Below are positions 1 to 64,000 of a DNA stretch of 64,000 nt, one piece after another. The stretch covers positions 248,001 through 312,000 of the forward strand of contig NZ_BCNX01000003.1 in NCBI RefSeq assembly GCF_001571405.1. The letters run 5' to 3'. The position numbers and the translations under genes were made by a program. How positions within the stretch are numbered: the first letter of the stretch is position 1; each line of letters starts with the position of its first letter. The notes beneath the pieces are model-generated. The model was given only the letters and a program-made list of their open reading frames with translations. It did not search any database and was not told the DNA's origin. This DNA is from Methanoculleus thermophilus (lineage in GTDB: Archaea; Halobacteriota; Methanomicrobia; Methanomicrobiales; Methanoculleaceae).

Positions 1-227
1 CAGGGTTTGTGGGGTTTGAGGCAGGGCCGACCTTGTTTTGCTCCTTCTAATGTTTCTATCCGGTGTATCTATGTCGGATGTGGTTGCCAGGTTGATCTTC
101 CCGGGCAAAACGCGCTGAATAGATTGGGGTGCGGTCTGTGGTTGGTGGAGTTGAAATCCTCATCAGAGTACTACAAGGCTGCGCGGTCCGGGTTTCACGC
201 GTCACTGATCTTTTGTAAACGAAAAAT
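1..227. other. Window edge, no gene seen
   Basis: This stretch runs from the window edge to the stop codon of the minus-strand methyltransferase. One open frame crosses it on the plus strand, but its composition (many Cys, Arg and Ser, no domain) and its overlap with the methyltransferase argue that it is not coding. No tRNA, repeat or clear promoter was recognised. Confidence 0.4.
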
Positions 228-857
228 TCAGATTACCTCTCCCTTCCGGAACACCGCCTCGATCTCCGCCCGGGGGAGATCCCTGCCTCTGATCCGCATC
301 GTCCAGCGGTGCGTCCGGACCGAGACCGGGGTGAGCGATGCGAAGAGTTCCGCCGCCTCGGTCTCGGTGAAGTAATGGGTGATGATGCCGTCACCCCGCT
401 GGAAAGTCTGCGGCTCTACCTCCACACCCTTCCCGGCGCGCATGTCCTCAACGGAGAACTCCCGAAAGAACGCCGTGCCACCGGGCCTGAGCACCCGGCA
501 GACCTCGGATGCAATGGCTCTCCGACCCGATTCGGTCAGGTGGCCGACGATATGAACCAGGAAGACCGCATCAAATGACTCCCGGGAGAACGGCAGACAC
601 TCTGCGTCTGCAAGCACGAAATTGACTCCCGCGGTGCCGGGATGCCGTTTGGCTAGATTGATGGCATGGGGGGAGATGTCGACCGCAGTCACGTTCGGGG
701 AGCGCCGGGTAAGGGCTGCAAGGGTCTTGCCGTTCCCGCATCCAAGTTCCAGGACGGCAGTATCGGCAGGGATGTCCGGGAGCGGCCCCGGTGCACCGCC
801 CCAGAGAGCCCGGCGCTTTCGGTAGTCCTCGTCCCAAGCCGATGAATGAGTAGACAC
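228..857 (-). CDS. Class I SAM-dependent methyltransferase
   Basis: A 209-residue Rossmann-fold methyltransferase, probably cytoplasmic. Motif I (VLELGCGNGKT, about residues 35-45) binds S-adenosylmethionine. An acidic strand end (TAVDIS) and the DAECLPF segment near residue 85 match motifs II and III, and a RPGGTAFF post-motif follows near 125. The family (Methyltransf_11/25) acts on small molecules, lipids or proteins, and nothing here fixes the substrate. The start is GTG; a GAGAGG sequence touches it directly, which is closer than usual, and no ATG lies nearby. It is divergent from the secreted-protein gene at 969, with about 110 bp between them. Confidence 0.8.
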   Translation of the reverse strand: MSTHSSAWDEDYRKRRALWGGAPGPLPDIPADTAVLELGCGNGKTLAALTRRSPNVTAVDISPHAINLAKRHPGTAGVNFVLADAECLPFSRESFDAVFLVHIVGHLTESGRRAIASEVCRVLRPGGTAFFREFSVEDMRAGKGVEVEPQTFQRGDGIITHYFTETEAAELFASLTPVSVRTHRWTMRIRGRDLPRAEIEAVFRKGEVI

Positions 858-968
858 CTCTCAGAGATCGGCGCTGCTCCGGGATAATGGTTGGTACGGG
901 CGTGATAAGGTCTTTGGAACGCCCAAAATCCGGGGCGTTGGATTTCGAAGAAGTTTTCTCCCTGGAAA

Positions 969-2174
969 GTGAAGATCCAAGTTACTGTGGACTTCCCGGA
1001 CGCCGTTTCGATGATACTGGCCCTCCTGTTCTTCACCGCCTTCCTGCTCATTCCCTCCCCGGTGGTATCAGATGCCACCGGTTTGGGTACATCCGATCCC
1101 GGGCAAACGCAGCAGGCACCCTCCCGGGACCTCTCCTCCATCTTCACCGGAGTTGAGGAGCGGTTCCGGGACGGCCACTTCCTGAACCCCACACCCGTTT
1201 CAGTGCCGGGGGCAGCCGGATCGACCGTCACCCCGGACGGGAATGAGACCGCTCTGCGGACCGAGAAGATCACGCCGCCCGTCCCGAAATACGATGACGA
1301 TGAGCTTATGCAGCTGGTCGAAGAGAGCAGCGCATCACTGCTGCTCTCCCTGCAGAACTCCTACGCCCTCTACGTCTGGGATGAGAGTCTGGTAAAAGAG
1401 AGCGCTGCAGAACTCCGGACATTCGCAACGAGCCTTCTTGAAGAGGTGGAGGCATTAGATGTCTCTGGCAAATGCGATGTTCTGAAAACTTCATTCATCC
1501 GTGCTCTCGAGTCATATCGAACGGCAGGCACGGTACTCCGGGGAAACACTCCCCTCAACAGCACAATGGTGGATATTGCCCTCGACGCGAACAGAATGGG
1601 ATCACATCACCTTCGTGAGGCTTTTGAATACCTGCAATGCCCTGTGCAAAGGGTCCCGGAAGAGATCGTGGCTATCGATCTCTCTTCGTCCCTGCTGTAT
1701 GCCAAACCCGGAATCAGGGATGAACTGGAGCTCATGCAACGGTACGTCTATATGGATCGTAGCCGCGCAAACGAGATCTCCCTGATGCTGGAGTCTGTAA
1801 AGAGAATCGACACCATTTATTACCTCGATGGGAGTGGCAATAAGATTGAGGCAGAACCCGGAAGAATGTTCCTGCTCGTTAAGGTGAGGGTCACAAACCT
1901 GGGTCATATAGGGGAGGGTAGAATGTACAGGATACAAACCCCGGATCTTCGCGATTTTGCTCTCCAGTATCGCGGGACAACGTACTCTCCGATGAAACTA
2001 CCAACGAGGACGTCGCTTGGCGAGTCATATGCAACGGTGACGCTGGACCGGTATAAGGTTAAAACTGGATACATTGTTTTCGATGTTCCAGAGGCGCTCA
2101 CGCTTGATGAATGCTCAATCCAGGTGAAACTCCCCGACGCATCACCTGTCTGGGCACTCGGGAAGACCCCATAA
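969..2174 (+). CDS. Secreted/membrane-anchored protein with DUF4352-like C-terminal domain (copy 1)
   Basis: A 401-residue protein with an N-terminal hydrophobic segment (about residues 15-33), a low-complexity linker, a helical middle region (about 115-240) and a C-terminal beta domain (about 285-395). The last contains FLLVKVRVTNLGH and GYIVFDVPE, resembling the immunoglobulin-like DUF4352 fold of surface proteins. The gene begins at GTG 969; the ATG at 1011, just before the hydrophobic segment, is an alternative. It is a diverged paralog of the gene at 2278 in the same orientation, so the pair arose by tandem duplication. The function is unknown; a surface or envelope role is inferred from the signal and fold. 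Confidence 0.7.
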   Translation: MKIQVTVDFPDAVSMILALLFFTAFLLIPSPVVSDATGLGTSDPGQTQQAPSRDLSSIFTGVEERFRDGHFLNPTPVSVPGAAGSTVTPDGNETALRTEKITPPVPKYDDDELMQLVEESSASLLLSLQNSYALYVWDESLVKESAAELRTFATSLLEEVEALDVSGKCDVLKTSFIRALESYRTAGTVLRGNTPLNSTMVDIALDANRMGSHHLREAFEYLQCPVQRVPEEIVAIDLSSSLLYAKPGIRDELELMQRYVYMDRSRANEISLMLESVKRIDTIYYLDGSGNKIEAEPGRMFLLVKVRVTNLGHIGEGRMYRIQTPDLRDFALQYRGTTYSPMKLPTRTSLGESYATVTLDRYKVKTGYIVFDVPEALTLDECSIQVKLPDASPVWALGKTP

Positions 2175-2277
2175 CCTTTTCCTACGTCGATTCCTTCCGC
2201 CGGCTAGGGAATGGCGCCTCCGGCGTTTAGGATTTTCATCGCAACAAATAACCATTTAACAGGAGATATTTTAGCCA

Positions 2278-3363
2278 ATGACGATGAGAGGCTCTCAAAG
2301 ACCGTTACTGCCTGTAGCCAGTCTTGCCGGGGTGATCCTCTTCATCGTTCTCATCTTTCCCGGAGCATACACGTTCTCCTTCCTCGATCTGTCGGTGGAG
2401 GGAGGTAACGATCCCGGGAACACGTTGGTTGTCAGGTCAGGGCCGGACAGCAATACGACCTGTCCCTCCGAACTCACGGATGACGAGAAGCTGGAGTCGT
2501 TGATCGCCAGAGCCAGTATACCCCTCCTGGAGGTCTCTGTAGAGTCAATCTATTCTATGTATAGATCTGACGACATGGCAGTCAGGAATCTGGCAACCGA
2601 AATATCTTCGCTTGTGGACAGTTATCGTGCCGAGGCTGCGACCCTCGATGCTTCCCCCGCTATGGCTCCCTCATACGAGCATTTTACCGCTGCACTCGAC
2701 GAGTTTTCTAGAGCCGGCATCCTGCTTAATGGGAATAGACCCCTGAGCCAGAGCATGGCGGACGATGCACTGCGTCACCTTGGCCTCGGGATCGAACGCC
2801 TGTCACAAGCCATGCAGGACTGCAATCGCTCTCATATCGAACATTCAAAGGCCCCTGTCGATATGATGAGTCTCGCCGCAGAGCCTGCTTCTTTGTTCTC
2901 CGACGCTCTTTCGATCGGTGAACGGTACCGTTACGACGATCAGCGAGGTGAAAACGCCATCTCGCTGATCGTCGGTCCGATAACGTGGTCGAAGGCTTTT
3001 CAGACCACCGGCACCAAACCGGTCCAGTATGTTGCTGGGAGCGGGAAAGCATACCTCCTGGTCGCTGTTGAGGTGACGCACCTTGGCCATAAGGGGAACG
3101 GTGCGAACACACGTATTCAGACGCCAGGGGAGAGTGCATTCGTCCTCCACTATGCCGGTGAGACATATCACCCATTGAAAGCGCCCGGATCGACCACCCG
3201 AGGAGGGTCATACTCCAGAGTCATGCTCGATAGGCACGAGTCTGTGGGAGGATACCTCTTCTTCGAGGTGCCGGATGGCCTTGACCCGGCCCGCGCGTAT
3301 CTCCAGGTCAATATTGGCGGAGAGAGCGTCGTCTGGAATCTGGGCAGGGTATCATTACCTTGA
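2278..3363 (+). CDS. Secreted/membrane-anchored protein with DUF4352-like C-terminal domain (copy 2)
   Basis: A 361-residue paralog of the preceding gene with the same plan: N-terminal hydrophobic segment (about residues 13-35), helical middle (about 75-185) and C-terminal beta domain (about 260-355). Shared features include the LLVAVEVTHLGHKG strand, the IQTP and LHYAGETYHPLK segments, and GGYLFFEVPDG near the end. About 100 bp separate the two copies. It ends 5 bp before the convergent msrB stop codon. No enzymatic motif is visible. An extracytoplasmic ligand-binding or structural role is possible but not shown. Confidence 0.7.
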   Translation: MTMRGSQRPLLPVASLAGVILFIVLIFPGAYTFSFLDLSVEGGNDPGNTLVVRSGPDSNTTCPSELTDDEKLESLIARASIPLLEVSVESIYSMYRSDDMAVRNLATEISSLVDSYRAEAATLDASPAMAPSYEHFTAALDEFSRAGILLNGNRPLSQSMADDALRHLGLGIERLSQAMQDCNRSHIEHSKAPVDMMSLAAEPASLFSDALSIGERYRYDDQRGENAISLIVGPITWSKAFQTTGTKPVQYVAGSGKAYLLVAVEVTHLGHKGNGANTRIQTPGESAFVLHYAGETYHPLKAPGSTTRGGSYSRVMLDRHESVGGYLFFEVPDGLDPARAYLQVNIGGESVVWNLGRVSLP

Positions 3364-3368
3364 TTCCA

Positions 3369-3869
3369 TCATGGCAGGCCCGTTCCTTTTCCCCCTTGCA
3401 GGTCCTTCTGCGGTATGAACCTGAGTGCCGCTGAATTCATGCAGTAGCGCTGGTACGTCGGCGGTGGCCCGTCGTCAAAGACATGGCCCAGGTGGGCGTC
3501 GCACCGTCTGCAGAGCACCTCGGTTCTGCTCATGAAGAACCGGGTATCAAGGTCCGTCTTGATATTCAGGTCCGAGACAGGCTTCCAGAAGCTTGGCCAG
3601 CCGGTCCCCGATTCAAACTTCGTCTCCGAGGAGAAGAGGTGATTGCCGCAACAGACGCAGACGTACAGACCCTTCTCCTTGCAGTCCCAGTACCTCCCGG
3701 TGAAGGCGGTCTCTGTTCCTCCTTTCCGCGCAACAGAGAACTCTTCCGGCGTCAACTGGCGTCGCCACTCCTCGTCGGACTTGACGACCCTCTCGACCTC
3801 CTCCACCTCTTTCGTTATAGCGTTGCAGACCTTCACGGTCCCGACGGTTTCTGCAACATCTCCGTTCAT
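3369..3869 (-). CDS. msrB: Peptide-methionine (R)-S-oxide reductase MsrB
   Basis: A cytoplasmic repair enzyme that reduces methionine-R-sulfoxide in proteins back to methionine. The 166-residue protein carries the full MsrB fold: zinc ligands in two CxxC pairs (C71/C74 and C120/C123), the WPSFW segment, the HLGHVFDDGPPPT segment and the catalytic cysteine in RYCMNSAALRFIP (C143). The start is ATG 3869, chosen because GGAGGAG lies 6 nt upstream; a GTG one codon earlier would sit too close. The roughly 35-residue N-terminal extension before the domain is unusual but short. No MsrA gene lies next to it here. Confidence 0.93.
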   Translation of the reverse strand: MNGDVAETVGTVKVCNAITKEVEEVERVVKSDEEWRRQLTPEEFSVARKGGTETAFTGRYWDCKEKGLYVCVCCGNHLFSSETKFESGTGWPSFWKPVSDLNIKTDLDTRFFMSRTEVLCRRCDAHLGHVFDDGPPPTYQRYCMNSAALRFIPQKDLQGGKGTGLP

Positions 3870-4034
3870 CACGAACTCCTCCGTTCCCGGCCACCTTATC
3901 CGGAGAGCATGTATATCTATCCCTCGGTCCGCCCGGGAGGGGGGCAGGTACTACTCAACCGCATGTCCGGATCCCGTTTCCTGACCCAAATACGCTTCCG
4001 AATTTGTTATATAGGCTCCGGTCGATGAACCATC

Positions 4035-4496
4035 ATGCAGGATGCGTCTTTCACGAGAAAGATCTGCAAGAGTCTCCTGCTTCTTGCCTGCCTCATAGGC
4101 GCTGTTGCCGTATCAGGCTGCACAGAGACGCCTGGAGAACTGGTGACGCCGACATTGGAATCTACGCCGGCTTCCCATGCCACCTACTCGCCCTCCGGAC
4201 CGCAACCGTCATTCACAGCCTCCGTCACGGCACCCGAGAGGCATTACCGCACCGACACGTCCTGCTACTGGGTCGCGACGGGGACGGTGACCAACACCGG
4301 TGATGCGGCCGCAAGAAACGTCGTCATCCGGTTCATGCTCATCGACGACGAGAACGAGATGATCCGGTCGACCGAGACCATCTTCGTCCCCCGGTTCCAG
4401 GCGGGCGAAACGAAGATATTCACAACCAATCCACTCTCCGGCGACTGTGATCGGCAGTATCGCGCCGAGATCGTGGTCACACACGACATCCCCTAG
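4035..4496 (+). CDS. Small lipoprotein with FxLYD/CARDB-like beta domain
   Basis: A 153-residue predicted lipoprotein. The N-terminus has a positively charged start, a hydrophobic stretch and a lipobox AVSGC with Cys29 as the likely lipidation site, followed by a Thr/Pro-rich linker. The remaining about 95 residues (YWVATGTVTNTGDAAARNVVIRFMLID) read as one beta-sandwich of the FxLYD/CARDB type, common on methanogen surfaces. The protein would sit outside the membrane. A TATA-like TTATATAG about 25-30 nt upstream suggests a leaderless or very short-leader mRNA. The function is unknown. Confidence 0.75.
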   Translation: MQDASFTRKICKSLLLLACLIGAVAVSGCTETPGELVTPTLESTPASHATYSPSGPQPSFTASVTAPERHYRTDTSCYWVATGTVTNTGDAAARNVVIRFMLIDDENEMIRSTETIFVPRFQAGETKIFTTNPLSGDCDRQYRAEIVVTHDIP

Positions 4497-4552
4497 GCTA
4501 CGGGCAACGGGGATTAATATCGGCAGTAGAACATTATGACCGAGGAAGAGAC

Positions 4553-5224
4553 ATGAAGATTCTAGCCATTAATGGAAGTCCGCGAGGTCCGCGGAGTCAG
4601 ACGCTCCGGCTTGTCCGTGCAGTCCTCGACGGGGCGGAGAGTGCCGGGGCCGATGTTGAACTCGTGGATGTCTGCAAACTCCAGATCGAGTACTGCAATG
4701 GGTGCCTGGTCTGTTGCGAGAGGGGAGAGTGCGTCAAGGAAGACGATTTCATCGAGTTGTACCAGAAGATGCTTGAGAGCGATGGGATTGTGCTCGGGTC
4801 GCCCAACTACATCGACTCCGTCACGGCTCAGATAAAGACGCTGCTCGATCGGATGGCAGACGCCATTCACTGCCAGATGTTCATCGGTAAGTACGGGTGT
4901 GCCGTCGCCACGGCGGGCGGATCGAAAGCGGATGAGATTGTGACCTACCTCAACGGGGTCCTCCAGACGCTGGGTGCTAATACCGTCGGCGGCGTTGCGG
5001 TGGTCCTCGGGGGAGACCCGGAGGCGGCCATGGCGCCAGCGGAGGAGGAAGCCCGCAAACTTGGCGCGAAACTCGTACATGCCATCGCGAATAAGGAGAC
5101 CTATCCAGAGCAGGAGAGACTCCACGCCGAGATGATCGAACGGATGCGGGCTCTTATTATGGCAAACAAGGACCGCTGGCATCACGAGTACAACTACTGG
5201 AAGGCAGCAGGGCGGATACCCTAG
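4553..5224 (+). CDS. Iron-sulfur flavoprotein / NADPH-dependent FMN reductase family
   Basis: A 223-residue flavodoxin-fold protein. The N-terminal GSPRGPRSQT loop is the FMN phosphate site, and the cysteine set C48-x2-C51-x2-C54-x5-C60 matches the compact 4Fe-4S motif of archaeal iron-sulfur flavoproteins (Isf). The GSPNYIDSVT segment near residue 83 belongs to the flavin-binding core. Isf proteins pass electrons from ferredoxin to acceptors such as oxygen or peroxide; that role is family knowledge, not shown here. A GAGGAAGAG ribosome site precedes ATG 4553. A close paralog lies at 27601 with the same cysteine spacing. Confidence 0.87.
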   Translation: MKILAINGSPRGPRSQTLRLVRAVLDGAESAGADVELVDVCKLQIEYCNGCLVCCERGECVKEDDFIELYQKMLESDGIVLGSPNYIDSVTAQIKTLLDRMADAIHCQMFIGKYGCAVATAGGSKADEIVTYLNGVLQTLGANTVGGVAVVLGGDPEAAMAPAEEEARKLGAKLVHAIANKETYPEQERLHAEMIERMRALIMANKDRWHHEYNYWKAAGRIP

Positions 5225-5236
5225 GGTATCCGCCGT

Positions 5237-8200
5237 TCACCGACGAATCTTTTCTAGGATCCGTTGCAGTCCCTCGCGCACCTCGGGGCGCGCCTCTTCG
5301 ATCGCACGGGTAATCGCCGGGATCGCCGTATCGCCCATCTCGACCAGCCCCCGCTCGGCCCGCATCCTAACCACGAGGGCGTCATCTGCAAGTGCCTGGA
5401 TGAGGGGAGAGACCGCTCCCTCTCCCCCAATCCGGGATATGGTCTTGACGACGTTCATCCGTATCTCGATAGATGGGTTGGAGAGGGCTTCAACCAGTAT
5501 CGGGAGCGCATCAGGGCCGATCTGCCCCACCTCTGCCCACCGATCCCGGGCCATAAGGAAGAGTGTCTTTTCTACGTTGGTCTTCGGTTCCCAGCCCACC
5601 GATTCCAGTGCTTCCGCAACCCCTGCCCGAAGCACCTCGTCCGTTGAGCGGAGCGCCCCCACCAGGTGATCCCGCACAGTTCCATCGGGGTCGTTCAGGG
5701 CCTCGAGCGCAGCGTACCGGACCCGGTCGTCCACATCACACAACGCCAGGATTAACGGTTCAATGGCCCGCTTGTCCCCGATATAGCCAAGCGACCTGGC
5801 GGCGGCAATCTGTACCACCTCGTCGCTATCCCGCAACGCCCGGGCCAGCGGTTCTATCGCCTCCTCGCTCCCTATATAGCCCAGCGCCTCCGCCACAGCT
5901 GCCCGGACCATGCTGTCCGGTTCTCGCTGCAGTGATCTGCTCAGAACTCCAATAGCCCGTTTATCCCCGATATTACCCAGGTTACGGGCAGCAACGATCC
6001 GGATGAACCGGTCCGGATCATTCATGGCGGCCATGAGCGGTTCGACCGCGGCCTCCCGCATCTCGCCGAGCACCCCGGCGGCAGCAGCCTGGATCTCAGG
6101 GTCGCCATCTTTGAGGGCCATAATCAGCCCTTCAACCGCCGGACGCCCCATCTCGATGAGCCGGGTGGCGGCAGAAACCTGCACCTCCACTGAACCATCT
6201 TTGAGTGCAACGATGAGTGTATGGACGTCCTGCCGGACCTCATTATCGGGGGTTTTACGCCATACGTCCGTCCCCCGTCGCCTCGTGAGCGCGGCAGCCG
6301 CTTTATCAGCGACGTCTCGATCTCTGTCGCGCAGGGCATACTCCAGTGCCTCGTCAGCCTCGGCGGTGCCGATCAGCGCGAGCGCATCAATCGCTGCAAG
6401 GCGCCCTTCTTTCTCACCCGTCCTCAGAATTGCGGAGAGCGGTTCAACTGCAGGTTGCCCAAATCCTGCCAGGGTCCGGGCGGCAATCACACCAACCTCG
6501 TGGGCAGGATCCTCCAGATGTCTGACGAGGAGGGGTATCGATCTTGGATCCCCAACAATCCCGAGGGCTTTTACCGCCGTCACCCGGACTTTTGGTGCGG
6601 GATTCTCCAGTGCCGCATCCAGTGGGCCAAGCGCAGCATGACCGAACGCCGCAACTGCTGCGGCTGCAGCAGACCGAACTTCAGGATACCCATCGTGGAA
6701 GAGGCCTATCAGTGGAAGAATTGTACGTGCGTCCCCGGCCTGCCCGAGCGCGCCGGCGGCGGCGATGCGAACGTCCCGATCGGCGTCGTTTAAGATCAAC
6801 AGCAGGGCATCGACGCTGCTATCGCCACCGATCTCACCGAGGCCCTCAGCTGCGGCGATCCGCACTCCGGGGTGCGGATCGGAGAGAGCCTGGATGAGGA
6901 ACCCGACCGCCGGCTCCCCGATGCTCCGTAGCGCCGCAATCGCTGCAGCCCGGATCTCTTCATTGTCGCTTTGCAAGGCGCGGAGATACCGTTCAAGCGA
7001 TGCCTCCTCCACGACCGGTGCCCGGGGTTCCGGCGATTCTGCACAAGGAGTGAGGTCCGGCGGAATTTCATCTTTCGGTTTTTCTGGAGCGGGGGTCTCC
7101 TTTTCCGTATACTCTTTCTCATTGCCCGCCTGTTTGTCGTTGCCGGCCGGGATAATCTGGTCCAGTGGAGCCGGCTTTCGCCGGTCAAGCTGTCTCTTCA
7201 CACTGGTCCATGCCTCATCACCCTTCTGGCTCTCTTTCAGGAGGCTCTCGATATCCTCACCATCGGGGGGTTGCTGGGGGACAGGTTTCGGCACGGTCCC
7301 TCCCTTGTTGAGGATGGGCTGCATCGGTTCGTTCTGTTCCGGTGATGGGGATTTTCGGCGGAGAGGCCGGGTGGGGGCCTGAACTGCCTTTCCGAAGTGG
7401 TCCTCAATCCGCTTCCGGGCGGCAAGCCCTTCTTTGAGTTCCCGGTCGTAATCGGAAGACTTCTCCTGTGCCGGTCTCGCCCGTGCATTCTCTTCCCGAC
7501 GCGACTGAATATACTCCAGTGCAATCTCTGCCTGTTCCCGGACCCTGGGATTTCCTGAACGCACTGCCGCGTTCAGGGCATCGAGTGCAGGCTGACCCAG
7601 TTGCCGCAGCGCCTCGCTAGCACCGGTGCGGACGCCGGAATACTCGACCTGCAGAGCACTAATGAGCGGCGCAATTGCCGGTCTCCCCATCCGGACAAGT
7701 TCGTTCCACTGCTCTCTGGCAATCAGATAATTAGCTCTCTCCAGATCGTTCTGCGGAATCCAGTCCAACCGCTCAAGTCCCCATGCAGCTTCCATCCGCA
7801 CCGGGTGACTGGGGTCGCTGAGGGCCTCAACCAGGTGTGGTTTCGCCCGGTCATCACCAATCTCACCGAGCGCCTCTATGACCCGTGTACGGACATCCGC
7901 CTCCGGATCGTCTGCCGCCCTGACAAGTGCCGGAATAGCCCGGGGGTCACGAATCTTTCCCAGCGTCCGCGCCGACTCGCTCCGTATCCGGGGATCCTTA
8001 CTGTTGAGGCCCTTAATGAGAACCGGAACCGCTGCCCCCTGGAGTTTTGCGAGTTCCGTCCAGTCTTCCAGGAGGTAGTAATACTGCACCTTCTCCTGGG
8101 GGTCATTAGGCACCCAACCGAGTGCGGCGAGCGAACTTGCGGCCTCTTTCCGGACGGAATGGTTACGATCCTGAAGCCTCCGGACAAGGTGCGGAATGGC

Positions 8201-8614
8201 CTTTTTGCCTGTCCCCCGGAGGGCAATCACGGCAGCAGTCCGGGTTGTCGATTCTTCGCTATGCAGTGATGAGAGCAGAGCGCTAAAGTACTCGCCGTCC
8301 GTCGCTGCGATTGCGCGGACAAAGGATGCCTGTAAGGCAGGACTTGCCCGGACAATCAGTGCGAGGATCAGTGGAATTGAGGATGTGCCGATCGAGACAA
8401 GAGCCTCTGCCATCCGAACCCGTGATACGGGGGCGGCATTCTCCAGTGCTCCAAGCAGATTGGGGATAATTGAGGGGCCGAGTGCAGAGAGGGTTCTCGC
8501 CGCATCGGCGCGGCTACCAGGATCGTCATCATCCAGGGCCAGAATTAGCCCAGAATAATCCTTCTCCTGCCGAATCTTCTTGATGCCTACTCGGAACCTG
8601 TCAAAAAATGCCAT
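5237..8614 (-). CDS. Giant HEAT-repeat (PBS lyase HEAT-like) protein
   Basis: An 1125-residue protein built almost entirely of about 31-residue HEAT-like repeats (patterns such as DPRAIPALVRAADDPEADVR and GDKRAIEPLI). Repeats fill residues about 30-375 and 535-1120. Between them sits a charged, Pro/Lys/Glu-rich linker of about 150 residues without repeats, probably disordered. There is no signal peptide or membrane segment, so it should be a cytoplasmic scaffold. PBS-lyase-type HEAT domains occur in phycobilin lyases and many scaffolds; methanogens make no phycobilins, so a protein-protein role is inferred. It lies divergent to the GalT-like gene. Confidence 0.88.
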   Translation of the reverse strand: MAFFDRFRVGIKKIRQEKDYSGLILALDDDDPGSRADAARTLSALGPSIIPNLLGALENAAPVSRVRMAEALVSIGTSSIPLILALIVRASPALQASFVRAIAATDGEYFSALLSSLHSEESTTRTAAVIALRGTGKKAIPHLVRRLQDRNHSVRKEAASSLAALGWVPNDPQEKVQYYYLLEDWTELAKLQGAAVPVLIKGLNSKDPRIRSESARTLGKIRDPRAIPALVRAADDPEADVRTRVIEALGEIGDDRAKPHLVEALSDPSHPVRMEAAWGLERLDWIPQNDLERANYLIAREQWNELVRMGRPAIAPLISALQVEYSGVRTGASEALRQLGQPALDALNAAVRSGNPRVREQAEIALEYIQSRREENARARPAQEKSSDYDRELKEGLAARKRIEDHFGKAVQAPTRPLRRKSPSPEQNEPMQPILNKGGTVPKPVPQQPPDGEDIESLLKESQKGDEAWTSVKRQLDRRKPAPLDQIIPAGNDKQAGNEKEYTEKETPAPEKPKDEIPPDLTPCAESPEPRAPVVEEASLERYLRALQSDNEEIRAAAIAALRSIGEPAVGFLIQALSDPHPGVRIAAAEGLGEIGGDSSVDALLLILNDADRDVRIAAAGALGQAGDARTILPLIGLFHDGYPEVRSAAAAAVAAFGHAALGPLDAALENPAPKVRVTAVKALGIVGDPRSIPLLVRHLEDPAHEVGVIAARTLAGFGQPAVEPLSAILRTGEKEGRLAAIDALALIGTAEADEALEYALRDRDRDVADKAAAALTRRRGTDVWRKTPDNEVRQDVHTLIVALKDGSVEVQVSAATRLIEMGRPAVEGLIMALKDGDPEIQAAAAGVLGEMREAAVEPLMAAMNDPDRFIRIVAARNLGNIGDKRAIGVLSRSLQREPDSMVRAAVAEALGYIGSEEAIEPLARALRDSDEVVQIAAARSLGYIGDKRAIEPLILALCDVDDRVRYAALEALNDPDGTVRDHLVGALRSTDEVLRAGVAEALESVGWEPKTNVEKTLFLMARDRWAEVGQIGPDALPILVEALSNPSIEIRMNVVKTISRIGGEGAVSPLIQALADDALVVRMRAERGLVEMGDTAIPAITRAIEEARPEVREGLQRILEKIRR

Positions 8615-8801
8615 GTCTCTCTCGTATCCGCAAATGGTGTTTAGAGTATTCAGTTTGTATGGATCTCTTTGAATTCAAATTATATCTACCATCCAACCCC
8701 AATAAAATTTCCATTTCATGTCTATCGACGCATTGTTGCGGCGAACGATTTTGCTCCCCTGACTGAGACTCATCCATGGCCTGATCCGAATCTTTATCCC
8801 G

Positions 8802-9878
8802 ATGAGACTGGTATACGGGGCCTCTATGGTTAGGCTGGATATCACGAGACTGCCGGGAATTGTGCAGGAACTTGCGCCAGAGATGGAAGAACTGGTTTTG
8901 CGAATCTACTCCTGGTACGTCGAACCCGGGTACCTCGTTCTCCCTGACGCGATGCAGGATTGGGTGCGCGAGAAGTATGGCGATATTGAGATGCAACAGA
9001 TTGTTCGGGTGACCAACAACCAGACAGATGAGAGCACGCTGTTTAATTCTATTCGAGCGCGTCGTCCTGTACTGACTCCAAAGACCGAGGAGACGCGCGA
9101 TCTGCAGGATCTTGCAGATGGAGGGCCGTTTTCAAACCCGCTTGAGGGGACGCCGGCCGATACGTTCGGCCGAATCGAAGGCGATCACTGGATTACGGCA
9201 AGCAACATCGCAAAGTACGACTATCTTCACGCTATCATCATCGCGAAGGAAAGCGACCTCTACATCACCACAGAGGCGCAGGTAACTGACATGATCAATG
9301 TGGCCATCCGGTGGTGCCAGGAGGCGCACCGCACAAATCCTAAAGCTATCCATCCCTTTCTCATCTGGAACTTCCTCTGGCGTGCGGGGGCAAGTATCGT
9401 ACATAACCATGCCCAGATCCTGCTCACTCACCGCCCGTATACCACTCCGGCGCGGATCGAGAAGACCCGGGAGCAGTACCGGTGCCGCTACGGGAGCGAG
9501 TATTACGACGACCTCTTTGCGGCACATACAGCGATCGGGCTCGGGCTTGTCTACAAAAACGCCCGGGTTATGGCACACCTCACCCCGAGGAAGGAGCATG
9601 AGGTCATGATCATCGCCAAGTTGCCGCACGACCTTGCCCCCGCGCTCGCAAAGGTGCTTGAGAGTTACCGAAACATGGGGGTGCAGAGTTACAACGCGGC
9701 GGTGTATATGCCCCCGCTTGAAGAGCAGGGGTATCACGTTGCTTGGGTGGTCGATAGGGGCGATCTCCAATCCCGGACATCGGATATTGGTGGTATGGAA
9801 CTCTATGCAGGAACTCCCGTCGTCGCGTCGGATCCATTCCGGTTGATGGAGCACCTTGCAGCCGTCATGCAACCGTGA
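8802..9878 (+). CDS. GalT/HIT-like nucleotidyltransferase family protein
   Basis: A 358-residue protein related to galactose-1-phosphate uridylyltransferases. The key feature is VHNHAQ at residues 200-205, equivalent to the HPHxQ active-site signature in which a histidine forms the nucleotidyl intermediate. The canonical Pro is Asn here. The N-terminal half (about residues 1-130) lacks the usual GalT zinc ligands. It converges on a GT4 glycosyltransferase whose stop lies 8 bp away, which suits a sugar-nucleotide or glycan role. ATG 8826 (MVRLD) is an alternative start. The substrate is unknown; a nucleoside-phosphate phosphorylase of the same superfamily is the main alternative. Confidence 0.65.
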   Translation: MRLVYGASMVRLDITRLPGIVQELAPEMEELVLRIYSWYVEPGYLVLPDAMQDWVREKYGDIEMQQIVRVTNNQTDESTLFNSIRARRPVLTPKTEETRDLQDLADGGPFSNPLEGTPADTFGRIEGDHWITASNIAKYDYLHAIIIAKESDLYITTEAQVTDMINVAIRWCQEAHRTNPKAIHPFLIWNFLWRAGASIVHNHAQILLTHRPYTTPARIEKTREQYRCRYGSEYYDDLFAAHTAIGLGLVYKNARVMAHLTPRKEHEVMIIAKLPHDLAPALAKVLESYRNMGVQSYNAAVYMPPLEEQGYHVAWVVDRGDLQSRTSDIGGMELYAGTPVVASDPFRLMEHLAAVMQP

Positions 9879-9886
9879 GCGGACGG

Positions 9887-11041
9887 TCAGCAGAGGAGAG
9901 TCTCGTGGTCTGCGAGCTTGCGATACGCGCCCTCCATCTGCGCTGCAACGCGGCTCCACCTGAAATCTTTCTTAACCCTGTTGAGCCCTTCGCGGCCCAG
10001 GGAGAGCAACTTCGTGGGGGAACCCACCACCTGAGCGAGGCCATTTGCGATTGAGTCGGGGCTCGGCCGCACCTTGACGCCATCAGTTCCATGATTGATG
10101 TTCTCGGAGAGCCCGCCGACGTCGGAAGCGACCACGCATCGGCCGGCACTCCACGCTTCGAGAAGCACAAGTCCAAACGGCTCGTTCCTGCTCGGGATAG
10201 CAACGATATCGCTGGCGTTGAGGAGCGGTACGTAGTCCGCATCATCGAGCCGGCCCAGGAATCGGATGGGAAGCTCCCGGGCCTGCGCCTCGAGACCCGG
10301 ACGCATCTGCCCCTCTCCGACAAAGGCAAACTGGCCATCGGGATGCTCCCGGAGGAGATCGGGAACTGCGTCCACCAGCATATCTGGCCCTTTTTGCCAC
10401 GCAAGCCGTCCGACAAAGAGTATGAGCGGAGCGTCCGGGTCAAACCCGTGGCGCTGCTTCACTGCCCTGGGATCGACGTCCGCCTGGTATCGACCGGGCA
10501 CGATGCCGTTTGGGACGACGTCGATCTTCCAGTCGGGAATCTGATAGAGGCTCATAGCCTCCCGGCGGAGAGTAGAAGATACTGCCGTTATGCGTTTGGC
10601 AAACGATGCCCCACAATGTTCAATCCTCGTTATCTCTACAAAGGGCCAGCTGTTACTGAAACGGTTCCCATTTCTGCCAAACTCTGTTGAGTGATAGGTG
10701 AAGATGGTCTCCCGCTCCCGGAGCCGGCGGAGCACGTCGACCACGTGCCAGTCATGGAAATGCAGGACGTCAAATGAAGGCGTATCAAATTCTCTAAACC
10801 GGTCGAACATCCCTCTGCTCATATCGGAGCAGTACTGGATGATATTCTCTCCTTCTGGCCGGCAGTAGTGGTACTGGACTCCGTTAATCTCATCGTCTCT
10901 TTTCCAGCCCCGGGTAAAAAAATGCACCTCATGGTGTTGTGCCAGCGTCTCGGCAAGGTTTGTTGCCGCATTTGCCAGCCCGCCGACTCGCTCTGCATAC
11001 AGTGACTCCCAGCAGAAAAATGCAATCTTAAGGTGTTCCAT
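9887..11041 (-). CDS. Glycosyltransferase family 4
   Basis: A 384-residue GT-B glycosyltransferase, probably cytoplasmic. The N-terminal acceptor domain opens with KIAFFCWES and the GGLANAATNLAE glycine-rich loop. The C-terminal donor domain has LFVGRLAWQKG (about residues 208-218) and the EPFGLVLLE E-x7-E motif (E287/E295) that holds the nucleotide-sugar. GT4 enzymes retain anomeric configuration; some archaeal relatives are glycogen synthase-like, and the donor cannot be read from sequence. The start is ATG 11041, preceded by GAGAGGA; the frame is open further upstream but without a ribosome site. Confidence 0.87.
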   Translation of the reverse strand: MEHLKIAFFCWESLYAERVGGLANAATNLAETLAQHHEVHFFTRGWKRDDEINGVQYHYCRPEGENIIQYCSDMSRGMFDRFREFDTPSFDVLHFHDWHVVDVLRRLRERETIFTYHSTEFGRNGNRFSNSWPFVEITRIEHCGASFAKRITAVSSTLRREAMSLYQIPDWKIDVVPNGIVPGRYQADVDPRAVKQRHGFDPDAPLILFVGRLAWQKGPDMLVDAVPDLLREHPDGQFAFVGEGQMRPGLEAQARELPIRFLGRLDDADYVPLLNASDIVAIPSRNEPFGLVLLEAWSAGRCVVASDVGGLSENINHGTDGVKVRPSPDSIANGLAQVVGSPTKLLSLGREGLNRVKKDFRWSRVAAQMEGAYRKLADHETLLC

Positions 11042-11279
11042 ACCATTCCTCTCTATTAATTGCCCAAACCCCGCCGGTTCATGCACGAGGTCCAGGGTTC
11101 GGCACCGGGACCGCCGAAACCGCCTGTTCTCCTGCACTGGAACGCCTGGTTCCGGTTGATGGTTGGTCAGACCTGCTGACCTTAACTATCGTGCCTCATA
11201 CCCGCTCAAAGTTGATATATTTTTCCTGGATCTCCAAAAGTAGTTGAAATGTCCCGTATTGGGATTTGGTAACTTACGG

Positions 11280-11771
11280 TCAGGAGGAGCGCATCTCTTC
11301 GAGGCGCTTTTTGAGGCGGTGGCTGTGTGAACCCATCCAGTAGAGTTTTCGGCAGGTGGGACACCACGAGAACTCCTTTCCCGCATGAGACTGTGGTGCG
11401 TAGCGTGCCTCCCGGATCTCCCGGACAGTAGCCGGTCGGAGGCGGGTATTGCAGAGGGAACACCGGATCATCCGGATCTCGGGTTCGATGAGGCCGAGAT
11501 CGGCGACCTGGCGGATCTGATCCATGATGGCCTCGGATGCGATGTAGACCGCCTGCTCACCACCCCGCCGTGCAAGTTCCCGGTCTCGTGTCAGGAGGAT
11601 TCGCCCCTCCCGAGCGGCGATCTCAAGCAAGAGGGTATCCTCCCGTGTGCTCCCGGGGGTGAGGCTGTTTGCGCTCATGGTATCGTAACCCATGAACCGG
11701 AGGTAGCGGGTGAGCGTTCCAAGCATCCTGTCGGTGAGGAATCTAGGGCATTCAGTCGATCTTCGAGACAT
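11280..11771 (-). CDS. Mut7-C RNase-domain (PIN-like) protein with C-terminal zinc ribbon
   Basis: A 163-residue protein of the Mut7-C family (PF01927, formerly DUF82). The N-terminal PIN-like core has the conserved FLTDRMLGTLTRYLRFMGYD segment with Asp14, and ILLTRDRELA with Asp63, which are predicted metal ligands of a nuclease site. A zinc ribbon follows (C104/C107 and C137/C140). The family is predicted to cleave RNA; direct evidence is limited as far as I know. Its start overlaps the end of amrS by 20 nt, so the two are probably translated from one mRNA. Confidence 0.87.
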   Translation of the reverse strand: MSRRSTECPRFLTDRMLGTLTRYLRFMGYDTMSANSLTPGSTREDTLLLEIAAREGRILLTRDRELARRGGEQAVYIASEAIMDQIRQVADLGLIEPEIRMIRCSLCNTRLRPATVREIREARYAPQSHAGKEFSWCPTCRKLYWMGSHSHRLKKRLEEMRSS

Positions 11772-12765
11772 ACTCGATATGTCCGCCGCACTCAGTGCAG
11801 GTGTGATCCTCGAGCCCCACTATTCGGGTCGAATATCCCGATCGCTCGATGACGAGGCCGCCGCAGGCCGGGCAGTAGGTATTCTCGTAGGGGTGACCCC
11901 CGACGTTGCCGAGATACGGATAGTGAAGCCCCAGTTCCTTTGCACGCTCGTAGATCTTCTCAAGGGTCCTGATCTCGGTTGGCCGCACATCAAGCATCTT
12001 ATAGTCTGGATGGAACCGGGTGAAGTGCATCGGGGTATCGGGCCCGAGGTTCTCGAGCACCCACCGAATGAGCGCCTCCATCTCCTCCATCGAGTCGTTC
12101 TGACCGGGGATGACCAGCGTTACGGTCTCGACGTGCATGCCAAGTTCCTTTGCAAGCGCTGTTGCATCGAGGATCGGCTGCAGCCGCCCCCCGCAGACCT
12201 TCCGGTAGAAGGTATCGGAGAATGACTTGAGATCGACACGGAAGGCGTTGAGTACCGAAGAGATCTCCCGGAGCCCTTCTTCGGTGATATAGCCGTTCGT
12301 GACGTAGACTGTTCCGAGTCCCTTTTTGCGTGCCAGGGCCCCCATCGCAAGCGGGTACTCGTGCCAGATCGTGGGCTCGTTGTACGTCCAGGCTATGCTT
12401 GCAGAGCCGCTGGCACGCGCCCGTTCCACGCCCTCCTCGGGGGCGAGGTCCCGGAGCGCCTCCATCTCCAGTGTCTGCTGTGAGATGTGCCAGTTCTGAC
12501 AGTGTTCGCAGTGAAAGTTGCACCCTATGGTCCCAAGCGAGTAGGAGAGGGTTCCTGGCAGGAAGTGGTAGAGCGGTTTCTTCTCAATGGGGTCGACCGC
12601 TTCAGCGATGACCTTGCCGAAGGTGGCGGCATAGAGGGTGCCGCCGCGGTTGATACGTACACCGCAGACGCCCTGCTTACCCTCCCGTATGGTGCACCGG
12701 TGGGCGCAGAGAGAACACCGGACGGTATCGTCCTCCAGTTTCTGGTAGAGTCGCGCCTCGTGCAT
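11752..12765 (-). CDS. amrS: AmmeMemoRadiSam system radical SAM enzyme AmrS
   Basis: A 337-residue radical SAM protein. The N-terminal cysteine cluster C17/C20/C24/C34 is followed by the CX3CX2C motif (C82, C86, C89, in GCNFHCEHCQNWH) that binds the SAM-cleaving 4Fe-4S cluster. The C-terminus has two CxxC pairs (CPACGG and CTECGG) forming a zinc ribbon. The family is named for genomic association of AMMECR1, Memo and radical SAM proteins; the reaction has not been settled as far as I know. Neither AMMECR1 nor Memo is in this window. The partner here is the overlapping Mut7-C gene. Confidence 0.9.
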   Translation of the reverse strand: MHEARLYQKLEDDTVRCSLCAHRCTIREGKQGVCGVRINRGGTLYAATFGKVIAEAVDPIEKKPLYHFLPGTLSYSLGTIGCNFHCEHCQNWHISQQTLEMEALRDLAPEEGVERARASGSASIAWTYNEPTIWHEYPLAMGALARKKGLGTVYVTNGYITEEGLREISSVLNAFRVDLKSFSDTFYRKVCGGRLQPILDATALAKELGMHVETVTLVIPGQNDSMEEMEALIRWVLENLGPDTPMHFTRFHPDYKMLDVRPTEIRTLEKIYERAKELGLHYPYLGNVGGHPYENTYCPACGGLVIERSGYSTRIVGLEDHTCTECGGHIEYVSKID

Positions 12766-12791
12766 ACGATCATCACGTGAGGGGAGCCATC

Positions 12792-12953
12792 TTATTTATC
12801 CTTGCGGACCGCCTGCTCGTCCTGCTCCTCGTACTCGATAACCAGCGCCCCATGATACCCACAACGCTTGCAGCGGTAGACGCAGCCGGTATAGCCGCCG
12901 GTAACTACCCAGACGTCTGTAGAACTGCATATAGGGCAGTGCAGCCTCTTCAC
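12792..12953 (-). CDS. Small zinc-ribbon protein
   Basis: A 53-residue protein if it starts at GTG 12953. It has CPICSSTDVW, then CKRCGYHGALVIEY, giving two CxxC pairs about 17 residues apart. This is a typical single zinc ribbon with an acidic tail. Such mini-proteins often bind nucleic acids or RNA polymerase, but no partner is evident. No good ribosome site precedes the GTG. The frame stays open upstream to 13043, overlapping the start of pyrH on the other strand, so a longer form is less likely. It is divergent from pyrH and 26 bp downstream of amrS on the opposite side. Confidence 0.6.
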   Translation of the reverse strand: MKRLHCPICSSTDVWVVTGGYTGCVYRCKRCGYHGALVIEYEEQDEQAVRKDK

Positions 12954-12994
12954 AACAGGTATATGAGTGATATTGGGGATAATAATAGGGTGGC

Positions 12995-13699
12995 ATGAAG
13001 AAGATAGTAATCTCGCTGGGTGGCTCGGTTCTGGTCCCCACACTTGAGTCGAATAATATCAGCAAATATGTCTCTGTTCTTCGGAAGATCATCGGAAAAT
13101 GTCAGATTTTTATCGTTGTCGGCGGCGGTGGAGAGGCGCGCCGATATATTCGTGTTGCCCGCGACCTCGGCCTCAGCGAGGCGGCAGCAGACGAACTCGG
13201 CATCCAGGTGACCAGGATGAATGCACGCCTCCTGGTGGCCGGACTTGGGGATGCGGCCTACCCGCGCGTTGCAGAGGACTATACGGAGGCGCAGGAGTTC
13301 GCACAGACGGGTAAGATCATCGTTATGGGCGGTATCACCCCGGCGCAGACGACGGATGCGGTATCCGCGGTCCTCGCCGAGAGTGTCGGTGCCGATCTCC
13401 TCATCAACGCCACGTCGATCGACGGGATCTACAGCGCTGATCCAAAGAAGGATGCACGCGCGGTGAGATACGAGCACCTCACACCGCAGGACCTCCTCGA
13501 TATCATCACCGGGTGCAGGATGGATGCAGGTGCAAACACGGTGCTCGATATCGTAGCCGGGAAGGTCATCGAGCGGTCGGGGATCCCGCTCCTGGTGCTT
13601 GATGGCCGTGACCCGGAGAACCTCTACCGCGCGATCGTAGAGGGGATCTACACAGGCACCATCGTGAGCAAAGAGAATACAATCCCTCTGCCGGCCTGA
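12995..13699 (+). CDS. pyrH: UMP kinase, archaeal type
   Basis: A 234-residue cytoplasmic amino-acid-kinase-fold enzyme that phosphorylates UMP to UDP in pyrimidine synthesis. Visible motifs are KIVISLGGSV at the N-terminus (phosphate loop), the GGGGEARRYI loop near residue 43, GITPAQTTDAVSAVLAE near 115-130, and TSIDGIYSADPKKD near 145-160 (nucleotide binding). The length and the AQTTDAV segment fit the archaeal UMP kinase subgroup rather than the bacterial one. It lies just upstream of tRNA-Pro. Confidence 0.93.
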   Translation: MKKIVISLGGSVLVPTLESNNISKYVSVLRKIIGKCQIFIVVGGGGEARRYIRVARDLGLSEAAADELGIQVTRMNARLLVAGLGDAAYPRVAEDYTEAQEFAQTGKIIVMGGITPAQTTDAVSAVLAESVGADLLINATSIDGIYSADPKKDARAVRYEHLTPQDLLDIITGCRMDAGANTVLDIVAGKVIERSGIPLLVLDGRDPENLYRAIVEGIYTGTIVSKENTIPLPA

Positions 13700-13754
13700 G
13701 GGTTCCTCCCATCGGTAACTATTTTTGTCTCCATCTCCAACATATAATGGCACA

Positions 13755-13829
13755 GGGGCAGTAGGGTAGCCTGGTCCATCCTAGAGCGTTTGGGACGCTT
13801 TGACGGCAGTTCAAATCTGCCCTGCCCCA
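13755..13829 (+). tRNA. tRNA-Pro (anticodon TGG)
   Basis: A 75-nt cloverleaf. The acceptor arms GGGGCAG and CTGCCCC pair fully with discriminator A at 13829. The D arm is TAGGGTAGCCTGGTCCATCCTA. The anticodon stem GAGCG/CGCTT (one G-T wobble) encloses the loop TTTGGGA with TGG at the anticodon position. The T arm is GGCAG-TTCAAAT-CTGCC. No CCA is encoded and no intron is seen. It sits between pyrH and the endonuclease III gene, whose ATG follows after 5 nt. Confidence 0.93.
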
Positions 13830-13834
13830 TCAGT

Positions 13835-14512
13835 ATGAACCGTAAGACCGCCTGTGAAGTTTACCACCGACTTCTTGTCCAGTATCCCATCATCAATGAC
13901 AGGCGCCACTTTCTCGACTTTCATAACCCTTATGAGACGCTGATCCTCACGATCCTCTCCGCGCAGACAACCGACCGAGCCGTCAACGCCGTCCGCGATG
14001 CCCTCTTTTCCCGTTACCCGACACCGGAAGCGCTCGCCCGCGCGAAGCCAGAGGAAGTAGAGCCGATCATCAGGACCATCGGGTTCCACCGCACAAAAGC
14101 CCGCCACATTGTCGAGACGGCAAGGAAGCTCGTCTCCGACTTCGGAGGCGAGGTCCCGAGAACGATGGAGGAGTTGCGGACGCTGCCCGGTGTCGGACGA
14201 AAGACCGCAAACATCGTCCTTTCTCACGCATTTGGGATCAACGTCGGCATCGCTGTCGATACCCATGTCCGCCGGCTCTCAAAGAGGATCGGGTTTACCG
14301 AGAGTACAAATCCCGATATCATCGAGCGCGATCTCATGGCTCTCTTCCCGCAGGAGGTCTGGCGGGACATCAACTATCTTCTGATCCGCCACGGCCGCGC
14401 TGTCTGCACCGCACAGAACCCGAAACACGATGAGTGTGTCGTGGCGGACCTCTGCCGGTATTACCAGGAACTCCTGGCCGGGGAGCAGGTTTCCTGCCCT
14501 GAGGATAGGTAA
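13835..14512 (+). CDS. nth: Endonuclease III (DNA glycosylase/AP lyase) with altered Fe-S ligand set
   Basis: A 225-residue base-excision repair enzyme removing oxidised pyrimidines and cleaving at AP sites. The helix-hairpin-helix LPGVGRKTAN carries catalytic Lys123, and VDTHVRR carries Asp142. The C-terminal 4Fe-4S loop should read C-x6-C-x2-C-x5-C; here it is C191, His198, C201, C207, so the second ligand is histidine (codon CAC). A further Cys221 lies close to the C-terminus and might substitute. ATG 13835 starts 5 nt after the tRNA-Pro 3' end with no room for a ribosome site, so tRNA processing would leave an almost leaderless mRNA. The open frame upstream runs through the tRNA and is not used. 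Confidence 0.9.
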   Translation: MNRKTACEVYHRLLVQYPIINDRRHFLDFHNPYETLILTILSAQTTDRAVNAVRDALFSRYPTPEALARAKPEEVEPIIRTIGFHRTKARHIVETARKLVSDFGGEVPRTMEELRTLPGVGRKTANIVLSHAFGINVGIAVDTHVRRLSKRIGFTESTNPDIIERDLMALFPQEVWRDINYLLIRHGRAVCTAQNPKHDECVVADLCRYYQELLAGEQVSCPEDR

Positions 14513-14687
14513 GACTGAGCGCCTCCGGTGCACAGACGACTGCTTTTCGGTCAGGCGTTCCCTCTTTTGTAGTAATAGCAGTGAAAATCTGGAAAGCGCG
14601 TTACGTGATCGCCCGAAAGTGATAATTGTTCTATCGCTGGGGTAATTTTTGTTGGCGGGGTTGAGAAAGGCTCCCAATGTAGCCCTC

Positions 14688-15869
14688 TCAAAACACCCCG
14701 CCAATCAGGGCATACCCGACGATGTAACAGAGCCCGGCCACGACCGCTGATGCCGGAATAGTCAGAACCCACGCGATAAGGATCTCGCGGACCACACCCC
14801 ACTTGACCGCCGAGTAGCCGCGCGTCGCACCGACGCCCATGATCGCCCCGGTTGTTGCGTGGGTCGTCGAGACCGGGACACCAAAGACATTCATCAGCGA
14901 TAGAACGCCCCCGGCGGAGGTCGATGCGGCAAACCCCTGGTAGGGCCGGATCCGGGTGATACGGTTGGCCATCTTATCGATGACCCGCCACCCACCTAGG
15001 AGGGTGCCGAGGGAGATTGCAAGCGAAGAGGCGAGGATCACCCAGAGCGGGACGGCGAACTCGGAGATCAGCCCCCCGGCAAGGAGCATGGCGGTGATGA
15101 TCCCCATCGCATTCTGTGCGTCGTTGCCCCCGTGGCCGATCGCCTGAAGCGATCCCGAGAATATCTGGAGGTTCTTAAAGAGACCTGTCACGCGCCACGG
15201 AGCATAGTTGCGAAAGATACAGGTAACGACGATGCCGAAGACAAATGCGACGATGAATCCGAGCATCGGGGAGATGACGATGAAAAGGATGACCGCGAGG
15301 ATGCCGCTGACATGCAAAAGCCCTGCCGCAATGGCGAGCGGTATGGCCACCGTCACCCCGATGATTCCGCCGAGGAGGAGGTGCCAGGGCTTGAACTCGC
15401 CCCTCCAATGCGTAAATGCTCCCACGGCAACCGCACCGAGGATGATACCAATAATCCCATAGAAGGCGGTCTGCTCAATCATCGTGAGCGACGGCCAGAT
15501 GACCGCTCCCACTCCGGCACCTGCAATGCCGGCACCAAGAAGCCCCCCGATCAAGGCATGGCTGCTCGATACCGGAATCCCGAGAAGAGATGTCGCAAGA
15601 ACCCAGAGCACCGCACCGACAAGGGCCGTGAGGATCAGTGTTGGGGTGAGAAACGAGGAATCAACGATACCCCTTCCGATGGTCGCCGCAATCGCTGTCG
15701 TGAAGAGGAGGGGGCCAAGGAGGTTGAAGACCCCGGCAAGGAGGACCGCCTGCAGAGGGGTTAAGGCCTTGGTCGCGACGATTGTTGCGATCGAGTTTGC
15801 GGCATCGTTCAAGCCGTTTGCAAAATTAAAAAGGAGGGCAAGAGCAATGCCGATGATGATTATGTCCAT
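14688..15869 (-). CDS. pitA: Inorganic phosphate transporter, PiT family
   Basis: A 393-residue integral membrane protein with about ten hydrophobic segments. It has both PiT signature repeats: FNFANGLNDAANSIAT (about residues 14-29) and IGHGGNDAQNAMGI (about 243-256), each with the conserved G-x-NDA core that binds phosphate. PiT carriers import metal-phosphate or phosphate with a cation. It lies 5 bp downstream of a DUF47 gene, the standard archaeal arrangement, so the two are co-transcribed. Confidence 0.95.
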   Translation of the reverse strand: MDIIIIGIALALLFNFANGLNDAANSIATIVATKALTPLQAVLLAGVFNLLGPLLFTTAIAATIGRGIVDSSFLTPTLILTALVGAVLWVLATSLLGIPVSSSHALIGGLLGAGIAGAGVGAVIWPSLTMIEQTAFYGIIGIILGAVAVGAFTHWRGEFKPWHLLLGGIIGVTVAIPLAIAAGLLHVSGILAVILFIVISPMLGFIVAFVFGIVVTCIFRNYAPWRVTGLFKNLQIFSGSLQAIGHGGNDAQNAMGIITAMLLAGGLISEFAVPLWVILASSLAISLGTLLGGWRVIDKMANRITRIRPYQGFAASTSAGGVLSLMNVFGVPVSTTHATTGAIMGVGATRGYSAVKWGVVREILIAWVLTIPASAVVAGLCYIVGYALIGGVF

Positions 15870-15874
15870 AGCGA

Positions 15875-16504
15875 TCAGGAGTGTCTGATGGCTATGTCGC
15901 TCAGGACGTTTGCGACATCTTCACATTTATCAGTCGCTATTTCCAGATTCTCGTAGATATCCTTGAGCTTGATGATGGCGATCGCATCCTCTGTCTTGAA
16001 GAGATCCATGATGGCATGACCGAGGACACTGTCCGCGACATTCTCTAGGCGATTCACCTCAATGCACCGCTCCTCGATCAGGTTCGGATTCTTGATGGTT
16101 CGAATGCCGTTGACGGCCTTCTCAATCTCGACAACACTGAGTTGTATCAGTTTTGCAAGCTGAACCATCGAGTCGTCAGTGGCAGTAATACCATAACTGT
16201 ACATCTGCTGTGCGGTACCGTCGATGTAGTCGATGATGTCATCCAGCGCTGAGGCAAGGCGGGATATCTCTTCCGGTTCGAGTGGTGTGATGAAAGTTCG
16301 ATTCAACTGCTCATAGATCTCGTGTGATATCTCATCTCCCTGATGTTCGATCTCTTTCATTCGTTGGCACTGCTCTTTCACATTCTCGAAGTTTTCAACG
16401 AGTTCAACGAGCAGATTGGCGGCAGAGACGACTGTCGCGGCCATTCTGTCGAAGAGATCAAAAAAAACCTTATCCTGAGGGACTACCCACTCTTTGATGC
16501 CCAC
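15875..16504 (-). CDS. DUF47 (PhoU-like) phosphate-transport accessory protein
   Basis: A 209-residue all-helical protein of the TIGR00153/DUF47 family, distantly related to PhoU. The helical bundle includes the conserved E-x3-H-x2-D-x3-H region (MKEIEHQGDEISHEIYEQLN, about residues 66-85) and EEISRLASALDDIIDYID near 100. These acidic and His positions suggest metal binding. It is cytoplasmic and thought to regulate its cognate PiT transporter. It starts at GTG 16504 and is the first gene of the two-gene operon with pitA. Confidence 0.93.
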   Translation of the reverse strand: MGIKEWVVPQDKVFFDLFDRMAATVVSAANLLVELVENFENVKEQCQRMKEIEHQGDEISHEIYEQLNRTFITPLEPEEISRLASALDDIIDYIDGTAQQMYSYGITATDDSMVQLAKLIQLSVVEIEKAVNGIRTIKNPNLIEERCIEVNRLENVADSVLGHAIMDLFKTEDAIAIIKLKDIYENLEIATDKCEDVANVLSDIAIRHS

Positions 16505-16680
16505 AATGATCGCTATAGATTTTTCCGTCAGGGCCTATATAGCGTTCGGTTGTGGCACCTGCACGGTATGACAGGAGAGAATGAAATGGATTGATTGGGC
16601 CAGTACGCCGAAGGCGGGGCATCGTGACCTGGCCTCATAACGACTTGAATGCTCCAGGACCACCTGTATAATCGCAACGG

Positions 16681-16989
16681 TTATTCCTGGACTCTCACAA
16701 GATTATTACGGATGAAGTCAAGATCATCGTCCTTTGCTGCGATCTCGAAGAGCATAGTCCCGGGGTTGGCGCAGCGCTTCGTAAATGGCAGCAGGATCTT
16801 CTTCTTCTTGTTCTGAATGCCAACGAGCATCGGGGATGCTAGGAGCATCCGGATACCTTTGAAGACAAAGCCCGGGGGCATCTCATAATATTCCTTGCAG
16901 TGCTTTCGCACGTAGTCGTTTACCTCCTTGGGGGTTACGCCCATGAGGAGCACCTTTCCGCCAAGGTTATTCACGCAACACGATGGCAT
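16681..16989 (-). CDS. Conserved small protein of unknown function
   Basis: A 102-residue protein starting at ATG 16989 (the frame also offers GTG one codon earlier). I do not recognise a named family. It has a CC pair near the N-terminus, a VNDYVRKHC segment, a basic NKKKK patch near residue 60 and an alpha-beta pattern without signal or membrane segments. The upstream AT-rich GTTTATTCGTATAC sequence, about 15-30 nt before the start, would give a nearly leaderless transcript. The gene stands alone between the phosphate operon and the following plus-strand gene. Confidence 0.55.
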   Translation of the reverse strand: MPSCCVNNLGGKVLLMGVTPKEVNDYVRKHCKEYYEMPPGFVFKGIRMLLASPMLVGIQNKKKKILLPFTKRCANPGTMLFEIAAKDDDLDFIRNNLVRVQE

Positions 16990-17171
16990 CACTATTTTGT
17001 TCGCTTGTATACGAATAAACTTTTGCTTATCCAGGTCTCCAGGCCCGGGCGGTATCTCCGAAAGAACCTACCGCTCTCGACCGCAGTGATGGAATGGACG
17101 AGTGAGTGTTCTCTTGGCGTATCCCCATCGTTGAGGAAAAGATTATCGTATGCCGAACGAACAAGCCTCTC

Positions 17172-17726
17172 ATGAAGCCGCATGGGATGTCCGGCCGCCC
17201 ACCCGGTGCACAATTCTACCTCCTGCTGGCTTTATCCGCTCTCCTCCTCATCCCCTGCTTTGCTTCGGCCGCAACACCCCCGCCGCTCCCGGATCATGTC
17301 ATCTCGGTATCGGACGACACCCTCTCCCGGAGTGAAGACCTCGAGATCTCCGCCGTATGGGATCGGGATGTGAGTCTCTACCGTCCTCCGGAGAGCCTCT
17401 ATCTACAGATCTACAGCGCCTCCTCCGGCTCGCTCATCGCAGGGTATACAATCCCGGAGGACAAACATGCAGCATCTGAAGAGAACATACGGTACTTCCG
17501 CGGGCTTATCCCCTCCTCGGAGCTGCCTGCGGACAGGCTCACGCTCGTCGTGACTGACCCGGTCTCCGGCGCTGATGCTCGTATGCTGGTCAACGTCACC
17601 GAGACAGGGCCGGATTTCCCGGATGTCCATATGCAGAGGTCTGCTGATACTCTCTTCGCCCTGGTTGCTGTGTTCCTCCTGATTCTCCTCAGTACCGTTC
17701 TGGGCCTCCTGATCAGGCGGTCGTGA
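17172..17726 (+). CDS. Cell-surface protein, signal peptide plus C-terminal membrane anchor
   Basis: About 184 residues from ATG 17172 (ATG 17187 is an alternative). An N-terminal hydrophobic stretch ending in ASAATPPPLP is a likely signal peptide. A beta-rich extracellular domain of about 110 residues follows (DHVISVSDDTLSRSEDLEIS, then GYTIPED and LTLVVTDPVSGADARMLVNV). A C-terminal transmembrane helix (LFALVAVFLLILLSTVLGLL) ends in a short basic tail. The domain pattern resembles the MG2-like or Ig-like domains of methanogen surface proteins. The function is unknown. Confidence 0.65.
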   Translation: MKPHGMSGRPPGAQFYLLLALSALLLIPCFASAATPPPLPDHVISVSDDTLSRSEDLEISAVWDRDVSLYRPPESLYLQIYSASSGSLIAGYTIPEDKHAASEENIRYFRGLIPSSELPADRLTLVVTDPVSGADARMLVNVTETGPDFPDVHMQRSADTLFALVAVFLLILLSTVLGLLIRRS

Positions 17727-17810
17727 GGAAAGACCGCTCAAGGGACCGCGATTCTATCGGATCTTCACCATCGGTTTACTTAATGTCTGCGGCAACCAAC
17801 TAGTATTAAA

Positions 17811-20450
17811 GTGATACGCGAACCGTCAGTCAAAAAAGTCCTCTACTGGTGCGATCAGTGCAACGTCCCTCTCATTGGACGCACCTGTGCCTGCAAGACG
17901 CGCACAAGAGAGGTTCCGCTCCTGCAGCCGTACGATGTCCGCCCCGCCCTTGCGGCGGATATGGCTCTCATCCGGCGGCTTCTTGCGGAGCGGTTCGGTG
18001 ATGTCCCCCTGCCCCACGTCGTGCTCTTAAACAAGACCGGGGGCACCGACCGGGCCGACCTCGTGATCGTGCACGGCGAGCGGTTCGGCTGGCTCACGTT
18101 CGATCCGGTCTCCCGAAAATTCAGCCTTGATATCGCTCCCGAAGCCCTCTCGTACATCCTGCCGCATGCAACCCGGGGGATCATCGACCTTGAGGCCGAA
18201 CCCGCAGTGATTGCCCATCGGGGGCGTATCGGTGGAAAACGATTCCCCTTAAAAGACCCTGTTCCCGACGGGACGGTCATCGTCGCCTACAAGAACCGGT
18301 TCGGCACCGGTGTCGTCAGGGACGGCCAGGTCCGGGTGAAGGACCTCGCCCCCATCACACCCCGGACCCGGTCCAATCCGGACTGGGAAGTGGTGATCGA
18401 GAAGAACCGCTACCACTTAAAGAACCTTGAGAGGAATGCAATCCGGACCATCAAGAAGCACATGAACGACCGGCCGTGCGTCAACGTCTCGTTCTCCGGC
18501 GGCAAGGACAGCACCGCCGTCCTCCATCTCGCCCGAAAGGCCGGGGTGGAGAAGGCGTTCTTCATCGATACCGGGATCGAACTCCCCGAGACGGTGGAGT
18601 TCGTGGCCTCTCAGGGAGTCGAGATCATCCAAAAAGGCGGCGACTTCTTCCAGGCGGTCGAGAAGGCCGGGCCGCCTGGGAAGGACCACCGCTGGTGCTG
18701 CAAACTCTTAAAACTTCACCCCTTAAAGATCTACCTCGCCGGCACCGGCCCCTGCGTCACGATCCAGGGGAACCGGTGGTATGAGTCCTGGAACCGGGCT
18801 GAGCTCGACGAGACAAGTCAGAATCCGGCAAATCCGCTGCAGTTGAATATCTCACCGATCCGGAGCTGGCGGGCGCTCGAGGTCTTCCTTTACCTCTGGT
18901 GGCAGAAGGTCCCAATAAACCCGCTTTACGATATGGGCCTTGAGCGGATAGGCTGTTACCTCTGCCCGGCGGCACTCGAGAGCGAGTACGAGGGTCTCCG
19001 CGTGATGCACCCTGAACTGACAGACCGCTGGGACGAATTCCTTATCAGGTGGGCGGAGAAGAATGGGCTGCCGGAGGCCTATCACCGCTGGGGACTCTGG
19101 CGGTGGCGGGCACTGCCCCCGAAGATGCGCGAACTCTGCAGGGAGTGGGGTATCGGCGTGAATGACGACTTCACTCTGAAGGAGGACCCGGCAAGAAAGA
19201 GGGCGGAGGTGGCAACGACGAAGACGATGGAGACCCATAAGCCGGCACCGCCGGCCGAGACTGAGTTTACTCCCGATCAGATCCGGAAGGACTTCCCGAT
19301 CCTCGGCGACATCATATACCTCGACAATGCAGCGACGAGTTTCTCACCGGAACCGGTGGTGAATGCATTCGTCGAGTTCGAGCACAATTACCGGGCGAAC
19401 GTCGGGCGGGGTGTCCACCGCCTGACCCGGATCGCGACGCAACGCTACTGGCACGCCCACGAGAAGGTGGCCCGGTTCATCGGCGGGGAGGCGGGGTTGA
19501 CGGTCTTTACGAAGAACGCCACCGAGGCAATAAACATGGTCGCGCAGGGGCTCTCTTGGAAGCCGGGTGACCGTGTGGTGACCACAATCCTGGAGCACCA
19601 CTCAAACCTCCTCCCCTGGCGGATGCTGGCAAAGCAGGGGGTCGCGCTCGACGTGATCGGGATCGACGCCGATTATGAGCTCGATCTTGCGGCGCTTGAG
19701 AAGATCCTCTCCGGGGGCAGCGTCCGGCTCGTCGCCGTCACTCACGCCTCAAACGTCCTCGGCGTGGTAACGCCGATCCAGAAGATCGCAAACCTCTGCC
19801 GGGAGCACGGCGCCCTCTTCCTGGTGGACGGAGCGCAGTCCCTGCCGCACATGCCGGTCAACGTGCGAGACCTCGGCTGCGACTTCCTCTGCTTTGCAGG
19901 GCACAAGATGTTCGGGCCGACCGGGACCGGGGTCCTCTGGATGCGGGATCTCCTCCTCGAGCCCCCGACCCTCGGCGGCGGCATGGTCACGAGCGTGACC
20001 GTGGAAGGTTACGATCCGGCGGAGGGCTACCAGCGCTATGAGGCCGGGACGCCGAACGTCGGGGGCGGGATCGCGCTCGGCGTCGCCGTGGATTATCTTG
20101 CGGCGATCGGCATGGAGAAGATCCACCGGCACGAGGAGCGCCTGACCGCCCGGCTGATCGAGGGGCTCTCCGCGATAGACGGGGTCACGGTCTACGCCGG
20201 GAAAGACCCGCATACCCGGATCGGGGTTGTCTCGTTCACCATCGACGGCATCCACCCGCAGGAGGTCGCGCAGATGCTCGACGAGGAGGCGGATATCATG
20301 GTGCGGTCGGGGCACCACTGCTGCCAGCCGCTGATGGAGCACCTCGGCCTCCCGGAGGGGACGGTCCGGGCGAGCATGGCGGCCTACACGACCGAGCAGG
20401 AGATCGACCTCCTGATCGCGGCCGTCGACGAGATCAGCCGGGGACGGTAG
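17811..20450 (+). CDS. PP-loop (PAPS reductase family) / cysteine desulfurase fusion protein
   Basis: An 879-residue two-enzyme fusion. The N-terminal part has a zinc-finger-like cluster (C14, C17, C26, C28), a region about 80-200 that may be PUA-like, then the PP-loop SFSGGKDSTAVL (about residues 226-237) of the PAPS reductase/ATP pyrophosphatase family. The C-terminal part (about 490-879) is a SufS-type cysteine desulfurase: LDNAATSFSP, the PLP lysine in AGHKMFGP (about 695), and the active-site Cys in GHHCCQP (about 833). Such desulfurases take sulfur from cysteine as a persulfide. The fusion suggests direct sulfur hand-off to a substrate adenylated by the PP-loop domain. That is inference; sulfate reduction is the conventional label. 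The start is GTG 17811. Confidence 0.85.
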   Translation: MIREPSVKKVLYWCDQCNVPLIGRTCACKTRTREVPLLQPYDVRPALAADMALIRRLLAERFGDVPLPHVVLLNKTGGTDRADLVIVHGERFGWLTFDPVSRKFSLDIAPEALSYILPHATRGIIDLEAEPAVIAHRGRIGGKRFPLKDPVPDGTVIVAYKNRFGTGVVRDGQVRVKDLAPITPRTRSNPDWEVVIEKNRYHLKNLERNAIRTIKKHMNDRPCVNVSFSGGKDSTAVLHLARKAGVEKAFFIDTGIELPETVEFVASQGVEIIQKGGDFFQAVEKAGPPGKDHRWCCKLLKLHPLKIYLAGTGPCVTIQGNRWYESWNRAELDETSQNPANPLQLNISPIRSWRALEVFLYLWWQKVPINPLYDMGLERIGCYLCPAALESEYEGLRVMHPELTDRWDEFLIRWAEKNGLPEAYHRWGLWRWRALPPKMRELCREWGIGVNDDFTLKEDPARKRAEVATTKTMETHKPAPPAETEFTPDQIRKDFPILGDIIYLDNAATSFSPEPVVNAFVEFEHNYRANVGRGVHRLTRIATQRYWHAHEKVARFIGGEAGLTVFTKNATEAINMVAQGLSWKPGDRVVTTILEHHSNLLPWRMLAKQGVALDVIGIDADYELDLAALEKILSGGSVRLVAVTHASNVLGVVTPIQKIANLCREHGALFLVDGAQSLPHMPVNVRDLGCDFLCFAGHKMFGPTGTGVLWMRDLLLEPPTLGGGMVTSVTVEGYDPAEGYQRYEAGTPNVGGGIALGVAVDYLAAIGMEKIHRHEERLTARLIEGLSAIDGVTVYAGKDPHTRIGVVSFTIDGIHPQEVAQMLDEEADIMVRSGHHCCQPLMEHLGLPEGTVRASMAAYTTEQEIDLLIAAVDEISRGR

Positions 20451-20764
20451 GGCTGGCCCTCTCAATTTCTTGAACCCACAATTTTTCAGTAATTGCAACT
20501 AGCCGTGTTCTAATTGGAACGGTGGCTGTATAATCCACAAGTCGAGGTAAATACTCCTGAACACTGCCGATTTTAGGCATACGCAGTGACCGAAGCGAGA
20601 GAAGATTTATCGCCAATTAAGGGTGGGCGATGGGCGGAACGCGCGGAGTTCAAGCACCATTGGGTGAGAGAAGCGGCACCGTCCATTACAGAATGAAGTT
20701 TCTACCAGTCGAATGATCGGTAAAACCCCGGTGCACTGGACCGTGGGGATATCGCAATAGGGGG
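20451..20764. other. Intergenic region, no gene seen
   Basis: The stretch lies between the fusion gene and a NadE fragment. A 60-codon open frame on the minus strand (up to 20616) matches nothing I know. It is AT-richer than its neighbours around 20470-20620, which can mark decayed or acquired DNA. No tRNA or strong hairpin is seen. A GCGGAGTTCAAGC sequence near 20640-20656 resembles one inside the NadE fragment near 20985, possibly a short duplication remnant. Confidence 0.3.
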
Positions 20765-21088
20765 TTGAACCGAAAGCATCCCGTCATCCCCGAACGGGTG
20801 CTCGAGAAGCCCCCCTCCGCGGAGCTCAGGCCCGGCCAGACCGATCTTGAGACCCTCCCTCCATATGACCTCCTCGACGCCATCCTCTACCGCTACGTTG
20901 ACTGCTCTGAGTCGCCGGAGGAGATCATCGCTGCCGGCTACCCGGCGGAAAACGTCTATCGGGTCATCCAGATGGTTCATTCGGCGGAGTTCAAGCGTCG
21001 GCAGGCCGCACCAGGGCTCAAAGTGAGTGGGAGATCCTTTGGTGTCGATTGGCATATGCCGATCGCCGCTAAACCCTGGTGGCGCTGA
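20765..21088 (+). pseudogene. nadE: NAD+ synthetase (NadE) C-terminal fragment
   Basis: About 107 codons that match only the last part of glutamine-dependent or ammonia-dependent NAD+ synthetase: the KPPSAELRPGQTD motif, YDLLDAILY, then the FKRRQAAPGLKVS and RSFGVDWHMPIA ending. The ATP-binding PP-loop and the rest of the synthetase domain are absent, and stop codons precede the fragment. It cannot be an active enzyme. Its TGA overlaps the ATG of the next gene (TGATG), so if transcribed it could be translationally coupled to it. The reading frame remains intact, suggesting recent decay or a retained small product. Confidence 0.72.
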
Positions 21089-21795
21089 TGATGGCACACC
21101 TTGCCGACGACCTGCTTGCGATCTATGGCGCCCTCCGTGGAGCATTCGGCCACCAGCACTGGTGGCCGGCAGAGACGGCGTTTGAAGCGATGATCGGTGC
21201 AATCCTTGCCCAGAATGTCTCCTGGAAGAACGCGGCAAAGGCCGTCCGCAACCTGGAGGATGCCGGGATGCTCGATCCGGAACTGCTTGCCGCCGCCGAT
21301 ACGGCAGAGATTGCCCGGCTGATCGTCCCGTCCCGGTTCTACAACCAGAAGGCCGAGCGGGTCCGCGAGTTTGCCCGGGTCTATGTTGCTGAGTTTGGGG
21401 CTGATCCAGTAGCAATGGCGGCCGCAGAGACCGGAGCCCTGCGCAGGCGCCTGCTCTCGATAAAGGGGCTTGGAAAGGAGACGGTGGACTCGATCCTCTT
21501 GTATGCCTGCAGTAAGCCTATCTTCGTTGTCGATGCCTACACCCGCCGGATCTTCTCGCGCTACGGTCTTTTGCCGGCGGGAGCGTCGTACGATCTGATG
21601 CAGCGCTTCTTTATGGAGAATCTCGCTCCGGATGTGGAACTCTTCAACGATTACCACGCCCAGATCGTTTTCCTGGGAAACAACATCTGCAAAAAGTCGC
21701 CGCTCTGCGCTCGCTGCCCCATCCAGGAGGTCCACGAATCCCTTTGGTGTGCTGAAGGGATGGGAGCGAAAGATTGGAATTCTGGGGGAGATTGA
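21088..21795 (+). CDS. Helix-hairpin-helix DNA glycosylase, endonuclease III-like
   Basis: A 235-residue HhH-GPD superfamily protein. AMIGAILAQNVSWKNAAKAV near residue 35 is the glycosylase core, LLSIKGLGKETVDSILLYA (about 130-148) is the HhH with Lys in the lyase position, and VDAYTRRIFSRYG has the catalytic Asp. The Fe-S loop near the C-terminus reads C-x6-C-x2-C with a fourth Cys 11 residues on instead of 6, so the cluster geometry may differ. This branch is common in archaea as a second Nth-like protein of uncertain base specificity. It overlaps the NadE fragment stop by one base. Confidence 0.83.
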   Translation: MMAHLADDLLAIYGALRGAFGHQHWWPAETAFEAMIGAILAQNVSWKNAAKAVRNLEDAGMLDPELLAAADTAEIARLIVPSRFYNQKAERVREFARVYVAEFGADPVAMAAAETGALRRRLLSIKGLGKETVDSILLYACSKPIFVVDAYTRRIFSRYGLLPAGASYDLMQRFFMENLAPDVELFNDYHAQIVFLGNNICKKSPLCARCPIQEVHESLWCAEGMGAKDWNSGGD

Positions 21796-21982
21796 CTGGA
21801 CACCCTATCTTCGATCCCCCAGGAGTTCTTCTGAACCTAATTCAAAGGGTGGATCCAGGTGACGATTCTCGATTCCGGTCTGTGGGTGCTGTGCTCCTGC
21901 TGATGCGGGACAGATTACCCTGGATCACCCTGAGAAACAAAGCAATCATTAAATAATTGTCTCACAATCCTTTAATTCTGGT

Positions 21983-22183
21983 ATGACAGACGAGATTAAG
22001 CGCATGATCGATTTAATCATCGAAAAGCGGTCGAATGGAAACGAAGTGTTAAAGAATACGACCCGGACAAAGTTGATCATCAAGGGATTCAATCCGGATC
22101 GCTGGACGTCGCAGTCCGAGGACGACCCGGCAAAGATTGCAGAACTCAAGCAGATCGCCCGTGATATGGGTATCGAACTCTAG
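21983..22183 (+). CDS. Small conserved protein upstream of FIST gene
   Basis: A 66-residue, mostly helical protein without signal or membrane segments. I do not recognise a named family. It begins with an amphipathic helix (EIKRMIDLIIEKRSNGNEVL), has a central NTTRTKLIIKGFNPDRW strand-turn, and ends in a second helix. A TATA-like TTAAATAAT at about 21949-21957 lies roughly 30 nt before the ATG, and no ribosome site is seen, so the mRNA is probably leaderless. The FIST gene follows directly, so a shared function is likely. Confidence 0.65.
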   Translation: MTDEIKRMIDLIIEKRSNGNEVLKNTTRTKLIIKGFNPDRWTSQSEDDPAKIAELKQIARDMGIEL

Positions 22184-22192
22184 GTGGTTTTC

Positions 22193-23299
22193 ATGAGCGT
22201 TAGTACCGCTACTACAATGGCATCATCAGTTGAACAGGCTGTCGACGATATTAAGGGACAGTTTGGTGAAATTTCCCCTAATCTGGTACTTTTCTTTGCA
22301 TCATCCCGATACGATCCGGCGTTGATCAGCCGGGGGATGCACGATGCGTTCCCTGGCGCGCAGGTCATCGGCTGCTCGACCGCCGGGGAGATCGCCAGCG
22401 GTCGAGTCCTGAAGGATGCGATTGTGGCGATGGCGTTTGACGAGCGGACCGTCAGCGGCGTTGCATGCAGTGTCGTTACCGACGTCACCTCCCCTGACTC
22501 ACTTATGGGTGCAGTCCGGGAGATTGAAGAGAAGATCGGTGCGCCGCTCCGCGACCTCGATTTCAGGAAGTACGTGGGACTGATCTTGATCGACGGTTTG
22601 AGCGGCGCAGAAGAGCATGTGATGGACCGGCTTGGCGACCTCACCAATGTGGTCTTCATCGGCGGCTCTGCAGGCGACGATCTCAAGTTCCAATCGACCT
22701 ATGTCTACCTGAATGGGGAGGCATACACCAACGCGGCTGTTCTTGCACTCCTCAAGCCCGTCGGTGAGTTCGGGATCATCAAGACCCAGAGTTTCCGGCC
22801 GCTCGGGATCACCCTTGTGCCGACGAAGGTGAACGAAGAGCGTCGGGAGGTCATCGAGTTCAACAACATGCCTGCGGCGGTCGCATATGCCCGGGCTCTC
22901 GGTGTGTCCGTAGAGGAGGCGCCGAAGAGATTCATGCACAACCCCGTTGGGCTTGTGACCGGCGACGACTTCTTCGTCCGGAGCCCCCGGAAGATCGAGG
23001 GCGAGAGCATTCTCTTCTACTGTATGGTCAAGGAAGGGATGGATCTTGCGCTGCTGGAGTCGACGGATATCGTCGCGGACACCCGGAAGGCCGTCGAGGA
23101 GAAGGTTCGGCAGCTGGGAGGGGCCTCTGCTCTTATCAACTTCCACTGCATTCTTCGGGCGCTGGAACTCGAGGAGATCGGACATAACGAGGCGTATGGC
23201 TCAATATTTGCTGACATTCCGACGATCGGGTTCTCCACCTACGGTGAAGAGTACATCGGGCACATCAACCAGACCTCGACGATGTTGCTCTTCAAATAA
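22193..23299 (+). CDS. FIST domain signal-sensing protein
   Basis: A 368-residue cytoplasmic protein with FIST_N (about residues 30-215; PALISRGMHDAFPGAQVIGCSTAGEI and FIGGSAGDD are typical) and FIST_C (about 220-365; MVKEGMDLALLESTDIV and the final GFSTYGEEYIG). FIST domains are predicted small-ligand (possibly amino acid) sensors, usually attached to or beside signalling outputs. Here no kinase, GGDEF or methyl-accepting domain is fused. The start is set at ATG 22193; a GTG three codons earlier also fits. It forms an operon with the 66-residue protein before it. Confidence 0.88.
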   Translation: MSVSTATTMASSVEQAVDDIKGQFGEISPNLVLFFASSRYDPALISRGMHDAFPGAQVIGCSTAGEIASGRVLKDAIVAMAFDERTVSGVACSVVTDVTSPDSLMGAVREIEEKIGAPLRDLDFRKYVGLILIDGLSGAEEHVMDRLGDLTNVVFIGGSAGDDLKFQSTYVYLNGEAYTNAAVLALLKPVGEFGIIKTQSFRPLGITLVPTKVNEERREVIEFNNMPAAVAYARALGVSVEEAPKRFMHNPVGLVTGDDFFVRSPRKIEGESILFYCMVKEGMDLALLESTDIVADTRKAVEEKVRQLGGASALINFHCILRALELEEIGHNEAYGSIFADIPTIGFSTYGEEYIGHINQTSTMLLFK

Positions 23300-23546
23300 C
23301 GTCTCCTTAAAACTTTGCTGCTATCCCGTCTGTTCACTCAGGATGGCCCAACCCGGAAAGGACCGGATCCGGGCCATCCCGGCACCCGATAGGCCAATCC
23401 CAAAGGTAAAAAAGGTCTGGTAACAATTTGCTGGAGATGGCGAAGACGAGACCAAAGTAGAGTCTTCAGCAACGTCTCCTGCCCATATGATGGCAAACGC
23501 TATCTTACTCTCCGGTCAACAATACTATATTGGGTTTTGTGGCGCA

Positions 23547-25361
23547 ATGGATTCAAAATACGCCGTTCTTGAGAAATACTTCGGTTATACCTCGTTTCTC
23601 CCCGGCCAGGAAGAGATCATCGACGCCGTCCTCGCCGGGCGCGACGTCCTCGCCGTCATGGCAACGGGGGGCGGCAAATCGCTCTGCTATCAACTTCCCG
23701 CCCTTGTCTTTGGGGGGCTTACGGTCGTCGTCTCTCCGCTCATTGCGTTGATGAAAGATCAGGTCGACAGCCTCCGGGCAAACGGGATCCCGGCGGCGAC
23801 GATTAACAGTTCGCTCGGTTATGGAGAGCAGAGGATCATCGAGCGGGTGATCCTCGAAGGCCGCATCCGGATCCTCTATGTCTCACCGGAACGGGCCGTG
23901 CAGCCGTTCTTCCTCTCTCTCCTTGCAAAAGCAGATCTCCGGCTGGTTGCGATCGACGAGGCGCACTGCATCTCCATGTGGGGGCACAACTTCCGGCCGG
24001 AATACCGTCGGCTCCGGGTGCTCAAGGAACGGTTCCCTGCCGTCCCCATCATCGCCCTGACCGCGACCGCCATCCCCGCCGTCCAGAACGACATCGTGGT
24101 CCAGCTTGCCCTGAAGAATCCGGCCCGGTTCATCGGAAGTTTCAACCGGAAGAACCTCATGTATCGGGTGGTACCGAAGGCCCGATACTTCCCGAGGCTT
24201 GTTGCGTACTTGCATGAGCACCAAAACGACGCCGGTATCATCTACTGCTTCTCCCAGAAGGCGACGGAAGAACTCGCGGAAAAACTTCAGAAGGAAGGGT
24301 TCTCCGCGCTCCCCTACCATGCCGGCCTCCCCGATGATGTTCGTGCGGAGCACCAGGAGGCCTTCATCCGTGGCGATGTCATGATCATCTGCGCCACCGT
24401 CGCTTTTGGCATGGGAATCAACAAACCGGACGTCCGGTTTGTCATTCATACCGACCTCCCCAGAGATCTCGAGTCCTACTACCAGGAGACCGGCAGGGCC
24501 GGAAGAGACGGGGAGGCGGCCGACTGCATCCTCTTCTACAGCCGGGGCGATTACGGCACGATCCGGTACCTCATCGAGAAGGAATACAACGATCCGGCGC
24601 AGAAAGACATCGCCTATCGGAAAGCAGGGATGATGCTCGACTACTGCGAGACGACCGGGTGCCGGAGAAAGTTCCTGCTCACCTACTTTGGTGAGGCGTA
24701 TCCGGAGGAGCGGTGCGGTGGGTGCGACCGGTGCGAGACCCCCGTGAAGGTCTTTGACGGGACGGAGGTTGCAACGACCATCATCACCTGTATTCGCGGA
24801 ATCGGGGAGCGGTTTGGGGCATCCTACGTCGTCGATGTGCTGACCGGGTCGAAGAGTGCACGAATTCGCGAAAACGGACACGATACCCTGCCGGTCTACA
24901 ACTCCGGCAGGGGATACACTCGTGACCAGTGGCTGCGGTTTGTCCAGGAGATGGTCCAAAAAGGGTTCATCACATCGACCGGCGGGCGGTATCCGGTTCT
25001 GGTGTTAAACGACCGGAGCCGTGCGGTGCTCAAGGGCGAACTTCCCGTGCCGCTCACCGAGCCGGGTCCGGAGGGTGTTATCGCATTGAGAGCCGAGGCC
25101 GACTACGATGAAGCCCTCTTTCTCCGGCTCCGCCGGCTCCGAAAGATCCTTGCCGACCTCGATCATCTCCCGCCGTTTGCCGTCTTCCACGACCGGAGCC
25201 TCAAAGAGATGGCGAAGTACTATCCCCGCACCGGCGTCGATCTCCTCCGAATCTACGGCGTCAGTGAGGCGAAGCTCCAGCGCTACGGCAGAAAGTTCCT
25301 CGATGCAATCGATAAACACTGTATCGAGCACGGGATCGGGCTGGATCGCCGTCGCGGATGA
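23547..25361 (+). CDS. recQ: ATP-dependent DNA helicase RecQ
   Basis: A 604-residue superfamily 2 helicase that unwinds DNA 3' to 5' in recombination and repair. Helicase motif I is MATGGGKSLCYQLPAL (about residue 37), motif II is DEAHC, and motif V/VI are FGMGINKPDVRFVIH and QETGRAGRDG. A RecQ zinc-binding cluster (CGGCDRCETP) precedes a winged-helix region (about 410-515) and a C-terminal HRDC domain (PFAVFHDRSLKEMA). The start ATG 23547 gives the standard N-terminus; the frame is open further upstream without support. Confidence 0.95.
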   Translation: MDSKYAVLEKYFGYTSFLPGQEEIIDAVLAGRDVLAVMATGGGKSLCYQLPALVFGGLTVVVSPLIALMKDQVDSLRANGIPAATINSSLGYGEQRIIERVILEGRIRILYVSPERAVQPFFLSLLAKADLRLVAIDEAHCISMWGHNFRPEYRRLRVLKERFPAVPIIALTATAIPAVQNDIVVQLALKNPARFIGSFNRKNLMYRVVPKARYFPRLVAYLHEHQNDAGIIYCFSQKATEELAEKLQKEGFSALPYHAGLPDDVRAEHQEAFIRGDVMIICATVAFGMGINKPDVRFVIHTDLPRDLESYYQETGRAGRDGEAADCILFYSRGDYGTIRYLIEKEYNDPAQKDIAYRKAGMMLDYCETTGCRRKFLLTYFGEAYPEERCGGCDRCETPVKVFDGTEVATTIITCIRGIGERFGASYVVDVLTGSKSARIRENGHDTLPVYNSGRGYTRDQWLRFVQEMVQKGFITSTGGRYPVLVLNDRSRAVLKGELPVPLTEPGPEGVIALRAEADYDEALFLRLRRLRKILADLDHLPPFAVFHDRSLKEMAKYYPRTGVDLLRIYGVSEAKLQRYGRKFLDAIDKHCIEHGIGLDRRRG

Positions 25362-25363
25362 TT

Positions 25364-25380
25364 CCGGGTTTGAATCCCGG
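25364..25380 (+). repeat. tRNA T-arm-like hairpin just after recQ
   Basis: Directly after the recQ stop, CCGGG-TTTGAAT-CCCGG forms a 5-bp stem with a 7-nt loop very like a tRNA T arm, followed by an acceptor-like CAACGCG. No D arm or anticodon arm precedes it, since that DNA is recQ coding sequence. It may be a fragment left by integration at a tRNA, a terminator-type hairpin, or chance. Confidence 0.3.
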
Positions 25381-25454
25381 CAACGCGCCTTCCAATCATT
25401 CTCAACTCGATGCGTTAATGAGTGTAGAGCACCAACGCGGAATGCAACGGCATT

Positions 25455-26423
25455 ATGCGGCTCATATCATGGAACGTGGATCTCTTCCGCTCGGGTTTAA
25501 AGAGCGTGGAGAAGAAGGTTGAAGCAGTCTGTCAGCATTCGCCGGATATCGTCGCCTTTCAGGAGGTAACGGATCGGGATCTGCCGCTCTTCCGGGAAGA
25601 ACTGGCGGCCTACGGATTGATTTACTCCGTCGACAGCCTTGCCCTCGTGGAGATTGCACGGGTGGCCTATATGGCTGAACGATTGAACGAACTTCGTGCG
25701 CGAAACGCAACTGATCCTTTCCAGTTCGCGTACGGGATCTCCCGGCTCTCGGAGCAGTGCTCACCAAGTAATGAGTCAAAAGACTGCGGATGCCTGATTG
25801 CGAGCAGGTACCCCCTGACACCACTCAACCCGTTCGACTTTGACATACCGTGGAAGCAGCGGGTGGTCTCTGCCGTCATCAGTGCGCCCACCGGCGAGTT
25901 CGAGCTCCACAACGCGCACGTCCCCACGGCGATAGGCGGCCGGAGAAATGAGATCGTCAAGGCGGAGACACTGGTCGGGATCTATCGGCGCCTTGCCACG
26001 AGTTCGGCTCGGCCGCGGATCCTCTGTGGCGACCTTCACATCCCCGAGGCAGAGCGGTCCGACGGTACGATCGTCCCGTTCTATAAAGATATTATACCAA
26101 ACGAGAACTACAACACCGGGATCTCCGAGACCGATGAATATCTCGGGCGGCCGAGGAAGTGGTGGTATAACGCCGAGATGAACATCCTCGCCGGCCTTGC
26201 AGAGTACGACCTTCCCGATGTCTTCCGAAGACTGCATGGCTACCGGGCACGGGAGTACAGCTGGTGTCCCGACCGCGGACCGGAAGATGTTCCAAAGTGC
26301 AAGCGCTACGATCACATCTTTGCATCAGTGCGCCTGAACCCCACAGCGTGCTGGTACCTGCATGACCTGCGTGGACAGGGGTTGAGCGATCATTCCGCCG
26401 TTGTGGCCGACTTTGCGCCGTGA
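25455..26423 (+). CDS. Endonuclease/exonuclease/phosphatase family protein
   Basis: A 322-residue metal-dependent phosphodiesterase-fold protein. The N-terminus LISWNVDLF has the conserved Asn, DIVAFQEVTD carries the metal-binding Glu, LCGDLHIPEAE has the catalytic Asp (with the usual Asn replaced by His), and RYDHIFASVRL plus GLSDHSAVVADF provide the C-terminal Asp-His pair. The family includes AP endonucleases, sphingomyelinases and RNA deadenylases. A DNA-repair role is possible given recQ upstream, but the residues between the motifs do not decide. The replaced Asn suggests altered activity. Confidence 0.83.
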   Translation: MRLISWNVDLFRSGLKSVEKKVEAVCQHSPDIVAFQEVTDRDLPLFREELAAYGLIYSVDSLALVEIARVAYMAERLNELRARNATDPFQFAYGISRLSEQCSPSNESKDCGCLIASRYPLTPLNPFDFDIPWKQRVVSAVISAPTGEFELHNAHVPTAIGGRRNEIVKAETLVGIYRRLATSSARPRILCGDLHIPEAERSDGTIVPFYKDIIPNENYNTGISETDEYLGRPRKWWYNAEMNILAGLAEYDLPDVFRRLHGYRAREYSWCPDRGPEDVPKCKRYDHIFASVRLNPTACWYLHDLRGQGLSDHSAVVADFAP

Positions 26424-26985
26424 GTTCACCTCATCTCTCCGCGCGGCGCCCTCTCCCTCCCTTGACCGGGGTTCTCTTCCCCGGTGCTGGAGGACTGGCT
26501 GCCAGGGTTTTCTCCAATGGGGGAGGTTGCCCCGCACTCGTGTCGGTGATCGTAGCGGGGTTTGGGGCCGTCTCCACCTCCGGGCACAGCACATAGAGGG
26601 ATCGTACTTGGTATAGACGCCCACAGAGGCTTGCAGAGGTTGTTTGCAGCCCTGTCTTTCTTCTGCAAGGGCCAGCCGAAGTCTTGCGGCCATCGACTCG
26701 CTTGCATTCTCGATCTACTCTCGGATGGCGGTTTCTGCGCATTGCCTACGTAACCTGGGGTCGAGCTGGTCAATCTCCCGGTTCGGTCGAACGCTGAATC
26801 TATTGTCTGAAAGCGGTAAATCCCGATAGTTCGACCCCAATTTCCATGATACGATATCCTCATCTCTTCAAAAGACGGTTACAGCGATATCAGGTCACGG
26901 ATCTGTAGTACCGCTGCTGTAACTACAGTTTTATGACAGAATTCTATATAAATATGTAGTTCAGAGAATATCTTGGTGAAGACCG
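26424..26985. other. Intergenic region with a possible decayed gene remnant
   Basis: 560 bp without a convincing gene. Plus-strand codons around 26655-26800 give helical residues (ARASRSLAAIDSLAFSIYS) reminiscent of the middle domain of the protein at 2278 (ARASIPLLEVSVESIYSMY), but the match is short and interrupted. The last 60 bp hold an AT-rich promoter for the next gene. Confidence 0.3.
26946..26954 (+). promoter_or_regulatory. TATA box of the flavin split-barrel gene
   Basis: TATATAAAT sits about 32-40 nt before ATG 26986, in a short AT-rich island. Transcription should begin about 10 nt before the ATG. GGTGA at 26975-26979 may act as a weak ribosome site. Confidence 0.6.
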
Positions 26986-27390
26986 ATGGTTTCACTTACT
27001 GAAGAGATGAAAGCAGCGCTTCGGACGATGAAGGCTTTCCCGGTCGCCACGGCCTCCAAGGACGGGTGGCCGAACGTGGTCCCGATCGGGTTTGTTGAAC
27101 TCGTCGACGACGAGACGATCTGGATTGCGGACAACTTCATGAAGAAGACGCTGGCGAACATCCAGGAGAATCCGAAGGTTGCCATCTACGTCTGGGGGCC
27201 CGAGACGAAGGGCTGCTTCCAGATCAAGGGCGAAGTCGAGATCAGGACCAGCGGGCCGGAGTTTGAGAAGATGCAGTTCACCGTCCGCTCAAAGATGGCG
27301 AAGGCTCCGGCAAAGACGCTCCTCATCATGAAGATCCGCGAGGTCTATGAGTGCTCTCCCGGTGCGAAGGCGGGGGAGAAGATTCTTTAA
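26986..27390 (+). CDS. Pyridoxamine 5'-phosphate oxidase-like FMN-binding split-barrel protein
   Basis: A 134-residue single-domain split beta-barrel. It has FPVATASKDGWPNVVPIGF near residue 18-36, typical of the flavin pocket, then IWIADNFMKKTLANIQENPKVAIYVW (about 51-76), where Lys/Thr residues contact the FMN phosphate. Related proteins bind FMN, F420 or heme and reduce small substrates; true pyridoxamine oxidase needs a C-terminal dimer segment missing here. In a methanogen F420 or FMN binding is most likely. It has its own TATA box. Confidence 0.82.
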   Translation: MVSLTEEMKAALRTMKAFPVATASKDGWPNVVPIGFVELVDDETIWIADNFMKKTLANIQENPKVAIYVWGPETKGCFQIKGEVEIRTSGPEFEKMQFTVRSKMAKAPAKTLLIMKIREVYECSPGAKAGEKIL

Positions 27391-27401
27391 TCTTTTTCAC
27401 G

Positions 27402-27420
27402 GGGGCCCTGCGGGGGCCTC
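27402..27420. terminator. GC-rich hairpin after the split-barrel gene
   Basis: Shortly after the stop, a TTTTT run near 27393 and a GGGGGCCC...GGGGGCC inverted arrangement could end transcription. The hairpin follows rather than precedes the T-run, so it may only be a structural barrier. A similar GGGCCC repeat pair lies near 63234. Confidence 0.35.
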
Positions 27421-27600
27421 TCGTGGGCGATTTCGACGACCGATGTGCGGAAACAATCGACAGAGTTGCCCAACTCGTCCCGGTGGACCGTGAGGGCGGC
27501 GCACCTTCCCGAGACCTCAAGATCCGGGCGTGCCGCCGGTGGGTTCTAAACCATTTTCCCGCACCGCCGCCAACGCTTTCCTTCAGGACGTGATGAAAGA

Positions 27601-28275
27601 GTGAAGATAATCGCAGTTGTGGGAAGTCCGCGTGGGATGAGAAGCAGGACAAGAAGGCTTGCAGGCTTCGTGCTTGCCGGGGCGAAAGATGCCGGGGCCG
27701 AGGTTGAGATCATTGAACTTGCCGATATGCAGATCACTCCCTGCACCGCCTGCGAGAGTTGCAGCCTGGACGGGAGATGCGTCTTTGCCGACGATTTCCC
27801 CGCTGCTTACGACCGGATGCAGGATGCCGACGGGCTGGTGTTCGCCTCACCGGTCTACGTCGACAATGTCAGCGGACAGATGAAAGTCTTCATCGACCGG
27901 CTGGCGGACGCGATGCACTACCAGAACTTCTCCGGGAGATACGGCTGCAGCATCGCGACCACCGAGATCTCGGGAGGCGATGCGGTTGTCGGTTATCTGA
28001 ACCTTGCGCTCAATTACCTCGGGGTGACGACGGTTGGGGGGATGAGCGTCGCGCTCGGAGACGATCCGGAGGCGATCGATAGGGCAGAATCGGCGGCACG
28101 CGATCTCGGGAGGCGGCTGGTCCTGGCAATCAAAAGTCGCCCGCGTTACCCTGATCAGGAGGCAAGGATGGCGGAAAACCGGAGGTGCTTTGGCAGGGTG
28201 GTGCGGGCAAACCGCGACTGGCGGCCGGACGAGTACGAGCGGTGGGTGCGGGAGGGCTGGATCAGAGAGGAGTGA
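27601..28275 (+). CDS. Iron-sulfur flavoprotein / NADPH-dependent FMN reductase family (second copy)
   Basis: A 224-residue paralog of the gene at 4553, with identical placement of the FMN loop (GSPRGMRSRT) and the same cysteine pattern C48-x2-C51-x2-C54-x5-C60 for a compact 4Fe-4S cluster. FASPVYVDNVSGQMK near residue 80 is the flavodoxin core. The C-terminal tail (ERWVREGWIREE) differs from the first copy. The start is GTG 27601. The family passes electrons between ferredoxin and small acceptors, often in oxygen or redox stress; two copies suggest different partners. Confidence 0.87.
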   Translation: MKIIAVVGSPRGMRSRTRRLAGFVLAGAKDAGAEVEIIELADMQITPCTACESCSLDGRCVFADDFPAAYDRMQDADGLVFASPVYVDNVSGQMKVFIDRLADAMHYQNFSGRYGCSIATTEISGGDAVVGYLNLALNYLGVTTVGGMSVALGDDPEAIDRAESAARDLGRRLVLAIKSRPRYPDQEARMAENRRCFGRVVRANRDWRPDEYERWVREGWIREE

Positions 28276-28396
28276 AAACAGGCAACTTGATCTCAACGAC
28301 TGCCGGTTCCAGACCTAACGGGGGTACCGGCATCCCATACATCTTATCATACGGGGTGAATCTCTATTTAACAGCGATGTGAACGTAAACAGAATA

Positions 28397-28481
28397 CGCC
28401 GGGAGGGAGATTTGAACTCCCGAGGTGCCAAGCACCAGTGGCTTTCAAGGCCACCGCCTTCCCGGACTAGACTATCCCGGC
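28397..28481 (-). tRNA. tRNA-Ser (anticodon TGA)
   Basis: An 85-nt class II tRNA. The acceptor arms GCCGGGA and TCCCGGC pair with discriminator G. The anticodon stem GTGGC/GCCAC encloses loop CTTGAAA with TGA. A long variable arm (GGTGCTTGGCACC region) and a T arm GGGAG-TTCAAAT-CTCCC confirm serine identity. CCA is not encoded. A TTTTTATCC element about 25-30 nt upstream on the minus strand is a plausible TATA box. Confidence 0.94.
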
Positions 28482-28521
28482 TCGCCTTAACCTATTGGTC
28501 GTGGGATAAAAAAAAGGTTGT

Positions 28522-29604
28522 TCATCCCCGGCGGGCGAGGATGACTGCTACGAGTGCAATGAGTGCCAGGGCCGCCGGGAGCGGTGCAGCCTGGGCGGGG
28601 GTGGGGGTCGCGTCTCCAAAGAGTGCAGGCGCGGCCTTGCTCACCCTGACTGATTTGGCATTCGTAGCCGAGATCTGCACCGTTCCGCTGTCGTTGTAAC
28701 TCATGGGGTAGACCTTGACGTAGACCACACCCCCACGCGCGGCGAACTCTGCGGTCTCGGGTTCGAGGAGGCCCTTATTATTCACCTTGTGGTGTCTTTC
28801 ATCCTCATCGATATACTCGACCACCCAGTCGATCCCGGCTGAGGTTGCGATCGCCACAGTGCCGCTCCGGGTATCGATCTCGAAGTACGCCGGCGCGGAC
28901 CGCGAGGCGGGAGCACTGGCGGATATCCCCGGGATCGACGTGGGAGTCGGTGCACCGCTTACCACAAAGTCCTGGCTATCGATGTAGCCGTCGATGTCAG
29001 CGAAGGTGACCTTGTACGAACCTCCGCTGGAGATGGGCACCGCCGTATCGAACCTGCCGTCTGCATCAGTGCTGATGAACTCCGGCCCGTAAACGATGAA
29101 ACCATCATGTTCTACCTGGATCTGTATGCCCGAGCTGCCGATGCCGCTTACTGCACCCTGGAGATCGAGGTACCCATCGAAGTCCTGGTTGAGCGGGGAG
29201 GTCACCGTGAGGCTTCCAGACCTGTCGACCAGGGTGACGAGCTGCCGGATCTTCGAACTGCTCCCAAAGGTGGTCCGTGTAGGATCGACGAGCTCGATCG
29301 AGTACAGCCCTACAGCAAGCCCCTCGGTCTCGAACGTCGTCGAGAACGAACCATCCTGCTGCACGACGATCGTCTTGCGGTCAACCTCGCGCTTCGTGTG
29401 CTGGGCATAGTACAGGACGATCTCCGTGCTGAACCCGGGGTTGAGTGAGGGTCGCGTGAGCCCTTGCGCGATCGTAGTCCCTGTGACCTCGAGCGGTTCG
29501 CCGACGTTTACCGTCTGTGGAGCACTGATTGCGACATACGCAGCTGATGCTGTACTAACAAGCAGCATCGCGGCGATGACCGTCAGCCATGCGATCCTTT
29601 TCAT
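28522..29604 (-). CDS. Cell-surface protein with signal peptide and C-terminal membrane anchor
   Basis: A 360-residue exported protein. Residues 1-21 form a signal peptide ending STASA. Two or three beta-sandwich domains follow: the first (about 25-130) starts AISAPQTVNVGEPLEVTG, the second (about 140-215) is carboxypeptidase-regulatory-like (YLDLQGAVSG, DADGRFDTAVP), and a third is at about 240-325. A Pro/Thr/Ala linker leads to a final hydrophobic helix (PLPAALALIALVAVILARRG), an archaeal PGF-CTERM-like anchor. It likely coats the cell, as in S-layer-associated methanogen proteins. It is read away from the RaSEA gene. Confidence 0.8.
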   Translation of the reverse strand: MKRIAWLTVIAAMLLVSTASAAYVAISAPQTVNVGEPLEVTGTTIAQGLTRPSLNPGFSTEIVLYYAQHTKREVDRKTIVVQQDGSFSTTFETEGLAVGLYSIELVDPTRTTFGSSSKIRQLVTLVDRSGSLTVTSPLNQDFDGYLDLQGAVSGIGSSGIQIQVEHDGFIVYGPEFISTDADGRFDTAVPISSGGSYKVTFADIDGYIDSQDFVVSGAPTPTSIPGISASAPASRSAPAYFEIDTRSGTVAIATSAGIDWVVEYIDEDERHHKVNNKGLLEPETAEFAARGGVVYVKVYPMSYNDSGTVQISATNAKSVRVSKAAPALFGDATPTPAQAAPLPAALALIALVAVILARRG

Positions 29605-29632
29605 ATCAGTACATCAACGAATATGAGGTATA

Positions 29633-30619
29633 ATGCTATCCAAATCAATCGAGAAGCCATTGGCGTCCTGGCGGGGGAAAGACCGCTATAACGGTCAGAT
29701 CCTCGATACGCTGACGGTAATCTTTCGGAGCGGCGGTTGTTCCTGGAACCGATGCCGTATGTGCGGCTACCGGCACGAACGCTACCAGGACCTCCCTCTG
29801 GATGAACTTACCGACCGGCTGATCCGCCAGGTCCGCTGGGTGAAAGAGAACTTCTCCGACGATGATTACCAGATGCTCAAGATCTTCACGTCTGGAAGTT
29901 TCTTCGATCCCGATGAGGTCCCCCCCGCCGCCCGGCGCGCAGTTGCGGAGGCATTCCGGGGCAAACTCGTGATCGCCGAGACACGGCCTGAGTACGTCGA
30001 CGCGGAAGCGCTCCGGGAGTTTTTGGAGGGTATTGATACCGGGGCCTGGGATCGACCGCTCTCCATTGCTGTGGGTCTGGAGACCACAAACGACGCCATC
30101 AGGGAGAAGAGCATCGATAAGGGGTTCACATACGCCGACTTTCTCCGTGCAGCAGAGGTTGCGCATGCCGTCGGAGCGGATGTGAAGGCCTACCTGCTGA
30201 TGAAACCGCCGTTCCTGACCGAGCGTGAGGCGCGTGACGACATGGTGCGCTCCATTAAGGACGTCGCTTCCGTCGCAGACAGCATCTCGATGAACCTCTG
30301 CACCGTCCAGAGCGGAACCGAGGTCGAGCGCCTCTGGAACCAGAACGCGTACCGCCCGCCATACCTCTGGAGTGTTCTTGACGTATTGATTGGAGCACCG
30401 GTGCATGTCCTCTGCGACCCTGTTGGCGGCGGACAGGTCCGGGGACCACACAACTGCGGCGCCTGCGACGCCCCGATCGTGAAAGGAATTGGCGAATATT
30501 CGCTATCCGGGGATGTAGAACTTCTGCGTGCTCTTGCGGAGACGGAGTGCGAGTGCAAAGGAGAGTGGGAGTTCGTGCTGGAGCAGGAAGAGCCGTTCTG
30601 TATGCCGCTTACCCGCTAG
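29633..30619 (+). CDS. raSEA: Archaeosine biosynthesis radical SAM protein RaSEA
   Basis: A 328-residue radical SAM enzyme of the TIGR01210 family. With ArcS it converts the lysine adduct of preQ0 in tRNA position 15 to archaeosine. The radical cluster site is CX4CX2C (C36, C41, C44 in GGCSWNRCRMCGYRHERY). GLETTNDAIREKSIDKGFTY (about 145-165) is the family segment, and later cysteines (CGACDAP, CECKGEW) may bind a second metal. ArcS is not in this window. The start ATG 29633 lies 28 bp from the divergent surface-protein gene. Confidence 0.92.
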   Translation: MLSKSIEKPLASWRGKDRYNGQILDTLTVIFRSGGCSWNRCRMCGYRHERYQDLPLDELTDRLIRQVRWVKENFSDDDYQMLKIFTSGSFFDPDEVPPAARRAVAEAFRGKLVIAETRPEYVDAEALREFLEGIDTGAWDRPLSIAVGLETTNDAIREKSIDKGFTYADFLRAAEVAHAVGADVKAYLLMKPPFLTEREARDDMVRSIKDVASVADSISMNLCTVQSGTEVERLWNQNAYRPPYLWSVLDVLIGAPVHVLCDPVGGGQVRGPHNCGACDAPIVKGIGEYSLSGDVELLRALAETECECKGEWEFVLEQEEPFCMPLTR

Positions 30620-31845
30620 CACTTCTCCAATTTTTCCAGGTGCTCGCAGAGAAGCGGGAGGAACGTTCCGGCGTCGCTCACGACGCCGATCGCCTGCGTC
30701 GTACCCCGGTCCATCAGTTTCGTCACCGATGCGGGATTGATATCGACGCAGACGGTCTTGACGTACGAGGGAAGGCAGTTCCCGACGGCGATCGAGTGAA
30801 GGAGTGTTCCTACCATCACCACCATGCTGAGGTCGTGGATGTAGCGGCGCATGGTGTCCTGTGCTACGACGACATCCGTTATCGTATCGGGGAGCGGTCC
30901 ATCGTCCCGGATGGAACCGGCGAGCACGAACGGGATTCCCTTCTTCACGCACTCATACATGATCCCCCCGGTGACGATCCCCTGCTCGACCGCGTTCTTG
31001 ATGGAGCCCGCTCGCATGATCTCACTGATTGCGCGGATGTGGTGCTTGTGCCCGCCGGTGATAAGCTTACCCGTCTTGATATCCATTCCAAGCGATGTCC
31101 CAAAGAGGTTGGACTCGATATCGTGGGTGGCGAGAGCGTTCCCCGCAAAGAGCACATCGATGTAGCCTGCGCGTATCATCCTCGCGAGAGCGGCGGCAGC
31201 TCCCGTATGGACGATGGCCGGACCGCCGACGAGCCCGATCTTCTCTCCTCTCTTCTTCAGTTCCAGGATCTCGCGGGCAATCTTTCCAATGATCGCCTCG
31301 CTCGGCCGCTCCGATGAGACGGTCCCATGCATGAACTCGAATGTGCTGACTTTGCGCGGCCGCTCAGGGTAGACCACCCGGACTCCCGTCTCGCTGACGA
31401 CGACGAGATCCCCGGCCTTGATCTTTGAGATCGGAGTGCAGATGGCGCGCTTCTCTCTCTCATCGATGACGATATGACAGTCCATCTCGATATGCTCGAC
31501 GGGCAGCCACTCACCCTGGTACTTTACGAAGGTCGGATGATTGGTGGTCGAGTAGAACCCCTTTGGGAGGATCCGGTCACCCTCTGCCGGTACAAGGATG
31601 ACGTCCTCGATCTCGGGGGTGCGTGCGCCAAGCCGGTGCAGCTCTGATAGGATGGCATCAAGTTGCTGGTCGGTAGGTGCCGTCACGCGCAGCCGTGCGT
31701 AACTTGTGTCTGTCTTCTGCTTCCCAACATTGAAGGTGAGGATCTCGAACTCTCCCCCCATATCCATAATCTTGTCAAACACCAGGGTCATTACACCTGA
31801 ATCGATGATATGGCCCTCTAGTTCGATTTCCCGGCAGGATTCCAT
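30616..31845 (-). CDS. Archaeal ornithine cyclodeaminase (LOR/SDH bifunctional-enzyme conserved domain, TIGR00300)
   Basis: A 409-residue protein. The N-terminal half is the LOR/SDH domain (IELEGHIIDSGVMTLVFDKI; SYARLRVTAP), the C-terminal half a Rossmann-like domain with KIGLVGGPAIVHTGAAAALARMI and VLFAGNALATHDIE for NAD. The family includes an archaeal ornithine cyclodeaminase that converts ornithine to proline, unrelated to the bacterial enzyme. A TGTATTATC element at 31868-31876 lies about 27 nt before ATG 31845, implying a leaderless mRNA. That supports this start over the much longer open frame. It converges with raSEA, overlapping its stop by 4 nt. Confidence 0.85.
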   Translation of the reverse strand: MESCREIELEGHIIDSGVMTLVFDKIMDMGGEFEILTFNVGKQKTDTSYARLRVTAPTDQQLDAILSELHRLGARTPEIEDVILVPAEGDRILPKGFYSTTNHPTFVKYQGEWLPVEHIEMDCHIVIDEREKRAICTPISKIKAGDLVVVSETGVRVVYPERPRKVSTFEFMHGTVSSERPSEAIIGKIAREILELKKRGEKIGLVGGPAIVHTGAAAALARMIRAGYIDVLFAGNALATHDIESNLFGTSLGMDIKTGKLITGGHKHHIRAISEIMRAGSIKNAVEQGIVTGGIMYECVKKGIPFVLAGSIRDDGPLPDTITDVVVAQDTMRRYIHDLSMVVMVGTLLHSIAVGNCLPSYVKTVCVDINPASVTKLMDRGTTQAIGVVSDAGTFLPLLCEHLEKLEKC

Positions 31846-31867
31846 GTATATGGGTAGGTGATAGTCC

Positions 31868-31876
31868 GATAATACA
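31868..31876 (-). promoter_or_regulatory. TATA-like element of the ornithine cyclodeaminase gene
   Basis: TGTATTATC on the minus strand is centred about 27 nt before ATG 31845, the spacing of an archaeal TATA box for a leaderless transcript. Confidence 0.45.
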
Positions 31877-31923
31877 GTTTTCCCTGCGTGCCTGCCCCGG
31901 TGAGAATGCCCCAAAGTTGCCTT

Positions 31924-31945
31924 CCCCCGGGGAGTGCCCCCGGGG
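31924..31945. repeat. Two CCCCCGGGG palindromic blocks
   Basis: Two identical CCCCCGGGG units separated by AGTG lie between the cyclodeaminase and cobY. They can pair with each other as a stable hairpin and may terminate transcription from cobY or block read-through. Confidence 0.5.
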
Positions 31946-32053
31946 CGATGGTTGACGGGTTGGGCGAGCGACACTCCCACTATGCACGGCTCTCCATGAG
32001 GTCTTGCCGAGCCCTGCCTGGGGGTTTCGCGCCATCGACATTCGAAAACGGCG

Positions 32054-32659
32054 TTACGGTCCGCGTTTTCGGCAGAGATACCTCTGCACCAGCGCCAGTT
32101 CCTCCCGTGTGTTGATGTTGAAGACGAGCCTCCGATCATGCAGGAGGAGTCGCAACTCATCCTGTGGGACGTCGAGATCCCCAGCCGTCAGGATGTTGAT
32201 CCCCACCGGGCAGGCGGGTACGCCGTCGATCGATTCTATGTACTGTGTACGGCAGCCGTGCTCTCTAACAAGGTCGCGGGGAACCCACGTGGAGCATGCC
32301 GGAACGCCCGCCTGGCGCCAGGCGCCCTCGATGCTGGCGATGATCTCGGGCGCCAGGCAGGGGAGGTCGGATACGCAGGTGAAGAAGGGCGTTCCCTCCT
32401 CCTCGAGGTCTGCTGCCGCCGCATGGATATCCTCAACGTAGCCGAGCCCTTCTGCCTCATACAGGGTGATCCCCTGGGCCCGGCACCAGTTCTTGGTGAA
32501 CGGTGTCTTGTGCGAGGCAACCACGACCACGTCGTGCCCTGCCGACGAGAAAGCATCGATGACGTAGGAGAGCATAGGCTTGCCGCAGATGGTGACAAGC
32601 GGTTTTTCGCCCATCCGGAGCCTCGTCCCCTCCCCTCCGGCCATGATCAGGACAAGCAT
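32054..32659 (-). CDS. cobY: GTP:adenosylcobinamide-phosphate guanylyltransferase CobY
   Basis: A 201-residue nucleotidyltransferase that activates adenosylcobinamide phosphate with GTP late in coenzyme B12 assembly; it is the archaeal replacement for CobU. The N-terminus IMAGGEGTRLRMGEKPLV is the nucleotide-binding loop with the Lys of the NTP-transferase fold. The CVSDLPCLAPEII segment (about residue 95) holds the metal-binding Asp, and PVGINIL lies near 153. The overlap of 13 nt with cobD supports the B12 assignment over other small NTP transferases such as MobA. Confidence 0.88.
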   Translation of the reverse strand: MLVLIMAGGEGTRLRMGEKPLVTICGKPMLSYVIDAFSSAGHDVVVVASHKTPFTKNWCRAQGITLYEAEGLGYVEDIHAAAADLEEEGTPFFTCVSDLPCLAPEIIASIEGAWRQAGVPACSTWVPRDLVREHGCRTQYIESIDGVPACPVGINILTAGDLDVPQDELRLLLHDRRLVFNINTREELALVQRYLCRKRGP

Positions 32660-33645
32660 GCTTCAAGTGCCTCGATGAGTTGTCTATTCTCTTCCCGGGT
32701 CCGGACAGCCACGCGGATGTGGCGGGGAAGTCCGAACGACCGGCAGTCACGGACCAGAATACCGCGTTCAAGGAGCCGCCTGACTAGAACCTCCGCATCC
32801 GTCGGGACTTCCAGCAGGATGTAGTTTGCAGATGGGGGTTCATAGGAAAGCCCAAGGTCTCTCAACCGGCCGGAGAGCCAGTCGCGCTCGCGGGCTATCC
32901 GCTCCCGCGATTCTTCAAGCCTCTCGTAGTGTCGGAAGGCCTCGATGGCAAAAGCCTCGGCGAACGCGTTGACCGTCCAGGGAAGACGGACCGTCTCTAT
33001 CTTCTCGATCAGTTCTGGGGTACCGAAGGCGTAGCCGAACCGAATGCCTGGCACGGCAAAGCTCTTTGTCAGGGAACGCAGGACAAAGAGGTTCTCATGC
33101 GAGATCTCGGCGAGACTCTGGCGCGGGTCAGCGAGCTCGATGAACGCTTCGTCGAGGAAGAGGTATGATCCCTGTTTGGCATTCTCTTCAAGCACCTGGA
33201 GTACTTCCGGACGGGTGTACAGTCTTCCCGTGGGGTTGTTCGGGTTGCAGAGAAACCGAACTGCAACTCCGCGCTCCTCGGTGGTGCACCGAGCACCGGC
33301 GAGTCGGACTGCCATCTCATATTCGGCAAACGTTGGGGGTTTGATGCAGGCGGCGTCATCGGCTCCGAGCACGGCAGAACAGAACGCGCGAATCAATTCG
33401 ACGGATCCGTTGCCGACGGCGATCTCCGCCGCATCCCGTCTGAACCTCCTGCCGATCACCTCTTTGAGGGTCTCATATTGGTCATCCGGATAATCCTTCA
33501 GGGTCGCCGGGTCCGGAGTCCAGGGTATTTCCGGGGGATAAGGGTTAATGTTAGCACTAAAATCAAGCAATTTTCCTCTCACCCGGGTATTGTGCCAGCG
33601 CACCCGACCGCCGTGTTCCATCCTTTCTGGGAGGTTGTCTCTCAT
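32647..33645 (-). CDS. cobD: Threonine-phosphate decarboxylase CobD (class I/II aminotransferase fold)
   Basis: A 332-residue PLP enzyme of the HisC/CobD group. It has LLDFSANINPYPP near the N-terminus (typical of CobD), NPNNPTG (about 145), FLDEAFIELAD, and the PLP lysine in SLTKSFAVPGIRFGY. CobD makes aminopropanol phosphate for the B12 side chain from threonine phosphate. HisC (histidinol-phosphate aminotransferase) is the alternative; the SANINP motif and the overlapping cobY favour CobD. The start ATG 33645 is chosen; a TTG further upstream would extend it by 12 residues without support. Confidence 0.85.
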   Translation of the reverse strand: MRDNLPERMEHGGRVRWHNTRVRGKLLDFSANINPYPPEIPWTPDPATLKDYPDDQYETLKEVIGRRFRRDAAEIAVGNGSVELIRAFCSAVLGADDAACIKPPTFAEYEMAVRLAGARCTTEERGVAVRFLCNPNNPTGRLYTRPEVLQVLEENAKQGSYLFLDEAFIELADPRQSLAEISHENLFVLRSLTKSFAVPGIRFGYAFGTPELIEKIETVRLPWTVNAFAEAFAIEAFRHYERLEESRERIARERDWLSGRLRDLGLSYEPPSANYILLEVPTDAEVLVRRLLERGILVRDCRSFGLPRHIRVAVRTREENRQLIEALEACLS

Positions 33646-33724
33646 ATCAGTGGCAACTCTTTGAGGATACGTTGTCGACAACTATCAATAAAACCGTTGT
33701 GTCGGGCAGGAATTCATTTCATAA

Positions 33725-33735
33725 GTTTTTTATAC
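33725..33735 (+). promoter_or_regulatory. TATA box of the RHH-ftsZ operon
   Basis: The sequence TTTTTTATACC, in an AT-rich stretch, is the only clear TATA element before the operon. It predicts a transcription start near 33755-33760 and an untranslated leader of about 85 nt, which contains the repeated sites at 33768-33828. Confidence 0.6.
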
Positions 33736-33767
33736 CATACGGGTATTATTATGGCTTATCTGATGAA

Positions 33768-33828
33768 GTCAGACAAAAAGATTGCGATTGTCTGACAAAT
33801 GGCAGACTCGCGGCTGTCATGTGTCAGA
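33768..33828. promoter_or_regulatory. Repeated GTCAGACA inverted sites, likely operator
   Basis: GTCAGACA at 33768-33775 is followed by its exact inverse TGTCTGAC at 33789-33796, and TGTCAGA recurs at 33822-33828, forming another pair with TCTGACA at 33791-33797. Looser copies (GGCAGACT, GGCTGTCA) fall between. All lie between the TATA box and the ribbon-helix-helix gene, as expected for an autoregulated operator. As RNA the first pair could also fold into an 8-bp hairpin. Confidence 0.6.
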
Positions 33829-33842
33829 TATGAGTGATTAAA

Positions 33843-34022
33843 ATGATGGATCGGATAACTATCAGATTGCCCCGGCAGCAGGTTGAGATGCTCGAGAGGT
33901 TGGTGGAGGCTGGCGAGTTCCCCACAGTATCGGAGGCTGTGCGCTACTCGGTCAGGGCACTTCTTGAAAGGCATGGCAACCGTGTTCTCCGTGAGGCCGA
34001 CCAGATTTCATTCCAGGTTTAG
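33843..34022 (+). CDS. Ribbon-helix-helix (CopG/Arc-type) DNA-binding protein
   Basis: A 59-residue protein: strand [19 protein letters not shown], a turn, then the second helix region [18 protein letters not shown]. This is the standard RHH fold that dimerises and inserts a two-stranded sheet into the DNA major groove. Its start ATG 33843 is followed by a second ATG. The stop TAG overlaps the AGGAGGT ribosome site of ftsZ, so it is co-translated with ftsZ. Inverted repeats just upstream are candidate operators. It may repress its own operon and thereby cell-division gene dosage; that is inference. Confidence 0.85.
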
Positions 34023-34027
34023 GAGGT
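34021..34027 (+). promoter_or_regulatory. Strong ribosome binding site deciding the ftsZ start
   Basis: AGGAGGT, 5 nt before ATG 34033, overlaps the RHH stop codon. It settles the ftsZ start although the frame is open for 50 more codons upstream. Confidence 0.85.
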
Positions 34028-34032
34028 ATCCA

Positions 34033-35160
34033 ATGCAGACAATCATCAATGAGGCATTGAAACATGCAGAACGCGAAAAGTATCTGAAAGCAGACCCGGC
34101 CGATGGGGAAGACGACATCCTCGGCCAACCCCGGATTGTCATCGTAGGGTGTGGCGGTGCAGGCAATAACACGATCAACCGCCTGTACCACATGCAGGTG
34201 AGCGGCGCAGAGACGATCGCGATCAATACGGATAAGCAGCATCTGGACATGATCCAGGCCGACAAAAGGGTGCTTGTTGGCAAATCGCTCACGAAAGGCC
34301 TTGGGGCCGGTGGATTCCCGGACGTCGGCAGGCGTGCGGCTGAGATGGCCCGGCCGACTCTTGAGAGTCTCCTCTGTGACGCCGACCTGGTCTTCATCAC
34401 TGCTGGTATGGGTGGGGGTACCGGCACGGGAACCGCACCGGTCGTCGCGCAGATCGCAAAGGAACAGGGAGCGATCGTCGTCGGCATGGTCAGTTACCCC
34501 TTCCAGGTCGAGAAGGCCCGGCTTCTCCGTGCGGAAGAGGGGCTTGAACAGCTCTCGGCGGCTGCCGACTCGGTGATTGTGCTCGACAACAACCGTCTCA
34601 TCAAGTATGTGCCGAACCTCCCGCTCGGGCAGGCGTTCTCGGTTATGGATCAACTCATCGCAGAGACGGTCAAGGGCATCAGCGAGACGATCACGGAGCC
34701 TTCGCTCATCAATATCGATTACGCGGATGTGCGTGCTATCATGAGCAAAGGGGGAGTCGCCGTGATGCTCGTCGGAGAGAGCAAACAGCAGAACAAGGCT
34801 GAGAGCGTCGTTCACGAGTGCCTCAACCACCCCCTGCTCGATATCGACTACCGTGGGGCAACAGGAAGCCTCATCCACATCACGGGCGGGAACGACCTGA
34901 CCCTCCAGGACGCCGAGGAGATCGCCAGTTCCCTGACCTACGAACTCGATCCGCACGCGGATGTCATCTGGGGAGCCCGGGTGAATAGTGAATTTGAGGG
35001 GAGAGTACGTGTCATGGCGGTCATGACCGGCGTTAAAAGTGCACAGATCCTCGGAACCCATCGTGCCTATGAACCGGTGACGCAACGGTCCAGCGCATCC
35101 GTCGGCAGGCGCATGGCAAGGGATGATGATCCGAGCGGGCATCTTATTGACTTCCTCTAA
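34033..35160 (+). CDS. ftsZ: Cell division protein FtsZ
   Basis: A 375-residue tubulin-like GTPase that polymerises at mid-cell. It has [15 protein letters not shown] (about residues 36-50), the tubulin signature [16 protein letters not shown] (about 119-134), and synergy-loop residues around [17 protein letters not shown] (about 230-246). The C-terminus ends GHLIDFL, a likely partner-binding tail, after a short linker. Euryarchaea usually carry FtsZ1 and FtsZ2; I cannot assign the class with certainty here. It is downstream of an RHH regulator in a two-gene operon. Confidence 0.95.
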
Positions 35161-35229
35161 TCTATCATATCCTCCTCTACCTTTTTGCGTCAAATTGCTC
35201 TCCGACAGTCTCCCTCCGGCCCACTACGA

Positions 35230-35513
35230 AATACTTAATAGTACAGATGACGTTTGAAATATAGACGTTCTTGTATAATCCCTCCAGCACGGGGTGTATT
35301 GTGCAGGGCGCAGAACCTGTGGGTCTGCGATTGCCAGGTACCGGGGTTGAACACATGAGCAGACAGATGAATGACGGACCCGATAACGAGTCCGGGAAGC
35401 GTCTTTTCTTGTGGTATAGCCGCTACGTAAGCCTCCGGCATCCTTGCAGCGCATGGAGCGGTCCTGCTGGTGGGGATATGAGACAGGTACTGAATACCGA
35501 GGATTGGTAGAGA
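35230..35513 (+). other. Long structured-looking leader or small RNA before the coiled-coil gene
   Basis: A TATA-like ATACTTAATA at about 35231-35240 predicts a start near 35262, leaving about 250 nt before ATG 35514. The sequence contains paired blocks: GTCTGC (35323-35328) with GCAGAC (35359-35364), GGAC-GTCC around a CGATAACG loop (35376-35393), CTCC-GGAG near 35431-35457, and GGTA-TACC (35486-35498). A 79-codon frame starting at TTG 35271 also crosses it but lacks a ribosome site or domain. It could be a cis-acting leader or an independent RNA. No known riboswitch, SRP RNA or RNase P architecture fits. Confidence 0.4.
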
Positions 35514-36374
35514 ATGCTGAACGATCTGATTGAGAAGCGAAAGAAAGTCCTTGCGGAGTCTGAACAACACAAAGACCGGCGCAATGAATTGAATGCTCTT
35601 GCCAGCAAAAATGCCCGGGAACGTAACACCCTCAACGCACAGACCCGCGAGTTCGTCGAGGAGGCGCAGCAGCATAAGGAGCAACGGGATAAACTCAACG
35701 AGGAAGTCCAGGCGCTGAAAGACCTGAGAAACGAGTACAACGACAAGGCCAACGCACTCTTTGATGAGATAGAGGCCTTCAAGAAGGAGCACGGCAACCT
35801 TCGCAACCGGGGCATCAAAGAACTGCAGAAACAGATTGAACACCTTGAGTTCAAGCAGCAGACTGAGGTCTACAGCACCGATAAAGAGCGGGAACTGATC
35901 GAGAAGATCAAGCAGCTGAAGGCGGCGGCAAAGGACCAGGAGGCCGAACTCGAGCAGAACAAAGAGATGCGGGCGAAACTCGCTGAAGCCCGTGAGTTCC
36001 GCAGGAAGGCTTCCGAGATCCACAAGGAGGTCACCGAGAAAGCCGAGGCTGCCCAGCGGCACCACGACCTGATGGTGGAGGCGTACCGGAAGGCCGACAA
36101 GTCACGCGAGGAGGCCGACCTGGCTCACCAGCGGTTCGTTGAAGCCCAGGAGGCTGCAGACGAGGAGCACAAGCAGTTCATCGCCTGCCAGAAGGAACTT
36201 CGGGATTATGATAAGGTGATCTCGGGCCTCCGGAAGAAGACCAAGAAGACCAAAGTCACCAAAGAACAGAAGGCCGTAAGGAAAGAGGCTGAACGCGTCT
36301 TCCAGCAGTTCCGTGATGGCGAGAAGATCACGACTGATGATCTGCTCCTGCTTCAGCGTGCAAAACTCATTTAA
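35514..36374 (+). CDS. Archaeal coiled-coil protein (COG1340 type)
   Basis: A 286-residue protein almost wholly predicted as coiled coil: heptad-rich, highly charged, with few aromatic residues and no signal peptide. Examples are the repeating NELNALASKNARERNTLN and EVTEKAEAAQRHHDLMVEA stretches. The last 50 residues (KKTKKTKVTKEQ and a short helical end) are basic and may bind nucleic acid or a partner. Orthologs of COG1340 are widespread in euryarchaea but their function is unknown to me. Position between ftsZ and DUF373 may hint at a cell-structure role. A T-run at 36378-36383 follows the stop. Confidence 0.8.
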   Translation: MLNDLIEKRKKVLAESEQHKDRRNELNALASKNARERNTLNAQTREFVEEAQQHKEQRDKLNEEVQALKDLRNEYNDKANALFDEIEAFKKEHGNLRNRGIKELQKQIEHLEFKQQTEVYSTDKERELIEKIKQLKAAAKDQEAELEQNKEMRAKLAEAREFRRKASEIHKEVTEKAEAAQRHHDLMVEAYRKADKSREEADLAHQRFVEAQEAADEEHKQFIACQKELRDYDKVISGLRKKTKKTKVTKEQKAVRKEAERVFQQFRDGEKITTDDLLLLQRAKLI

Positions 36375-36377
36375 TAC

Positions 36378-36383
36378 TTTTTT
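36378..36383 (+). terminator. T-run after the coiled-coil gene
   Basis: A TTTTTT tract 3 nt after the stop codon, typical of archaeal factor-independent termination. Confidence 0.45.
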
Positions 36384-36433
36384 CCCACCTCTGCTGCAAA
36401 TGGTTTAATACATCTGAGGCAATGTTTTATTGA

Positions 36434-37558
36434 ATGGCAAAAGAGCGGACGCTCGTCCTCTGTATCGATCGCGATGATGATCTTGGGTTTAAAGCCCGGG
36501 TTGAAGGCCCTGTTGTTGGGAGAGAGGCATGCCTCCATGCGGCAACCTCCCTTGGTCTGGTCGATTCAGAAGATTCTGACATCAATGCCATCTTTGAGAC
36601 GATTAAGATCTACGATGAACTCGTCGAGAGGGGGGAGGAGGTTGCTGTCGCCGTCATCTGCGGCAACCACATGAACCTGCTCGACGGGGACCGACGGATA
36701 GCTTCCAGCCTCGATGAGATTCTCACAGCCACAAATGCCACCTCCTGCATTCTGGTAACGGACGGTGCTGAGGACGAGTATGTCCTTCCGATCATCCAAT
36801 CAAGGGTGCCGGTCAGCAGCGTGCGCAGGGTCGTGGTCAACCAGATGCCGAATCTCGAGGGGACGTATTATATCCTCAAACGGCTGCTCGACGACCCTAA
36901 GGTCTCGAAGCTCGTGCTCGTGCCGCTTGGTCTTGCCATGCTCCTGTACGCGGTGGGATACCTGCTTGGATACCCTGAGGGAGCAACCATCGTGGTCGTT
37001 GGCGTCGTCGGTACGTACCTGCTCTTCAAAGGTATGGGGATCGACGAGGTGTTTGGGTATCTCATCAATTCGCTACGCGCGTCGCTGCATGGCGGCAGGT
37101 TCACATTCGTCTCGTATATCGCCGCGATACTGCTAAGTATAGTTGGGGTAATCCTCGGGTTGACAAGTCTTCTTGAGTATTACACCTCGTTAGGGGTCTT
37201 CTTCCAGATTCTGGCGTTCATATACGGGGCTATCGTCTGGCTCACCGTGGCTGGCCTCGTCGCCTCGGTGGGAAAGATCATCGATGTCTTCCTCAATGAG
37301 CGGGAGGCCATCCGCCGGGTAGTCGCCCTGCCGTTCTTTGTCCTCGCTATAGGTGCCATCGCCTACGGTGCAAGCACTTACATCCTCTCGATCAGTGAGA
37401 TCACCGGTTTCCCGATCACAGGCGATCTCGGTGTGCGCTATATCATCTTTGCCACGCTCGGTGGGCTCTTCTGCGCCTTCTTTGGCGTTTATCTCCAGTC
37501 GCTTTTAAGCAGGTTGAGAGATGAGCGCGAGCCGGTTCTGCTGAAGAGAGGCGCGTGA
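36434..37558 (+). CDS. DUF373 family membrane protein
   Basis: A 374-residue protein. The soluble N-terminal half (about residues 1-155) begins RTLVLCIDRDDDLG and includes EEVAVAVICGNHM and ILVTDGAEDEYVLPI, an alpha-beta domain with conserved acidic clusters. The C-terminal half has about six transmembrane helices (from KLVLVPLGLAMLLYAVGYLLG onward). DUF373 is an archaeal family predicted to be membrane-bound; no activity is known to me. It starts at ATG 36434 without a strong ribosome site, 59 bp after the coiled-coil gene. Confidence 0.9.
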   Translation: MAKERTLVLCIDRDDDLGFKARVEGPVVGREACLHAATSLGLVDSEDSDINAIFETIKIYDELVERGEEVAVAVICGNHMNLLDGDRRIASSLDEILTATNATSCILVTDGAEDEYVLPIIQSRVPVSSVRRVVVNQMPNLEGTYYILKRLLDDPKVSKLVLVPLGLAMLLYAVGYLLGYPEGATIVVVGVVGTYLLFKGMGIDEVFGYLINSLRASLHGGRFTFVSYIAAILLSIVGVILGLTSLLEYYTSLGVFFQILAFIYGAIVWLTVAGLVASVGKIIDVFLNEREAIRRVVALPFFVLAIGAIAYGASTYILSISEITGFPITGDLGVRYIIFATLGGLFCAFFGVYLQSLLSRLRDEREPVLLKRGA

Positions 37559-38057
37559 GTTGCGCTCTCGCTTATCGACGAAGTGGTGAATGAAGAGCAG
37601 ACTGGTTCTGGTGGCGTTTTGTGCGCCGGCATTTATCTAATTGGGCAAAGCGACCCTGGCATTCAGGTCGGGGAGTTGCCCTGTCATTTCCACAACGGCG
37701 ACGGCCCAACTCTTCCTGGCTGATATACCAAAGGGCCACTCCTTGGGCTGAAGAGATACTGATGTTGTCATCGGGTCGTGCGGTGATGGCGACAACTATC
37801 TCTGATTGACGTCTGAATCTCTTGGTCTCCCTGTTTGAGTGGTATGGATATCGACACCGGGGCCAGCCTAGACCGCCTCTGCCGTGAGATTGCAGCATCT
37901 CCGAAAAATGATGGCCGCGCCCTAGTGGGAGATTGGGCTCATGGCTGCAGGATGGACGAGCGGCGAGCGGCGGTCGCACCGGTGCCGATAATCGATCGTA
38001 CACACTACCTGCAGCACCCCCGTGCCCTAACCAGCAGTTGACCCTACCTTCGGGTTG
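37559..38057. other. Intergenic region, no recognisable gene
   Basis: 500 bp between DUF373 and a convergent small secreted protein. Open frames exist on both strands (37621-37809 plus, 37572-38003 minus) but they lack domains, and neither has a ribosome site. The composition is GC-rich like coding DNA, so a decayed gene is possible. No repeat ends or tRNA were found. Confidence 0.3.
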
Positions 38058-38501
38058 TTAAGCGAAGTATCCAAACCCTTCGGGGAAGGTACTGATATTC
38101 TCGTAGCGCTTGGTATCCTGCGGAGTGATAACGGTGAGCGAGGGAATGGTCACGCCGAACCGGTGTGCGGGGAACCAGTATGATCCCTGTCCGTAGTCCT
38201 CCGAGACGTTATCCACATACACCTCGATGCGGTTGAGGTCAAGGTGGTCAACTCTGGCATCGTCGAAGTTCAGTATGGTGAGTGCCTTCTGCCTCAAATC
38301 CGATTTCCCAAGGAGGAGAACAAGGAAACTGATGCCTCCATCGATCGTATAATTCATGGTTATGGAGGCATCTGCTCTCTCCAGCTGGATGGTGACATCT
38401 TTGACTGCAATGTAACTGTACCGCTCTTCCCCCTCTGCCGCTGCGGGTGCGAAGAGAGCAAAGACCAGCATCAGCACCATGCTGATTGTCACCCATTTCA
38501 T
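38058..38501 (-). CDS. Small secreted protein, unknown function
   Basis: A 147-residue protein with a clear signal peptide (TISMVLMLVFALFAPAAA, about residues 5-22) and a beta-rich domain. Segments such as YIAVKDVTIQLERADASITM and YTIDGGISFLVLLLGKSDLR suggest one sandwich domain. There are no metal or catalytic motifs and no C-terminal anchor, so it is exported or loosely bound to the cell surface. I do not recognise a family. Confidence 0.7.
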   Translation of the reverse strand: MKWVTISMVLMLVFALFAPAAAEGEERYSYIAVKDVTIQLERADASITMNYTIDGGISFLVLLLGKSDLRQKALTILNFDDARVDHLDLNRIEVYVDNVSEDYGQGSYWFPAHRFGVTIPSLTVITPQDTKRYENISTFPEGFGYFA

Positions 38502-38564
38502 ACTACAAAGGTTATAGAGGGGTTCATAAAACCTTTATGGTTACTCCTGCATGGGAAAGGCAAT

Positions 38565-38696
38565 ATGCGGGATATTTGTCGGATCGCCCTCGAAAGATTG
38601 GGCTTTAACCACCGGCAACTTGCAGCGAGGAGAAGGCGCGCCGAAACGAGCTGGCGCGATCCGGATCAGTCAAGGAGCATAGTATACACTCTTTGA
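38565..38696 (+). CDS. Possible 43-residue Arg-rich small protein
   Basis: A short frame begins MRDICRIALERLGFNHRQLA and ends SRSIVYTL. A TTCATAAAAC TATA-like element at about 38523-38532 and GGAAAGG at 38554-38560 precede ATG 38565, a realistic promoter and ribosome site layout. It lies divergent from the secreted-protein gene and runs towards albA. The helix-rich, arginine-dense sequence could bind nucleic acid. There is no family match, so it may be fortuitous. Confidence 0.3.
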   Translation: MRDICRIALERLGFNHRQLAARRRRAETSWRDPDQSRSIVYTL

Positions 38697-38724
38697 CGGC
38701 AGATCAAAAAGATGATTTGAGACC

Positions 38725-39000
38725 CTACTTCGTCTGAGCCAGGATGATCTCGATACTTGAGACGTTTGTCTTACCGGTATCGGTGTCGATCATCTCGGTC
38801 GATGTGAAGATCTCTTTCTTGTTCACGTTCTCCAGGAACCGGTTGAGGGCGATCTCCGCTGTGTCGACTGCCCGTGAGATAGCCTTCCCCCGAGCTTTAA
38901 TAGCGACCTCCTCCGCTCCGTTGTTGAACTGGGTGACCACCGCGAGCACGTAGTTCATGACTGGTTTGTTTCCAACGAATACTGTGTTATCCTTTATCAT
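38725..39000 (-). CDS. albA: DNA/RNA-binding protein Alba
   Basis: A 91-residue archaeal chromatin and RNA-binding protein. The start [19 protein letters not shown] corresponds to the Alba N-terminal strand and first helix, the [18 protein letters not shown] segment holds the basic dimer-face residues, and the C-terminal strands end [10 protein letters not shown] Lys equivalent to the acetylated Sso10b K16/K17 is not obvious, since KP lies at 12-13. It is the last gene of the minus-strand operon, 13 bp after asd. Confidence 0.95.
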
Positions 39001-39013
39001 TAGCCCACCTCGT

Positions 39014-40030
39014 CTAAAGATACTTCCTCGAGTATATCAGTTCTGCGTTGAGGACGGATGCGCCTGCAGCCCCACGAATGGTGTTGTGGCCAAGTGCAAC
39101 AAACCGTAATCCTTCGCGGATTCTCCCGACGGACACCGTCATGCCCCGCCCCCGGTTACGGTCGAGCCGTGGCTGCGGGCGGTCAGGCTGGTCGAGGAGC
39201 TCAACTGCCTTTGCTGGCTGTAAGGGTAGATTGCTTAAGGGAGACTTAAAGGTTGCGTAAGCTTTTTTCACTTCATCGACCGACGCCTTTACGTCGACCC
39301 AGACCGCAATAGTGTGCCCGTCGATTACCGGGACCCGGTGGCAGCTTGCACTCACCCGGAACGGGGCGGGGATCACTTCGGAACCGTTGAAGGTACCCAT
39401 GATCTTGAGCGTCTCAGTCTCCATCTTCTCCTCTTCGGAGCCGATGTAAGGAATGATGTTGTCATAGATCTCCATGGCTGAGACGCCGTTAAATCCGCCT
39501 CCCGAGATTGCCTGCATGGTTGCTGCACGCACATCATGGAACTCAAATTCTCTGAGGGGTGCAAGGGCCAGTGAAAGGACGATCGTGGAGCAGTTTGGGT
39601 TGGTCACGATGAATCCATCACGTCCCCGGTCCCGCTGGACATCGATCAGGCCCAGGTGATCCGGGTTGACTTCCGGGATCACCAGCGGAACGTCCGCGTC
39701 CATGCGGTGCGACCGCGCATTGCTGCAGACGCCGATGCCTGCATCAGCGATCTCCGTCTCAAGGGAGGTTGCTACATCGGCAGGCAGTGCCGAGAAGACA
39801 AGGTCGCAGTCTTTGACGCTCTCGACGGTTGTGGGAGTGACAATGATATCACTGACGCTCTCCGGGTATGGCGCATCAAGGCGCCAGTTGACCACCTTGC
39901 CGTAGGGCTTTCCTGCACTCCGTTCCGATGCGGTGAGTGTCTTGAGATTAAACCAGGGATGATCCGCCAAAAGCTGAACGAAGCGTTGTCCAACCGCTCC
40001 TGTGGCACCAAGCACTCCTACATTAATCAT
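39014..40030 (-). CDS. asd: Aspartate-semialdehyde dehydrogenase
   Basis: A 338-residue NADPH enzyme that reduces aspartyl phosphate to aspartate semialdehyde, the branch point to lysine, threonine and methionine. [18 protein letters not shown] binds NADP at the N-terminus; NPNCSTIV holds the catalytic Cys147. Later, [18 protein letters not shown] contains the substrate-binding Arg and His. This is the archaeal/fungal subgroup. The start ATG 40030 replaces a longer frame that lacks homology. It lies 46 bp downstream of the ferredoxin and feeds DapA directly upstream in the operon. Confidence 0.96.
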
Positions 40031-40076
40031 AGATAAAGTATCTGTAGTGTAGGAGGTATTAAAAGAGTATGTTTTT

Positions 40077-40250
40077 TTATTCCATCGATATGGCCTCAGA
40101 TGGGCACTCATCGACGCAGGTCTCGCAGTCGACACAGAGATCGACATCGACCTTTGCTTTGCCGTCTTCCATGGTTATGGCGGCAGCCGGACAGACGTCC
40201 ACACAGGTCTCGCAGGCGGTACACTTCTCAATATCAACAATTGCTGGCAC
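40077..40250 (-). CDS. 2[4Fe-4S] ferredoxin
   Basis: A 57-residue ferredoxin with two classical clusters: CTACETCVDVCP (C10, C13, C16, C20) and CVDCETCVDECP (C39, C42, C45, C49). The start is GTG 40250, supported by GGAGG 7 nt upstream. Clostridial-type ferredoxins of this size carry low-potential electrons in the cytoplasm. It lies between dapB and asd on the same strand, though neither enzyme needs an iron-sulfur donor (both use NAD(P)H), so its partner is not obvious. Confidence 0.93.
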   Translation of the reverse strand: MPAIVDIEKCTACETCVDVCPAAAITMEDGKAKVDVDLCVDCETCVDECPSEAISME

Positions 40251-40311
40251 TTCTGTTCCTCCGAATGTACATAGGTTATAAGTGTATTAAAAAATAGATT
40301 TCGCCTCTCCA

Positions 40312-41070
40312 CTATATTCCGAGAACATCCTGCATGGAGTAGATGCGCGGCTCTCTGCCGACGACCCATCGTGCGGCCCGGACCGCACCCTGTGCGAATA
40401 TCGCCCGGTCGTAGGCACGGTGAGAGATCTCGATGCACTCAAAGTTTCCTGCGAAGAGGACCGCATGATCGCCGACGATATCGCCGCCGCGGATGACGTG
40501 CACCCCGATCTCGCCCTTCCGCTCGGTCTCGCCGACGCGGCCGTAGACCTTCTCGCGGTTCCCGAGTTCCTGGTCGAGGATCTCAAGGATTGTCTTTGCG
40601 GTACCGCTCGGGGCGTCCTTTTTGTGACGGTGGTGGGCTTCCGTGACCTCGATATCGTAGTCACCGAGCTCGCGGGCTGCCTCCCGGACGAGTTTCCAGA
40701 AGATATTGACGCCGACGGAGAAGTTGCTCGAGATCACCGCGGGGACATTCCCCTCAATGGCGGTCCTGATTGTCTCCCGCTGCTCCGGGGAGAACCCTGT
40801 CGTCCCGACGATGAGTGCCACGTTGTTTTGAGCGGCTATCTTGATGTTCTCGACTGCAGCGGCTGCAATGGTGAAATCAATCAGGACGTCGGGCTTCTTC
40901 TCTTTGAGGAGTTCATCGAGCTTCTCAGCGGGGACTACTTGCGTCCCGTACAATGTTCCTTCTCGTATATCGATACCGCCGACGAGCTCCATGTCGGGAG
41001 ATTCGTCGACGATCCGGCCGATTGTGGTGCCCATCCTTCCCAGGGCGCCGGATATGACTACCTTAATCAT
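40312..41070 (-). CDS. dapB: 4-hydroxy-tetrahydrodipicolinate reductase
   Basis: A 252-residue enzyme of diaminopimelate/lysine synthesis that reduces the DapA product with NAD(P)H. VVISGALGRMGTTIGRIV is the nucleotide loop, VLIDFTIAAAAVENIKIA follows near residue 60, and EAHHRHKKDAPSGTAK (about 145-160) is the catalytic signature with His and Lys. GTTGFSPEQ is also typical. The ATG overlaps the dapA stop by 8 nt, indicating coupled translation. Confidence 0.96.
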   Translation of the reverse strand: MIKVVISGALGRMGTTIGRIVDESPDMELVGGIDIREGTLYGTQVVPAEKLDELLKEKKPDVLIDFTIAAAAVENIKIAAQNNVALIVGTTGFSPEQRETIRTAIEGNVPAVISSNFSVGVNIFWKLVREAARELGDYDIEVTEAHHRHKKDAPSGTAKTILEILDQELGNREKVYGRVGETERKGEIGVHVIRGGDIVGDHAVLFAGNFECIEISHRAYDRAIFAQGAVRAARWVVGREPRIYSMQDVLGI

Positions 41071-41938
41071 GGTTCATCAGCACTCTTCTCAGTTGTTCGG
41101 TCTTTGCCTCGTCGAGTTCGTCAAGCGGCAACCGGACCGGTCCGGAGGCCATTCCGCAGAGTTCCACTGCTTTCTTCACGGGGATGGGGTTTGTGTCGAC
41201 GAACATCGCCCGCATAAGCGGGGCGAGTTTGTAGTGCAGATCCTGCGCACGGGCGAGATCTCCCGCCCGGAATGCCTCATACATCTCCACCATCCGGCCG
41301 GGGTCGATGTTTGCGGCAACCGAGATCACGCCCGCCCCACCTATGGCAAGGACGGGAAGCGTCATTGCATCGTCCCCCGACAGCACGATGAAGTCCTCGT
41401 CCTGGGTCTCCTCGATGATCCGGGAGATCTGGGTGATGTCGCCGCTGGCCTCTTTGATCCCGACGATGTTTGGGTGTTTTGCCAGTTCAGCCACCAGGTC
41501 GGGCTGAAGGTTCTGCCCCGTCCGGCCCGGGACATTATAAAGGACGATCGGGAGATCGAGGTCGGCGAGTTTCGTAAAATGCTTGATGAGCCCGGAGCGG
41601 TTCGGCTTGTTATAGTATGGGCTGATGACGAGAGCCCCGTCCGCGCCTGCATCTTTTGCCGACCGGGTCAGGCGGATTGCCTCTGCGGTGTTGTTTGACC
41701 CAGTCCCTGCGAGTACCGGTACCCGCCCGTCGACGACCTCGACGGTCTTGCAGATCACCTGTTCGTGCTCCTCGAACGTGAGCGTAGCAGACTCGCCGGT
41801 CGACCCGCAGGGAACGATGCCGTGGACCCCCTGTTTGAGCAATGACTCGATGTTGGACTGCAGTCCTTCAAGATCAAGACTCAGCTTGGAGTCCCGGTGA
41901 AAAGGAGTAATAATTGCCGGAAGGATTCCCTCAAACAT
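41063..41938 (-). CDS. dapA: 4-hydroxy-tetrahydrodipicolinate synthase
   Basis: A 291-residue TIM-barrel enzyme that condenses pyruvate with aspartate semialdehyde. GILPAIITPF opens the barrel, GVHGIVPCGSTGES binds pyruvate, LYNVPGRTG holds the catalytic tyrosine, and IVGIKEASGD carries the Schiff-base lysine (about residue 160). It lies 9 bp downstream of rps17e and overlaps dapB, so the lysine genes are co-expressed with a ribosomal protein gene. Confidence 0.96.
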   Translation of the reverse strand: MFEGILPAIITPFHRDSKLSLDLEGLQSNIESLLKQGVHGIVPCGSTGESATLTFEEHEQVICKTVEVVDGRVPVLAGTGSNNTAEAIRLTRSAKDAGADGALVISPYYNKPNRSGLIKHFTKLADLDLPIVLYNVPGRTGQNLQPDLVAELAKHPNIVGIKEASGDITQISRIIEETQDEDFIVLSGDDAMTLPVLAIGGAGVISVAANIDPGRMVEMYEAFRAGDLARAQDLHYKLAPLMRAMFVDTNPIPVKKAVELCGMASGPVRLPLDELDEAKTEQLRRVLMNHD

Positions 41939-41947
41939 ATAGGAGGT

Positions 41948-42136
41948 TTATCGCTTCTTGGTATTTATCTTTCTTGAGATGTATCCGGCGACCCTGTTCC
42001 GGACGTACTTGCTCTCAATTACGGCAACTTCAGCGACGGCGTGCTTATTCTCTTCAAAGTCTCCGCTGAACTTCTCACGGTGCTTGACGAGGAGTTCTTC
42101 ACCGAGGTTCTTGATATACGATGGTTTTATTCCCAT
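41948..42136 (-). CDS. rps17e: 30S ribosomal protein S17e
   Basis: A 62-residue archaeal/eukaryotic-type small-subunit protein. The sequence starts MGIKPSYIKNLGEELLVKHR and includes FEENKHAVAEV and VRNRVAGYIS, diagnostic for S17e. It lies 12 bp downstream of the ThiN gene and 9 bp upstream of dapA in the operon. A TAGGAGG sequence between this gene and dapA supports the dapA start. Confidence 0.96.
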   Translation of the reverse strand: MGIKPSYIKNLGEELLVKHREKFSGDFEENKHAVAEVAVIESKYVRNRVAGYISRKINTKKR

Positions 42137-42148
42137 GTGGACCTTCCT

Positions 42149-42700
42149 CTACAATTGTGCATACGTAATGCGATTTGACAGTTTAAGAATATTTTGTGCG
42201 ACCATGACCGGATCCTCACCAAAGAACCTGATCATCGGCTCTTTTCCCACGGCTCCACGGTCGTAGATGACATCGGGTACGCCTTCCTTGCAGCAGGAGG
42301 CAACGCCCCAGTCCATCGTCTGCACACCCGGCGGTTCTTTTTCCCGGTCAAAAGAACAGACCTCAAAGAGGAGGTTGTCGAGTTCCGGGAGGATTGCCTC
42401 AGAGAAGCGGATGTTCGCCGCGCTCCGGACCCGCCGGTCGAAGCGCATGGCCGTGAGGACGGTCCGGGCTACGTGATCGCTTGCGCCGAACGCGACCTCT
42501 CCGACGGGGTGGACCCAGTCTTTGAGCCTCACGATCCGGCCGAGGACTGCGGCTACGTCGTCCTTGCTCCGCGCGTCGGGCAGGGCGTAGGCAATGTTCA
42601 TCCCTACCTCCGGGATGAGCCGGACGTCCATTCGTTCGGCAAGAAGCCTTACTGCCTCGTTTAAGCGGTTAATCACTCTCTCGCGCTCTTCGTCCGTCAT
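42149..42700 (-). CDS. thiN: ThiN-type thiamine-phosphate synthase family protein
   Basis: A 183-residue stand-alone ThiN domain. Archaeal ThiN joins the hydroxymethylpyrimidine diphosphate and thiazole phosphate halves to form thiamine phosphate, and is often fused to ThiD; here it is separate. Conserved segments are RLIPEVGMNIAYALPDARS (about residues 33-51), VGEVAFGASDHVARTVLTAM, SAANIRF, the CSFDREKEPPGVQTMDWG stretch and DVIYDRGAVGKEPMIRF. The ATG 42700 start is chosen; GTG 42715 also fits. A close relative acts as a regulator (ThiR) when fused to an HTH, which is absent here. Confidence 0.85.
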   Translation of the reverse strand: MTDEERERVINRLNEAVRLLAERMDVRLIPEVGMNIAYALPDARSKDDVAAVLGRIVRLKDWVHPVGEVAFGASDHVARTVLTAMRFDRRVRSAANIRFSEAILPELDNLLFEVCSFDREKEPPGVQTMDWGVASCCKEGVPDVIYDRGAVGKEPMIRFFGEDPVMVAQNILKLSNRITYAQL

Positions 42701-42740
42701 GGTCGTACCACTCACTCTTTTCGTGATATATGGATTGCGG

Positions 42741-43289
42741 CTAGATGAGACCGAGATCGCTACGGACCTCTGCGAGCCCGGCTATCGCGAGGCGGTAGAA
42801 CGTCTCCAGGTCCATGAGCGACTCGATCATCCGGATTCGTTCTCGCTCGCATCCGGCGGCAAACGACTTCTCCTTGAACTTCTTCTTCACCGTCCGTGGG
42901 GTGACCTCATCGATGGCGCCGCCCTTCACCAGGGCGCAGGCGATGATCAGGCCTGAAGCGCTGTCGGCCGCCTGAAGCGCGAGCTCGACCTGGCTCTCGT
43001 AGTCAGAGGTGAGCATATGGTTGTGGCGCCGGACGATCTCGGCGATACTCTCCGGGACGCCGTTCTCGATGAGGATCCGGGCGCCCTCGATACCATGCCG
43101 GTCCATATCGCCGCCGACGAGGTCGTAGTCGATGTCGTGCAGAAGACCGACGATCTCCCACGTCGCGGCATCCTCGCCGAGGTGCTCTGCGACCTTTCGC
43201 ATGATCGCCGCCGTGGCATGGCTGTGTACGATATGCGACGGCGACGTTACGTAACGCTCGAGCAGGGCCTGTGCCTCGTCTCTCTTCAT
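42741..43289 (-). CDS. HD-domain phosphohydrolase
   Basis: A 182-residue HDIG/HD protein. The metal site is visible as HSHATAAIM (H), GLLHDIDYDL (the HD pair), HGIEGARIL and a later RRHNHML/AADSASGL (Asp). This small class is found in many archaea as a predicted nucleotide or phosphate-ester hydrolase. The substrate is unknown. The start is ATG 43289. It ends 40 bp before the ThiN gene start and may head the minus-strand operon. Confidence 0.85.
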   Translation of the reverse strand: MKRDEAQALLERYVTSPSHIVHSHATAAIMRKVAEHLGEDAATWEIVGLLHDIDYDLVGGDMDRHGIEGARILIENGVPESIAEIVRRHNHMLTSDYESQVELALQAADSASGLIIACALVKGGAIDEVTPRTVKKKFKEKSFAAGCERERIRMIESLMDLETFYRLAIAGLAEVRSDLGLI

Positions 43290-43399
43290 GCGGGAAGGGT
43301 TGTCAATCGCAGGGTATAAGGTTGTGGCCTTCTGCACTGGCCCGGGCACGAGATGGGGGATAGATAGAGATATACCTCCCGATATCCCATCTTCAGTAC

Positions 43400-43582
43400 A
43401 TGAATCTACGGGTCCTTGAGGTGCTTGCCGCGTTCGGGTGTCTTGCACTCTTTATCCTGCTGCTGGTAGTGCTGCCCGGGCTGATGGTGGGGATGGAGGG
43501 GTTGTCGTATATCATCGCGCTGATCGTCTTCATCGCCGTCCTTAGCACTGCAGGCTATATGATCGATAAGGTGGCCGCCTGA
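43400..43582 (+). CDS. Small membrane protein
   Basis: A 60-residue protein with two hydrophobic helices (VLAAFGCLALFILLLVVLPG and LSYIIALIVFIAVLSTAGYM) joined by a short loop, and almost no soluble part. It is divergent from the HD gene. No family is recognised. The TATA-like AGATATACC near 43371 is about 25 nt upstream, giving a nearly leaderless mRNA. Confidence 0.6.
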   Translation: MNLRVLEVLAAFGCLALFILLLVVLPGLMVGMEGLSYIIALIVFIAVLSTAGYMIDKVAA

Positions 43583-43939
43583 GCGGCTCCACACAATTTT
43601 ATCCGTGCTTTCTTTCCGCATCGGAGTGCCTTTTGGGGCGTAAAGATCGTCGTGGTGGCGATACGGTTTTTTTATGCTGAATCGAGAAGGCTGTCATGAC
43701 CCGTCTGCCGTTCGTCGCACCGACCTGCACTCTTAGAGTCTTCGAACTCCTTCCCCGAGGATAAGCCGCACCTTGGGGTTTTACGATCTATGGGTGATGG
43801 ATGGAAGATCTGCCGCTCTTTTCGTGCGGCAACAACTATCCGAACGGCTACCCTGGTTGTTCAGCGGGTAAAAGGGAGGAGCGGTGCAGGTTTCGCTCCA
43901 CCGGGCTACAGGATCATCATCGATGGTGGGGCGCCGGGG
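43583..43939. other. Intergenic region, no gene recognised
   Basis: About 360 bp between two convergent genes. A T7 run near 43666-43672 could end plus-strand transcription from the small membrane protein. A short frame of 22 codons starts at about 43696 without a strong ribosome site. AACAAC/GTTGTT near 43830-43862 form a weak inverted repeat. I see no RNA gene. Confidence 0.3.
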
Positions 43940-44623
43940 TCATTCCAGCGGCGCGCCCACGTAGGTCTCCGGCACCTGGATCTTTATGCTGTAAGAGTCG
44001 ATGCACCGGGTATTGATGACGAAGTAGTAGTCGCGGTTCCCCTCGTAGAATGTGTTCACCCACTGTTTTTCCCGAAGATCCGGCTCGCCCTTCGTCCCGA
44101 GGAAGTCGGCGAAGTTGAGCGTGACGATCCTGACGAATCGGTTCGGGTCCTGTGCGTCCATGACCTGGCAGTTGAAGAAGGGGATCTCGTCGTTTGAGGT
44201 CGTGATATCGGAGTAGTCGAGCCGCCACATCGGGGACGGGATGCGGACAACCCCGGTCGTCCCCGATCCCTTGCCGTCGATCGTCGCGTAGGTCACCCAC
44301 CGGGTGATGCCGGGCGCGGCCCCGGGCGGCGGGGTGGTCAGATTCTGATGGATCGTCTTCCCAGTCGGGATCTGATAGGTCGCGGGGTCGACAAACCCGA
44401 TATTCTGCGGCTTCCCGTCCCAGGTTGGGACCGGGGTTGGGGTCGGCACCGTGGTCGCGGGGGGCACCGTGGGCGTCCACACCGGAGTGATGGTCGGTTC
44501 AGGATCTCTGGCGCCCCATGGTCCCGGGCCCTCACCGTTCATCGCTGGTTTGATCACCAGGGCTATCACGAGAACCACTGCGATAGCCAGAACAACATAC
44601 ATAAAATCTTTTTTTTCTGTCAT
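43940..44623 (-). CDS. Membrane-anchored extracytoplasmic protein near the archaellin genes
   Basis: A 227-residue protein. Residues 8-26 form a membrane anchor (MYVVLAIAVVLVIALVI), followed by a Pro/Thr-rich stalk (TPTVPPATTVPTPTPVPTW) and a C-terminal beta domain of about 150 residues (RWVTYATIDGKGSGTTGVVR and FFNCQVMDAQ). Two cysteines in the domain may form a disulfide. The start ATG 44623 has GGAG about 9 nt upstream. It is read away from the archaellin operon across a palindrome-rich regulatory region. Function is unknown. Confidence 0.7.
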   Translation of the reverse strand: MTEKKDFMYVVLAIAVVLVIALVIKPAMNGEGPGPWGARDPEPTITPVWTPTVPPATTVPTPTPVPTWDGKPQNIGFVDPATYQIPTGKTIHQNLTTPPPGAAPGITRWVTYATIDGKGSGTTGVVRIPSPMWRLDYSDITTSNDEIPFFNCQVMDAQDPNRFVRIVTLNFADFLGTKGEPDLREKQWVNTFYEGNRDYYFVINTRCIDSYSIKIQVPETYVGAPLE

Positions 44624-44686
44624 ACTCTGCTCCTGCTTTGTTATTGGTTTAACTCCATTTTTTCGGCCCCGCCCGGCCATCCGCCA

Positions 44687-44755
44687 GCACATATCGATAT
44701 GTGCGAGGCAAAATTCCGCGCGGAAATAATATTTCCACAAATGCGCTGATTTGTG
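44687..44755. promoter_or_regulatory. Cluster of three palindromes between divergent genes
   Basis: Within 70 bp lie GCACATATCGATATGTGC (44687-44704, perfect 18-bp palindrome), TTCCGCGCGGAA (44714-44725) and CACAAAT-gcgctg-ATTTGTG (44736-44755). They lie upstream of the membrane-anchored gene at 43940 and about 230 bp before archaellin. Palindromes of different sequence in series suggest sites for more than one dimeric regulator. Confidence 0.55.
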
Positions 44756-44867
44756 AACCTATTTTTCTTATCCATTAGTTTTGCACTTCCGGCTAAAAAT
44801 ACTTGCCTCTTGGCTCTTGGAGCCAGCAAACCCTTGGTTACATCTATCTATTAATTGAATAACTCCG

Positions 44868-44911
44868 TATAAAACCCCTAGCAAATTGAATAAATTTTTA
44901 TAGGGGTTTAT
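44868..44911 (+). promoter_or_regulatory. Archaellin promoter region with flanking inverted repeat
   Basis: AAACCCCTA (44872-44880) and its inverse TAGGGGTTT (44901-44909) flank an AT-rich core (ATTGAATAAATTTTTATAG) containing a TATA-like TTTTTATA at 44895-44902. That predicts a start near 44925 and a 60-nt leader with GGAGG before ATG 44986. The repeat overlapping the TATA region looks like an operator that would block transcription-factor access. Confidence 0.55.
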
Positions 44912-44985
44912 GCATATACTCCAAAGAACCGTATCGGTTCGGGTGAGTCACTCCCCCGGACCTCGGTAAATGGAGGAAACGCTTT

Positions 44986-45564
44986 ATGATTAAAATGGTG
45001 AGAAACGAAGACGCATTCACCGGTCTCGAGGCCGCGATCGTCCTGATCGCGTTCATCGTCGTGGCTGCAGTCTTCTCGTACGTAATGCTCGGTGCTGGGT
45101 TCTTCGCGACCGGCGAGGCGCAGAGGAGCGTCCAGACGGGTGTAGCACAGGCGAGCTCGAACCTCGAGCTGTCCGGACCGGTCATCGTGGCGGCATCAAA
45201 CACGGATGACGAAGTGGCAGAGATCAGCTTCTTCCTGCGGCTTGCTGCCGGTGGAGCATCGGTGGACATGAAGAAGGTCACCTTCACCGTCTCGACGAAA
45301 GACGAGATGAAGACCTACGGCTACACGGATGTTACGCCTACGTGGTACGCAAACGGAGCGGAGCAAAGTACAACTGATCAGAACAACATGCTTGAGAAAT
45401 TCGAGCTTGTGAAGATCACGATCCCGGTCGATGATTTGACCAACGCAATCGGACGGAACGAGCGGTTCACCGTTGAGGTCAAGCCCGATATCGGTGCGGC
45501 ACTTCCGATCAACCGGGTAGCGCCGCCGGACCTGGTAAAGGGCAATAACTACGAGGTTTACTGA
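44986..45564 (+). CDS. arlB1: Archaellin ArlB1 (flagellin)
   Basis: A 192-residue preprotein for the archaellum filament. The short charged leader ends EDAFTG before the hydrophobic LEAAIVLIAFIVVAAVFSYVM, so the preflagellin peptidase should cut after the glycine. The remaining beta domain has no N-x-S/T sequon, unusual for methanogen archaellins. A GGAGG site precedes ATG 44986. The second copy follows after 10 bp with nearly identical first 50 residues. Confidence 0.94.
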   Translation: MIKMVRNEDAFTGLEAAIVLIAFIVVAAVFSYVMLGAGFFATGEAQRSVQTGVAQASSNLELSGPVIVAASNTDDEVAEISFFLRLAAGGASVDMKKVTFTVSTKDEMKTYGYTDVTPTWYANGAEQSTTDQNNMLEKFELVKITIPVDDLTNAIGRNERFTVEVKPDIGAALPINRVAPPDLVKGNNYEVY

Positions 45565-45574
45565 GGTGAGTGAT

Positions 45575-46186
45575 ATGATGAAACTGTTCAAGAATGAGGA
45601 TGCATTCACCGGCCTTGAGGCAGCGATCGTCCTGATCGCGTTCGTCGTCGTGGCCGCGGTCTTCTCGTACGTGATGCTCGGCGCCGGGTTCTACGCGACC
45701 CAGGAGGCGCAGCGGACCGTTCACACCGGGTCGCAGCAGGCCAGTTCCAGCATGGAGATCATCGGCAACGTCTATGGTCATGCTCAGGGTACAGGCACAG
45801 CAGCTTACCTTGACTACATCGAGTTCACGGTCGGAAACACTGCAGGCGGTTCGCCGATTGATATCACCCAGACGCTGGTGACCTATGTCTGCGGCGAGAA
45901 GTCGGACGTTATACCGTATGACACTACCGGATCCATTGTGGAGGACACTGGAACTGGAGTGATCGATAGCGGTAAATGGGGCGTCAACAAGACATACAAC
46001 GATGTCGGCGGCACTAGAAACAAACTCCTCGAACCCGGTGAGCAGTTTGTCCTGAGGGTTTACTTCCCGGACCAGCAGTTGAGGGCTGACACCCGGTTCT
46101 CCGTGAACCTGCAGCCGGCTATCGGAGCGGCCTACCCGATCAAGAAGACCGTTCCGGCAACCCTTTACCCGATGAACGTCCTCTAA
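45575..46186 (+). CDS. arlB2: Archaellin ArlB2 (flagellin)
   Basis: A 203-residue archaellin. The leader and hydrophobic core (FTGLEAAIVLIAFVVVAAVF) closely match ArlB1, while the surface domain is longer and differs. One N-K-T sequon lies in GVNKTYND. ATG 45575 has GAGGTGA upstream; a GTG three codons earlier is also possible. The gene ends in a T7 run about 20 bp later. Whether it forms the main filament or a minor part cannot be told. Confidence 0.94.
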   Translation: MMKLFKNEDAFTGLEAAIVLIAFVVVAAVFSYVMLGAGFYATQEAQRTVHTGSQQASSSMEIIGNVYGHAQGTGTAAYLDYIEFTVGNTAGGSPIDITQTLVTYVCGEKSDVIPYDTTGSIVEDTGTGVIDSGKWGVNKTYNDVGGTRNKLLEPGEQFVLRVYFPDQQLRADTRFSVNLQPAIGAAYPIKKTVPATLYPMNVL

Positions 46187-46866
46187 ATGTGAGGACCAAC
46201 ACTCACTTTTTTTATAGGAGTCCGTCCCGGCGATTCCAGCGTATTGATGATTCTGTTCGGTTGGTTATATGCCGTTCAGATAATGTCTCCCTGCATTCAT
46301 GCGTTCTTAAGGGTTGTCAGCATTCACAAATCGCCCATCTGCTCTCACCAGGTATTCCATCCCCTTGGAATCGACCGATGATGTCGCGGGCATCATCGCT
46401 TTATGCGAGAGCGCGTTGCGTCTGCATCCTCAAGAGAGGTAGTATTGCGACTCTGTTAATATCTGCCCGGTTCGTGCGTGTATCACCATGAACGGTAGCC
46501 CTCTCACATTCAGCAAGGCAGAGTCCATACGCCCTTGCTTGTAGTCCCCACCTGGGAACCTTCGGCCACTCCAAACTTCGTTTTAGACGGCTCTTCGCGT
46601 CTCCATGCAGATGAGGGATATGGGTATCCATTATGGGAGAGTTGAAGGATGTCTCCCTCTGTTTGGCCCCACCCGAACCGACGATACCCGGCTGATGGCC
46701 GTGGGTAGGCTATGACTGATCAGAGGGCTGGAGCACCTGACGTGGAGGTTTGACACATCCTGGCTAATGGGGGGCACGCAAGAGTTGAACGCTGCCCGAT
46801 ATTTATCTTAAAATAGCAGGGGGTTTGGAAAAACCCGATGTCATGGGGAGATCCTCTCGCCGCCCC
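46187..46866. other. Intergenic region after the archaellins, T-run terminator included
   Basis: A T7 run at 46207-46213 shortly after the arlB2 stop should end transcription. The remaining about 650 bp carry open frames on both strands (for example 46401-46631 minus) but no domain or ribosome site I trust. The convergent gene at 46867 ends here. Composition remains GC-rich until about 46790, so a decayed gene cannot be excluded. Confidence 0.35.
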
Positions 46867-48789
46867 TCAGGGAGGAGTAATCCCGTTTACCCCGATACAG
46901 TGTTCATACAGCGTCTCAACGACCGGGATCCAGAGCGGGTAGCCGTTGAACTTCGCCACCGAGTACAGGAAGACCATCATCATCTGCCACCCGAACGGGA
47001 CGGCGACGAGGAGGAGCAGGGCCGCCGTGACCCATCTTTGCGATATGCCAAACCGCTCCCTTGCCGCGATGAGGATGAGGGTGGCTGCGAGCAGCACGGA
47101 CGTGATCTGGGTGAAGAACTGCGTGTAGCCGGCGTACCTGCCTCCGTAGGGCTGGATGAGCATCATGGCGAGAAGGAGCGCCGGGGCGGAGATTGCAATA
47201 ACGGCCGTTAGCGATAGCATCAGCCGTTTCGAGTTGATGGCGCCGTTCAGGCGCCGTATGCCATACACCCCGAGCAGCCCCGCCGGGAGGTAGAGGGGGG
47301 AGAGGTATCGGATGTCCGGAACGATACCGTGGCTGGTGCTCAACATCGGGAGGCTCCGGGCATACGCGACCCAGATTGCACAGGCCGCAACAAAGAGAAA
47401 GATCATGACCGGGAGGTTAGGGGACCGCTCACCCTTCCGGTAATCCAGATAGAGCACCGGGATAAGTATAACCGCGAGGACGATCAGCGGCGAGACCGCG
47501 ACGAGGCTCATGTTCCCGGATTCGGGGGCAAAGAGTATGCCGAAGATGTCGCCGGGCAGGGTCGACCACGACGACGTGAACTGGGTTGTGACCATCGAGA
47601 GGAAACTTGAGACACCGTCTGACGGCGCCGGAACCGCCTGGACGACATCCCCGATCGTATCAGTGGAACCGATGAATGCACCGCCGGACTCAGCACCCCA
47701 GGCCCCGCTCTGGTAGACGTAGAACGAGGGCACGAGGGGATTTCCTGTCACGCAGATGTTATTGATGAAGAGCGGTATGGCCCCTGCAAGTGTGGCAAGG
47801 GGCATGCAGAGCACCTTCACCGTCTCCTTTACCGGCCGGCGCAGGAGGCCGCGGGAGATCTGGAGTCCGACGAAGTAGAGCACGGCGAAGATAAAGACTG
47901 CAAGTCCGACCTCCGGCCGCGCCCAGGCGAGCAATCCGATGAAGGCAAACCCGAGAGCAGCATCCCGGAGGGCCCCGTGCCGGATGTAGCGCACCAGGAA
48001 GAGGATGACCGCTGCCGTCATTGCCGCCACGAGCATGTGGTCCTTCGCGTTCGAGGCCCAGAAGATGTATGATGAGCATGAAACGCAGGCAATCGTCCCG
48101 AAGAGCGAGAACCAGGTATCCTCAAAGATGATCCGGCAGGTGAGGTAGGCCATCACCGCGAGTGCAGCAAAGAGGAGATGGTTCGTGAAGACCACCGCTG
48201 CAGCCTCAACGGGTGCGTCCGGTGCAGTGAACGGCCAGGGATAGTAAAAGACCAGGTTTGCAAGGAATCCGGCGAATGCGGCGCCGACGACGAGCCAGGT
48301 CCACCGGACCCCGCGCCATCGGGCATACTGCGGTCGGTATACGTCGACCAGCACCGCCATTGCGATGGGAAGAAGCGACCAGAGGAATATGACGGCCAGC
48401 CTGAACTGGTCGCCGAAGAGCCCGAAGAACCAGAGCGCGGGAAGCGAGAGGACGGGGAGCATCATTGTGTAGCCGAGGAGGTTATGGTGGGACTGCATGT
48501 AAGGTCCCGGCGTCCCGTTCAGGAATGTGCCGTACTTTCCCTCGTTCACGATGATCTGGTGCCCCTCACCGAGCTGATGGAGCTGGTTGACTGTGATCCA
48601 CTCGTCATTCAGGAAGAGCGCCGGGTTTGAGAACGTCATGGCAAAGAAGAGCGCAAAGAGGAAGATGAGCACCGATATAAGATTCCTATTCAGGAAACAG
48701 GATATCGGACCCTGCTCTGGAGGACTTTGATTGTTACTCTCCTGACCCTGCTGAATCTCTTTTATTGACTTCTGTCGTTTTGGACTCAT
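46867..48789 (-). CDS. Polytopic membrane protein, GT-C/PMT-like glycosyltransferase candidate
   Basis: A 640-residue protein with about 11-13 transmembrane helices after a charged cytoplasmic N-terminus. The first extracytoplasmic loop contains PALFLNDEWITVNQL, with the Asp-Glu pair that is the usual catalytic site of GT-C enzymes (families 39/83) using lipid-linked sugars. It is antisense between arlB2 and arlCDE, so it may decorate archaellins or the S-layer. That link is positional inference. The soluble C-terminal domain is small. An uncharacterised polyprenol transporter is the main alternative. Confidence 0.65.
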   Translation of the reverse strand: MSPKRQKSIKEIQQGQESNNQSPPEQGPISCFLNRNLISVLIFLFALFFAMTFSNPALFLNDEWITVNQLHQLGEGHQIIVNEGKYGTFLNGTPGPYMQSHHNLLGYTMMLPVLSLPALWFFGLFGDQFRLAVIFLWSLLPIAMAVLVDVYRPQYARWRGVRWTWLVVGAAFAGFLANLVFYYPWPFTAPDAPVEAAAVVFTNHLLFAALAVMAYLTCRIIFEDTWFSLFGTIACVSCSSYIFWASNAKDHMLVAAMTAAVILFLVRYIRHGALRDAALGFAFIGLLAWARPEVGLAVFIFAVLYFVGLQISRGLLRRPVKETVKVLCMPLATLAGAIPLFINNICVTGNPLVPSFYVYQSGAWGAESGGAFIGSTDTIGDVVQAVPAPSDGVSSFLSMVTTQFTSSWSTLPGDIFGILFAPESGNMSLVAVSPLIVLAVILIPVLYLDYRKGERSPNLPVMIFLFVAACAIWVAYARSLPMLSTSHGIVPDIRYLSPLYLPAGLLGVYGIRRLNGAINSKRLMLSLTAVIAISAPALLLAMMLIQPYGGRYAGYTQFFTQITSVLLAATLILIAARERFGISQRWVTAALLLLVAVPFGWQMMMVFLYSVAKFNGYPLWIPVVETLYEHCIGVNGITPP

Positions 48790-49423
48790 TGTAACCGCCC
48801 GGATAATGCATACGAGGAGTTAATCTATTGTTTAGTACCTTAGAGTCCGTTAATTTTAATATCTTCGTAAGTATTCTCTGTTCCAAATTCGAAATGTATA
48901 TTATCTCAAGGTGTAACATGCTGGATTCAGCCTCTCCCAAAACTCTGGCACCGCTGGAGTCCACCCCGGTCGTCGAGCGACCCGGGGTGAGGGAGACTCC
49001 TGTTCTTGATGCCCGGCCATATCCTTTCGCCATGCTGGCATCAAAATTACCATGCCCGATTGAGCGAACATTTTTCATCGATTGGATGCCATATGCACTG
49101 CATCTTCAAACGGTGTGATTTCTGCCGGCCCCGGGGAGGCAAGAAGCGAACCATTGCGCGTCGTCAACTGCTCCTGGTTGCGGATGGGCGCCAGACCCGG
49201 GAGGCCGGCTTCAGGTTCAACAAGAACCAAAAAAGATTCGTATCCATTCATCTCGTGGAGATCCTTGAGAGACTGTGGCCAGACCTCCCTTTGTATTGCC
49301 ATTTTCGTGACGCTTTAACAGCAACAGGCTCTACAGAACAAACGGAAGATGCAAAAGAGCCAGGAAATCGTCTCTCGATATAAGAAAATCTTATATAGTA
49401 TAACATAGATATAATCTGATACT
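48790..49423. other. Upstream region of arlCDE with a strong hairpin
   Basis: About 630 bp. The first 120 bp are AT-rich and probably hold the promoter of the membrane protein on the minus strand. CACCCCGG (48962-48969) pairs with CCGGGGTG (48982-48989) in a stable stem-loop. Plus-strand frames 48828-49118 and 49006-49383 look coding-like in length but lack a domain, and may be decayed genes. A TATA box lies near the end. Confidence 0.35.
49390..49397 (+). promoter_or_regulatory. TATA box of the arlCDE-che operon
   Basis: CTTATATA about 27-34 nt before ATG 49424, with no ribosome site between, gives a leaderless transcript that would start the long operon running to about 63.2 kb. Confidence 0.6.
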
Positions 49424-49915
49424 ATGGTGGGGGTAGATCAGGCTCAGATTGATAAGATACTCTCCGGCGCCTCCTCGGAGGATCCGGAAGCCCGCCTTGA
49501 CAACGTCGAGAGGGAACTGGATTTCGTCAAGACCTCGATCAAACGGCTGCTCATCGACCTGAGGGAGCGGATGAACGATCTGGACAACCCGTTCACGAGT
49601 GCTGCCGCATCATACTCCATGAACCGGTTTGGACTATCGGATGCCTCCAGTGATGCCGAGGATGAGGATTCATTACAGGACGATACAACCGAGGATATGG
49701 CCGGTAAGGAGGTTGACTCTGGAGAGCAAACTCCTGGTCTGGATGATGACCTCTTCCCGGCGGATCTTGTGACAACATCTCTCCCCGGAGGCAGCACTGC
49801 CCTTTCTTTGCAGCAGAAGCCTGCAGGAAAACTCAAACTCCAGAAGGTCCACCGGCTCTTTGCCTGGGTGCGCCAGGGCTGCAGCAAATACGGCATGAAC
49901 ACATGTCGATCATGA
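49424..49915 (+). CDS. arlCDE: Archaellum protein ArlCDE, N-terminal part (frame interrupted)
   Basis: A 163-codon frame. Residues 20-50 (ARLDNVERELDFVKTSIKRLLIDLRERMNDL) resemble the coiled coil of ArlC. An acidic linker follows, then from about residue 135 the ArlD/E domain starts (KLQKVHRLFAWVRQGCSKYG). The frame then stops at TGA 49913-49915 after a few unrelated codons (CRS), while the remainder of the ArlD/E domain continues in the frame that begins at 49903. Inserting one base near 49895-49905 would join them, so this is a true mutation, a sequence error or programmed recoding. ArlC/D/E form the cytosolic ring linking the archaellum motor to chemotaxis signals. Confidence 0.7.
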   Translation: MVGVDQAQIDKILSGASSEDPEARLDNVERELDFVKTSIKRLLIDLRERMNDLDNPFTSAAASYSMNRFGLSDASSDAEDEDSLQDDTTEDMAGKEVDSGEQTPGLDDDLFPADLVTTSLPGGSTALSLQQKPAGKLKLQKVHRLFAWVRQGCSKYGMNTCRS

Positions 49916-50208
49916 TCGACGCCTATCGGTCGATGGGCTACATTAACGAGGACATCTCCGATCAGATCAGGGAGATCATGCGGATGGTGCCCGAGACCCG
50001 GAGAGACGTGCAGGAGATCGGACCGAATGAGTTCGTCTCGGAACTCTACGTCTTGAACCGGATCCTGGATCCCGAGGATGCGACGCTGGATCGGGACATG
50101 ATCGAAGTGATGCTCTCTCACCGCCGCCAGGAGGAGTCTGGTTCTGGAACGTCCTCTCGCGAGCGGGATGTCGGCGATACCTGGATAGATCTGCTAGATA
50201 GGATATGA
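49903..50208 (+). CDS. arlCDE: Archaellum protein ArlCDE, C-terminal ArlD/E part (frame interrupted)
   Basis: A 101-codon frame completing the ArlD/E domain: IMIDAYRSMGYINEDISDQI (about residues 3-22) continues directly from FAWVRQGCSKYG in the previous frame, and VSELYVLNRILDP and EVMLSHRRQEE follow. ATG 49903 allows independent translation with no ribosome site, overlapping the first frame by 13 nt. A separate small ArlD/E protein is possible if the domain tolerates a split, but the join within one helical domain argues for a frameshift. arlG follows 3 bp later. Confidence 0.7.
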   Translation: MSIMIDAYRSMGYINEDISDQIREIMRMVPETRRDVQEIGPNEFVSELYVLNRILDPEDATLDRDMIEVMLSHRRQEESGSGTSSRERDVGDTWIDLLDRI

Positions 50209-50211
50209 TGG

Positions 50212-50706
50212 ATGTCGAGTGAAACCTTCACCACAGCGATGTTCCTCATCGCTGCCATCATCTCGGCCGGGGTTCTTATCAACGCAATCTTCCCCGTGAT
50301 ATATACCCTCTCAGGCACGATCACGTCGTCGTCCCATAATGTGGACGAGCGGTTGAGTACGGACGTGAGGATCGTCACGACGTATGCCAGTGGCGGGAAT
50401 GATACCGCCAGGGTCTGGATAAAGAACGTCGGCACGGCCCGGATCTCTGAGGGCAACATCCAGCTGGCTGATGTCTTCATAGGCACCCCGGGGAACTTTA
50501 TCCTGCTTGGCCTGGCCCCGTCGGGAACGCATACTTGGACGTACACGATTCACGAGGTGACCACGAACAACTGCTGGGATCCCGGGGAAACGCTCTGTAT
50601 CGACATAACCAGCGACAAGATCCCTAGTAAAGGAGAGGCTGTTTACTTCCAGTTTGTCCTTCCATCAGGGCTCTCCCGGTCGATCACGTTTACCGCGGGT
50701 GATTAA
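50212..50706 (+). CDS. arlG: Archaellum stator protein ArlG
   Basis: A 164-residue protein with an N-terminal membrane helix (FTTAMFLIAAIISAGVLINAIF) and a beta-sandwich (DTARVWIKNVGTARISEGNIQ; FILLGLAPSGTHTWTYTI). ArlG with ArlF forms the pseudoperiplasmic stator that binds the S-layer and anchors the archaellum motor. The homology to the archaellin fold is visible at the N-terminus, but it lacks a peptidase cleavage glycine. It is spaced 2 bp from arlF. Confidence 0.88.
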   Translation: MSSETFTTAMFLIAAIISAGVLINAIFPVIYTLSGTITSSSHNVDERLSTDVRIVTTYASGGNDTARVWIKNVGTARISEGNIQLADVFIGTPGNFILLGLAPSGTHTWTYTIHEVTTNNCWDPGETLCIDITSDKIPSKGEAVYFQFVLPSGLSRSITFTAGD

Positions 50707-50708
50707 CC

Positions 50709-51191
50709 ATGAGTGCAGGCCCCCTCGTTGCATCCGCAACGGGTATCGCCCTCCTGATCGTCACAGCCTACGTCCTGATCGGCGGCACCCTCTCCACCAC
50801 AGAGGTGATGGCCGAGGCGCAGAGCAACCTTGTCGCTTACCAGGAGGCCCGTATGCGGACGGCAATCGAGATCCAGGAGACGGTGATCGACAACCAGACC
50901 CTATACGTCAAGGTGAAGAACACCGGAAGCGAGTCTATCGTGGACTTTCCCTCCATCGACGTCTACCTCCAGGTTGAGGGCGAACCGGTCTACGTCCCCT
51001 ACGGCACCGATCTCAACCACTGGAGCAAGGTAAGCATCGAACCCGACGGTGTCCACCCGGGCCAGATCGATCCCGGCGAGACCCTGACCATCTCTATCAC
51101 ATATGCGGTAGGTGTTACTCCTCCTACATGGGTCCAGGTCGTCACTCCGAATGGCGTCACCGGTTCGGCATACATAAACTCAGGTGAATAA
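50709..51191 (+). CDS. arlF: Archaellum stator protein ArlF
   Basis: A 160-residue protein, membrane helix near the N-terminus (PLVASATGIALLIVTAYVLIGG) then a beta domain with LYVKVKNTGSESIVDFPSIDVY, ending GYTV-like strands. ArlF binds the S-layer as the cap of the ArlG filament. A gene-pair arrangement ArlG-ArlF is normal. ArlH follows after 3 bp. Confidence 0.88.
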   Translation: MSAGPLVASATGIALLIVTAYVLIGGTLSTTEVMAEAQSNLVAYQEARMRTAIEIQETVIDNQTLYVKVKNTGSESIVDFPSIDVYLQVEGEPVYVPYGTDLNHWSKVSIEPDGVHPGQIDPGETLTISITYAVGVTPPTWVQVVTPNGVTGSAYINSGE

Positions 51192-51194
51192 CAG

Positions 51195-51932
51195 ATGAAC
51201 ACGAGCGTAGACGCAAACAGCAATACCCTCGAGAAGCCCGACATCCTCTCGACCGGGAACACCGAGCTCGACAAGAAGATCGCCGATGGCCTCCCGCTCT
51301 CGTCGCTCACCCTCGTCGAGGGTGAGAACGACACGGGAAAGAGCGTGCTTACCCAGCAGATCATCTGGGGTGCCTTAAAGCAGGGGTTCAACGTCGATCT
51401 ATTCTCGACCGAGAACACGAGCAAGAGTTTCCTCTCCCAGATGGAGTCGATGAGTCTCGATATCTCCGACTACTTTGCCTGGGGCTACCTTCGGGTCTTT
51501 CCCATGCACGTTGTGGGTTTCGAGTGGACAAAGGAGAAGATGCAGGGAACGCTCGAGCGGATGATCGCCTACATGGAGCAGAGCAGAGCAGAGGTGATCG
51601 TCATCGACTCGCTCACCCTCTTCACCGAGTACGCGACGCAGGACACGGTCCTCACGTTCTTTACCAACTGCAAGAACCTCGTGGACCACGGGAAGACCAT
51701 CTTGATCACCCTGCATACCTACGCCTTCGTTGAAGACTCTCTTGTCCGGATCCGATCGATCTGCGATGCGCACCTCTTCATGAAGAAGGCACTCGTCGGA
51801 GGCAAGTATGTTATGATGCTTGAGGTCGTCAAGGTCCGCGGTGCACGAAAGACTACAGGAAACATCATCAGTTTCGAAGTTCATCCCGGGTACGGCATGA
51901 AGATCATCCCGGTCTCGGTCGCGAAGGTGTGA
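51195..51932 (+). CDS. arlH: Archaellum motor regulatory ATPase ArlH
   Basis: A 245-residue RecA/KaiC-like protein. Walker A is EGENDTGKSVLTQQII (about residues 39-54) and Walker B VIVIDSLTLF (about 134-143). It binds ATP and regulates assembly and rotation switching of ArlI in the cytoplasmic motor. It does not hydrolyse ATP well in characterised species. Start ATG 51195, 3 nt after arlF; arlI begins 3 nt after its stop. Confidence 0.94.
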   Translation: MNTSVDANSNTLEKPDILSTGNTELDKKIADGLPLSSLTLVEGENDTGKSVLTQQIIWGALKQGFNVDLFSTENTSKSFLSQMESMSLDISDYFAWGYLRVFPMHVVGFEWTKEKMQGTLERMIAYMEQSRAEVIVIDSLTLFTEYATQDTVLTFFTNCKNLVDHGKTILITLHTYAFVEDSLVRIRSICDAHLFMKKALVGGKYVMMLEVVKVRGARKTTGNIISFEVHPGYGMKIIPVSVAKV

Positions 51933-51935
51933 AGC

Positions 51936-53795
51936 ATGGGATCGGCGTTGGAAGCAACGGTAACCCTCCCCTTCGAGCCTGAGTTCATCGATGAGGGGAA
52001 TGATTGCTACAACAACGTGGAGTCCTGCGCGCTTTACCGAATGCTCCCGGCAAACGCCCGGGATTACGTTAAGGAGAGTCCCCATCTTCTTGAGTATCTC
52101 CACATCCTGCCGGTCAACACCGTCGGGATCCCTCTCTTCCTCTCGGAACTGAAAAAAGACTTGCGTTCGATTGAGAACCCGAACATCATTTACCCGGTGA
52201 ATGAGACGACGTTCATCCACATCTTCCCGGACCCGGATGACGTCCGAAACTGGTATATCCCGATCGAGCCGTCGTTTCTCCATTCCGTCAAGGCAATCCT
52301 CCCGGTGATCGAGGAGAAACTAATCGATATGATCGATGCTCTTGACGAAGAGCCGGTGACCGAGAAAGCGCGTATTGAGGTGCTCAAGAACTTCATCCGG
52401 CAACTTGTGTACATCCAGCAGCCAGGCGAGGTGATCGACCCATCCCTGCTCGCTGGCGCCGAACCAAAAGACTTTAAGGCCCGGATCAAGAACTTCCTCA
52501 CCAGCGATATCGGTGCGTCGCCAAAGCCGCCGCGGGTCTCCTCCGACCGTCTCGAGCTTGCCGACGGAAGGCTGGTCCTCTCGCCGCAGGAGTATAAGGC
52601 GCTCGAATACCTGATCATCCGCGACAAGATCGAGATGGGAACACTCAAACCGTTCCTCTCCGACTCCTACATCGAAGATATCACCTGCGACGGCGTCGGC
52701 CCGATCTTTATCGAGCACAAGATCTTCAAGGGCTTGAAGTCTGTCGTCGGGTTCCGGGACTCAGCGGAGCTCGATGCTTTTGTCATCAAACTCGCCGAGC
52801 GGATCAAGCGGCCGCTGACGTACAGAAACCCCATCGTGGATGCGACCCTCCCTGACGGCTCACGTATCAACATCGTTTACGGGACCGAGATCAGCAAGCA
52901 CGGGAGCAACTTCACCATTCGTAAAGTGAACGAGGTTCCCCTGAGTATCCTGCAGGTCATCGAGAGCGGGGCATGCAACTACATGATGGCTGCCTACCTC
53001 TGGATCTGCCTTGAGTTCGGAATGTCGCTGTTTGTCTCCGGAGAGACGGCGAGCGGCAAGACAACGACCTTAAACGCGCTTACGACCTTCCTCCCGCCAG
53101 AGAGTAAGATCGTTTCCATTGAGGATACCCCGGAACTGACGGTCCCTCACCGTAACTGGACCCGCGAGGTCGCGAAGGCCAAGGGGAAGGGTGAAGGTGA
53201 AGGCGCGGATGTCACAATGTTCGACCTCCTGAAATCCGCCCTCCGTCAGCGTCCGAACCGGATCCTGGTCGGTGAGATTCGTGGTGTGGAAGGCTCCGTC
53301 GCTTTCTCTGCGATGCAGACCGGTCACCCTGTGATGAGCACCTTCCACGCCGCATCGGTTGAGAAACTGATCCAGCGTCTCTGTGGTGATCCGATCAATA
53401 TTCCGAAGACTTATGTCGACAACTTAAATCTGGTCATCATCCAGAGCGCTGTAAAACGCCCCGATGGCGAAACCGTCCGAAGGATGCTCAGCATCAACGA
53501 GCTCGTCGGTTATGACCCTGAAACCCAGGGGTTCTCCTTCATGGCGACGTTCATCTGGGACCCTGCAACCGATACCTTTACCTTCACCGGGAAAGGGAGC
53601 AGTTACCTCCTCGAGAATAAGATCGCAACGATGCTTGGTATCCCCGAGAATCGGCGGGCCGATATCTATGATGAAGTCGATAAACGTGCGAGAATTCTTG
53701 AGCGGCTTCACAAAGCAGGGTACACCCAGTTCTGGGACCTCTTCCACATGACCACGAAGATCAGGAAGCAAGGACTGCTTAACATAGAGGTGTAG
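51936..53795 (+). CDS. arlI: Archaellum motor ATPase ArlI
   Basis: A 619-residue secretion-type hexameric ATPase that drives both assembly and rotation. The N-terminal domain spans about residues 1-270. The Walker A motif is GETASGKTTTLNAL (about 368-381), an Asp box follows, Walker B is RILVGEIRG (about 445), and the His box includes HPVMSTFHAASVEK. An acidic loop (KGKGEGEGADV) lies near 412. It forms the motor with ArlJ in the membrane and ArlH in the cytoplasm. Confidence 0.95.
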   Translation: MGSALEATVTLPFEPEFIDEGNDCYNNVESCALYRMLPANARDYVKESPHLLEYLHILPVNTVGIPLFLSELKKDLRSIENPNIIYPVNETTFIHIFPDPDDVRNWYIPIEPSFLHSVKAILPVIEEKLIDMIDALDEEPVTEKARIEVLKNFIRQLVYIQQPGEVIDPSLLAGAEPKDFKARIKNFLTSDIGASPKPPRVSSDRLELADGRLVLSPQEYKALEYLIIRDKIEMGTLKPFLSDSYIEDITCDGVGPIFIEHKIFKGLKSVVGFRDSAELDAFVIKLAERIKRPLTYRNPIVDATLPDGSRINIVYGTEISKHGSNFTIRKVNEVPLSILQVIESGACNYMMAAYLWICLEFGMSLFVSGETASGKTTTLNALTTFLPPESKIVSIEDTPELTVPHRNWTREVAKAKGKGEGEGADVTMFDLLKSALRQRPNRILVGEIRGVEGSVAFSAMQTGHPVMSTFHAASVEKLIQRLCGDPINIPKTYVDNLNLVIIQSAVKRPDGETVRRMLSINELVGYDPETQGFSFMATFIWDPATDTFTFTGKGSSYLLENKIATMLGIPENRRADIYDEVDKRARILERLHKAGYTQFWDLFHMTTKIRKQGLLNIEV

Positions 53796-53797
53796 TA

Positions 53798-55396
53798 TTG
53801 TTTGAGGATATGGCCGAGCGGTTGCGAACCGCAAACCAGGGAAAGATGCCGTTTGAGGAGCAGGTTGAAGCCCTCTACAATATCCGGGACTATATCCTCG
53901 AGAAGAAGAAGATGGAGCAGGACCTGCTCCTCATGTACACCTACATGGCTGCGATCACCACGGCTTCCGTAACCCGGCCTGAAATCTTCCAGTACACCTC
54001 CGAGCGGTTTGAATACATTCCCTCGCGCTACATCGCAAAAGTACAGCGTCTGGTTGCTGGATGGGGGCACAGTTATGCCAGCGGGCTTCGGGCGATCGCT
54101 GATAGGTGCCGGAACGAAACCCTCCAGAGCATGCTCCATCGGTACGCCAACGCTATTGACTCCGGCGTTCCGGATGATGATTTCATCGGCACGGAATTAT
54201 CAAGCATCCGGAGCATCTACCGCAACACGTTTGAGCAGGGGATTGAACTCCTGAAGAAATGGGGTGACGCCTACATCGCGATGCTCCTCTCCGCCGCCCT
54301 TGTTGCCATCATCCTCATGATATCGGTGGCTATTTACGCTCCCGAAGGAATAGACGCGACCCTGAACACATCCTACTTTATTATTCTCGTGATATCGGTC
54401 TTCGGCCTTACAATCATGTATCGGGCTGTCCCCGATGATCCCCGCACGCACGGGCTTGCCGAGATCTGCTCAAAGGAGCAGGAGATCATCAGGAGACTGG
54501 AGCGGTTGGTCGTCCCGATTACCGCAGCAATCGCACTTGTGCTCATTCTTCTCGGCGTCAACGCGGGTATCATCTTCCTGCTTGTCGGCCTGCTCCTGAT
54601 GCCTCTCGGGATTATCGGCTATATCGACGATGTGAACGTCATCAATCGGGACAACGATTTTGCCACGTTCATCCGGAGTCTCGGCTCGGTGATGGGAGGT
54701 AAGGGGATCACCACCGCTGACGCGCTCCAGGAAGTGGACCGAAAATCGCTTCCCTACCTTGAACCGTTCATCGACTCGGTTGCGTCGAAGTTAAACCTCG
54801 GACTCGATGAAGCCGGAAGCTGGAGGAAGTTCATCGGCGAGACCGGCAGTTACCTGATCTACAAGTACATGAACATCTTCCGCGATGCCGTCACCCTCGG
54901 CGGATCCCCGGACCAGATCGGGAAGATTGTCGGCTCCTCGATGCTCGAGCAGGTGCTGCTCCGGAGGAAGCGCGACATGATGGTGAAAGGATTTGTCGTC
55001 CTGCTCGTCCCGATGCACGCGGCGATGATCGGGATCTTCGTCTTCCTCTTTGAGATCCTTCTAACCATGTCCCATGCTGTGGCAGAAGTAATGAATCACT
55101 TTGATGAGGCCTCAGCAGCGCTCACGGGTGGGTCATCCACGCTCGGTGGATCCGCGATCGGTTCCTTAAGTATCTTCGTAAATTTCCCGGAAGACACGAT
55201 GCGAGCCTATGTCGTGACAATCCTCCTGATGCTGACTGTTGCAAATATGCTTGCAGGAAAGATTGTCATGGGTGGTGACCGCTACCTGTACTACTTCTTT
55301 GCAAGTCTGCTCTGTGTGGCCACCGGCATCGTCTACATCGTGGCTCCGATCGTTGTGAGTACATTCTTTACCATTCCGACATTCGTGGGGATTTAG
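53798..55396 (+). CDS. arlJ: Archaellum membrane platform protein ArlJ
   Basis: A 532-residue polytopic membrane protein, related to the TadC/PilC platform. Transmembrane segments occur at about residues 165-200, 235-275 and 400-530, with cytoplasmic domains between them (for example FATFIRSLGSVMGGKGI near 288). It anchors ArlI. The likely start is TTG 53798, because AGAGGTG lies 6 nt before it, while ATG 53810 has GAGG only 2 nt upstream. The N-terminus therefore reads LFEDMAERL. Confidence 0.93.
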   Translation: MFEDMAERLRTANQGKMPFEEQVEALYNIRDYILEKKKMEQDLLLMYTYMAAITTASVTRPEIFQYTSERFEYIPSRYIAKVQRLVAGWGHSYASGLRAIADRCRNETLQSMLHRYANAIDSGVPDDDFIGTELSSIRSIYRNTFEQGIELLKKWGDAYIAMLLSAALVAIILMISVAIYAPEGIDATLNTSYFIILVISVFGLTIMYRAVPDDPRTHGLAEICSKEQEIIRRLERLVVPITAAIALVLILLGVNAGIIFLLVGLLLMPLGIIGYIDDVNVINRDNDFATFIRSLGSVMGGKGITTADALQEVDRKSLPYLEPFIDSVASKLNLGLDEAGSWRKFIGETGSYLIYKYMNIFRDAVTLGGSPDQIGKIVGSSMLEQVLLRRKRDMMVKGFVVLLVPMHAAMIGIFVFLFEILLTMSHAVAEVMNHFDEASAALTGGSSTLGGSAIGSLSIFVNFPEDTMRAYVVTILLMLTVANMLAGKIVMGGDRYLYYFFASLLCVATGIVYIVAPIVVSTFFTIPTFVGI

Positions 55397-55397
55397 T

Positions 55398-56558
55398 ATG
55401 AGAGAAAGTTTACGTCGTCCACTCCTGTTCCTGATCACAGTTGGTACAGGCTCCCTGATCATCATCGCCGATGCCTCCATCGAGGTCATCGTCGCTGGCA
55501 CCGTACTTGCAGGATTTCTCGCGCTCGTCGCCACCGGGGCGCTCGACCTTGCGGAACTGAGACCGTCGAGGCTGCGCACGGCGCTCCGGGAGCGTAAGGA
55601 TGACAGCAAACATAGCGAAGCATCTGAGCTTAAGGCAGCCGGTGAAACGGTGGAAAAACCGTCTCTCATTCAGAGGCTCGCGGCCACCGAGATCAATCTG
55701 CCCGGCATGCTCGGGACCTTCGTTGCATCGATTCAGGATGCGATCAGACACGCCCGCGCCCCCGAAAGCGAGAAGAAAAGGAAGATTGCGAAGGTCGATG
55801 CCATGCTCGATCAGGCTGTCGGCGGGGCAGCCGGGAGCCAACTCGTAGGATCGACCTCAGCGAAAGGCAGCGAGGCAGCGGTCGATCCCCTGGCTTCGCT
55901 TGCAGATCTCGATCTCGCTTCCCTGGATGATCTCGATCTCGACGGCGAGACATCCGGCTCCGGAACAGCATTTGAGTCGGAAGGAATCTCTCTCCTCTCT
56001 GAAGAAGAGGCAGATGCCGTAGCGGATATCCTCAAGGAAAACCTGAGCGATCTTAGCGACCTCGATCTCACACCCGGCAGCGATCCCTCTGATGGCGCAG
56101 GCGGTCTCTCAACCCCCGGCGAGCCTGCCATGGCGCTTCCGCCGGTGGCTGCTGGGGAGGCCCGCGGATTCCCTGCGGGTGATGTACAGGAAATGAACGC
56201 GTTGCTCGGCGATGACCTCTCTGAACTTGAGGACGTGAATCTTGATGAGATCGAGGTCGAAGGGGAAGAGCATGAAGAAGTAGTTGAGACACAGGTGCAA
56301 AAGGCGCAAGAACCTGTTTCAAACGAAAAAGCGCTCCTTGAGGAACTGCAAGAAGAGTCGGAAGAAGACTTTGATATGGTCTCCTTTGCGTCCGGCGGCG
56401 TCGTTGAGGATGATCTGATCACCGAGCTCAAATCTGAGGTGAAGAAGAAAAAGTTCGTGGAGGACCTCAGTCTGGTTCGCGAACTGAAAGGGGAAAAGTT
56501 CAACGCGAAAGACCTTGCTGCAGAACTTGAGGATATTCTCGCGGCGATGAAATCATAA
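55398..56558 (+). CDS. Archaellum-locus membrane protein with acidic tail, unknown function
   Basis: A 386-residue protein. Residues about 8-50 form two adjacent transmembrane helices (LLFLITVGTGSLIIIADASIE and VIVAGTVLAGFLALVATGAL). The rest is cytosolic, strongly acidic, low in complexity: runs of Asp/Leu/Glu (DLDLASLDDLDLDGE), then a charged coiled-coil-like end. It starts 1 nt after the arlJ stop and precedes cheF, so it is translated with the motor and chemotaxis genes. I do not recognise a family. It may link the membrane motor to the switch; that is inference. Confidence 0.65.
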   Translation: MRESLRRPLLFLITVGTGSLIIIADASIEVIVAGTVLAGFLALVATGALDLAELRPSRLRTALRERKDDSKHSEASELKAAGETVEKPSLIQRLAATEINLPGMLGTFVASIQDAIRHARAPESEKKRKIAKVDAMLDQAVGGAAGSQLVGSTSAKGSEAAVDPLASLADLDLASLDDLDLDGETSGSGTAFESEGISLLSEEEADAVADILKENLSDLSDLDLTPGSDPSDGAGGLSTPGEPAMALPPVAAGEARGFPAGDVQEMNALLGDDLSELEDVNLDEIEVEGEEHEEVVETQVQKAQEPVSNEKALLEELQEESEEDFDMVSFASGGVVEDDLITELKSEVKKKKFVEDLSLVRELKGEKFNAKDLAAELEDILAAMKS

Positions 56559-56598
56559 ACAGTGAAGTCTGCCGCAGACTAATGCTAGAAGGGTGAAA

Positions 56599-57405
56599 AT
56601 GAAGTCTGTTCCAATAAAAATCGAGTATGGGGGCAAATGGGTTGCGACAACCATGGGTATCGGAGAGGATCGGATCCGCATCGATGCCCCTCTCAATCGT
56701 GAGGTGCCCTACAAGTCCATGGTTGATCTCAGAGAGAAGAAGAACCAGGTGGTGATCACTGCTGGTGCAAATGGGGAAGATGTTTATCAAATTGCATCCG
56801 TCGAGAAGGTCCTCACAGTCTTGAAAAAGTTTATCATCATGCAATGCAGCGCCTACCGGTTAAACGCCTTCTTCATGTCCCCCGCAATCCGCGGTGGAGT
56901 CCTTGTCCAGGATGCCCGGTGGAATAAGGGAGCGATTGCCGTCATGAAGACCGGCATCTGGTTTGTCAGCCAGGACACTCAGGTCTGCATTCCACTAGAT
57001 GAGGTGGCCGACATCGAACTCACATCCCGCGAGATCCAGGAGAAGAATCTCGATGTCGTAAAGATCGATCACCTCATTGAGAATGAGGTCGTGACAAGTT
57101 TTGTCCTCTGTCCACTGACGACACTTCAGGTTCTCTACAACTTCCTTAAAGAGGCGACGCGTGACTTCGAGGTAAATGAGGAGATCGACCCCCTGATCGG
57201 GCAGGTGGCCATGCTGGTCTACAGCGGGATGGATTCGAGTGCTATTGAGAATATGCTCAAACTCTCCCACAAGGACATTGACGCCATCTATGAACAACTC
57301 ATCAACAAGGGACTCGCCGAAGTACTCTATGTAAGAAAGGAGGTTCAGTTGACGGCGAAAGGGGTAAGATACATCTCTAACGCAATGAAATCACCAACAG
57401 GTTAA
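56599..57405 (+). CDS. cheF: Archaellum chemotaxis adaptor CheF
   Basis: A 268-residue protein of the CheF family (formerly DUF439), the archaeal adaptor between phospho-CheY and the ArlCDE switch complex. N-terminal segments (PIKIEYGGKWVATTMGIGED, about residues 4-23) and FFMSPAIRGGVLVQDARW (about 90-108) belong to the family core. The C-terminal winged-helix-like part (about 205-262) ends QLTAKGVRYISNAMK. ATG 56599 is chosen; GTG 56593 is an alternative. The gene directly follows the uncharacterised acidic protein. Confidence 0.88.
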   Translation: MKSVPIKIEYGGKWVATTMGIGEDRIRIDAPLNREVPYKSMVDLREKKNQVVITAGANGEDVYQIASVEKVLTVLKKFIIMQCSAYRLNAFFMSPAIRGGVLVQDARWNKGAIAVMKTGIWFVSQDTQVCIPLDEVADIELTSREIQEKNLDVVKIDHLIENEVVTSFVLCPLTTLQVLYNFLKEATRDFEVNEEIDPLIGQVAMLVYSGMDSSAIENMLKLSHKDIDAIYEQLINKGLAEVLYVRKEVQLTAKGVRYISNAMKSPTG

Positions 57406-57474
57406 TGAGATTATTTCTTTAAAACGCGAAAGTCTATATACCATTTTTTCCAAATGATCAATAAGTGGTGCTTG

Positions 57475-57837
57475 ATGGGGAGAATCCTGATCGTCGATGA
57501 TACAATGTTTATGCGAACGCTGTTAAAGAACATCCTCTTCTCCGGCGGGCACGATATTGTCGGTGAAGCCGCGGACGGAGCTGAGGCACTTGCTAAGTAC
57601 CAGGAATTAAAACCCGATCTCGTCACGATGGATATTGTTATGCCGAAAATGAATGGGATCGAGGCGCTCAAGGCCATAAAAGCTGCTGACCCGTCTGCAA
57701 AGGTTATTATGTGCACAGCAGTCGGCCAAGAGCAGATGGTCAAACTCGCTGTCAAAAGCGGGGCGAAAGGTTACATCATCAAGCCGTTCCAGGCTCCGAA
57801 AGTTCTTGAAGAAGTAAAGAACGTTCTCAGTGCGTGA
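57475..57837 (+). CDS. cheY: Chemotaxis response regulator CheY
   Basis: A 120-residue receiver domain. Asp pair VDD (residues 7-9) and phospho-acceptor Asp in TMDIVMP (about 55) coordinate magnesium; MCTAVGQ (Thr) and VKSGAKGYIIKPF with Lys complete the switch. When phosphorylated it should bind CheF to alter archaellum rotation. ATG 57475 gives the standard receiver start; the frame also opens with ATG 57454. Confidence 0.93.
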   Translation: MGRILIVDDTMFMRTLLKNILFSGGHDIVGEAADGAEALAKYQELKPDLVTMDIVMPKMNGIEALKAIKAADPSAKVIMCTAVGQEQMVKLAVKSGAKGYIIKPFQAPKVLEEVKNVLSA

Positions 57838-57839
57838 TC

Positions 57840-58874
57840 ATGATTCGGGTTTTGATCGTCGACGACTCACTCTTTATCCGGACGATACTCCGGGATATGC
57901 TCAAAGGCAGTCCGGATATAGAGGTCATCGGGACGGCGGTCAATGGTATTGATGCCCTCAAGAAGATATCGGAGCTCGAACCTGACGCCATCACCCTTGA
58001 TATCGAGATGCCCAGAATGGGTGGTCTTGAGGTGCTCGAAGCACTCCAGGGGATGAGTCCTAGGCCGAAGGTGCTCGTCTTGAGTACGCTGACATCCCGG
58101 CAGGCCGAGATGACTCACCGGGCGCTTCGCCTTGGGGCGGACGATTTCATGCTCAAACCGAGAGATATCCAGAACGTCAAAGGGATAGAGAAGGAACTCA
58201 TCCAGAAGATCCGAAACCTTGTCGTTCTTCCTACGGCCGTAAAGCCTATTGCAACCCGGAGGAATGCCGCCGATACAGTGGTGCTGATAGGTTCTTCGGC
58301 CGGGGGACCGCCGATGCTTGACACACTCCTCTCCGCACTCCCGGCTGAGTTGCCTGCGGCAGTCATCGTCACCCAGCATATGCCCGAGGGATTCACTGCA
58401 TCGCTTGCCGAGCGCCTGAATCGCGTATCGCACCTGCCGGTAAAGGAGACTGAAAACGGGGACACTCTGGAGGCCGGAGTGATCCTGGTCTCGAAGGCGG
58501 GCTACCACACTGTGATCTCAGGGGAGTATGCCGGTGCCGGCAGAAAGTACGGACGGGTCGTCCACTCGACCGCTCCTCCCCTCCATGCGGTCCGGCCCGC
58601 CGTGGACAAGACTTTCTCCTCAGCGGCGCGCGTTTTTGGTCCACGCACCGTCTCGGTTATCCTCTCGGGGATGGGATGCGACGGCGGCGAAGGGACTCTT
58701 GCTGTGAAGACCGCGGGCGGGACCACGATGGTCTGCGCTGAAGAGGACTGTCTCGTATATGGGATGGCACGTTCTGCCCTTGCAAGAAACTGCGTCGACA
58801 AGGTGGTTCCACTCAAGAATCTGGCGCATGAGATCGCGAGAACTGTTGTTCGGTTCGGGGTCAACCATGTCTGA
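57840..58874 (+). CDS. cheB: Chemotaxis protein-glutamate methylesterase CheB
   Basis: A 344-residue two-domain protein. The receiver domain (about residues 1-120, VDDSLFIRTIL and ITLDIEMPRMGG) is joined to the methylesterase/glutaminase domain, where LIGSSAGGPP holds the nucleophile Ser, VTQHMPEGFT the His, and SGMGCDGGEG the Asp. It removes methyl groups from receptor glutamates and deamidates glutamines. No CheR gene lies in this window. The cheA start overlaps its stop by 8 nt. Confidence 0.95.
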   Translation: MIRVLIVDDSLFIRTILRDMLKGSPDIEVIGTAVNGIDALKKISELEPDAITLDIEMPRMGGLEVLEALQGMSPRPKVLVLSTLTSRQAEMTHRALRLGADDFMLKPRDIQNVKGIEKELIQKIRNLVVLPTAVKPIATRRNAADTVVLIGSSAGGPPMLDTLLSALPAELPAAVIVTQHMPEGFTASLAERLNRVSHLPVKETENGDTLEAGVILVSKAGYHTVISGEYAGAGRKYGRVVHSTAPPLHAVRPAVDKTFSSAARVFGPRTVSVILSGMGCDGGEGTLAVKTAGGTTMVCAEEDCLVYGMARSALARNCVDKVVPLKNLAHEIARTVVRFGVNHV

Positions 58875-60864
58875 TGAAGAGGTATACCGGAAGTTATTCG
58901 TAGAGGAGTCGCGGGAGAATCATGAGAATATTGTGAGCAACCTCCTTGCTCTTGAGAGCGGAGAAGATCATCAGGCCGCCATCGACGAGATCTTCCGTTC
59001 TGCACATACCCTCAAAGGGATGTCCGCGTCGATGGGATTTGATGCGATGGAGCACCTCTGCCACTCGATGGAAGATGTCTTCTCACTCATCCGCAACGGC
59101 CAGCAGGAAGTTACCGCAGCTCTCATCGACCTTCTGCTCAACTGCACCGATGTAATCGAGGATATGCTGGACGCTATCGAAGCGGGAGAGCCTCTCTCGG
59201 ACGAACAGTCTGCGCAACTGGTGCAGGAACTCAGGGCCTTTGCCGAAGATAAGTCCACGGCAGGGCAAGAAGTGTCCAATGAAGCGCCTCCCGTGGAGCA
59301 GGCCGGAGGGGCAGATGAGTGTCCAATCTACACTCTCTCGATTGCCGTTGACCCGGCCAGCACCATGAAAGACGTCAGGGCTATGCTGGTTCTGCAGAAC
59401 CTCGAGGAGATAGGGACAATCGTATCAACTACCCCCTCGCGGGAGCTCATTGAAGATGGGAAGTTCGGTGACTCATTCGAGGTTCAGGTTGCCTGTGAGG
59501 CAGGGGAGGATGCGCTCAGAACAGTCGCTTCCGGCACTGAGATCTCACTCCTTTCCCTCACTCAGTCGCCGGCAGGGGGGGTGGTGAAGGAGTCTTCACC
59601 CAGCCCTGCGCCCGGTCCTGCACCCAGTCCGGTCCCGGCCCCTCAGGTTAAACCACAAGCAGAGCCTAACGTCAAACCGCAAACAGAATCAGCGCCGCCG
59701 CAACATAGGTCTGCAAAGAGCGAGAAAAGCCGCGAGATCAAGAATATTCGTGTCGATATTCAGCGGCTTGACCGCATGATGAACCTCGTTGAGGATCTGG
59801 TTATCAACCGCGGACGTCTTGAGCAGATCGCAAGAAAATACAATATCAAAGAGTTTGACGAGGCTCTGAATATGATCGGCCGTTCGGTCTCCGATCTCCA
59901 GAACCTCATGATGGGGATCCGCATGATGCCGCTCGAGCGTATTTTCAACCGTTTCCCGAGGGTCGTGCGGGATGTAGCGAATCACGACAAGAAGGAGGTT
60001 GAATTCATCATTGAGGGCGGTGAAACCGAACTTGATCGGAGCATTATGGACGGTCTCGCTGATCCGCTCCTGCATCTCATCCGAAACGCGGTAAACCATG
60101 GCATTGAAACCCCTGAGATCCGTGAGGCTAATGGAAAATCAAGAACTGGATTGGTCCGGCTGACGGCATACAGGGATAAAGACAACGTCGTCATCGAGGT
60201 TGAGGATGACGGAGCCGGTATTGACCCTGAGAAACTCCGAAGGAAGGCTGTGGAAAAAGGACTCATGACATCCGAAGCCGCTTCCGCCGCAACGAGAGAT
60301 GACCTGATTAATCTGCTCTTTGAGCCCGGTTTCAGTACGGCTGAGACGATCACCGACATCAGCGGCAGGGGTGTTGGGCTTGATGTAGTCAAAAAGACGA
60401 TCGAATCGCTCAAAGGAACGATCAAAATTGAGTCTGAGTTGGGCAAGGGAACGAAATTCGAGTTGGTGTTGCCCCCGACGATGGCAATCATCGATGTGAT
60501 GATGGTCCGCATTAACGGGATGCGCTGTGCTATTCCTATCAGCAATGTCGTTGAGGTTGCGCAGATACGGATGGAGGCGATCCACCAGATCGGCAACAGC
60601 GAGGCGATCTTGCTCCGTGACCAGATTCTTCCCATGTACCGCCTGGAGGATATGTTCGGTCGAGCACCCAAGAGCGATACGCTTGTTGTGTTGCAGAATA
60701 ACGGTAAGAAATGCTGCATAGTTGTTGATACCGTTGATGGGAAGCAGGAGGTAGTGGTAAAACCGCTCTCCGCGCTTGCGGGCAACTGCCGCGGGATCAG
60801 CGGGATCACCATCCCCGGAGATGGCGATGTCGTCCCGGTACTCGATGTAAATACAATGATTTAA
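58867..60864 (+). CDS. cheA: Chemotaxis histidine kinase CheA
   Basis: A 665-residue kinase with P1 phosphotransfer domain (His in FRSAHTLKGMSAS, about residue 46), a P2-like response-regulator-binding region (about 155-240), a long Pro-rich linker (about 240-290), dimerisation helices (P3), the ATPase domain with LIRNAVNHGIE, EDDGAGID and GRGVGLDVVK (G boxes), and a C-terminal CheW-like domain. It phosphorylates CheY and CheB when receptors signal. The start ATG 58867 overlaps cheB; the longer frame upstream is the cheB C-terminus. Confidence 0.96.
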   Translation: MSDEEVYRKLFVEESRENHENIVSNLLALESGEDHQAAIDEIFRSAHTLKGMSASMGFDAMEHLCHSMEDVFSLIRNGQQEVTAALIDLLLNCTDVIEDMLDAIEAGEPLSDEQSAQLVQELRAFAEDKSTAGQEVSNEAPPVEQAGGADECPIYTLSIAVDPASTMKDVRAMLVLQNLEEIGTIVSTTPSRELIEDGKFGDSFEVQVACEAGEDALRTVASGTEISLLSLTQSPAGGVVKESSPSPAPGPAPSPVPAPQVKPQAEPNVKPQTESAPPQHRSAKSEKSREIKNIRVDIQRLDRMMNLVEDLVINRGRLEQIARKYNIKEFDEALNMIGRSVSDLQNLMMGIRMMPLERIFNRFPRVVRDVANHDKKEVEFIIEGGETELDRSIMDGLADPLLHLIRNAVNHGIETPEIREANGKSRTGLVRLTAYRDKDNVVIEVEDDGAGIDPEKLRRKAVEKGLMTSEAASAATRDDLINLLFEPGFSTAETITDISGRGVGLDVVKKTIESLKGTIKIESELGKGTKFELVLPPTMAIIDVMMVRINGMRCAIPISNVVEVAQIRMEAIHQIGNSEAILLRDQILPMYRLEDMFGRAPKSDTLVVLQNNGKKCCIVVDTVDGKQEVVVKPLSALAGNCRGISGITIPGDGDVVPVLDVNTMI

Positions 60865-60875
60865 GTGAGGCTTTT

Positions 60876-61490
60876 ATGAAACTCGATACAATTCAAAAAG
60901 ATGCGCTAGCAGAGTTTGGAAACATTGGTGCTGCCCACGCAGCAACAACCCTCTCCCAGATGTTGATGTGCCCTATTGAGATGACGGTGCCGGACGTGCA
61001 GGTCGTCGATATCGCCGAGATACACAAGTACGTCAGCAATGAGATATCGGCCATGATCGTCTTCCAGATTCAGGGCGAGGTTGCGGATGGAGGTTATGTC
61101 ATCGTCAGCATGCCCAAACAGACCATCATCCAGCTGACGAACTTGATGCTCGGCACGGGCGATCCGGATCGTGATATCAACGAGATGGATCGGAGCGCCG
61201 CAATCGAGATCGGGAACATCATGATATCGGCATTTCTTGATGCAACCGCAGAACTGCTGGGCATCGTCATGCTGCCATCCCCGCCGGCGCTGGCCATCGA
61301 TATGGCGCATGCAGCCTTTGAGTCCGTCGTCGCACAGATGGCTGGTGAGGTGAATGATGTCATCATCTTCAACACCATGTTGACGAGCGAGGCACCGCCT
61401 GTTTACGGTGGTATCTTCATGCTTCCGAACGTGGATCTCATGCACCAGCTGTCCCTCATGCTTGAGCGCTTGATGGAACCACTCTCATAG
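60876..61490 (+). CDS. cheC: CheY-P phosphatase CheC
   Basis: A 204-residue protein of the CheC-FliY-CheX family. It has two D/S-x3-E-x2-N phosphatase signatures: DALAEFGN (about residues 8-15) and SAAIEIGN (about 107-114). Thus both active sites appear intact. CheC removes phosphate from CheY-P, and in Bacillus it is stimulated by binding CheD, whose gene follows after 17 nt. Confidence 0.94.
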   Translation: MKLDTIQKDALAEFGNIGAAHAATTLSQMLMCPIEMTVPDVQVVDIAEIHKYVSNEISAMIVFQIQGEVADGGYVIVSMPKQTIIQLTNLMLGTGDPDRDINEMDRSAAIEIGNIMISAFLDATAELLGIVMLPSPPALAIDMAHAAFESVVAQMAGEVNDVIIFNTMLTSEAPPVYGGIFMLPNVDLMHQLSLMLERLMEPLS

Positions 61491-61507
61491 CCCATCCTTG
61501 GAATAGC

Positions 61508-61999
61508 ATGGATAACAACTTCTTCGCAGAGGGAGAGGGCGTGATCCTCGGCCTTGGTGAATACATGGTAGGAAAATGTCCAATGGGGACGATCGGGCTT
61601 GGATCCTGCATCGCACTCATCCTGCATGACCAGCGCAGATCCCTTGCGGGACTCGCCCATGTTATGCTCCCCGAGAGCCGCGGAAACACCGACCGTCCCG
61701 GTAAGTTTGCAGATACAGCCGCAATCGCCCTCTTTGAAGAGATGGAGGAGTTCGGAAGCACAAAATTCTCGGTCACTGCGAGTATTGTCGGTGGTGCGAG
61801 CATGTTTGAGTACTCGGCAAACTTCCTCAACATCGGTGAGCGCAACATTGCTGCAGTGAAAGATAAGCTCCGCGAATTGGGCATTCAGATTGAGCACGAA
61901 GAGACCGGTGGAAAGGTCGGGCGATCCGTGTATTACTGGCCGGAAGGGAAGGGTCGCCTCATCATCAAGAGGGCGGATGGCACATGCACCGAGTTCTAA
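61508..61999 (+). CDS. cheD: Chemoreceptor glutamine deamidase CheD
   Basis: A 163-residue enzyme converting receptor glutamines to glutamates. TIGLGSCIALILHDQ (Cys nucleophile) and GLAHVMLPES (His) form the catalytic dyad, with the second half ASIVGGASMFEY. The ending TGGKVGRSVYYWPEGKG is typical. Its last 16 nt overlap the next gene, indicating translational coupling. Confidence 0.94.
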   Translation: MDNNFFAEGEGVILGLGEYMVGKCPMGTIGLGSCIALILHDQRRSLAGLAHVMLPESRGNTDRPGKFADTAAIALFEEMEEFGSTKFSVTASIVGGASMFEYSANFLNIGERNIAAVKDKLRELGIQIEHEETGGKVGRSVYYWPEGKGRLIIKRADGTCTEF

Positions 62000-63177
62000 T
62001 TCTCTCCCTCATTGTTCTATCCCTTCTCGTCCCCGCCTCGTCGGCCCTGTACATCAAAGAGCCTGATTTTTATACCGGTATTGCATCAGCCGGAGTGAAG
62101 GACGTAACGAACGGTTTGTATGGCGATGTCATCTTTGCAACCGATTACGGTATCTCTGTATATACGGAAGATGGCACCTGGTACTCTCTCAACCCCAGGC
62201 ACCCGGGAGAGACGGCGTATGGCTGGCTCACTCCTCTTGACGCTATGGTATCCGCGATCGCCCTGGATGCAGAGGGATGTCTCTGGATCGGGTATCCGAA
62301 AGGGTTGCAGTTCGGAGATGAGGCGGGATATCAGGTCATTGATGATCCGGTGCTCCTTAAGAACCGCAACATCAATAGCATAACGCGGTGGGGAGATGAG
62401 ATGTGGGTCGCCACCGGACGGGCAGGCCTCCTCCGCTACCACGATGGTAACTGGACGTGGTATAAACCGTTCGGGCCCGAAGGCCTCGAGTGCTACACCG
62501 TCTTGAGCATGGCGGTCGATGCCGCAAGCGATGCTCTCGTCATCGGGTCCGAGAAGGATGGTATCCAGGTTCTCAAGAACAATTCTGGAGTGATCTCTTT
62601 TGAGAGTGTTACCTACCGCGGCGAACCGCTTCGAGGAATATCTGAAGTGCGGGTCAACCCGTTTGGAGGCGTCTATCTCTTCAACCGCACGACGGTCCTT
62701 CAGCGCACCCCTGATGGGGAAGTCGTGCCGGTCCTTGACAGCGGGAGCCTGAGCGCGTTCCCCGTCTATATAAACGATATTGCGGCAACGCCGGATGGGA
62801 TGCTTCTTGTCGCATCCACAAACGGGATCTATGGGTGGGACGGGATGAATGTGACCCTGCATATCACGTCAGGGGACGGGATTCGTTCGAATGCTGTCAA
62901 GAAACTCTTCATCGATGCCGCCGAAAGATGCTGGTTTGTTGTCCCCGGAAACGTGGGTTACATTCCGCTGCCAGCAGGTTTGGCTTCCCTTGACCTCTCT
63001 GCCGTTTCGACGCAGACGACGCCTGAAGTACCGGTGACCACCGCCCTTCCCGAAACTCCGCAGGAGACCCTGGCTCCGGAAGTGACGCCCGGAGTGACTC
63101 CCGGAGAGTCTCAAGGCGCACTTGAGAGGGTGTGGGCGTCTCTTGGGGGACGGTTGGGGTCAGTGATCGGCCGGTGA
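61984..63177 (+). CDS. Secreted beta-propeller-like protein coupled to cheD
   Basis: A 397-residue protein. The signal peptide is RVLILSLIVLSLLVPASSA (about residues 3-21). Residues about 30-330 show repeated propeller strands with LWIGYPKGL, MWVATGRAGLLRYHDGNW and LVASTNGIYGWDGM, like the two-component regulator propeller repeats of extracellular sensors. A Pro/Thr/Glu-rich linker (about 335-380) and a short helical end follow, without a clear final membrane anchor. ATG 61984 lies inside cheD with a 16-nt overlap. A role as extracytoplasmic sensor or archaellum-associated factor is inferred from context only. Confidence 0.68.
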   Translation: MHRVLILSLIVLSLLVPASSALYIKEPDFYTGIASAGVKDVTNGLYGDVIFATDYGISVYTEDGTWYSLNPRHPGETAYGWLTPLDAMVSAIALDAEGCLWIGYPKGLQFGDEAGYQVIDDPVLLKNRNINSITRWGDEMWVATGRAGLLRYHDGNWTWYKPFGPEGLECYTVLSMAVDAASDALVIGSEKDGIQVLKNNSGVISFESVTYRGEPLRGISEVRVNPFGGVYLFNRTTVLQRTPDGEVVPVLDSGSLSAFPVYINDIAATPDGMLLVASTNGIYGWDGMNVTLHITSGDGIRSNAVKKLFIDAAERCWFVVPGNVGYIPLPAGLASLDLSAVSTQTTPEVPVTTALPETPQETLAPEVTPGVTPGESQGALERVWASLGGRLGSVIGR

Positions 63178-63397
63178 GCGAACTGCGAGATCCAGCGGGA
63201 AAGATATTTCAATTCTCCTAATGCGGATCTCATGGGCCCCCTCCGGGCCCTGCCGCCAAAACCCCTCAGCCTTCCTGTGCTCGATTCCTTGGGGTACGTG
63301 CGACCGGCGTCCTGGCAGCCGGATTCAATGAGGATTGGACCTGTATATCTCTCTGAAAATGAGAAGGGAGTGGAGAAGGAAGCCTTGAAACCCAACC
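63178..63397. other. Convergent intergenic region with GC hairpin
   Basis: GGGCCC at 63234-63239 and again at 63245-63250 make a short stable hairpin between two converging genes and could end transcription from both sides. No T-run follows it. No gene is seen. Confidence 0.4.
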
Positions 63398-64000
63398 TCA
63401 AGACTTCGAGACTTCTGCATAATAGTATTCTCCGGCAGCGACTTGCTCCCGGTCCAGGAACGACCCTGGCTTATTGATCCGCGGTCTCCCGCTCTTGTCA
63501 CGCCGGAATGTGATCCCGAGCGCCTTGAGGAACCGGTTCATGCCCGGCGCCATATCGAACGGACCGGCAGCCGTGCCGTGGACGCCCGGTTCGCCCTCAA
63601 AGACCAGTATCCGGTCGCTGATCATATCGATGACGTAGATGTCGTGGTCGATCACGAGCGTGCTTGCGTCCCGCCCTTCGGCGTGCTTCCTGATCATGCG
63701 CGAGATCTTCACGCGCTGCTCCACATCGAGGTGAGCGCTCGGCTCGTCCAAGATGTAGAGGTCGGCATCGCGGGAGAGGCAGATTGCGATCGCGACCCGC
63801 TGGAGTTCCCCGCCGGAGAGTGTGTTCACCGGCGCCTGGAGGAGCTGTGAGAGGGAGAGTGGCTCCAGGATCTCGTGCTGATAGTATGATGTGTCAAACT
63901 TTGCCGTCGTCCGGCGGAGGACCTCCTCGACGGTTGCATCGGTGTCACCCTTGATATACTGCGGCTTATACGAGATCCGCACCCGGGTATCCATTGCCCC
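63398..64000 (-). CDS. Ribosome recycling ATPase ABCE1/RLI, C-terminal part (partial)
   Basis: The C-terminal about 200 codons of the twin-ATPase that splits ribosomes after termination in archaea and eukaryotes. The second nucleotide-binding domain shows NTLSGGELQRVAIAICL (signature), LYILDEPSAHLD (Walker B) and STLVIDHDIYVIDMIS (switch His), then the RLI tail (FLKALGITFRRDKSGRPRINKPGSFLD). It enters from beyond the window's right edge, so the Fe-S domain and first ATPase are not seen. Confidence 0.9.
   Translation of the reverse strand, partial: GAMDTRVRISYKPQYIKGDTDATVEEVLRRTTAKFDTSYYQHEILEPLSLSQLLQAPVNTLSGGELQRVAIAICLSRDADLYILDEPSAHLDVEQRVKISRMIRKHAEGRDASTLVIDHDIYVIDMISDRILVFEGEPGVHGTAAGPFDMAPGMNRFLKALGITFRRDKSGRPRINKPGSFLDREQVAAGEYYYAEVSKS

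Follow-up and report, generated by a model that had tools for sequence, protein, structure and literature searches.

A PP-loop and SufS-type fusion protein of Methanomicrobiales as a candidate two-part sulfur-transfer protein

In the window (the whole 64,000-nucleotide stretch of Methanoculleus thermophilus DNA analysed here), we identified an 879-residue protein in which a PP-loop domain of the PAPS_reduct fold is fused with a SufS-type cysteine desulfurase domain. With roughly even confidence, we read it as a two-part sulfur-transfer protein rather than a working reductase of sulfate assimilation, in which the SufS half would feed both FdhD and an N-terminal half acting as a thiolation enzyme. 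The SufS half would load a persulfide from L-cysteine onto Cys837 and pass it in trans to FdhD, which would equip the Mo/W cofactor of formate (or formylmethanofuran) dehydrogenase with its sulfido ligand. The SufS half would also hand sulfur to the N half, which would bind ATP, adenylate a substrate, probably RNA, and thiolate it through a predicted [4Fe-4S] cluster. The fusion would thus be a shared local sulfur supply, with a relay between the halves convenient but not obligatory. Such a hub would help explain Mo/W-cofactor sulfuration of formate dehydrogenase in these methanogens and would offer a candidate enzyme for an archaeal thiolation step not yet accounted for.

The architecture itself is already published, and only the functional reading would be new. 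A methanogen "APS/PAPS reductase" with a C-terminal cysteine desulfurylase domain appears in Yu et al. 2018 (PMC6286981), and a CysH-SufS fusion restricted to Methanomicrobiales (cluster 536) in an archaeal fusion/fission survey (mSystems 2024, PMC11237513). Both entries have the same architecture and come from the same group as the window fusion. They were named after the PAPS_reduct domain, and the available portions of the two papers report no other function, no link to FdhD and no loss of SufS residues.

Architecture and conservation of the fusion

The fusion comprises the following features, in window coordinates.

17811..20450, + strand: complete fusion ORF, 879 aa, GTG start, TAG stop
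17847..17894, + strand: predicted N-terminal metal cluster, residues 13-28, W-C-x2-C ... C-x-C (54-homolog alignment)
18093..18356, + strand: PUA-like region, residues 95-182 (Pfam PUA in homologs at the aligned place; strands in the model)
18483..18971, + strand: PP-loop domain of the PAPS_reduct fold, residues 225-387 (Pfam, predicted structure, structure matches)
18495..18512, + strand: canonical PP-loop S229-G-G-K-D-S234 (invariant, 54 homologs)
18696..18701, + strand: C296-C297, first half of the predicted cluster-binding quartet (C296 invariant, C297 conserved in at least 90% of 54 homologs)
18954..18965, + strand: C382-x-x-C385, second half of the predicted quartet (invariant, 54 homologs)
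19152..19268, + strand: variable interdomain linker, residues 448-486, about 38 residues (alignment, dN/dS, model)
19269..20447, + strand: SufS-type cysteine desulfurase domain, residues 487-879 (Pfam, NCBIfam-type profile scores)
19596..19598, + strand: His596, LEHHSN motif of the SufS active site (SufS alignment)
19905..19907, + strand: Lys699, PLP lysine, AGHKMFG (SufS alignment)
20319..20321, + strand: Cys837, persulfide cysteine, SGHHC (SufS alignment)

A preliminary description of this DNA had proposed a single uninterrupted frame of 879 codons, an SGGKDS PP-loop motif and a complete SufS-type domain with PLP lysine and active-site cysteine. All of these were borne out: the frame occupies 17811-20450 (+), S229-S234 are invariant in 54 homologs, and Lys699 and Cys837 are accompanied by His596. 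Its N-terminal zinc cluster held in part, as C14, C17, C26 and C28 are invariant in the alignment of 54 homologs, with zinc suggested by the cysteine pattern only. No clear ribosome-binding site precedes the GTG start at close distance, and in many relatives Met is encoded at the following position.

Pfam domains on the window protein were PAPS_reduct (225-387, E 1e-34) and Aminotran_5 (502-868, E 6e-124). The frame shows a strong coding signal: across four comparisons, the N half had a dN/dS of 0.10-0.13, the SufS half 0.11-0.23 and the linker 0.29-0.56, with purifying selection on both halves and a weaker constraint on the linker. The host genome is 2.2 Mb in size and 99% complete. Since full-length fusions of 861-981 aa were found in many other genomes of the order, the fusion is confirmed as real, and chance or an assembly artefact is excluded.

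The SufS half is 63% identical to the standalone SufS of the same genome and missed the TIGR01979 cut-off (424.9 vs 475.1 bits). The standalone SufS was also under it (397.4 bits), so "SufS-type" is used here as a domain label and not as strict membership. The fusion shares the catalytic His, Lys and Cys with SufS cysteine desulfurases, that of the LarE-SufS-FdhD operon described below included. By sequence, the C half is a predicted SufS-type cysteine desulfurase with intact catalytic residues.

The N half was modeled with a mean pLDDT of 94.0 and a pTM of 0.92. Its best structural matches were FAD synthase, CysD and APS/PAPS reductases (Z 16-20; the reductases at Z 16-18), followed by GMP synthetase, LarE, TtuA and NcsA (Z 12-14), a fold match being no demonstration of function. 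Pfam PUA was matched in 14 of 54 homologs and, at the aligned place, in the paralog of the window genome (E 5e-20), with no match in the window protein itself. The structural matches listed mostly cover the PP-loop domain, so the absence of a PUA fold among them carries no weight. Profile comparison of the fusion clade with the PUA region of ferredoxin-fused orthologs (hhalign E 2e-10) shows that the window protein carries what appears by sequence to be a divergent version of this region. Methanogen proteins of the PRK13795 type (NF010366) have the same N half, and their Methanosarcinales-type copy lies beside the fusion clade in the tree; however, they have a ferredoxin-like C terminus instead of SufS, and the window fusion is under the NF010366 cut-off (401 vs 745 bits).

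Genomic association with fdhD

FdhD is an accessory sulfurtransferase for Mo/W formate dehydrogenase. In 23 of 28 whole-genome loci with flanks of up to 1.5 kb, its gene (PF02634) was present no more than about 1.5 kb from the fusion, and it lay by the fusion also in G005 and G035 (wider flanks) and in G309 and G403 (by coordinates), although the genomes behind these counts are related and not independent. The pairs span six families of the order, are convergent as well as co-directional, and persist where orientation or outer neighbours have changed. Relatives of the SufS domain that stand alone likewise adjoin fdhD, both in Methanomicrobiales and in other orders, and the SufS-fdhD pairing therefore probably predates the fusion. 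In E. coli, a cysteine desulfurase provides FdhD with the sulfur for the bis-MGD cofactor of formate dehydrogenase (PMC12140954). The context described here makes FdhD a likely acceptor of the fused SufS half. It is the best-supported acceptor, absent from the preliminary description and a new clue here.

In the window genome, fdhD is not adjacent to the fusion. Positions 20451-21088 of the window, where congeneric genomes have fdhD, hold a frame of 107 codons that matches NAD synthase over its final third only (PF02540 167-242), likely a gene remnant at a rearrangement breakpoint. A separate LarE-SufS-FdhD operon is present elsewhere in this genome, with NCBIfam scores above the cut-offs (LarE, 308 vs 150 bits; FdhD, 187 vs 141 bits). 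It is a second module of PP-loop protein, SufS and FdhD, whose PP-loop partner, LarE, belongs to another family than the fused PP-loop protein. At this locus (L060, G000:C7:230000-243000), the segment 3798-9331 contains a ThiF-family gene, NifS and the tight LarE-SufS-FdhD operon.

Linker, separability and history of the halves

In the full-length model, linker residues 461-484 are disordered (pLDDT <50), the two halves do not pack and the pTM is 0.55, the input alignment having only 42 rows; no fixed contact between the halves is thus predicted. In one locus (L061, genome G005), the linker is expanded by tandem ESRTTP/ESRATP units.

Catalytic residues were intact in 32 of 34 aligned fusion rows. 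In genome G026 the fused SufS lacks the active-site Lys, Cys and His, and in G356 it has Gly at the catalytic Cys position, whereas the N half keeps its invariant residues in both. Each of these genomes also encodes a standalone SufS adjoining fdhD. Degeneration of the fused SufS beside an intact N half suggests that a desulfurase in trans can probably serve the N half. In G026, genes for SufS, FdhD, a ThiI-like protein, a Cys/Met PLP enzyme, SepCysS and the fusion with degenerate SufS occur within approximately 20 kb (L143-L144, G026:C7:218000-248000).

The preliminary description proposed an intramolecular sulfur relay from cysteine to an activated substrate. As an essential, obligatory mechanism such a relay is unsupported, given the orthologs that are not fused, the flexible linker and the loss of catalytic residues in the SufS half of two fusions. 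It is possible in the window protein, in which all predicted catalytic residues are intact, but is not an essential feature across the fusion family.

The preliminary description had also proposed listing the genomes in which the fusion occurs, and most Methanomicrobiales genomes searched carry it in full length; none was found outside Methanomicrobiales among the matches listed. The N half alone, unfused, is present in several genera, and some genomes hold both fused and unfused copies. Separate reading of the two halves, which would have spoken against a joint role, is not seen in the window, where both lie in one frame, but unfused or re-split halves do occur elsewhere.

A tree of the N half had three parts. 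One is the fusion clade of Methanomicrobiales, with an unfused group at its base; another is a ferredoxin-fused copy from other families of the phylum (Methanosarcinales-type by annotation and size); the third is a clade to which the second gene (paralog) of the window genome belongs, among others. The branching order of these parts is unsettled because the tree is midpoint-rooted. Fused SufS domains form one clade (support 100/99), within which L069, where a stop splits the fusion, and L132, where the halves are adjacent genes, are nested. The simplest history is therefore one fusion followed by re-splitting, and the halves apparently fused once and split again later. Breaks in or near the linker were also seen in L041 (TAG), L030 (TAG) and L054 (frame change); some of the breaks, in draft genomes, may be sequencing errors. 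In L134 and L135, the 360-400 residues that precede the N half looked like spurious open frames and not added domains. The neighbouring thiM in two Methanoregula loci, and grpE-dnaK-dnaJ or purH (named by eye) by the basal unfused group, seemed to reflect local synteny and were not used.

Function of the N-terminal half and alternative readings

The features expected of a [4Fe-4S]-dependent PP-loop tRNA thiolase (TtuA, NcsA, TtcA, archaeal ThiI), an intact PP-loop and cluster-type cysteines, are present in the N half (S229-S234, C296, C382 and C385 are invariant; the cluster is predicted). Together with the PUA-like region, they suggest an ATP-dependent thiolation enzyme, perhaps acting on RNA. 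TtuA/NcsA and LarE share the PP-loop fold (Z 12-13), intact PP-loop and cluster-type cysteines with the N half, but differ from it in Pfam family, cysteine placement and the putative RNA-binding module. Neither the ThiI family (PF02568) nor ATP_bind_3 (PF01171) was among the domain matches of the window protein; ATP_bind_3 was matched weakly in 7 of 54 homologs (best E 0.0019). The window genome encodes ThiI (TIGR00342) and candidates for the TtuA/NcsA type (ATP_bind_3), so a tRNA substrate of the N half would be another modification. The archaeal s2C32 synthase was listed as "to be determined" in a 2017 review (PMC5372739), which makes s2C32 a candidate and nothing more. One speculative extension, unlikely in our view, is that the PUA/PP-loop half, its ferredoxin-fused and unfused orthologs and the paralog constitute an unrecognised archaeal thiolation enzyme, for example 2-thiocytidine-32 synthase, and that one desulfurase is shared with FdhD in Methanomicrobiales. 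If true, RNA thiolation would be linked to Mo/W-cofactor sulfuration in this order. In five genomes (L148, L149, L151, L152, L154), a few genes separate the ferredoxin-fused ortholog from threonyl-tRNA synthetase, and a class-I amidotransferase and AlaRS lie near the paralog; the neighbourhood of ThrRS to the Methanosarcinales-type ortholog and that of the paralog were both too weak as substrate clues.

CysH enzymes have a C-terminal catalytic cysteine in an ECGLH-type tail. This tail was absent from the window protein (by eye), and no invariant or at least 90% conserved Cys was found after residue 385 in 54 homologs. The protein might still be an APS/PAPS reductase of assimilatory sulfate reduction, its fused desulfurase supplying or recycling sulfur for the same pathway, and this we consider rather improbable. 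Its PF01507 domain has the PAPS_reduct fold (Pfam, and reductase structures as above), the CC...CxxC of the N half resembles the cluster-type APS reductase 2goy in alignment, and full-length APS kinase was found in two related genomes (G034 and G039, of 41). However, at the aligned place the window protein has SGGKDS versus SGAEDV in 2goy, and the profile check of CysH placement suggested in the preliminary description left it under both cut-offs, those of phosphoadenylyl-sulfate reductase NF002537 (56 vs 154 bits) and APS reductase TIGR02055 (52.6 vs 235 bits). In addition, no ATP sulfurylase (Sat type) was found in the 41 genomes. APS_kinase matches in 39 of them were partial (approximately 20-27 bits, first 45-80 positions) and were not counted, those of the window genome (G000) reaching 21 bits. 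The only PF01507 proteins found in the window genome were the fusion and its paralog, leaving no CysD. A Methanocaldococcus jannaschii homolog was reported to be a PAPS reductase (Cho 2013, as cited in PMC6286981 and PMC10322725). The source of APS/PAPS is described as unclear in Yu 2018 as well. With no sulfate-activation enzyme found, a canonical PP-loop, the CxxC pair followed by no conserved Cys and the cut-offs missed, the PAPS-reductase label fits poorly. Sulfur-transfer genes around the protein or its SufS relatives likewise speak for a probably misleading annotation, and reductase function in the window organism is unlikely. The label seems to credit Methanomicrobiales with a sulfate-assimilation step although no source of its substrate was found. 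The earlier suggestion that it may hide a thiolation enzyme thus stands as regards the label, while thiolation by the N half is a prediction.

The halves could also have no functional relation, a desulfurase that serves FdhD having become attached to a PP-loop protein by chance, through a neutral tether. The apparently single fusion with later re-splitting by stops or a frameshift in the linker, the unfused N halves of several genera, the loss of SufS residues in G026 and G356, and the unpacked halves with their variable, weakly constrained linker all agree with this. On the other hand, most of the searched genomes of the order have retained the fusion, and nearly all aligned rows have intact catalytic residues; both halves belong to sulfur-transfer chemistry, and in the LarE-SufS-FdhD operon a desulfurase of this family is paired with a different PP-loop enzyme. 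We regard an accidental tether as doubtful. Much more remote is a role in DNA phosphorothioation, in which the SufS half would act as DndA/SspA and the PP-loop half as DndC/SspD/BrxP. PADLOC matched SspA and DndA over the SufS half and BrxP (E 5e-37) and SspD (4e-11) over the PP-loop half, and in type-4 BREX a cysteine desulfurase accompanies a PAPS-reductase-like protein (PMC12839542). The combination in BrxP plus desulfurase and in SspD/SspA resembles the fusion; however, those are separate defence proteins acting on DNA, whereas here there is one fused protein, order-wide and vertically inherited, unlike a patchy defence system. DndC reached only 20-24 bits over the PP-loop, and no other phosphorothioation gene was recognised among the identified neighbours of the fusion. 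The preferred sulfur-transfer reading has points against it too: the M. jannaschii report, the reductase-type Pfam and structure matches, the non-adjacent fdhD of the window genome, its ThiI and TtuA/NcsA-type candidates, and the PUA domain not detected in the window protein. Open frames of 741-814 codons related to the PP-loop half were present in L121, L122, L123, L126 and L127 and may be BrxP relatives.
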